Shown: positions 1 to 27,120 of the stretch, piece by piece
Layout of the letters: every line of letters begins with the position of its first letter
Position numbering within the stretch: the stretch's first letter is position 1
Virus record (IMG/VR): IMGVR_UViG_3300025120_000439
Location: 1-27,120 of that record
DNA length: 27,120 nt
Source of the DNA: a virus
Reading direction: 5' to 3' (one strand)
Position numbers and translations under genes: made by a program
Notes under the pieces: generated by a model
The model's input: the letters and a program-made list of their open reading frames with translations, nothing else
What the model was told of the DNA's origin: nothing
The model's database searches: none

Positions 1-357
1 AGGCTGTGCCGCAGATCCGTCTTGCATCCATTGCTTGGGCTTAGAGTTGGCATCGCCATACGTTTTCTTTGTGATCTTGGCGATGTAATGCCCGGTTTCA
101 TCCTTTTTAAACACGCCATCCAAAGACTTTGGCGTCCAATCTTTCCAATCGTCTTTGCGCTGGGCGTTAAACTCTTTGCGCATTGCCCCTGCCAGCGCCT
201 TTGCTTCATCCTCGTTCAGCACAACGTTGACCTCGTAGCTGCCCTCAACATCTGTGGCGTCAACACTGACGCTGCGGTTTTGCATGGCGTCGAACTTGTA
301 TGCTCTGTCCAATTTGGGCCAAAGGCATTCAACATTTTCAATTTTGTAGATCATCAT
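1..357 (-). CDS. Putative single-stranded DNA-binding protein, C-terminus beyond window
   Basis: This reading frame starts at an ATG-ATG pair (357 or 354) and runs open to the window edge, so only about 119 N-terminal residues are seen. An AGGAG lies 6-7 nt before the start. The visible protein opens MMIYKIENVECLWPKLDRAY and is rich in charged residues and short beta-prone stretches, with several aromatic residues (W-K-D-W near the middle, Y-I-A-K-I-T-K-K later). I read it as a T7 gp2.5-type or related phage ssDNA-binding protein, which would coat ssDNA during replication and recombination. That reading rests on general character and on its place just downstream of a RecE/Cas4-like exonuclease; no motif proves it. 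A separate promoter and operator-like motif precede it at 365-404, so it may be expressed independently of the upstream operon. Confidence 0.5.
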   Translation of the reverse strand, partial: MMIYKIENVECLWPKLDRAYKFDAMQNRSVSVDATDVEGSYEVNVVLNEDEAKALAGAMRKEFNAQRKDDWKDWTPKSLDGVFKKDETGHYIAKITKKTYGDANSKPKQWMQDGSAAQP

Positions 358-364
358 TTTGCTC

Positions 365-404
365 CTTGTATGATGTATATTTAGACTTGTATGGTTAGAT
401 TATA
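365..404 (-). promoter_or_regulatory. Promoter/operator-like element A before the ssDNA-binding gene
   Basis: On the minus strand a perfect TATAAT (404 to 399) is followed by the 15-bp motif CATACAAGTCTAAAT (393 to 379), and a second CATACAAG lies at 372 to 365, giving a direct repeat with a 21-bp period just before the ribosome binding site. The motif would cover the predicted start of transcription. No good -35 hexamer at 16-18 bp is visible. The same 15-mer recurs at 24241-24255 and, with one or two changes, at 3426-3440 and 3471-3485, always in the same orientation. Confidence 0.5.
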
Positions 405-1155
405 AAACAGCCCAATCGGGCCAGCCTGTCAGGTATTCGCCCGACTCTTGCGCTTCTTTTATCCTGTGCAGCGTGTCCATCATTACCGCCTCACCGTGCT
501 TCAGCGTGTCGCTGCTGATGTCAAAGCATTGGGTTGCATGTGGTGCTGTGCTTTCGACGGCAAAGATATAAAACTTATTAATATCAATGCCTTGTAGTGC
601 CAATACCCGCATGTAAAACGCGCATTGTATGTGATAGCCAAACTTGTAAAACGGCCCATACTGTGATTGCCATGCTGCCGGGTTGGCTGTTTGACAGGTC
701 TTGACGTCCATCACACAGCGCAAATTAGAGTTGTATGCGTCAGCTTTGCACTTCAGCTTTAGCCCGGTTTCCGGGCAATCCACGTAAATGCTTTGCTCTA
801 TTTGCCAGCCTTCTTGCGTCCTAAGCTCTGCCATATGCGGATTGTCGTGCAGCGCCACAGCCATAGCTTCAGCTTTGTGATATTCGCCTACCGGCAAGAC
901 CACCTCATCTGTGGCTCGACCTTCATATACGTCTTGCCATGCCTTGCCGCGTCTGGACTCTGGGCCGCGCTTTACCAGAAATTTTTCCGGTTCCAAATAG
1001 TTGGCATGCACAGCGCTGCCCAGATCCATCGCTGGCGATGATTTAAACTCAGCCCCATGCCAGTGCGCGACTGAATTAAGTGCAGCAGCCTTGACGCTGG
1101 TTGAGCCAATGGCCGGGTTAGCGTGATAAGATTCATTGCTCTCTGAGGTTATCAT
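400..1155 (-). CDS. RecE/Cas4-like PD-(D/E)XK exonuclease
   Basis: This 251-residue protein has the motif order of the YqaJ/RecE/exonuclease-VIII-like nucleases. GSAVH (H50) is the conserved helix histidine. KADAYN holds the acidic metal ligand (D139). VMDVKT holds the D150-x-K152 catalytic pair, and YHIQCAFY (Y174-x2-Q177-x3-Y181) is the family's C-terminal Q/Y signature. Such enzymes resect DNA ends for phage recombination or replication, usually with a partner ssDNA-binding or annealing protein. The next gene downstream is a candidate partner. The start overlaps the upstream stop in an ATGA, which indicates translational coupling. It could instead act in host DNA breakdown; the nuclease fold itself is well supported. 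Confidence 0.85.
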   Translation of the reverse strand: MITSESNESYHANPAIGSTSVKAAALNSVAHWHGAEFKSSPAMDLGSAVHANYLEPEKFLVKRGPESRRGKAWQDVYEGRATDEVVLPVGEYHKAEAMAVALHDNPHMAELRTQEGWQIEQSIYVDCPETGLKLKCKADAYNSNLRCVMDVKTCQTANPAAWQSQYGPFYKFGYHIQCAFYMRVLALQGIDINKFYIFAVESTAPHATQCFDISSDTLKHGEAVMMDTLHRIKEAQESGEYLTGWPDWAVL

Positions 1156-1646
1156 GCTGGTGACCTCAAACTCGCCAGCGTTTCCATGATAAAATCTGCT
1201 GTGCGCTCACCACAATTGTGACAATCCATCCAATCAAAGATTTCATAACTTAGCAGATCGTTTGCCTTAACATTATCACTTAGCTTTTCCATGATCGCGT
1301 TAATTGCTCTGTTTTTATATAGTCCGGTCCCGTTTGACCTTTCGATTGCGTCAATGATTTGGAACCTGCTGACAAGGGTAGATGGTGTGCCAATGATTGA
1401 TTTCTGCGGCTCTTTGAAATATGCAGCATCTAAGATCTCGTGCACCTGATTGATGTGCATTTGATACTGTGCAACTCGCTGTGAGATCTCTTTAGTTGCA
1501 GTTGAGCGAATTTCTCTTGCGCCTTCTGTCGCTGCATTTTCGGTCGCACGTATAACGTTTCTGCACCACTCATTTTCTTTTTCGCAAATCTTTGACAGAC
1601 AATTAATTATGTCCTCACCTGCTTTTTCTGCTTTTTCTCTGTTCAT
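1152..1646 (-). CDS. Unrecognised 164-residue early protein
   Basis: I do not recognise this protein. It is charged and mostly helix-forming, with a likely coiled segment over the first 75 residues (many Glu, Lys, Ala and Gln). It has no membrane segment or signal peptide. Near the C-terminus is a short Cys/His cluster, DCHNCGERT, which could bind metal but has no second pair. The start at 1646 has GGAGG 9 nt upstream, and the stop overlaps the exonuclease start (ATGA). Being co-translated with a resection nuclease suggests a replication or recombination accessory or an anti-host factor; that is inference from position only. Confidence 0.75.
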   Translation of the reverse strand: MNREKAEKAGEDIINCLSKICEKENEWCRNVIRATENAATEGAREIRSTATKEISQRVAQYQMHINQVHEILDAAYFKEPQKSIIGTPSTLVSRFQIIDAIERSNGTGLYKNRAINAIMEKLSDNVKANDLLSYEIFDWMDCHNCGERTADFIMETLASLRSPA

Positions 1647-1806
1647 CTTTTGTGCCCTCCCAAGGCGGTTGTTTCATGCTTACTGTTACGTTTCTTCTGA
1701 ATCTCATTGAGCAAGCTTGCCGATTCCTGATGTCCTCTTTTGTCATCTGTTCGTCTGACTTAGCGGTTGTCGTGAAACCGGCTTTACTCTTCCGTACTGT
1801 CACCAT
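1615..1806 (-). CDS. Small basic unknown protein (63 residues)
   Basis: The ATG at 1806 follows a strong GGGGAGG site 6 nt upstream, which is why I start here rather than at the longer in-frame ATG at 1881 inside the previous gene. The product is very basic (many K and R), with no recognisable domain. It overlaps the zinc-knuckle gene upstream by 23 nt and the 164-residue gene downstream by 32 nt in another frame. The long overlaps make it less certain than its neighbours, but without it there would be a gap of about 137 nt in an otherwise packed operon. No function is assigned. Confidence 0.5.
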   Translation of the reverse strand: MVTVRKSKAGFTTTAKSDEQMTKEDIRNRQACSMRFRRNVTVSMKQPPWEGTKDEQRKSRKSR

Positions 1807-1972
1807 TTTCAACCTCCCCTGATCCGCTGCAATCTTCACAGACCTCAACCCGCTCTTGGATATATCCGTTGTCCCGATCAAAGCCCTGCCGGTGATACAA
1901 TTCTATGAGGATAGTTCCGGTGCCGCCACATTCTGTGCAGATCAGCATCGCTTGGTTGCTAGGATTGCTCAT
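1784..1972 (-). CDS. DnaJ-type zinc-knuckle miniprotein (62 residues)
   Basis: The protein has two CxxCxGxG motifs of the DnaJ central-domain type: CTECGGTG (C12, C15) and CEDCSGSG (C45, C48), separated by about 29 residues. The four cysteines could bind one zinc ion. There is no J domain or substrate-binding domain, so it is not a chaperone DnaJ. The start at 1972 overlaps the upstream stop (ATGA), whereas an in-frame ATG at 2002 lies inside the preceding gene. Small free-standing knuckles of this kind are common in phages and are usually of unknown function; protein-protein or nucleic-acid contact is the likely role. The neighbour upstream is a PAPS-reductase-like enzyme. Confidence 0.8.
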   Translation of the reverse strand: MSNPSNQAMLICTECGGTGTILIELYHRQGFDRDNGYIQERVEVCEDCSGSGEVENGDSTEE

Positions 1973-2781
1973 CCTGTGCACTCCCCGTCTGAAGCCTGGC
2001 AAAGAAATGCCTCGTCATCGAATATCCAATCAAATTGACGCTGCACAAAGTCACCAAGCTGGGCATATCCTTGACTGTCGATAAATTGACTGCCGACCTT
2101 TTTCTCCATATCGACCCACCACTGCATTCTGTCAGGGTGAGAGCGCCACATTGCAGCTCTGTTTGCCTCGCTTTTAAGGAAACAGCCGTCACAATTACTT
2201 GTTGTTGTTAAGCGAAGGTCGTGACCAAATGCTGTATTTTGCTTCAACCAAAATTCAGCCACGTCAGGCTTTCTTATTTGAGCATTATTCAAAGGGAACC
2301 ATTGGGTGATATACTTTACCGGCGCTGGCTTTATACGCCGTGCCTCGTCTGCCCGTATCCCAACAGCGTTGTGCCATTTAGTCCATCCGATAGATTTCAA
2401 GTATTTCACTGTTGGCAGTATTTTTAATTTTCGCGTACAAAATCGGCGCACTACGTCAGGTAGCCTTTTATCTCTCACAATCATTTGCTCAAAAGGTTGT
2501 CCGTCCATAGCCGCGCTTTTGCGGCTTACTTCTGCAAACCCACTACCGTTGTTGCCGTCAAAATACTCGACCCAAGTAATAGAAACGTTCCAGCGATCTG
2601 AACAGGCTTGCACAAAGTCTAGCGTTTCGGGCATCTCCCGCCCCGTGTTGGCAAACACAACCTTTGCGCGGTCAGGCAAGCCGTCATTGGCCTTCAGTAT
2701 TTCGTGCAGCATGTAGCCGCTGGTTCTTCCACCGGAAAAACTAATTAGCACGTTACCATCGGGCAGGGTGTAATGGTTCAT
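1969..2781 (-). CDS. PAPS-reductase-family (adenine nucleotide alpha-hydrolase fold) protein
   Basis: This protein has 270 residues from the coupled ATG at 2781, which overlaps the previous stop as ATGA; an in-frame ATG at 2793 is the alternative. The PP-loop SFSGGRTSG (residues 14-22) binds the nucleotide phosphate, and GIRADEARR (141-149) is typical of the phage branch of this family. Cysteines at 115 (RRFCTRK), 197 and 200 (NCDGC), 261 and 268 could hold an iron-sulphur cluster or act in sulphur transfer. Family members reduce activated sulphate, or activate sulphur or nucleotides for base or backbone modification (DndC, ThiI and TtcA relatives). In a phage replication operon a nucleic-acid modification role is plausible but not shown. 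The family is clear; the reaction is open. Confidence 0.82.
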   Translation of the reverse strand: MNHYTLPDGNVLISFSGGRTSGYMLHEILKANDGLPDRAKVVFANTGREMPETLDFVQACSDRWNVSITWVEYFDGNNGSGFAEVSRKSAAMDGQPFEQMIVRDKRLPDVVRRFCTRKLKILPTVKYLKSIGWTKWHNAVGIRADEARRIKPAPVKYITQWFPLNNAQIRKPDVAEFWLKQNTAFGHDLRLTTTSNCDGCFLKSEANRAAMWRSHPDRMQWWVDMEKKVGSQFIDSQGYAQLGDFVQRQFDWIFDDEAFLCQASDGECTG

Positions 2782-3221
2782 AGCTTGACCCATGCCGCGC
2801 TCGCCATGATTTCGCGCGCCAGATAGCAGAAAAAATCGAGGTCGGTTTTTACGATATGCCGACGCGGTGTATCACTGCCGCCTCTGTATCCGCCAAGGCC
2901 GAGCGCGTTTGAGCAAATAGCAACGGTGGTCGCGCTTTGTCCTTTATAGCGGTAGAACACCGCCGGCAGTTTGCTTGCCTCATCGGCGGCATTGCAGGCT
3001 TGCTGCCACCATGCGGGCCTGAGATCGCAAAATCCTGATTTCGCGTATTTCTTGCATTCAATGGCGAATGGAAAGTTCGGCCAATCGCAAACAATGTCGG
3101 GCTGATTGGGTTTTTTCTGCTGATTATAAGGGTTTCGCGAGAACGCTTGGCCGAGTTCGAGGTTAAGAAAATTGACTATTTCGCGCTCGTAACCGCTGCC
3201 GATTGCATTTGCGTTAGCCAT
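2778..3221 (-). CDS. PD-(D/E)XK nuclease, Holliday-junction-resolvase-like
   Basis: In this 147-residue protein a helix with Glu (GYEREIVNFL, residues 10-19) is followed by QPDIV (D42) and AIECKK (E55-x-K57). That is the E...PD...ExK order of Hjc-like and related small nucleases. In T7-like phages a junction resolvase (gp3) debranches replicating DNA before packaging, and this protein could fill that job; restriction-like or VRR-NUC-type activity is the alternative. The segment around residues 66-85 is Trp/Ala rich (RPAWWQQACNAADEA) and may form the dimer or DNA-contact helix. It starts one base into the stop of the Arc-like gene (TAATG) and is coupled to the PAPS-reductase-like gene. Confidence 0.75.
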   Translation of the reverse strand: MANANAIGSGYEREIVNFLNLELGQAFSRNPYNQQKKPNQPDIVCDWPNFPFAIECKKYAKSGFCDLRPAWWQQACNAADEASKLPAVFYRYKGQSATTVAICSNALGLGGYRGGSDTPRRHIVKTDLDFFCYLAREIMASAAWVKL

Positions 3222-3403
3222 TAGCTGACCTCACCCGCTGCCTTGATCAGCTTTTCTTCGTACAAATCATCGTACAGATTTAGCCATTCACGCAATGCAG
3301 CCTCGGTTTCTTGACTTGGATTACGGATATTCTTACTTGCTGACGCTTTGACCGCATCAATGATATTGAGTGGTAACTGTATGTTAAACTGTGATTTTTT
3401 CAT
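3221..3403 (-). CDS. Arc-like ribbon-helix-helix DNA-binding protein
   Basis: This 60-residue protein begins MKKSQFNIQLPLNIIDAVKA. The stretch Q5-F-N7-I-Q9-L-P matches the Arc beta strand (QFNLRWP in P22 Arc), in which alternating Q, N and R read the DNA; here the third position is Gln. Helix A (about 11-24), a turn at NPSQ and helix B (about 30-42, ending REWL) complete the fold. The protein probably dimerises and represses by binding paired half-sites. It is the first gene of the leftward operon, and its promoter overlaps a repeated 15-bp motif (3426-3440), so autoregulation is likely. It may be the early or lysogeny repressor, or an Arc-style antirepressor control. The fold is strongly supported; the regulon is inferred. 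Confidence 0.8.
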   Translation of the reverse strand: MKKSQFNIQLPLNIIDAVKASASKNIRNPSQETEAALREWLNLYDDLYEEKLIKAAGEVS

Positions 3404-3425
3404 ACACGTTGGCTTTCTTTGTTGT

Positions 3426-3462
3426 ATTTAGATTTGTATGACATGCTAATATAATTGGTCAA
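3426..3462 (-). promoter_or_regulatory. Leftward promoter with overlapping motif copy B
   Basis: On the minus strand TTGACC (3462 to 3457) and TACAAA (3438 to 3433) are separated by 18 bp, giving a plausible sigma-70-like promoter for the early operon. The motif copy CATACAAATCTAAAT (3440 to 3426) covers the -10 region, so a protein bound there would block transcription of the Arc-like gene. It differs from copies A and D by one base. Confidence 0.45.
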
Positions 3463-3470
3463 TAGGCTAC

Positions 3471-3485
3471 TTTAGACTTGTATAG
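3471..3485 (-). promoter_or_regulatory. Motif copy C
   Basis: The minus strand reads TATACAAGTCTAAAG, sharing the core ATACAAGTCTAAA with copies A and D. It lies 45 bp upstream of copy B in the same orientation, close to four helical turns, an arrangement compatible with cooperative binding or with control of the rightward genes. Confidence 0.45.
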
Positions 3486-3790
3486 ATTAGTTTAATATGT
3501 ATGTTGAAAGTATAACTAGATTGGCTCGGATATGCGCGACGACACAGCGCTTAGCAAAGTAGAGGTATAAAACAGTGCAGACAGAAAGAGGAAGTGGGTT
3601 TATTTGGTCTAGGTATGTCCCGAAGTGGGACGCGGCGAATATCGTCATGCCAGCAACGAAAAGTAGTTTTGCTCAAGCTGGCGGTTGCTATGTGAACGCT
3701 TCAAGCTGGCAAGATTGCCCGACCGGCCCACCAACATTTTTAGTAGCCACGAAAAATAAACTGTATAAAAAAAATATCGGAGCGATGAAA

Positions 3791-4516
3791 ATGAGTACCA
3801 TGACAGCCGCTTACTTGCGGCCACGCGACAGTAAACCCGAAAATTTAAAAGAGCTAAAAGCTTATATCAAGTCCAGTGAACTCTCGCCCACTTGGTTTCG
3901 GGAGACAGATGACCATCGAAGCATGCGTCCAGAGGATCGACCAGCATTGGGTCGCGCTGTCGAATTTTGTAAGAATAAGAACGTTGCGCTATCAGCCGTT
4001 TGTCTTACACAGTTTGCGACTACCAAGCACGAGGCGTTGGCGTTTTTAAAATCTGCTGGTGTTGAGTTCAACGTAATTGAAAGTCCAAGCATCAACCGCA
4101 ACAATGTTGCACTGGCTCTTGATATTGCTCTTGACGATGTCAAAGCAGTAGCCAGCAGATCAAAAGCATCGTTGGAAAAAATACAGGCTCAATTTGCTAA
4201 CGGCAAAGCACACGTCAGTAAGGCAGGAAACATGGTGAGCAAGCTTGGATCACCAGATCCATCTTTAGCCAACAAACGCAAGAGTGAAATCGTACTCGCT
4301 AGAACAATGAATTATTTTAAAACATTGTCAGACTTTAAAGAGCAAGGATTGAGCTATCAGCAGATCGCAGACACTTTAAATTCACATGGTATCGCAAGCC
4401 CCACTTCCACCAAAACCAATCCAAAACTTTGGTACGCCAGCGGTGTCCGTAATTATTACTTGCGGGGTAAAAATGCTAAGAAAAAACTTAATACCATCAG
4501 CGTTAAAACGCAATGA
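3791..4516 (+). CDS. Serine-recombinase-like protein lacking catalytic residues
   Basis: From the ATG at 3791 (GGAG 8 nt upstream) the protein has 241 residues. Its layout is that of a small resolvase/invertase. A first strand AAYLRPRDS lies at 6-14. RPALGRAVEFCKNKN (50-64) resembles the RPxLxxAL helix. The conserved strand-helix region follows, then a long helix (115-137) and a C-terminal HTH (LSYQQIADTLNSHGI, 187-201, then a VRNYYLR-type end). The nucleophile expected in YxRxS is not in place (YLRPR), and the DRLxR motif reads TQFAT, so strand cleavage is unlikely. It probably binds DNA as a regulator or recombination accessory. It sits where a lysogeny regulator is expected, upstream of xis-like and int. 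A GTG at 3575 would add 72 doubtful residues. Confidence 0.7.
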   Translation: MSTMTAAYLRPRDSKPENLKELKAYIKSSELSPTWFRETDDHRSMRPEDRPALGRAVEFCKNKNVALSAVCLTQFATTKHEALAFLKSAGVEFNVIESPSINRNNVALALDIALDDVKAVASRSKASLEKIQAQFANGKAHVSKAGNMVSKLGSPDPSLANKRKSEIVLARTMNYFKTLSDFKEQGLSYQQIADTLNSHGIASPTSTKTNPKLWYASGVRNYYLRGKNAKKKLNTISVKTQ

Positions 4517-4727
4517 CGCCGCTGAATTTTGCGGAATATCGCTCACCCAGTTTGCCAAGATGGTAAAGCTGGGATCACTACCGCCAGCAAGAAATGCCGG
4601 TGGCGCTAAAATTTGGCTGCTTTCAGAACTTCAAGACAGTCTGGACGGCCTTGAAATCTCACAACCTAAAGACGTGGGGGGGGGCGATTCAACCAATAGG
4701 TTATTCGGCATAGAGGGAGAACCATAA
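4473..4727 (+). CDS. Excisionase/AlpA-like helix-turn-helix protein
   Basis: This 84-residue protein carries a MerR-type winged HTH as in AlpA and phage excisionases: NDAAEFCGIS (14-23) is the first helix and turn, LTQFAKMVKLGSLP (24-37) the recognition part, then a wing with AKIW (45-48). The start at 4473 follows GCGGGG; the longer frame from 4386 lies inside the upstream gene. It overlaps the recombinase-like gene by 44 nt, and its stop overlaps the integrase start (TAATG). As a recombination directionality factor it would bend attachment-site DNA to favour excision. A run of nine Gs (4676-4684) near the 3' end encodes VGGG; gain or loss of one G would cause early termination. Confidence 0.72.
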   Translation: MLRKNLIPSALKRNDAAEFCGISLTQFAKMVKLGSLPPARNAGGAKIWLLSELQDSLDGLEISQPKDVGGGDSTNRLFGIEGEP

Positions 4728-5839
4728 TGCGCGGATCTGGAATTTGGCTAAAACACTTAAATTCGTCAGGCTGGAACACCAACGGCACACAACGGTTTTA
4801 TTTCCGACCCAAAAATGAGCGCTCACCATTCCCTAAAGAATGGCGAATGCCAGCACAACCGCCGCACCACCCTGCGTTTCTGTCAGCTTACGCGAAAGCA
4901 TGGGATCTTTGGGTATTGATGCAAGACGGTGAGGCAGTGCAAGACCCGGCGTATGCAGGCAGTCTGGCAGAGGCGGCTGTGGGGTATAAGGCAAGTCATG
5001 CGTTTGGCTTGTTGGCAGAAATCACCAGACAGCGATACCGCGCCATGCTGGAAAACACCGTCGATTCATATGGCAAAGCGCAAGTTAAACATATCCAGCG
5101 TAAGCATGTGCAAAAAGATTTGTCACGGTTTGATGGTCACGCGCAAATTAATCAACTTAAAATGTGGCGGTCTTTTGCTAAATATTTTGTTGTGCAATAT
5201 GCGCTTGACCTTGACCCTACTGATAATATCAAGAGAGCTGCCGTAGCCAAAAGTGACGGTCACACGCCGTGGCAAGCTTTGGACGTGGTAAAGTTTCGTA
5301 ATCACTTTGATCTCCAACAGCCAGCAAGACTAGCACTTGAAATTCTTAATTGGACAGGCATGCGCTGTGTTGATTTAGTGCGGCTGGGCCGGGGCAATAT
5401 TACTGATGATGGTTGGCTGCACTTTAAGCAGCACAAGACAGGTGGCCCAGTGTATGTACCATTACATCGCCACTTGCCTGACTTTGCGTTAAGCATGATT
5501 GAGGATCAGCAGTTTTGCATTAAGGCAATCCAAGCAGTGCCTAAAGATCACCTGACGTTTTTGGTAACATCAAGGGGAGCAAGCAGGTCAGAAAAGTCTG
5601 TCTCAAGCTGGTTTAGTAAAAAGGCTAAACAGGCTGGACTTGCTGACGATCTCACCGCCCACGGTTTAAGGAAGTTTCGTGCAATCCAATGCGCGGAAGC
5701 AAACGCAACCGCCCCACAAATTATGGCTTGGACGGGCCATGAAAGCTTGTCAGAAGTGCAAGCCTACATCAAAAAGTTCTCGAAAAAAGCAGTGCTTACA
5801 AGTACAAGACAAGAACAAAAAGCTCCAACATTTTTATAA
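4727..5839 (+). CDS. int: Tyrosine-family phage integrase
   Basis: This 370-residue protein shows the full catalytic set of tyrosine recombinases: R213 in WTGMRCVDLVRL, K237 in the beta-hairpin QHKTGG, H312 and R315 in AHGLRKFRA, H338 in AWTGHES, and the nucleophile Y347 in AYIKKF. Residues about 80-175 resemble the SAM-like core-binding domain. The first 50 residues (GTQRFYFRPK and nearby) resemble the basic arm-binding or leader segment seen in alphaproteobacterial phage integrases. It should integrate and excise the phage at attP/attB. The start is coupled to the excisionase-like gene. A hairpin with a T run follows the stop. Repeated elements at 5815-6013 may be its arm sites. Confidence 0.93.
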   Translation: MRGSGIWLKHLNSSGWNTNGTQRFYFRPKNERSPFPKEWRMPAQPPHHPAFLSAYAKAWDLWVLMQDGEAVQDPAYAGSLAEAAVGYKASHAFGLLAEITRQRYRAMLENTVDSYGKAQVKHIQRKHVQKDLSRFDGHAQINQLKMWRSFAKYFVVQYALDLDPTDNIKRAAVAKSDGHTPWQALDVVKFRNHFDLQQPARLALEILNWTGMRCVDLVRLGRGNITDDGWLHFKQHKTGGPVYVPLHRHLPDFALSMIEDQQFCIKAIQAVPKDHLTFLVTSRGASRSEKSVSSWFSKKAKQAGLADDLTAHGLRKFRAIQCAEANATAPQIMAWTGHESLSEVQAYIKKFSKKAVLTSTRQEQKAPTFL

Positions 5840-6013
5840 GTTGGAATTTTTTATATGAAAAAGGAAGTAAAATCAAATGGTTAGCATGGTAATGGCGCAC
5901 CTGACAGGACGCCCAGTAACAAACAATAACAACAACTTATGTCAAAAGCTTGGAACTTTAGCGCTCACAAACGCGCACAAATGTCAGTATGTTACACGCG
6001 AAAGTTCCAACTT
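5815..6013. repeat. Repeated TTGGAACTTT-type elements, candidate attP arm sites
   Basis: Related elements occur as TTGGAATTTT (5841-5850, plus), TTGGAACTTT (5950-5959, plus), the same ten bases on the minus strand (6010 to 6001), and TTGGAGCTTT on the minus strand at about 5828-5819. The 5950-5959 and 6001-6010 copies form a perfect 10-bp inverted repeat around 41 bp. Their place just after int is what arm-type integrase sites would show. No tRNA-like segment is recognised here, so no core is called. Confidence 0.35.
5824..5852 (+). terminator. Weak intrinsic terminator after int
   Basis: TCCAAC (5824-5829) pairs with GTTGGA (5840-5845) around a 10-nt A/T loop and is followed by A and six Ts (5847-5852). 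The stem is only 6 bp, so termination would be partial, and the two downstream plus-strand genes could still be read. Confidence 0.4.
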
Positions 6014-6146
6014 TAAGCCCCGTATTTCAACGGTTTTAACAGAGGCAATTGCCGTCCTTGCGGTAGGCTTAGGCATTTGGGCTGCTGCTTGGGCAGGCTG
6101 TGCGGTCAGTGACGCTTGTTTCGCCGCACAAGGGGGATTGTTTTAA
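5877..6146 (+). CDS. Small protein with one hydrophobic segment
   Basis: This 89-residue frame starts at 5877 with GGAAG 9 nt upstream. The N-terminal half is polar with a run of Asn (VTNNNNNL). The C-terminal third (about residues 53-78, with IAVLAVGLGIWAAAWAG) could span a membrane. The stop overlaps the next start (TAATG), which supports real translation of both. Because it covers the repeated elements after int, the N-terminal half may reflect att-site DNA rather than selected protein. Small membrane proteins in lysogeny modules can act in superinfection exclusion; nothing specific supports that here. No family is recognised. Confidence 0.5.
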   Translation: MVSMVMAHLTGRPVTNNNNNLCQKLGTLALTNAHKCQYVTRESSNFKPRISTVLTEAIAVLAVGLGIWAAAWAGCAVSDACFAAQGGLF

Positions 6147-6400
6147 TGGTAAATATCGCATCCCTTGGTGACGGCGTTGAGCCAACCTTTGACGAAATGT
6201 GCTTGGCGCATAAGCATGCAACCGCTGAGTTGTTCAACCAATCAAATCACCGATCAGGCTGGCAAGAAATCTATGATCAGTCGCAAGCTGTGCTGTTGGC
6301 AATCTTAGAGGAAGCCAGATCAAACGTTGTGAGAGGGAAAACCTTTACCCTCAAGCTGACGCCAAAAGGTTTGCAGATTGTGCCGCGCAAGGTTCATTAA
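6146..6400 (+). CDS. Small unknown protein (84 residues)
   Basis: The start at 6146 follows GGGGGAT and overlaps the upstream stop; a longer frame from 6116 lies within the preceding gene. The protein is soluble and helical (FDEMCLAHKHATAELF; YDQSQAVLLAILEEARSNV) and ends in a short beta stretch (KTFTLKLTPKGLQIVPRK). I recognise no family. It is the last plus-strand gene, and its stop codon overlaps the stop codon of the convergent late operon by a few bases, so no room exists for a terminator between the two transcripts. Confidence 0.6.
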   Translation: MVNIASLGDGVEPTFDEMCLAHKHATAELFNQSNHRSGWQEIYDQSQAVLLAILEEARSNVVRGKTFTLKLTPKGLQIVPRKVH

Positions 6401-6564
6401 TATTTGCGCCCTTTGCCTATGATTGATTTCTTTGCGGTCTTTGCGCTGTCTTTGAAATCCTTGGCACTGGGCGCACCCTTAGATCCAGCCTTGCGCATTT
6501 TTTCGCCTGACCCGCCTGCGATACGTTTGCGCTTTTTGTTTATGTTCTCATAGAGTCCGGGCAT
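6397..6564 (-). CDS. Small very basic phage protein (55 residues)
   Basis: Translation from the ATG at 6564 gives a 55-residue protein opening MPGLYENINKKRKRIAGG, then a GEKMRK motif and a Lys-rich C-terminus ending KGRKY. Small proteins of this type (MPGLYxNIxxKRxRI... GSGEKMRxxG) are, from memory, recurrent in marine podoviruses and myoviruses, often near terminase, portal or lysis genes, with unknown function. The basic charge suggests nucleic-acid or virion-DNA contact. It is the last gene of the leftward late operon and its stop overlaps that of the plus-strand gene at 6146-6400. Confidence 0.75.
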   Translation of the reverse strand: MPGLYENINKKRKRIAGGSGEKMRKAGSKGAPSAKDFKDSAKTAKKSIIGKGRKY

Positions 6565-6568
6565 TGCT

Positions 6569-6769
6569 TTATCCTTTTGCTTTGTTTCGTTTGCTGATTG
6601 CTTTTGATTTGCGCTTGGCTTCAGCCTTTGACGAGGCTCCCCAATCGCGCAGGGATGACAGCAGTGGCGTTGCCTTACCGTCCTTGTATTCTGGCCCCGG
6701 CATGTTACCCATGCGCGCCAGAAAGCTTGCTCGTCTGGGGTTGTCGCCAGACTTAACGGGTCTACCCAT
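6569..6769 (-). CDS. Small basic conserved phage protein (66 residues)
   Basis: The protein opens MGRPVKSGDNPRRASFLARM, continues with GNMPGPEYKDGKATPLLSSL and WGASSKAEA, and ends in a Lys/Arg-rich tail. Proteins with this SGDNPRRxSFLARM...GPExxxGKPT pattern are recurrent in marine phages and of unknown role. The ATG overlaps the muramidase stop (TAATG), and the next small basic gene starts 4 nt past its end, so both are translated as a cassette after lysis. No enzyme motif or membrane segment is present. Confidence 0.8.
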   Translation of the reverse strand: MGRPVKSGDNPRRASFLARMGNMPGPEYKDGKATPLLSSLRDWGASSKAEAKRKSKAISKRNKAKG

Positions 6770-7284
6770 TAGTAATCGCCAAGCATATCTAGCGCCTGAT
6801 CGCGGGTTTCGTCATTGCGCCGGGTCCAGCCTTTTATAAACATTGGCTTGCCTAGATCATTGTAAAACTTCTGGCGCACCTCGTGCATCTGCCCTACTAA
6901 TTTTTCAGCGTTTTGATCCGCAACAGCCTTCAGCGTCATTGGCCCTATTGCACCATCTTGCTTGGCCGCTACGCATTTCTGCAACATCTTGGCGGCTCTG
7001 CTTGGGCCTGAGTTTACGGCCACATCAACAACGCACCAATCAACGCCAGCCGGCAGATCATCACCGCGCACCTTGTCGAAATACCATTTCTTGTATAGCG
7101 GCTTAACATCGTCTTTGGTGAGCGACCTCATATCTGCCTCAGTAGCATCGCGCTTGATCCAATCGGCCCAGACCTTGCGTGTGACGCCAAGGTTGGTCAT
7201 GCCGCCCGGATCATCGGGATGATCTACGAAACCGCCCTCATGTTTAATGATCCACTCGAAAATTTGATCCCAAGATTGTTTCAT
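6769..7284 (-). CDS. GH108-type N-acetylmuramidase (endolysin)
   Basis: This 171-residue protein has the glycoside hydrolase 108 start: FEWIIKHEGGFVDHPDDPGG, with the catalytic Glu in HEGG (E16), then TNLGVT. VDVAVNSGPSRAAKMLQ (about 88-104) and DGAIGPMTLKAV (about 112-123) lead into the peptidoglycan-binding-3 type C-terminal half. It cuts the glycan strands of the host cell wall at the end of infection. There is no signal peptide, so export relies on the holin encoded just upstream. Its length is normal for the family. Confidence 0.9.
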   Translation of the reverse strand: MKQSWDQIFEWIIKHEGGFVDHPDDPGGMTNLGVTRKVWADWIKRDATEADMRSLTKDDVKPLYKKWYFDKVRGDDLPAGVDWCVVDVAVNSGPSRAAKMLQKCVAAKQDGAIGPMTLKAVADQNAEKLVGQMHEVRQKFYNDLGKPMFIKGWTRRNDETRDQALDMLGDY

Positions 7285-7658
7285 TAGCTTACCTTTTTAA
7301 CCTTTTCAAAACTACGCATTCCTGCCAAACCCAGCATGCCTGTCAGCACCGGCATCATGACGGCCATATCTGCTTGTGGGATGTTGACGCCAAACCCGGC
7401 GGCGATTGGTGAGACCAGAAAGTTGACCGCTAGACCGATCACACAGACGTAACCGCATAAGGGTCGCCAGCTTGATTGAAACCAATTGCCAGCGGCCTCA
7501 ACCTTGTTAACCTCAAGCTGCGCTAGTGTTTGCTCATGCGCCATCCTATCGCCCATTGTGGCAATCTCATGCGCCAGCCGTGCGGCCTCGCCTTTGTCGG
7601 GTATAACCTTATCAAGCAAGCCGGTGACGGGGCCAATCAAAGCGTTGAGTATGCTCAT
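7284..7658 (-). CDS. Holin of the GTA 3TM type
   Basis: In this 124-residue protein an amphipathic N-terminal part (about 1-58) is followed by the family signature GNWFQSSWRPLCGYVC, a membrane segment (about 70-85), a second hydrophobic stretch around 95-115, and a short basic tail. This matches the 3TM holins of gene transfer agents and alphaproteobacterial phages. It should permeabilise the inner membrane to release the muramidase. Its ATG and the next gene's stop are adjacent, and it lies directly upstream of the endolysin in transcription order. Confidence 0.85.
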   Translation of the reverse strand: MSILNALIGPVTGLLDKVIPDKGEAARLAHEIATMGDRMAHEQTLAQLEVNKVEAAGNWFQSSWRPLCGYVCVIGLAVNFLVSPIAAGFGVNIPQADMAVMMPVLTGMLGLAGMRSFEKVKKVS

Positions 7659-7849
7659 TTCTCAGACCCTAGCCATACTGCAAAAGCCCCTGTCATTGAC
7701 CCAGAACAGATAGAAATCATTGCGCTTTGCTGTGTAGACAGGTCATCTAAAGACATGCCCCATTCAATCACGCGGATATACATGACAGTCATTACGAACA
7801 TCATGAGCCGGGGCATGATTTTGTATTCTAGTATTTTTTCAAAACCCAT
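7655..7849 (-). CDS. Small two-segment membrane protein, holin-like
   Basis: This 64-residue protein has two predicted membrane segments: about 12-30 (PRLMMFVMTVMYIRVIEWG) and about 43-60 (AMISICSGSMTGAFAVWLG). The DLSTQQSA linker between them is polar. The size and topology suit a class II holin or an antiholin. It overlaps the 3TM holin gene by 4 nt, so two holin-type proteins would be made from one cassette. Confidence 0.7.
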   Translation of the reverse strand: MGFEKILEYKIMPRLMMFVMTVMYIRVIEWGMSLDDLSTQQSAMISICSGSMTGAFAVWLGSEK

Positions 7850-8096
7850 CTGATAGTCCTTTCAGTATGTCTTTTAAGCTGACCTTTGCTTTGGAGTTGG
7901 GCATATACAGGCATTCAAATTGCTTGGGGCATTCGCGGAAACTGAGCGTAGGGTAGTGATATCCCAAGGTGCCGTTCTTGCCCGAATATAGGCAGACAAG
8001 CTCATCGCCGTTTCTCACGTATTTCCAAAGATTACAGGTGATATACTCAGGATTCAGCAAAGATGACGCTAAAATCAGGGGTAAGATTGTGTTCAC
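7839..8096 (-). CDS. Small secreted Cys-containing protein
   Basis: This 85-residue protein starts MNTILPLILASSLLNPEYITC, which looks like a short signal peptide with possible cleavage near residues 11-14. The mature part has four cysteines (TCNL, VCLY, ECPK, ECLY), consistent with two disulphides in the periplasm, and aromatic stretches such as GTLGYHYPTLSF. No lipobox is convincing. Given its place among lysis genes it could act at the outer membrane (spanin-like) or in the periplasm; no family is recognised with confidence. Confidence 0.65.
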   Translation of the reverse strand: MNTILPLILASSLLNPEYITCNLWKYVRNGDELVCLYSGKNGTLGYHYPTLSFRECPKQFECLYMPNSKAKVSLKDILKGLSDGF

Positions 8097-8566
8097 GTTA
8101 CTGACGCAACTAAGTATATGCCGCCAAAAAGTACGCCAAATATCATCACGGTAAGCGTAAGTATTGCCATGTTGTTTTTGATCTGCCGCCTAGATTCATC
8201 CTTGGCATGCTCTTGGTCAGCCCGTTCTTTGCGAATAGACCGCCGCATTTCAAGCATTTCGTCATATGTTCCCCAGCCAAAACGCATATTAATCATGGCG
8301 GCTATTTCCACTTCGCGCTCCTTTAATGTTTTTTGGTGAATGAGTATTTGAAGCGCTTCTTCTTCAATGCTCTGCCCCTGAGTGGCACGTTCAAAAAAGG
8401 TGGGGTTTTTGCGCTGCGCTTGCGCTCTGTTAATATCAGCACAAGCGCCGTACCACGACCCCAATTGCTTAGATATGCCCTCTAATTCTTTGGCATGTCC
8501 GATAACTTTTTTAATGCTGGTATAGGCAGTTGACGCAATAGCAAAAGCAGAGACAGGATCAATCAT
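8093..8566 (-). CDS. Conserved marine-phage protein with C-terminal membrane anchor
   Basis: This 157-residue protein opens MIDPVSAFAIASTAYTSIKK, followed by a long charged helical region (about 60-130, including EEEALQILIHQKTLKEREVE and RRSIRKERADQEHAKDE) and one membrane segment near the end (about 132-153). Proteins with this MIDPVxAFAxAxxAxxxIKK start are, from memory, frequent next to tail-fibre and lysis genes in marine podoviruses. A coiled coil with a tail anchor could be a spanin-like or holin-regulating protein, but the role is unknown. GAGG lies 5 nt before the ATG. Confidence 0.7.
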   Translation of the reverse strand: MIDPVSAFAIASTAYTSIKKVIGHAKELEGISKQLGSWYGACADINRAQAQRKNPTFFERATQGQSIEEEALQILIHQKTLKEREVEIAAMINMRFGWGTYDEMLEMRRSIRKERADQEHAKDESRRQIKNNMAILTLTVMIFGVLFGGIYLVASVT

Positions 8567-8606
8567 GCCAGCCTCACTGTAAATTTTAGGGGGGGGTGTT
8601 TAGGCG

Positions 8607-8801
8607 TTAGCCCATGCGTGTTAGGATCGTCAACAGCATAACGATTGATGCGCCAGAGGTGCAAATCAGCACGGCCTCCAAGCGCTTAACTCTGTTGAAC
8701 AGGTCACGGAAATTGACCTTTGCTTCTGTACGCAACTCAACAATTTGCAGTTGCATTTCATCGATGCGCTGGTGAGCGCTGCTGACTGTTCGCTTATCCA
8801 T
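8607..8801 (-). CDS. XhlA-like small coiled-coil membrane protein
   Basis: This 64-residue protein has an N-terminal amphipathic coiled coil (HQRIDEMQLQIVELRTEAKV...LFNRVKRLEA) followed by one hydrophobic segment (VLICTSGASIVMLLTILTRM, about 44-63). This is the plan of XhlA/hemolysin-type lysis proteins that cooperate with a holin. The ATG overlaps the stop of the tail chaperone gene. Eight Gs (plus strand 8589-8596) lie just downstream, outside the gene. Confidence 0.65.
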   Translation of the reverse strand: MDKRTVSSAHQRIDEMQLQIVELRTEAKVNFRDLFNRVKRLEAVLICTSGASIVMLLTILTRMG

Positions 8802-9058
8802 TAGCTTGGCTTAACTGGCCAAGAAATGTCATCTGGAAAGCCATCTTGTTCGGGCACTCCGCGCAACAAATTTCGGTATTGCTGTTGGGCAGAAGTTATT
8901 GTGCGATCTGACACCGCCCACCAATCCGTTTGGGATAGCAATAAGTCACGTCGCTCCCGTGCGTAAGCCTCAAGCAAAACGGTGGGCGTTGCCGCTTCAT
9001 GCTCTTCAATCTCCTGCGCGGTCATATCAACACTAACATTGTTTACTAATTTTTTCAT
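8801..9058 (-). CDS. Tail-fibre assembly chaperone-like protein
   Basis: This 85-residue protein has a C-terminal half with the pattern RDLLLSQTDWWAVSDRT...YRNLLRGVPEQDGFPDDISWP, typical of the short phage tail-assembly or fibre chaperones encoded directly after tail-fibre genes. It would assist folding or trimerisation of the fibre and is probably not in the virion. It starts 1 nt after the fibre stop. The assignment rests on the WWxxSDR and PEQxGFPxxxxWP motifs and on position. Confidence 0.7.
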   Translation of the reverse strand: MKKLVNNVSVDMTAQEIEEHEAATPTVLLEAYARERRDLLLSQTDWWAVSDRTITSAQQQYRNLLRGVPEQDGFPDDISWPVKPS

Positions 9059-9059
9059 A

Positions 9060-11639
9060 TTATGCGTCCTTTAGTCCATAGAGTGCGAATTTGCCCGCAG
9101 CAAAAGTTGTCGTGGAAGGCTTGACTATCATATATGTCATGTTGCCACTTGTGTTTGGCGCAATGGCACGGATTCTAGGCGAGGCAGAAGAGTTAGTGCC
9201 GGTAACAAAATAAGCATTGAGATCCACTGGGCTATTAGTTCGTCCACCAATTACTCCAGAAAATCCAAACCTTGTGTCGGTGGTCGGGGTGGTGCCTGAG
9301 AGCATGGTAGTGTTATATGCCCATTCCGAGACTGTTGCGATACTACTAGCGCTCTCTACCCCTTGTTGATACTTAAGGCTCATTCTGTTAGTGCCAATAG
9401 AACTACTGTTGTATGCACCATTATAAAAAACGAAATACAAACAATACTGGTTTGAAGGGGCCGCACTAAAAGCACAATCATGTGCAAATATATAATAACT
9501 ACCATAAGAGGAACTGCTTAAATCAAATTCAACTTGCGCTGTAGCACTGCTAACTGTTTGTGTACTAATATGTACATAGTCAGATGAACCGCCCCCACCA
9601 CTAGCCGCCCAAGTTAAACCGCCTGTATTTCCGCTTTGTGCCGACAAAAAATATCCATTAGTTGGACTATTGCTCACTTGCAATTTGCTTTCATTGATTG
9701 CTTCGCCAGCAATTTTTGCTTGCGTGACATTTGCATCTGCTATGTGTGCGGTGTCTATTGAGCCATCGACGTACTGGGCAGAGTCAATGCTATTTGCCGC
9801 CATTTTCGCAACAGTAATCTGACTATCTGCAAGGTGGGCCGTATCAATACTGCCATCAACATACTGTTCACTGTCCACAGAATTATCAGCCAGTTTAGCA
9901 TTTGTAACAGCGTCAGCATTTATTTTTGCTGTCGTGACTGCGTTGTCGGCAATTTTAGCTGTAGTGACCGCACCATCTGCCACCGATTGCGCGACCCAAT
10001 CCAGATTGCCAGAGCCATCAGTTTTTAAAACTTCATTGGCAGAGCCATCGGTGTTTGGTAGAGTTAAAGTATAACTTGCGGCTGCGCTATGAGGTGGCCC
10101 TTTTATTGTAATGCCGTGCGAGTTTTGTTCGCAGTTAAGCACAAACTGACCAGCGCCCTTGGTTGCATTGCCCTTAAAAGTAACCTTGCCAGAACCATTT
10201 GGATCAAGTTCAATAGCCCCATTTGAGGTTGAAACAATATCTTTCCCGTTTACATCAAGATTGCCGCCGAGCTTCGGAGATAAATCAGCGACTAGACCAG
10301 CAGTTACGCCGCTTAGTTGGCTGGTAAGCGCAACCGTTCCGTCAAGGTCGGGCAATGTGATTGTCCGTTCGTCGTTGCTTTCGCCTCCAGATTTTACTGA
10401 GATTGACCCGAAATAGCCACCATTCACTGAGTTTTCAAACTTCAAAGAATTGCCAACCTCAACATTACCGGCGAATGTTGCAGTGCTGCCGCTTGTCAAA
10501 TTTGCGCTGTTTGTCAAAGTTAAAATTACGCCGCCAGATATGCCCGAATTATTAACTATCTGCAACGTTTTTGCTGGATCGTTTTTAGCAAAAAACCCCC
10601 AATCATCACCATCATCATCGCTATTATCTGCGATTAGAAAAAAGTTACCGTCTTGTCCGTTGCCCCCTTTGACGGTAAGCGCAGGAATTTCAACGCTGCT
10701 AGAGCCAGCGATTGCAGCCATAGCCGTAACGTTTGCAGATGTGCCGAGAACACCCATTGCCGTGACGTTTGCAGACGTTCCAAGCCGCCCTATTTCTGTG
10801 GCTTTGCCAGCAACGGCAATAACGTCAGAACTTGTTGCCCAATACTTTGCAGAAAAATTACTGCCGTCTACTGTAGCGTCTGTTTTGATTGCCCATTGAG
10901 ATGCTAGTACAGCAGACGCCGCCGCTTCACTGGCTTTTGTGGCGGCTGTGCTGGCGCTTGTGGTCGCGCTGGCGGCGTCAACAATCAACGCCCATTTAGC
11001 TGCGTCCGTGTTTGTTGTAAGAGGCTGAGATCCCGAGCTTGTGTGCGCAGTGACCGCTATGAAGATATTATTAGTGCTGGTGTCTTTGACCAGATCCCGC
11101 ACCGCATATACTGTGCTTGCCGCCCAATTGCCACGATACGTGCCAAGTTCTTGAGAGATTTGTAAGTTGCCAGAGCTATCAAATGCAAACACTTTGTTGG
11201 CTCGGTCAGTTGCGCTGACGGTAAATTCAGTTGTGGTAATTGTGTTGGCTTTTGACGCCTTAATTGACCGTCCGATTTCCTCTTCATGCGTTTGCACCAT
11301 GAACGTGAGCTTGTCTAAACTCGCCTCTAAGTTTCCCGCTGGGAAAGGATCGTTTGGCACTAAATCCAAGCCTTGCAAGTTGGGCTGCACTCGAAGGATT
11401 GTGAGGGTGGTGCCGCTGGCTGGCGCTGTTCCCATCGTGACATTGCCGCCAGATGCTTCACCGACTCCGCTGACTGTGTAATTGGTTGTAAGGCTTTGCG
11501 TTGTTTCAGTGCCAGTTGCAGTTACCCGCAAGATTACCAGCAGGTCAGTCTGTGCAAAGATTTTAAAATTGTATGCGAAAACGGTTGTTGAGCCGTCACC
11601 GTTGAAAGTAACTTTTTGGTTGGTGGATGTGACGGTCAT
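9060..11639 (-). CDS. Tail fibre with T7-type N-terminal domain
   Basis: In this 859-residue protein the N-terminal ~155 residues (starting MTVTSTNQKVTFNGDGSTTV, including LDKLTFMVQTHEEEIGRSIK) match the T7 gp17 virion-attachment domain. The middle is low-complexity and Ala/Thr/Ser-rich with repeats: LGTSANVTAM appears twice around 10725-10790, and a 29-residue unit (SVDSEQYVDGSIDTAHLADS and a near copy) covers about 585-643, within a longer series of TTAKIAD-like units (from about 552). Such repeats form trimeric shafts. The last ~170 residues, ending AGKFALYGLKDA, form a probable receptor-binding tip. It sets host range by binding a cell-surface ligand. Confidence 0.9.
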   Translation of the reverse strand: MTVTSTNQKVTFNGDGSTTVFAYNFKIFAQTDLLVILRVTATGTETTQSLTTNYTVSGVGEASGGNVTMGTAPASGTTLTILRVQPNLQGLDLVPNDPFPAGNLEASLDKLTFMVQTHEEEIGRSIKASKANTITTTEFTVSATDRANKVFAFDSSGNLQISQELGTYRGNWAASTVYAVRDLVKDTSTNNIFIAVTAHTSSGSQPLTTNTDAAKWALIVDAASATTSASTAATKASEAAASAVLASQWAIKTDATVDGSNFSAKYWATSSDVIAVAGKATEIGRLGTSANVTAMGVLGTSANVTAMAAIAGSSSVEIPALTVKGGNGQDGNFFLIADNSDDDGDDWGFFAKNDPAKTLQIVNNSGISGGVILTLTNSANLTSGSTATFAGNVEVGNSLKFENSVNGGYFGSISVKSGGESNDERTITLPDLDGTVALTSQLSGVTAGLVADLSPKLGGNLDVNGKDIVSTSNGAIELDPNGSGKVTFKGNATKGAGQFVLNCEQNSHGITIKGPPHSAAASYTLTLPNTDGSANEVLKTDGSGNLDWVAQSVADGAVTTAKIADNAVTTAKINADAVTNAKLADNSVDSEQYVDGSIDTAHLADSQITVAKMAANSIDSAQYVDGSIDTAHIADANVTQAKIAGEAINESKLQVSNSPTNGYFLSAQSGNTGGLTWAASGGGGSSDYVHISTQTVSSATAQVEFDLSSSSYGSYYIFAHDCAFSAAPSNQYCLYFVFYNGAYNSSSIGTNRMSLKYQQGVESASSIATVSEWAYNTTMLSGTTPTTDTRFGFSGVIGGRTNSPVDLNAYFVTGTNSSASPRIRAIAPNTSGNMTYMIVKPSTTTFAAGKFALYGLKDA

Positions 11640-11640
11640 G

Positions 11641-14151
11641 TTATTTCCCTATGTTTAGCAGGTTGGAAAGGTTGGCGTTGCTTAAATCTGGCTCTCTGGA
11701 AGGTTCAATGTCGCCCGGTCCCCACCAGTATTTTTGCCCATACTCGCGTCGATATTTTGTTTCTTCACGGCGCATTTTCTGCATTGCTTTTGGATCACTC
11801 ATCATCTGCAATCGATCCCAAATTATTCGTTCAAGGCCAAGTCGTGCGTACCAAATGCTGCTTCCCGGCGTGTACCTTTCGCCAAACTTTATAAGTTCAG
11901 ACGCAGCCTTGGTATCATCGCCAGCTATAGCCTCGACAAGATTTCCAATCGTTAGGTTTTTGACATCATTTGCAAAGCCAACAACAGGGCCAGCAATAGT
12001 TTCGCCAAGTCCTCGATCAAAACGATTTAGGTCAGAGAATAGAAAATCTCCGTACACACCTAAGCCGCCGCCTTGCAAAAATGCTGCTGCCCAAAACTCA
12101 CCAGTTTCATCGTCCATTGGTCTGGGATCACGGCCCTTGCTCATTTCCTTTAGCTGCAAAGCAAGCGCACCCATGAGCGTTGCGCTGATAATTAAATCAG
12201 CAAGATATGTGCCTTTGCCCAAAGCGGTGGGCTGTTCAGCCATACGCATGCCGTGGCTATTAATTAAGCTGACGCCGAACCCCTTATACATGGCAAAGGA
12301 TCTTGTCAGTTCACCGACAGCCGTTCCCGGTCTTGTCCCGCCTGTAAGCATAGTGCGGCTAACTACGCCAGTTGACGGCGTTGAAAAGTTTGTTTCTGTG
12401 TTTACCATTTCAAGTAAACGAGTAGCTATGCTTTCGGCCTCTAAAGGCCCAACATCGTTTCGCGCCATAATGTCAGCAGGCCGCAAGAATTTAGCGCCCT
12501 TGTGGTCATATGGCGTTGTTGTCCTAATGACGTTCCAAGCACTTTCATCAACTTGGTATCTTTCAAGCATTGCTGTAAATTTTGGGTTTTCAACTTTCAA
12601 CTCAGAAAACGTGCGCTTTGAGTTTGACGCTAGAAATCCAAACGTTTCCATTCCAAACGCCCACCGACCTGCTGCTGTCATTGGGGATAGCAGTGACGCT
12701 TTCATAACAAAGTCAGAAACTCGCCGCGTTACTTCTGGACCTGATATATCGCCAACATAACGCATTTGACCGCTTGCTAGCGAAGTCCAGCCCTCAGCAA
12801 TTAGGCCAAGTCTGATTGCAAGCTCACCCTTTTCTTTTGCGTCAAGTGGCGACAGCATTTTTAAATAGCTTGTCAGAGTATTTGCTACAGGCAATCCGTT
12901 AAACTGCCTTGCCATACGCTGAAAGTTCACGTCTGTTATGGCGCTAATAGATGCCGCACCAAGTTGTGCCGATTGCAAAACCTGCCTTATTCCTGCAAAT
13001 GTATGCGCCCAGAAAGCATTGACCGGCTCATTATTCTTGCCAGTTACCGCGCTGTAATAATTATCAATTTGACTATCAGCACCTTGGATAGCCTTTGTTG
13101 CGGCTTCGTCGCCTTCTGCATTTTTTACCAAAGTTTGTTTTAAAAACGTAACTGTTGACGCTGGGTTAGGCCCAAGGATTTCCATCAATGCAATGTCACG
13201 GGACATATTGCTGACGTGCGTAATCATTGCGTCAAAGGGGTTAGCTTTGCCGAACTTCTTTTGGTATTCAATCCAACCTGTTGCGTTTTCAAAAATCAAA
13301 AACCTATGGTCTTGATTGCGATTAGCCAAAGACTTTCCAGCGCCCACACCGCTAGGCTTTAATTTATTAACGCCGTTTGTAGTGATGGTTTTGTAAGCGT
13401 TTGCTATTAAACGGTCAAAAGTTGCATCGTTAAACGGCAAGCCTGTTTGCGCGTCTAGCATTTTTGATCTGTCTAATCTGCGAACAATAAACTCACGCCA
13501 AGCATCAAACCCGGCCTTGGTAATTTCGCTGGCCTCGTGCGTTTGGGCCATGCCCCAATTCTCTAACTTTGATATTGCACCGCCAGCACGGTTAAATCTT
13601 TTGCGCAGCATTTCAGCGGCGGCACTCCAACCTTGTGCCAGTTCTTTTGCGCTGGCGTCACCAGTAACCTCGCCAAAAGCTTCACGCACAAGATTATCAA
13701 GCTTGGCTTTTTGACGAACCACACCAAAAACATTTCGGTTAAAGGTGCCGATAACCCTATTCATTTCGCCAAAAGCAAACCCCTTGATTGCTTCCTCGCG
13801 TTGGGCAACGCTGGCAAAGCCAGCAGGTCTATCTTGGGCGAACAAGGCTATAGCAGCGTTCTTTTGGTTAGGCTTGCCGCGCCAATCTTTGTAGTTCTCA
13901 ATGTTAGTTTTTATTTGATTCCATGTGCGTAACTGCATTGCTTTTTGACGTTTGCGCTGCATTGTTTTCTTGCGAAGCGCGTCAAACGTATCAGCCCCAG
14001 CTTGCGCTTGTGCGGCGGCAGTATTCATCTTGCCTTTGTATTCAGCCTCTAAATTATCAAATAAATCTGTCGCATACTTTGCTTGATCGTCAGTCAAAAC
14101 GCCTTCAGCTTTGGCGTCCTCAATACAGTTGCGAAAGCTCATATTGGGCAC
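11641..14151 (-). CDS. Internal virion/ejection protein (T7 gp16-position)
   Basis: This 836-residue, largely helical protein has a charged N-terminal half and hydrophobic stretches in the C-terminal half (about 630-660, LADLIISATLMGALALQL; GGGLGVYGDFLFSD). It ends with a Trp/Tyr-rich segment (YGQKYWWGPGDIEPS) followed by SNANLSNLLNIGK. Position directly before the fibre gene and large size match the ejection proteins that leave the capsid to form a DNA conduit across the envelope. I see no lytic transglycosylase motif of the T7 gp16 kind. It overlaps the preceding gene by 13 nt. Family assignment is by synteny and general character. Confidence 0.72.
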   Translation of the reverse strand: MPNMSFRNCIEDAKAEGVLTDDQAKYATDLFDNLEAEYKGKMNTAAAQAQAGADTFDALRKKTMQRKRQKAMQLRTWNQIKTNIENYKDWRGKPNQKNAAIALFAQDRPAGFASVAQREEAIKGFAFGEMNRVIGTFNRNVFGVVRQKAKLDNLVREAFGEVTGDASAKELAQGWSAAAEMLRKRFNRAGGAISKLENWGMAQTHEASEITKAGFDAWREFIVRRLDRSKMLDAQTGLPFNDATFDRLIANAYKTITTNGVNKLKPSGVGAGKSLANRNQDHRFLIFENATGWIEYQKKFGKANPFDAMITHVSNMSRDIALMEILGPNPASTVTFLKQTLVKNAEGDEAATKAIQGADSQIDNYYSAVTGKNNEPVNAFWAHTFAGIRQVLQSAQLGAASISAITDVNFQRMARQFNGLPVANTLTSYLKMLSPLDAKEKGELAIRLGLIAEGWTSLASGQMRYVGDISGPEVTRRVSDFVMKASLLSPMTAAGRWAFGMETFGFLASNSKRTFSELKVENPKFTAMLERYQVDESAWNVIRTTTPYDHKGAKFLRPADIMARNDVGPLEAESIATRLLEMVNTETNFSTPSTGVVSRTMLTGGTRPGTAVGELTRSFAMYKGFGVSLINSHGMRMAEQPTALGKGTYLADLIISATLMGALALQLKEMSKGRDPRPMDDETGEFWAAAFLQGGGLGVYGDFLFSDLNRFDRGLGETIAGPVVGFANDVKNLTIGNLVEAIAGDDTKAASELIKFGERYTPGSSIWYARLGLERIIWDRLQMMSDPKAMQKMRREETKYRREYGQKYWWGPGDIEPSREPDLSNANLSNLLNIGK

Positions 14152-15983
14152 CTCGACAAGCGTTCAATCATTAAATCCTCTTGAACAATTTCGTCCAAGA
14201 TCTGCCGACCTGTCACAATGGTAGGGACTGTTTCACCCTGATCGCCGTAAGGAATCCCGCTAGGGTATTCCGCATCTAACAAGTCATCCCTTATCTTTGG
14301 ATCAGCAGCCTGTAAATCTGCAATAATATCGTCAACCATAGCGTCAGTCTGTGCAGATATTTCGCTGTCGTAGGGTTCGCTAAACTTGGCTAGATTTGCT
14401 TGCTCTTGGCTATCGATATTTCGCTCAACATCGCCAGCATTCGACCGTGCAGATACGCCTTCATCACCTCGTCCTCCGATAGGTTCGCCACCGCTTGATC
14501 CAGACTGTCTAGCTGCGGTTTCGGTTGGCTCTGCTTCTTTGACTTTGATCGTTTTGCCATCGGGTGATACTTCCTCGACTGTGCTGCTTTTTGCCTTGAT
14601 GCGCGTTTTAATATCGTTTGAGTTAGCTGCGGCGGCTATAATTACAGCCTCATCAATTGTTATGCCGTCAGCTTCCTTTATGACCCGCGCTTTCAGTTCT
14701 ACCTGTTGCTCTGGATCTGCTGCCTTAGCACGCTTTGCCAAGCCAACGCGTTGCTGCCCGTCAGCTACAACCTTGCGACCATCGCTAAATTCATAGACAA
14801 TAATTTCACCCGCATCTGCTGCGCTATACTTAGTGGCAGCGCTTAAATCTTCTGCACCTTGTCTGGCGGCGGGAAAAGCAGCATCAAAGTCAATTTGATC
14901 AGGGGTAAAGATTTCAACCTGCTTTAAGCTTTGCGTCTTAACTGCGCTGGTTGGCAGAGTAGAGATTTTCGGCTCTTGCATATTAATAGCAGATTCAATG
15001 CCTGCAAGTTCGCGTTGCTTATGCTCTAGTTTGCCGCCCGGTCCCTCAAGTGGATTTTCTGCTGCCCTTGTTGCCTGCACGTCCAGCTTTAATTCAGCAA
15101 CCTTTGCCGCTGCTGATTTTTTAACGCCTGTTGAGTAAATCACGTCAGCAAGCTTCTTGATCTGAGCGTCAGTAACACCAACAATCTTGGCCGTTGTTTG
15201 ACCTGCTTTTAAACCGCCGCGCACTGCAACCGGAAACGCACCGGCAACCGTTCCAGCGGTCAATACCATAGTGGTGAATGTGCTGAAATCATAAGGCAGA
15301 TCTAAAGATTTATAATACTGCGCAACCGCTGGTTGTTGTGCGGTTTCAGCCGCCATGCCTAGCATTGCCTCGCGCAGCACAGTTTGCGCTAATGGCTGCG
15401 TGGTTAAACTTAATCCACCAGACATTGCAGCCATTGTTAAAGATACACCTGCGTTAAAGGGATCAGTTGCAGACCCACCAAGCGAACCCAGCAAACGACC
15501 TAACGACGATACAACGCCCCTAGAACGCCCGTAAACTTCGTCGGCCTCTGCTATTTCACTCAAGGCTTGTTCCCTAGACATTTCTCCCATCTTGACGCCA
15601 AACGCAGGGCCATCAAGCATTAGCAAATTGGAGCCGCCCGGTTCGTCTGGGTGCCCCAAGCGTAGCCTGTCTTGGTTTTCTTTGACAAATTTCTGAATGT
15701 TTTGCGCTGTGTGGGCATAGTAGCCACCGCGTTCTAAAAGCGGATTGAAGGCAATAGGCTGCACAGGATTTCTAAATGTTTCGCCGGTCTGTTCTTTGAT
15801 TTGAGTAACAACGCCATCCCACCAATCACGTTCAAACCGCAAAGGGCTGATAGGTTGCAACGCTCTTGCTTCTAAATATCCCGCGGATACGTTTTCACCA
15901 AAAGTTGAAAGCGGCTGCGTCATGGCTGTGCTGCCCGACAAAACTGATCTGCCGCCGCTGTCTGGAAAGTTAAGGACGGTCAA
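14139..15983 (-). CDS. Internal virion protein with ParB-like domain
   Basis: This 614-residue protein has an N-terminal part (about 1-290) that looks like a structural ejection protein with Gly/Ala-rich hydrophobic stretches (160-250). Residues about 355-460 resemble a ParB/sulfiredoxin-type domain: VEIFTPDQIDF, then EIIVYEFSDGRKVVADGQQRVGLAKRA, with the DGxxR signature at 408-412, then a helix-rich tail with ITIDEAVIIAAAANSND. Ser/Gly/Glu-rich linkers and an acidic C-terminus follow. The gene is coupled to its upstream neighbour by ATGA. ParB-like domains in injected phage proteins are thought to act on DNA or nucleotides in the new host. The virion role is inferred from position. Confidence 0.72.
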   Translation of the reverse strand: MTVLNFPDSGGRSVLSGSTAMTQPLSTFGENVSAGYLEARALQPISPLRFERDWWDGVVTQIKEQTGETFRNPVQPIAFNPLLERGGYYAHTAQNIQKFVKENQDRLRLGHPDEPGGSNLLMLDGPAFGVKMGEMSREQALSEIAEADEVYGRSRGVVSSLGRLLGSLGGSATDPFNAGVSLTMAAMSGGLSLTTQPLAQTVLREAMLGMAAETAQQPAVAQYYKSLDLPYDFSTFTTMVLTAGTVAGAFPVAVRGGLKAGQTTAKIVGVTDAQIKKLADVIYSTGVKKSAAAKVAELKLDVQATRAAENPLEGPGGKLEHKQRELAGIESAINMQEPKISTLPTSAVKTQSLKQVEIFTPDQIDFDAAFPAARQGAEDLSAATKYSAADAGEIIVYEFSDGRKVVADGQQRVGLAKRAKAADPEQQVELKARVIKEADGITIDEAVIIAAAANSNDIKTRIKAKSSTVEEVSPDGKTIKVKEAEPTETAARQSGSSGGEPIGGRGDEGVSARSNAGDVERNIDSQEQANLAKFSEPYDSEISAQTDAMVDDIIADLQAADPKIRDDLLDAEYPSGIPYGDQGETVPTIVTGRQILDEIVQEDLMIERLSRCPI

Positions 15984-18799
15984 TTGTTTAAACCCGCTGT
16001 GCCGTCTGTGTCAAAATTGCTAAACCCCAGCGTGTTTACATCTTGGAGTGTGGCAGGCAAACCGTCTTGCTTACGCTGTGCTGCGGTCATTTCATTCCAT
16101 TCAGCAAAGGTAATTTTTCCCATAGCAGTTAGTGCATTAAATTGCACAATTTCTGCATCTGCTGCACCGCCGGTTATGCCTGTTGACTGCCCTTCTGCGA
16201 CTTGATTACCTATGCTGGCTTCAACAGTCATTGCCGGTTGCTCTGCATCCTCAGCTATAACATCGGCTATTTTTTTCATTAATGCGTCATTTATTTCCGT
16301 GTCCTTAAAAGCATCAAAGCCTAAAGACATTGCGTCTATGCCTCTAACTGGCAGACCCTTTGCCTTACGCTCTGAACGGCTCATTTCTCGCCACGCATCC
16401 AAAGTGTATTCGCTCATAGCATCCCTGCCAGCGTTTGGATTAAGAACAGAACTTTTAGAAACAAAGGCGCGATCAGCTTGCCTTGATTCAGCGTCAAGAG
16501 TTATCTTTGCAGCATCAAGATCAGCTTCCGTAAGCCCCTTGAATGTGGTCACTGAATTTACAGCTTTCTTTGCCAAATTTGCTTTATCAATCACAGCTTT
16601 CGCAGCAGCTTTTTGCTCACCAGCTTGGATTAGCTCACCATATGTAAACTCAATTTCAGCGGTGTCATAACCATCACCATACGCAGCAACTTCTGATGTT
16701 GTGGCATCTAGGATTTTTGTGTTATCAACCAAATATAGCTTGTAAACAATTTCACCGTTTTCTGATCTGCGAACTGCTGCAACGGTATAGTTTGCGCCAA
16801 TTATGCTTTCAATAGTTTCTGCGGCTTCTGGTCTGGCAAATGCAAGGTTTTCAAGAGCACCAGTGAATTGCTCATCATTAACGCCGTCTGGCCGTAAATA
16901 AGCCATTCCGTTTTCCATAACCCCAACGCCGCCAGTTTGACCGTCTTTAGAACCGCCCATTGCGTAGCTAATCAGATTGCGCATGTAATCTTGGTCAATC
17001 GTCGTAACGTCAAGTTTCTTATTATTCACGCGATACGTCAGTATTGCCTCAACAGACTGAAGAACAGCAGGCTCTAAACCATTGCGCATGGAGTCAGGCA
17101 GACCGGCAAAAGCGTCAGCAGTTATAAACGGCACATTTATATCGTTTCCCGTATCACCTAATGAATTTATTGAAATCTGCTTGTCATATTGCAAGCCAAG
17201 TGAAATATCGTATGCCGCCTGTGTGCCATTGCCGATCAAGCCGCCAATATGGGCCATCATAGGGGCATCATTGCCTAGCTGTGCAAACAATGAAATAGCG
17301 TCTTTGCCCAATGCAGATTGCACCGATTGAATAAATCCTAGCTGTTGCTCTGCGTCCATATTGTCTAGCATTGTCGCAACCGTTTTGGTTTCTTGCTGCG
17401 TCATAATAACAGGCTTTAGCTGGGCTGCATCGCGTTCGTAAATTGCTTGCACGTTGTTGCTTACGGCAAGTCTTTCCTGCAACGTTGCTGCAAAATCTTC
17501 ATTGGCATAATTACCATAATCAACTTGATTTATTTTTACGCCGTTTTGATTTGCCCATCGCAACGGGTCTTGCTCAACAGCCTTTGTTAATTTGTCTTGC
17601 CGTGAACGCAAAAACTTTAAAATGTCCTCATCAGCTTGGCTGGGGTTTTCTGCATCATTGAATGCGGTTTCAAGCTTTATGATAAATTTCTCTAGGTCGT
17701 CACCGTTTAAAATCCTTGTTTCAGCAGCAACCACAGAAATTGTGTTTAAATAATCTGCTTGCGCTTGTACCTCTGCGTACTCTTCTGTCGTCATGGTTGC
17801 CTTTGCGGCTGCCATTTCGGAAACTATTTGCGAAACTTCAAGATCCGAAACAAAAAATCCATCTTTTGCGCGTTCCACAGCTTTTTTAATAGAGGGAATT
17901 GCGCTCCTGCCGATTGCAGCAGTTACCCTACGCTCATTTGCTTCCTCAATGGTCGGCCCGTTTATATAGGATTGAGTAGCGCCCACGCTTCTTAAAATAA
18001 CGGCTTGGTCTGCTTCCGTTAAGGTTTTCAACAGGTGATAAACCTTTTGACCCTGCACACCGGCAAGCGCTGGGTTGTCCTCTCTTATTGCCTTGTGAAC
18101 GTTACTAACGGCCGTAATGGGCGCGTCAGAGGCCGCAGATAAATTAGACAATGCGCGAACCGTGCCGCGCTTTACCATTGCATACTCTTGCTTGCTTAAT
18201 GCCTCTCCGTTGCCAACGCCTAAGCCTATAAGACGATCACCGTTAAGCTTCACTCCGGCAATGATGAGATTAATATCAGCAATGCTTGTGTTTAAATCTG
18301 CTATTGTATTTTCGCCAAGGATTAGCTCTTGGGTTCTATTCGCAGCGGCAACAGCTTTTAGTTTAAGGTCTATATCATCACGCAAGGCAAATCTGTTTTG
18401 CAGTTCTAACTGCCCAAATCTTGCATTGAATTGCGTGAGAGCGTGCTTGTTTTTGCCAACCTTTTTAAGCAGCGCAGACTTAATAGCGGCGGTTTCTTTT
18501 TGCCAAATTGGACTATCGCCGTCCAAAGCTTTTGTATAATCTTGCGAAGCTGCCAGAACTTCGCGGCTATCTCTTAAAGATTCCTGCGCACCTAAAAGTG
18601 CTTCATTCAAATCATTCTCGACGCCGACCTTGTATCGCGCTTGCGCATACTCGCCAGCAGCTTGAGCCGCTGCGCTAAAGACTTTGCCTTTTGAAAGCGC
18701 AGCGCTAACAAGCGGTCTTGCGTCCATTCGGGCGCTAAACGATTTGCCGGGGGCTTCAGTAGTGGTGCGGCTTTGCGAAGTGTAAACTGGTATTTTCAT
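15980..18799 (-). CDS. Large internal virion protein (T7 gp15-position)
   Basis: This 939-residue, mainly helical protein is rich in Ala, Glu and Asp, with no membrane segment and no recognised catalytic motif. Its place after the gp14-like gene matches the T7 gp15 ejection-protein slot. The C-terminus holds two related units: about 798-834 (DAWREMSRSERKAKGLPVRG..., then LGFDAF) and about 896-931 (FAEWNEMTAAQRKQDGLPAT..., then LGFSNF), sharing W-x-x-M-x-x-x-x-R-K-x-x-GLP and LGF-x-x-F. These may be protein-protein or DNA-contact modules. It is joined to both neighbours by 4-nt overlaps. Confidence 0.72.
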   Translation of the reverse strand: MKIPVYTSQSRTTTEAPGKSFSARMDARPLVSAALSKGKVFSAAAQAAGEYAQARYKVGVENDLNEALLGAQESLRDSREVLAASQDYTKALDGDSPIWQKETAAIKSALLKKVGKNKHALTQFNARFGQLELQNRFALRDDIDLKLKAVAAANRTQELILGENTIADLNTSIADINLIIAGVKLNGDRLIGLGVGNGEALSKQEYAMVKRGTVRALSNLSAASDAPITAVSNVHKAIREDNPALAGVQGQKVYHLLKTLTEADQAVILRSVGATQSYINGPTIEEANERRVTAAIGRSAIPSIKKAVERAKDGFFVSDLEVSQIVSEMAAAKATMTTEEYAEVQAQADYLNTISVVAAETRILNGDDLEKFIIKLETAFNDAENPSQADEDILKFLRSRQDKLTKAVEQDPLRWANQNGVKINQVDYGNYANEDFAATLQERLAVSNNVQAIYERDAAQLKPVIMTQQETKTVATMLDNMDAEQQLGFIQSVQSALGKDAISLFAQLGNDAPMMAHIGGLIGNGTQAAYDISLGLQYDKQISINSLGDTGNDINVPFITADAFAGLPDSMRNGLEPAVLQSVEAILTYRVNNKKLDVTTIDQDYMRNLISYAMGGSKDGQTGGVGVMENGMAYLRPDGVNDEQFTGALENLAFARPEAAETIESIIGANYTVAAVRRSENGEIVYKLYLVDNTKILDATTSEVAAYGDGYDTAEIEFTYGELIQAGEQKAAAKAVIDKANLAKKAVNSVTTFKGLTEADLDAAKITLDAESRQADRAFVSKSSVLNPNAGRDAMSEYTLDAWREMSRSERKAKGLPVRGIDAMSLGFDAFKDTEINDALMKKIADVIAEDAEQPAMTVEASIGNQVAEGQSTGITGGAADAEIVQFNALTAMGKITFAEWNEMTAAQRKQDGLPATLQDVNTLGFSNFDTDGTAGLNN

Positions 18800-19329
18800 T
18801 CAAAAAGCCCTGAGTTGTATGCTGATCTTGCACCCGCGCCAAGTCCAGAAATAAGACTTGCACGACCTTCTGCTTTAAGTTGCATGCCGGTTGCTTGGCC
18901 TGACATTCTAGTTAGCTCTGCGTTAAGTCTACTATCCTCTTGCGCGTCACTGATTTGAAGGTTTGCAACCTCATTATTAAACTCACCAACAGCAAGCTGG
19001 TAATCCATTTCACGCGCATTTGACCGCAAGATTTCAAGCGGTGTTCCTTCGCTTATTTCGTACCCAGCATAACCCGCGCTAGCTATAACCGTGCCTTGAA
19101 CCTCTCGATTAAACGCCGAAAGAGATCGCTTATTATCAATCCCAAACTGTGTGTTAATAATGCCGCGTTGTTTCTCAAGCAGACCAATATCGCGCTCGAT
19201 TATCTCAGCGTTAAACTCTGCTGCGGCCTGCGCTTTAATTGCCGCGTTATCGGCTGCACGCTTTGACGAAATACCGCCAGCAATGCTTGACCCCGCACTG
19301 ATTGCCGCCAAGGCACCGCTTATCCCCAT
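18796..19329 (-). CDS. Internal virion protein, T7 gp14-like
   Basis: This 177-residue protein has a Gly/Ala/Ser-rich hydrophobic N-terminus (ALAAISAGSSIAGGISSKRA), then a long helical region, a middle segment QGTVIASAGYAGYEISEGTP that resembles the conserved core of gp14-like ejection proteins, and a Gly-rich C-terminus. These proteins leave the head first and lodge in the outer membrane. It starts immediately at the stop of the GNAT-like gene and overlaps the next by 4 nt. Order and length agree with the T7 gp13-gp14-gp15 series. Confidence 0.8.
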   Translation of the reverse strand: MGISGALAAISAGSSIAGGISSKRAADNAAIKAQAAAEFNAEIIERDIGLLEKQRGIINTQFGIDNKRSLSAFNREVQGTVIASAGYAGYEISEGTPLEILRSNAREMDYQLAVGEFNNEVANLQISDAQEDSRLNAELTRMSGQATGMQLKAEGRASLISGLGAGARSAYNSGLFE

Positions 19330-19790
19330 TAATCTACTCCCAACAATTTGCTATAAATTGTTTCGCTTTCGGAAAATTCTAATTTAATTAAAAGATCGTC
19401 AAATGGTTGATGACGCTTTGTATTTATGATCATAACGCTGACGCCTGCCAATTTTAGCTGGGCCTCAACAAACTGAATTAGCCTTGCACCAGTAGATTTT
19501 CTTCGGTGTTCTGGCGCAACGAATATAACGTCATTGTGAGCAAAAACGTGGTCTTTGTAATGCAAATGCGAAACTGCAATAACAATGAAATAGCCAACCA
19601 ATATGCCGTCATCACGCGCAGTATAAATGAACAGCGCACCGTCATCCTCAAGTTTAAAATAAGCGTCCCAATCAACATTTAATTTAATCGTGTCTTGATG
19701 CAGTGCAATTTCAGACCAGTGACGCGCCAACAAAGGTTTTAGCTCGTCAACAATTTCGCCTAGAGGCTCTTGGCTAAATAAAACAGTCAT
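19329..19790 (-). CDS. GNAT-fold protein (T7 gp13-position)
   Basis: This 153-residue protein shows an acetyltransferase-like core: strand GILVGYFIVIAVSH (62-75), strand DVIFVAP (87-93), then PEHRRKSTGARLIQFVE (93-109), which fits the acetyl-CoA pyrophosphate loop R-x-x-G/A, and a final strand and turn near KRHQPFDDLLIKLEF. In many podoviruses such a protein follows tail tube B, where T7 has gp13. It may acetylate host or virion proteins or may simply use the fold for virion assembly. It overlaps tail tube B by 4 nt. Confidence 0.78.
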   Translation of the reverse strand: MTVLFSQEPLGEIVDELKPLLARHWSEIALHQDTIKLNVDWDAYFKLEDDGALFIYTARDDGILVGYFIVIAVSHLHYKDHVFAHNDVIFVAPEHRRKSTGARLIQFVEAQLKLAGVSVMIINTKRHQPFDDLLIKLEFSESETIYSKLLGVD

Positions 19791-22108
19791 TTGTCAAACG
19801 TGTTCATGCGCGGGAATAATGCCAACACGCTCAATGGTAAAACCTGCGATTGCCTGACAAAAATTCGGTCATCTTCCGAAAAGCCGCCATCAAATTCTAT
19901 GTCTTTATCGCCGGTAAATAATGGAATGCCCTGATCCATAAGCATGCTACTGTCCCTGAATGGTATGCGGTCTAGCTCACCGGCATCATTGCCCACCTCA
20001 ATGCCAACGGTTTCGTGCAGCCTGATCGTGATCGCGTGAATACGCTTTGGTTTTCCTTGGCTTGTGCCGTCAACAGATCCCGACTCAATCCGCATGGTTC
20101 GCATGTTTGAGGTGTATGCGTAGCCCACCGCTGCGGTGGTGGCGCTAAAGTCTAGCGCAATTGTGCCTGCGCTGACGACCTCATCAGGATGTGTTGCACC
20201 GTTGGCTAATATGCTGATCGTTTCGCCTGTGACATGGTAAAGGCCCGACAGGCTGGTTGTTGCTGCACCAGAATACGCTAAGCCGCTATCAACGAAGAAT
20301 GCGCTGGTCGTCACGCTGCCAAAGTCAAACTTCTTTAGCACCTCAACATAGCGTTTTGTGACCGCGCCAATCGTGCGCTTCACGATCATATAAAGATCAT
20401 CGTTACCGGTATCTGTGGGCAGAGGTGCAATGCTTTCCACAACAGCTTGGCTTTCGCTGGTTGCGGCCAGCCGGGTGCTGTCGTTTGTTGTTATGGTTAA
20501 ATATCCGGTCGCCGCTCTTGATGTTTCTGTAATCGTCACAACGTTTGCCGACGGGTTGGCAACCGTAAAATCAGCATGGGCATTTATTGCTGTAAAGATG
20601 TTATCAGCGGTCACATTGTTTGACGTGTTTGGACGCCAGCCATTTGTCACCGCTGGGGCCGAACCGCCTGCGGCCTCGCTGGTAAACGTAACGCTATCGC
20701 CGCCGGTCTTGGTTATTATAATCTTACTGCCCACAGCTAGATTTGCGTAATCAGTAACCGTGACTGTGGCCTGACCAAACACGCCGCCAATGATGTGCTT
20801 GTGCCAGCCAACAACCTCTTCCTCGCGGCGAAAGGTCATGCCCAAAAGTGTGCCGTCAGAACGCAAACACCAGACAATGCTTTCTGGCTCTTGCTGGTAG
20901 GCAAACTCAGTTATGCCGCCCTCAGTTATGTGTTCTGCAAGCACCGTCATATCGGGTGCTTGATAGCCGCCCGAATTAACCTCGCCCACATATTTAAACT
21001 CGCGCAGCTTGCGCCCACCACGTTGGGCAAACAGCGTCACGTCAGCGACTTGCACAGGCTCAACACTTGCAGAACCGTAATTAGAATACTTGCGGATTAG
21101 CGTTGTTGTGGGCGTAATTGGCCCGTCACTGGTGGCCGTTACAACATACTCGCCGCCAGTTGTGCCAACGGTTAAAACGCGGGTGGGTGACAGGTATCTA
21201 ATAGCGTTTACCTGATTTGAGGCAATTGTGTAAATCAGAGCGTCATTATCGCCAGTGCCAACGGTAAAATTCGTATAGTCAGCGTTCTTGCTAAACCACA
21301 AAGTTTGCGGATTGTTATTTGTATTGCCAAAGACTAGCCGTTGCTCAAAAAACGTCACTACTGATGGATAGTTGCCTGACGTGTTTAAAGCAGGGCTAGG
21401 CGAACCACCGATAGTTGGGGTGGCAAACGCCCAAGCATTGTGATCTGTGCGTGTCAATGTGCGGATAGCGTAAGAAGGATGCACAAAAAACATTGTGTCG
21501 GCAGATTGAACAAAGCGCAGCGCTGCTAAATCATCTTTTTCATACGGCGTAGCAAGTTCAAACAGTTCTTCAGCTTTGCCGCCAGATGTGAAAGTTGTAA
21601 ATGCGCTGGTGTTTATCGCATTTCCAAATAAATCAGTCAGCGTGAACGTGTTGGTGGCTGTGTTGGCAACGCGGTAGTTTCTACCGTTAAGCTCAACCAT
21701 ACCGCCAACATCATATATGAATATTTCATCGCCGTTGGCAAAGCCGTGGCCGTTGCTGGTCAGGACGCCGGGGCTGGCTTTTGTTATAGCCGTAATGGTC
21801 TTGGCTGCGCCGGTAAGCACTTGCAAATCATTACGGTAAACCCGCATGATTTCATCGCCGAACTCAAGAATATAAGTATCAGACGTTTTGAACTGAAACG
21901 GGATTAGCCGCGTTTTATTTGCGCTAGCCTTAACCTCGCCAAGATATTCTGTGCCGGGTCTGCGCTTGACGCCACCTGTGGGCATGACGATCATATTTGT
22001 TAGATCAGCCAAGCCCTCGCGATATTTCTCAAGACCTGCACGGCCCTCAAGTAACGGGCTGATTTCACCCGCTGAAAAGCTTGAAAAGGCTGGGGCTGAT
22101 CGCGCCAT
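19787..22108 (-). CDS. Tail tubular protein B (T7 gp12-like nozzle)
   Basis: This 773-residue protein opens with FSSFSAGEISPLLEGRAGLE and has TNMIVMPTGGVKRRPGTEYL at about 38-57, the typical start of the gp12-type nozzle. Further family signatures are RLIPFQF, LEFGDEIMRVYRNDLQV, VVTFFEQRLVFGNTNNNPQTLWFS and RRGGRKLREFKY-like text. An Ala/Thr-rich beta insertion lies at about 440-560 and may be an extra surface domain. It forms the distal tail tube through which DNA passes. It abuts tail tube A with no gap. Confidence 0.92.
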   Translation of the reverse strand: MARSAPAFSSFSAGEISPLLEGRAGLEKYREGLADLTNMIVMPTGGVKRRPGTEYLGEVKASANKTRLIPFQFKTSDTYILEFGDEIMRVYRNDLQVLTGAAKTITAITKASPGVLTSNGHGFANGDEIFIYDVGGMVELNGRNYRVANTATNTFTLTDLFGNAINTSAFTTFTSGGKAEELFELATPYEKDDLAALRFVQSADTMFFVHPSYAIRTLTRTDHNAWAFATPTIGGSPSPALNTSGNYPSVVTFFEQRLVFGNTNNNPQTLWFSKNADYTNFTVGTGDNDALIYTIASNQVNAIRYLSPTRVLTVGTTGGEYVVTATSDGPITPTTTLIRKYSNYGSASVEPVQVADVTLFAQRGGRKLREFKYVGEVNSGGYQAPDMTVLAEHITEGGITEFAYQQEPESIVWCLRSDGTLLGMTFRREEEVVGWHKHIIGGVFGQATVTVTDYANLAVGSKIIITKTGGDSVTFTSEAAGGSAPAVTNGWRPNTSNNVTADNIFTAINAHADFTVANPSANVVTITETSRAATGYLTITTNDSTRLAATSESQAVVESIAPLPTDTGNDDLYMIVKRTIGAVTKRYVEVLKKFDFGSVTTSAFFVDSGLAYSGAATTSLSGLYHVTGETISILANGATHPDEVVSAGTIALDFSATTAAVGYAYTSNMRTMRIESGSVDGTSQGKPKRIHAITIRLHETVGIEVGNDAGELDRIPFRDSSMLMDQGIPLFTGDKDIEFDGGFSEDDRIFVRQSQVLPLSVLALFPRMNTFDK

Positions 22109-22714
22109 TTAAAAGCGGCTTTCAATAAAGTCAGATGCTTCAATTCGCTGCGGTGCGCCTTGCGTAGAATCAACAAACCGCGCTGATTGCAGTTTCTTGT
22201 CAAAGTCTTCTGCTGTGACTTGCTTCATAGTTGTGCTGCCAGTAATCGCGTAGCAAATTTCAGCGGCCAAGCCATTTGAAAGCACTTCAATTAATCCGGG
22301 ATCATATTGTTGCGGGTCAGTTACCCTCGCAACATATTTGATCTTTGCTGTGTCCTCATTGGTGACAAGATTGCGGCCCTCAATCACAAACACAGGTTCG
22401 CCGGTTGAAGTCATCATATTATCTTGCGGGTAGCTTTGGGTGCCGTTTGAAAACTCCAAGACACGCAAGCAAAATGGATCTGTCGGCAACGGGTATTCAT
22501 GCTCATAACCGAAAGCTGGCACAGTGCTGGATTGCGCCAGAGCAATGCGCCTGATCAGGCAGTTCCAAGGATGCAACGCGAAAACTGCATCGCGGATCGC
22601 ACCGTATCGCTGGTTGACCAGCCGTGCGGCTTTTGAATTTTCATCAAATGTAGAGATGTTGCTTGCGCCCAAGATGTTGAGCGCGGCGTTGGCAATATCA
22701 ACGTTAGAAGTCAT
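22109..22714 (-). CDS. Tail tubular protein A (T7 gp11-like)
   Basis: This 201-residue protein has the usual gp11 features: MTSNVDIANAALNILGASNI at the start, RLVNQRYGAIRDAVFALHPW (about 31-50), and YEHEYPLPTDPFCLRVLEF (about 70-88). It forms the ring between portal and nozzle. A terminator-like hairpin lies just upstream (22726-22758), so its level may be set lower than that of the capsid genes. Length is normal for the family. Confidence 0.92.
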   Translation of the reverse strand: MTSNVDIANAALNILGASNISTFDENSKAARLVNQRYGAIRDAVFALHPWNCLIRRIALAQSSTVPAFGYEHEYPLPTDPFCLRVLEFSNGTQSYPQDNMMTSTGEPVFVIEGRNLVTNEDTAKIKYVARVTDPQQYDPGLIEVLSNGLAAEICYAITGSTTMKQVTAEDFDKKLQSARFVDSTQGAPQRIEASDFIESRF

Positions 22715-22725
22715 GCAAGCACCTC

Positions 22726-22758
22726 AAAATAAAAGGTGGTGGGGCGGCTAACCGCCCC
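22726..22758 (-). terminator. Terminator-like hairpin between capsid and tail genes
   Basis: On the minus strand GGGGCGG and CCGCCCC pair (22758-22752 with 22747-22741) around TTAG, then six bases later comes TTTTATTTT (22734-22726). The GC stem with a delayed T run suggests partial termination after the major capsid and decoration genes, a known way to make more head than tail protein. Confidence 0.55.
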
Positions 22759-22765
22759 GCCTTGT

Positions 22766-23269
22766 TTAGTCAACCGCGTAGGTCACTAGGAATGAAAGAT
22801 CGCCAGCAGCGTTACCCGCTGCGTCAAACTTCAGACCGATCAGATAGAAGCCGCCGGGATCGGCGCTGTCGCCAGCATCCTCAAAGACCTTCTGACCCAT
22901 GAGATTGATGTTGCGCGCTTCAAAAGCTACTTCAGTTCCGACAGTGACAGCACCGCGCAGATCAGTGATTGCTGAAGCATAGCAATCATCGTCTTTTGCT
23001 GTGACGTTTCCATCAGCAGTGTACAGCCCAACATCGCAAGTGTTTGTTGTGCCTGAGTCCAGATCATCGTTGAAGATCTTGATTGACAAAACTGCTGCGT
23101 TGGTTGGCACTTGCACGAGCATTACTGTGTCGTTGGCAGAAAGATCGCCAGCGGTAAGCGCGATAGTACCAGCAGCAACTCTCATTGAGCCGCCAAGCTG
23201 CTGTGCTGCATTCATATTTGGTGGTGACGAAAGAAGGTTTGTCACCAAGCTTGTATTTACATTAGCCAT
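22766..23269 (-). CDS. Putative capsid decoration or head protein
   Basis: This 167-residue protein is Ala/Gly/Thr/Asp-rich with beta-type alternation (ALTAGDLSANDTVMLVQVPT, VLSIKIFNDDLDSGTTNTCD, GGFYLIGLKFD, LSFLVTYAVD). It lacks membrane or enzyme motifs. It follows the major capsid gene by 12 nt and precedes a terminator-like hairpin, so it should be made at high level. That suits a decoration, stabilising or head-fibre protein. No specific family is recognised; the role is by position. Confidence 0.7.
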   Translation of the reverse strand: MANVNTSLVTNLLSSPPNMNAAQQLGGSMRVAAGTIALTAGDLSANDTVMLVQVPTNAAVLSIKIFNDDLDSGTTNTCDVGLYTADGNVTAKDDDCYASAITDLRGAVTVGTEVAFEARNINLMGQKVFEDAGDSADPGGFYLIGLKFDAAGNAAGDLSFLVTYAVD

Positions 23270-23281
23270 TGTTCAATCCTC

Positions 23282-24142
23282 CTATTCTGTACACGCGATT
23301 TCTACGACCATTTCTTCTTGCATGCGGGTAGCCCCAATGCTCTGGCAGTAGTAAACTTGAGTTGCGTATGATTTATCTGCGCGTTCATCGATACGGGCGG
23401 TTGGCTCTTTGCCAATTCCCAGCTTGATGCCCTCTTGAGCAAATGCAATCACGGCGCGATTGCCGTCACTATCAAGCGTTAAGCGATTGGAAACAATGAA
23501 TTTAAAATTCATAAACGAGTCCACAGATCCAGTTGCAAGAGCCTTTACAGTGTTAAAATCACTCGACGTGACTTGCGTTGTGCCAAGCAAAGTTGAAATC
23601 TGTTTTGGCGCGCAAACAATGTAACGAGGGATTGAAGGATCAACACTTGATTCATCCAAGATTTGCTTTGCTGACAGCAGTTTTGCTATCGTCAAAGACG
23701 CAGAACCGTGCGCAACTTTTTGACTACTTGGCAGGCTCGTATCAGTTGAACCAGTTTTGCCGGTCTTAGCCACGCCAATAGCAGCGGCAATGATCACGTC
23801 ATCCATCGCCCGGCCCATCGCGGCTGCGGCGGCTCGTGCATAGGTTGAAGTAGGATCTGCTAACAGACGAACTTTATCTTGAGAATCGATCAAATCAGCG
23901 TATTCATAATCGGCAAGCGAAAGCATGCGCCTTGAATGCGGTGTATCGATTAGCGGGGTATCTGCGTGTCGAGTCGTGCGAAGCTGTGCGGCAACACTGC
24001 CGACCTGATCGCTGAAGCTTTTTTCGCCAGTGACGGACTCTGTTGTTACTGCATCACGCAGCAGCGAACCCATTTGCTGCGAGAGCATTTGGATGTTGGC
24101 AGAGTATTGCTGGACAAAAGCTGTAGTGATTTGTGAGGACAT
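23282..24142 (-). CDS. Major capsid protein
   Basis: This is a 286-residue protein from the ATG at 24142. AGGAG lies 8 nt upstream and would overlap the alternative GTG at 24151, so the shorter form is preferred. The sequence has an N-terminal helix (SSQITTAFVQQYSANIQMLS), RRMLSLADYEYADLIDSQDK (about 76-95), a spine-like helix (TYARAAAAAMGRAMDDVIIAA) and beta segments SFMNFKFIVSNRLTLDSDGN and GIKLGIGKEPTARIDER, all typical of small HK97-fold coat proteins of marine podoviruses. It is preceded by an unusual regulatory stretch (24152-24326). Confidence 0.88.
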   Translation of the reverse strand: MSSQITTAFVQQYSANIQMLSQQMGSLLRDAVTTESVTGEKSFSDQVGSVAAQLRTTRHADTPLIDTPHSRRMLSLADYEYADLIDSQDKVRLLADPTSTYARAAAAAMGRAMDDVIIAAAIGVAKTGKTGSTDTSLPSSQKVAHGSASLTIAKLLSAKQILDESSVDPSIPRYIVCAPKQISTLLGTTQVTSSDFNTVKALATGSVDSFMNFKFIVSNRLTLDSDGNRAVIAFAQEGIKLGIGKEPTARIDERADKSYATQVYYCQSIGATRMQEEMVVEIACTE

Positions 24143-24151
24143 TTGTCTCAC

Positions 24152-24326
24152 TCCTAAGCTGTTGAAATATAATGGTTTTGATCGCGGCGGTTATCCCGTT
24201 TGGGGCCGTGCTTGACGTTGCCGTCATACAAGTATGATAGATTTAGACTTGTATGACGGCGTTAAAGATTGTCAGTCTGCTTGACACACAAGCTTGGTGC
24301 GCGGGGCTTTCGCTTATCCGCTAAAC
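24152..24326 (-). promoter_or_regulatory. Capsid leader region with inverted repeat and motif copy D
   Basis: This is the longest gap in the late operon (175-185 bp). It contains a perfect 14-bp inverted repeat GCCGTCATACAAGT / ACTTGTATGACGGC (24220-24233 and 24247-24260, 13-nt spacer). The right arm and spacer hold the shared 15-mer (24241-24255). On the minus strand CTGACA lies 16 bp before TACAAG, a possible promoter. No T run follows on either strand, so it is not an ordinary terminator. It may be an operator/promoter for capsid genes or an RNA hairpin. Confidence 0.6.
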
Positions 24327-25130
24327 TTATAGATAGCTGCGAAGGCGCAAAGCCTCCTCAACATAAGCATCATGTTCTGGATGGTTAGCCATTCCATATG
24401 GCCCGTCCAACCTAGTTATCTGACTTAATTGCTGCGATGCTTCACCCGGCGTCATTACCGCCTCAGTTGTATCGCCGTGCAAGTTATCCTCGCCAATCTG
24501 TTCAGCAAAAGCGCTAAACATCTTAATTATATCAGGGTGATCGCCAAGCAAACGACCATCACTTAACTCAACCGTCTCAAGCAATTCGGCATCACCGCCA
24601 AGCATTTGCCTAGCCGCGCTGTGGGCTTGGCTGATCTTTTGATCAAACGCCCTGCCGTATTCCTGTCTTAATATCTGTTCACCCTCATGGCGCAGAGTTT
24701 CTGCCTGTTCAGCCCGGTCAGTCTCCATTTGACCTAAGCCGCTGTCCATAAACTCAGCGACCTTTTGCGCCTGCTTGCCAGACAACCCAGCGGAGAACGC
24801 GCTTTCACGAAATTGCTCTAACGTGTTGTCATTCATCGCGCCGTTAAGCCGTTCAAACTCATAGCCTGACGACGCCTCTGGCCTGCCGGTATTAGCGTAA
24901 TGCTCTGTCCACTGATCGTCAGTCCAGCTAGAATGTGGCTTAACGATCTTATCTGCGCCTACCATGCGCTGCGCGTGTGTGTAGCTCTTGGCTAACGCGC
25001 CAACGTCAGTAAAGTTGCGCAAGCTTGGTTCGCCTCTTAAATCTTCTGGTAAGCTGTCCAGAAAGCTAACTGCCGCGGCTGCTTCAGCCACGTCTTGAGA
25101 TCCCGGTGGCGGGATTGCCTCTTCAGTCAT
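24327..25130 (-). CDS. Capsid scaffolding protein
   Basis: This acidic, helical 267-residue protein has SFLDSLPEDLRGEPSLRNFT (about 22-41) and DVGALAKSYTHAQRMVGADK (about 42-61), the usual start of T7 gp9-like and related marine podovirus scaffolds. A Gln/Glu-rich coiled region follows (about 125-165). The C-terminus is helical (YVEEALRLRSYL). It shapes the procapsid and leaves before or during packaging. It lies between portal and capsid genes as expected, 5 nt after the Bbp19-like gene. Confidence 0.87.
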   Translation of the reverse strand: MTEEAIPPPGSQDVAEAAAAVSFLDSLPEDLRGEPSLRNFTDVGALAKSYTHAQRMVGADKIVKPHSSWTDDQWTEHYANTGRPEASSGYEFERLNGAMNDNTLEQFRESAFSAGLSGKQAQKVAEFMDSGLGQMETDRAEQAETLRHEGEQILRQEYGRAFDQKISQAHSAARQMLGGDAELLETVELSDGRLLGDHPDIIKMFSAFAEQIGEDNLHGDTTEAVMTPGEASQQLSQITRLDGPYGMANHPEHDAYVEEALRLRSYL

Positions 25131-25135
25131 ATTAT

Positions 25136-25351
25136 TTACCTTTTAAGTTTGGCATCCTCAGCCAGCATTCTGACGATCAGCAGCACAGCGCTGCGCTGGC
25201 CTTCTAAAAATGCCGATTGATATGGATCGCCAGAAACAAATGTTGTTTGCTCAAATGCAAACCGTGTTTTTAAATCAGCGATAACAGTTTCGCCGTCATC
25301 ATTATCAAAGGTACGGCGGTAGGCTAGCTTTAGATCTTCTATCTGCTTCAC
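25136..25351 (-). CDS. Bbp19-like small phage protein
   Basis: This 71-residue protein reads LKLAYRRTFDNDDGETVIAD, then LKTRFAFEQTTFVSGDPYQS and EGQRSAVLLIVRMLAED. The pattern YRxxF...G..VLxDL...F...TxxxxxDPxxxAxxEGxR is that of Bbp19-type proteins, usually encoded between portal and scaffold genes in podoviruses. The function is unknown; a head-assembly accessory role is likely. It overlaps the portal gene by 4 nt. Confidence 0.82.
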   Translation of the reverse strand: MKQIEDLKLAYRRTFDNDDGETVIADLKTRFAFEQTTFVSGDPYQSAFLEGQRSAVLLIVRMLAEDAKLKR

Positions 25352-26949
25352 TGTGGTAAGCCGCCAACAGCTTTCACCATTGGTGCCGCAGCGCCCAAGG
25401 TTTCAGCCGTCATCATTTGCTGCTGTTGCTCTTGCTGTTGTGCTGCTTGCTCTTGCTGTTGCTCACGCATTTCAACTACCTCAGCGTCAGATCTAACAAC
25501 TCTGGCCGGTATGCCTGTGACCTCAACTAAGTATTTCACCAGCTTGTCGGTATCCAAGTAATCCATCACAGGTGCAATTTCATTGACCTGCATCAGCACC
25601 TCAAACCCGCGAAGCATAGATTGCAGATCTGTCAGCTTTTGCGCCTTCGCCAATGGGCTGACATATTCAATCTCAATGTCTTGCCCTTGCAATTCCTCAG
25701 GAGCGGGTGGGAGCAAACCGCCCCTGAGGAGCAACCCAAATGATCTTGCAATCATTGGTTGCAGCAACTCACTTTGCAGCCGTCCTAGAACCGGGCCAAG
25801 CAAGCGCATCTTTTCCTCGTTGCGACTAAGCACTTCTGTTGCAGTCATGTTGCCGCCAGTTTGCGCCATCATTAACTGATCAACGAAAAACGCCTGCCTG
25901 ATTGCATTGCGGCGCTGTTCCTCCATCGCCAATCCCAAAGGATTATTCGCCCCAATCTGCAACGGCTCAAGCCTGTCACGGGTTCCAGCGCGGTAAAAGT
26001 TAAGCGATCCCGGCGTTGTTCTGACAGGCAGCATAAAGCCGTCATCTGGCACCATAAGCGGTGGATCAATCTGCTTCTGTGCAGCCCTGATCGTCACCTC
26101 AGACATTTTATTCAACATTTTGGTGTCTGGCAGAGCGTTCATCGATACGGATCTACCATAGGTTGAAACGCTGTCTTTGTTAAACCTAGGCACCATAAAA
26201 CAAAATTCATCGTAGCCGCCTTCACTCAGCAGCTTCTTACCGTCTAAAGCATAGTAGATGCTGGCAAACGGCTTATTCTTGGCAAACTTACCGCCAGTTT
26301 CACCCCTAGGAAACACAACGTGAATTACGTCATGCTCAGCGTAAGGCTCATTTTTTAGGTCTTTTGCGCACTTTTGCGGCAAGTTAGCCTCGCCAAACCT
26401 CTGGGCCATTGCTCTGGCAGTCATTTTAAACTTACGATAAACTGTATCTACCGTGCCGTTGCTATCCTCAGATATGTAAATCTCAGCAATGTGACGGCTG
26501 CTAAAGTTTAAACCATCGTCATTGCCCTCAACGTAAAGCGCAGCAGTGCCAAACACCACCAAGTCATAATAAAGCTCATGTATTTCTTGCTGAAAATTGC
26601 TGCGATTAAACGCTTGGTACATCTGATCTATGGCTAGCTCTAACCATTCGTTTGCAGCGTCATTGCCTTGCAGCAAAGGATCACGATACCGCATAGCAAA
26701 CCACGGCGTTGACGGGCTGGTCAACATGCCGTGTAGTGAGGACGCCAACAATTCAACAGCGTGAATGGCTGTGCCGTCAAAAATGCGTTCTGTGCGCTTA
26801 TCGCCCTGCGTCCTCTTGCGGGTTATGTCGGCTTTGCGCGGCAACATATAGTCAGCCAGCTCTTGCCAGTGGTTTTCCCAATTGCTGCGCTGGCCCTGTA
26901 GCTGCTTAAACCTGCGGTCAAGCTTGGCAATCATTGGGGAAACTTCCAT
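25348..26949 (-). CDS. Portal protein (T7 gp8-like head-to-tail connector)
   Basis: This 533-residue protein is of normal length for T7-type portals. Hallmarks are NWENHWQELADYMLPRKADI (about 23-42), ERIFDGTAIHAVELLASSLH (about 53-72) followed by LTSPSTPWFAM, a central TYGRSVSMNALPDTKMLNKM and a PPLMVP segment, and the helix TATEVLSRNEEKMRLLGPVL. The C-terminus is Gln-rich (about 497-511). It forms the dodecameric ring for DNA packaging and exit. Its ATG overlaps the stop of the gene at the window edge (TGATG). An in-frame ATG five codons later is possible. Confidence 0.94.
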   Translation of the reverse strand: MEVSPMIAKLDRRFKQLQGQRSNWENHWQELADYMLPRKADITRKRTQGDKRTERIFDGTAIHAVELLASSLHGMLTSPSTPWFAMRYRDPLLQGNDAANEWLELAIDQMYQAFNRSNFQQEIHELYYDLVVFGTAALYVEGNDDGLNFSSRHIAEIYISEDSNGTVDTVYRKFKMTARAMAQRFGEANLPQKCAKDLKNEPYAEHDVIHVVFPRGETGGKFAKNKPFASIYYALDGKKLLSEGGYDEFCFMVPRFNKDSVSTYGRSVSMNALPDTKMLNKMSEVTIRAAQKQIDPPLMVPDDGFMLPVRTTPGSLNFYRAGTRDRLEPLQIGANNPLGLAMEEQRRNAIRQAFFVDQLMMAQTGGNMTATEVLSRNEEKMRLLGPVLGRLQSELLQPMIARSFGLLLRGGLLPPAPEELQGQDIEIEYVSPLAKAQKLTDLQSMLRGFEVLMQVNEIAPVMDYLDTDKLVKYLVEVTGIPARVVRSDAEVVEMREQQQEQAAQQQEQQQQMMTAETLGAAAPMVKAVGGLPQ

Positions 26950-27120
26950 CAGGACAGCCCAAAGCTTTTCATCATTGATTTACGCTTGGCTTTTTTGGGA
27001 TCACCGCCCTGCATGCGGCCAGACATCTTTTGATTTAAACGCTCAAGCGGATCAACAGTGCTCATTTTCGACGCTGGCTGGCTGGACTTAGCGCCCATAT
27101 CGCCAGCAATGTTTTTCTTC
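26949..27120 (-). CDS. C-terminal end of an unknown basic protein, start beyond window
   Basis: A frame open to the right edge ends with TGA at 26951-26949, overlapping the portal start. The 56 visible residues begin KKNIAGDMGAKSSQPASKMS, continue with VDPLERLNQKMSGRMQGGDP and end KKAKRKSMMKSFGLS. The tail is strongly basic. An internal ATG (27066) would give a 38-residue product, so the extent is uncertain. Its coupling to the portal gene supports translation. It could be a small head-assembly protein or the end of a larger packaging protein; I cannot tell which. Confidence 0.65.
   Translation of the reverse strand, partial: KKNIAGDMGAKSSQPASKMSTVDPLERLNQKMSGRMQGGDPKKAKRKSMMKSFGLS

Follow-up and report, generated by a model that had tools for sequence, protein, structure and literature searches.

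Genomic Features of the Window

The window, that is, the whole stretch of DNA analysed here, is a 27,120-base IMG/VR virus contig, a fragment of a genome with a G+C content of approximately 47%. Its capsid protein is 72% identical to that of Pelagibacter phage HTVC010P, and it also encodes a tyrosine integrase, a recE-like exonuclease, a PAPS-reductase-like protein, and a PDDEXK nuclease. The phage is marine and, because it carries a tyrosine integrase at 4727..5839, temperate; presumably, it infects a bacterium. Phages of the HTVC010P type rank among the most abundant viruses of the sea, and to our knowledge hardly anything is known of their gene control. Another contig, L134, extends the phage beyond the left end of the window, with 1469 of 1474 positions identical across the overlap. 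The features relevant to the analysis are as follows:

1..357, minus strand: SSB-like gene, running off the window; the full version in L134 encodes 205 aa ending in ...IDDEIPF
367..393, minus strand: 27-bp block CATACAAGTCTAAATATACATCATACA upstream of the SSB-like gene, ending beside the ribosome-binding site of that gene
3221..3403, minus strand: Arc-like probable ribbon-helix-helix (RHH) protein, 60 aa (MKKSQFNIQLP...), opening the leftward lytic operon and overlapping the start of the next gene
3426..3440, minus strand: proximal operator-like site upstream of the arc-like gene, CATACAAATCTAAAT
3470..3484, minus strand: distal operator-like site, TATACAAGTCTAAAG, 44 bp upstream of the proximal site
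3575..4516, plus strand: 313-aa gene divergent from the arc-like gene, matching the C-terminal Recombinase domain weakly; alternative candidate binder
4476..4727, plus strand: HTH_17 (excisionase-like) protein; alternative candidate binder
4727..5839, plus strand: tyrosine integrase, marking the phage as temperate
23282..24142, minus strand: major capsid protein gene, 72% identical to HTVC010P
24182..24324, minus strand: conserved element of structured RNA upstream of the capsid gene (covariance model, E 1.4e-14), hairpin P3 replaced by the palindrome
24220..24260, no strand assigned: 41-bp palindrome around the capsid copy of the motif, with 14-bp arms GCCGTCATACAAGT and ACTTGTATGACGGC and a 13-bp loop
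24241..24255, minus strand: operator-like site upstream of the capsid gene, exact motif

The SSB-like gene was named from its acidic ...DDEIPF tail, and the SSB-like genes matched no Pfam family. The gene body is exchanged in some relatives, with the upstream 27-bp block and the acidic tail kept (L007 from 13047, L133:350-1027, and L134:1131-1748). The PAPS-reductase-like gene (1969-2793, minus strand), a possible auxiliary metabolic gene, is flanked by the nuclease gene and the gene of a small zinc-finger-like protein. A terminator-like hairpin is present at 408-423, in the end of the recE-like gene.

Motif Copies in the Window

The initial annotation had listed four minus-strand copies of the motif CATACAAGTCTAAAT lying before genes. 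A direct check of the window letters confirmed that all four exist: two exact copies at 379-393 and 24241-24255, one with a single mismatch at 3426-3440, and one with two mismatches, which occupies 3470-3484 and had been placed one base away, at 3471-3485. The list had left out a further two-mismatch copy at 723-737, within the recE-like coding sequence, which was not found at the corresponding place in the closest informative relative (G044, below). A three-mismatch copy is present at 11561. The statement that the copies face the same way holds in the window and fails outside it, where L134 carries an exact copy on the opposite strand near the terminase gene.

With the motif given beforehand, none of 100 dinucleotide shuffles reached at least six motif matches (mean 0.8). 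Scoring all 15-mers of the window is a fairer test than the shuffles, since the motif had been chosen for being repeated. In this scoring the motif ties for the top count (5), and two coding 15-mers likewise reach 5, which is what might be expected of chance repeats in an AT-rich setting. The core TACAANTCTAA occurs in five copies, one of them inside a coding sequence, against a Markov mean of 0.065. Taken by itself, the window shows a modest excess of motif copies, and this evidence is only suggestive.

No convincing sigma-70 promoter was detected at a constant distance from the sites. The motif was also considered as a sigma-70 -10 box and rejected: TTGAC-like hexamers lie at 16, 18 or 19 nt in some sites, which is inconsistent and no better than in shuffles.

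Comparison with Relatives

A pattern search of virus contigs recovered the capsid copy in 30 of them and the site before the SSB-like gene in 10. In the best relative, G044 (IMGVR_UViG_3300029787_000181; 33,534 bases), the initial 100 bases are repeated at the end with 98/100 positions identical, so that the genome is probably complete at some 33.4 kb. Identity to the window is 58% for the Arc-like protein and 50-55% for the remaining proteins of the module. G044 contains exactly four copies of the core TACAANTCTAA, every one on the plus strand and in places homologous to those of the window: a pair, 46 bp apart, precedes the Arc-like gene, and the SSB-like and capsid genes are each preceded by one. 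A count of 0.025 was expected from Markov simulation (maximum 1 in 200).

The sites are conserved against diverged flanks. When the window is set against G044, the 27-bp block upstream of the SSB-like gene agrees at 27/27 positions and its flanks at 29/75, while the two arc sites share 27 of 28 positions and the remainder of that region 44 of 103. The 44-46 bp spacing of the double site is preserved among relatives, and the 27-bp block is retained in L007 and L133 although the SSB-like gene has a different body there. The Arc-like gene is carried by two clades only, and in each of the six Arc-bearing contigs the arc gene is preceded by the double site and the SSB-like gene by its single site. 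The core was found in a single copy in total (reversed control, 2) among 23 relatives and isolates in which no Arc-like gene was detected, the cultured HTVC010P included; five isolates among these 23 were scanned for the motif, and the Arc-like gene was sought there by a phage-wide protein search alone, which found none. The near-complete integrase-less relatives have neither the Arc-like gene nor the motif.

A search of relatives had been proposed in the initial annotation, with random occurrence of the motif in relatives lacking the gene named as evidence against a regulon. The motif proved to be present in Arc-bearing relatives and essentially absent from those without the gene. These comparisons are decisive for the reality of the motif, and they strongly support a shared, selected element upstream of the arc-like, SSB-like, and capsid genes. 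By the same comparative data, with four homologous positions occupied in a divergent genome against 0.025 expected, the chance repeats considered above are already refuted.

The same distribution bears on whether the motif, instead of being a repressor site, could be a phage-specific promoter served by an RNA polymerase or sigma factor that the phage encodes. A promoter would fit the uniform orientation of the copies that precede genes, in the window as in G044, and the long block that takes in the region beside the start. However, the Arc-less relatives of the same phage group lack the motif, and the Arc-clade records gave no match to sigma region 4 in a search whose positive control was detected, nor to a T7-type RNA polymerase in a search whose positive control also gave none. 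The promoter explanation is thus very improbable.

The regulon may extend to the terminase region, since L134 has motif copies there: an exact one at 7668-7682 (minus strand), in the region upstream of the terminase gene and on the strand opposite to terminase transcription, and one with a single mismatch at 7518-7532 (plus strand), upstream of the same gene. Degenerate motif-like sequences (CATACAAATATAATC and similar) also precede the terminase gene in relatives, at L130:855-869 (minus strand), L106:871-885 (plus strand), and L126 around 2725-2745. In L134, small genes annotated without a function (5231-7373, minus strand) form a cassette between the replication and terminase modules that runs against the lytic genes. 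Prophage searches with the tail protein gave no match, and those with the capsid protein gave 12 contigs with a convincing motif copy in none; searches with the PAPS reductase and with the integrase returned few loci.

The Arc-like Protein and the P22 Operator

The product of the arc-like gene had been described as an Arc-type protein with the reading residues Q5, N7, and Q9. In the alignment of five Arc-like homologues, Q5 and N7 are kept and the third reading residue is Q9 or K9, whereas P22 Arc reads with Q9, N11, and R13. The Pfam Arc family (PF03869) scored 12.9 bits against a cut-off of 20.4, and only two of the five homologues were listed at all. A profile built from the five homologues matched, over residues 4-45, an RHH chain of the CopG family (9kkd) at 1e-4; its match to P22 Arc stood at 0.17, and the pattern QFN[IL]x[LW]P was shared. 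The PHROG Arc-like repressor family was matched by all five homologues, with a best E of 0.012. Fold prediction of the monomer, at low confidence (pLDDT 65), gave helices at 12-25 and 31-58 and assigned no strand. The protein is likely an RHH protein; Q5 and N7 of the earlier description were borne out, and strict membership of the Arc family was not.

P22 Arc is known for the ant promoter and not for capsid or ssb genes. The present protein resembles it in size, in the QFNxxxP ribbon, and in being a putative phage regulator, and differs from it in the third reading residue (Q/K, not R), the sub-cut-off Pfam Arc score, and an unshared operator. The initial annotation had recognised the octamer ATGATAGA as part of the P22 Arc operator. 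The octamer is indeed present at 24234-24241, inside a non-conserved spacer, but it is confined to the capsid copy of the window clade, and relatives carry TTACCTG-type spacers instead. The octamer was thus rejected as a P22 Arc operator half-site, and its resemblance to the P22 operator is, on this comparison, coincidental.

Capsid Leader RNA

An element of approximately 97 nt is common to the capsid-gene upstream regions of this phage group. Its architecture consists of two mirrored units, each a stem, an internal loop of AYAA opposite C, and a stem-loop, flanking two hairpins. Across 32 phages, 11 of the 18 pairs have changed on both sides and 96.7% of the cells pair; this pairing was equalled by no shuffle, and slid controls gave 27-40%. 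A descriptor of the unit (stem, AYAA, hairpin, C, stem) was applied with a set score as the threshold. The first unit reached that score in 54/72 capsid upstream regions against 0 in shuffles, and the mirrored second unit in 22 of the 72 against 0.2. The positive regions include those of HTVC010P, Lederberg, Greip, a freshwater phage, and an Ensifer adhaerens contig; L143-L145, L147, and L158 are further loci of the leader RNA. Among the 4227 Rfam models, none matched the window up to E=1, and none matched the leader in nine relatives at the gathering threshold. The leader may be a more novel observation than the regulon, and, being present in the cultured HTVC010P, it is testable in an existing phage-host system. 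In one relative, the capsid gene region contains a group I intron match (L053:7634-7862; Rfam RF00028, E 1.5e-14).

In the window, the covariance model places a 58-nt stretch with the palindrome and the motif where the short hairpin P3 would be. The shared element could alternatively work as RNA, with the sites in 5' leaders forming hairpins or binding a protein as RNA: the capsid copy is a strong hairpin within a well-supported structured RNA, and the SSB block abuts the ribosome-binding site. Nevertheless, the remaining copies show no comparable hairpin on inspection, and the terminase-side copy in L134 lies on the strand opposite to terminase transcription. In the capsid stem, position 8 varies (G/T/A) so that the pair with C is lost in most loci, and the single-stranded TCTAAA is conserved as well as the stem. 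An RNA function for the element as a whole is accordingly improbable. Because the unpaired TCTAAA is conserved and the pair at position 8 is not kept, these features argue that the palindrome of the Arc clade is primarily a DNA site. It is tentatively conceivable, though doubtful, that the capsid copy has a double duty, in which a DNA operator was inserted in place of P3 and capsid output is set by the RHH regulator on DNA together with the RNA.

Candidate Binders and the Proposed Regulon

The initial annotation had assigned control of early, ssDNA-binding, and capsid transcription to one small protein. A shared, selected element before these genes is supported by the comparisons above; the Arc-like protein is, however, not the sole candidate binder, as two other putative DNA-binding proteins co-occur with it. 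The 313-aa, HTH_17, and integrase genes all co-occur with the arc-like gene, so co-occurrence cannot single out the binder. The regulon might be real but bound by one of two other products of the module, the HTH_17 protein (excisionase/AlpA-like) or the 313-aa recombinase-like protein encoded divergently: both genes adjoin the double site, which lies in the divergent region separating the arc and 313-aa genes, and both are conserved alongside the arc-like gene in the two clades (50% and 52% identity). We know of neither family, recombinase-like or HTH_17, acting through several small scattered operators, which counts against this assignment. RHH proteins, on the other hand, commonly autoregulate via repeated sites adjoining their own gene (PMC5569661). 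Another binder from the module is thus unlikely, and one regulator, most likely the Arc-like protein, probably controls all three genes. As a separate observation, the 313-aa gene resembles a degenerate serine recombinase in which the usual catalytic serine seems by eye to be missing.

The preferred reading, to which we give a probability of about two in three, is that an RHH regulator controls its own gene and a small regulon via shared operators, in the manner of SvtR. A small RHH DNA-binding protein would be made from the gene that opens the leftward lytic operon. It would recognise one common operator (core TACAANTCTAA; CATACAANTCTAAAY in full), of which two copies lie ahead of its own gene and a single copy ahead of each of the SSB-like and capsid genes. 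Its binding beside the transcription and translation starts would lower transcription of its own operon, of the replication/recombination genes, and of the capsid gene. By analogy with known regulators, two sites before the regulator and one each before the SSB-like and capsid genes suggest that it regulates itself and holds back replication and capsid genes. The RHH fold, the Arc-like protein as binder, repression instead of activation, and the timing are what we infer in this scheme.

In phage lambda, cro is the first gene of a lytic operon, and the Cro operators lie in a divergent control region. The arc-like gene likewise opens a lytic operon with its operator-like sites in a divergent control region, while Cro has a helix-turn-helix fold and operators at OR and OL only. 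Because the arc-like gene is co-transcribed with lytic genes, its position argues for a Cro-like role rather than the maintenance of lysogeny. The repression pattern might resemble that of Cro (early shut-down) or of SvtR (structural gene held back). The small RHH protein SvtR of the virus SIRV1 represses its own gene and also binds at three other sites in the viral genome, most strongly before a structural gene (PMC5569661). The candidate regulator has sites before its own gene and a structural (capsid) gene, too; SvtR, in contrast, belongs to an archaeal virus and recognises another binding sequence, and the targets here are the arc-like, SSB-like, and capsid genes of a phage whose host is presumably bacterial. 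AvtR of Acidianus filamentous virus 6 (AFV6) is a viral RHH regulator with approximately eight sites per genome, conserved in relatives (PMC5569661), although it is a tandem RHH in a single chain and both activates and represses. As in SvtR/AvtR-like regulons, a shared operator-like element precedes both the gene of the candidate regulator and other genes of the virus, and the system would belong to the already known viral RHH regulons. A search of the available literature found no paper on such a regulon in these phages or on the capsid leader RNA. For the temperate branch of the HTVC010P-type group, the proposal amounts to a compact, testable regulon of one 60-aa protein and four sites.

An integrase-bearing relative, G012 (L033 record), carries a CI-like HTH repressor at 26970-27713 in place of the Arc-like gene. 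It was considered as an independent Arc-type regulon and rejected, as the protein there is of the CI type and no Arc-like gene was detected in G012. Since G012 has this repressor instead of the Arc-like gene, the comparison suggests that the lysogeny module is swapped between related phages.
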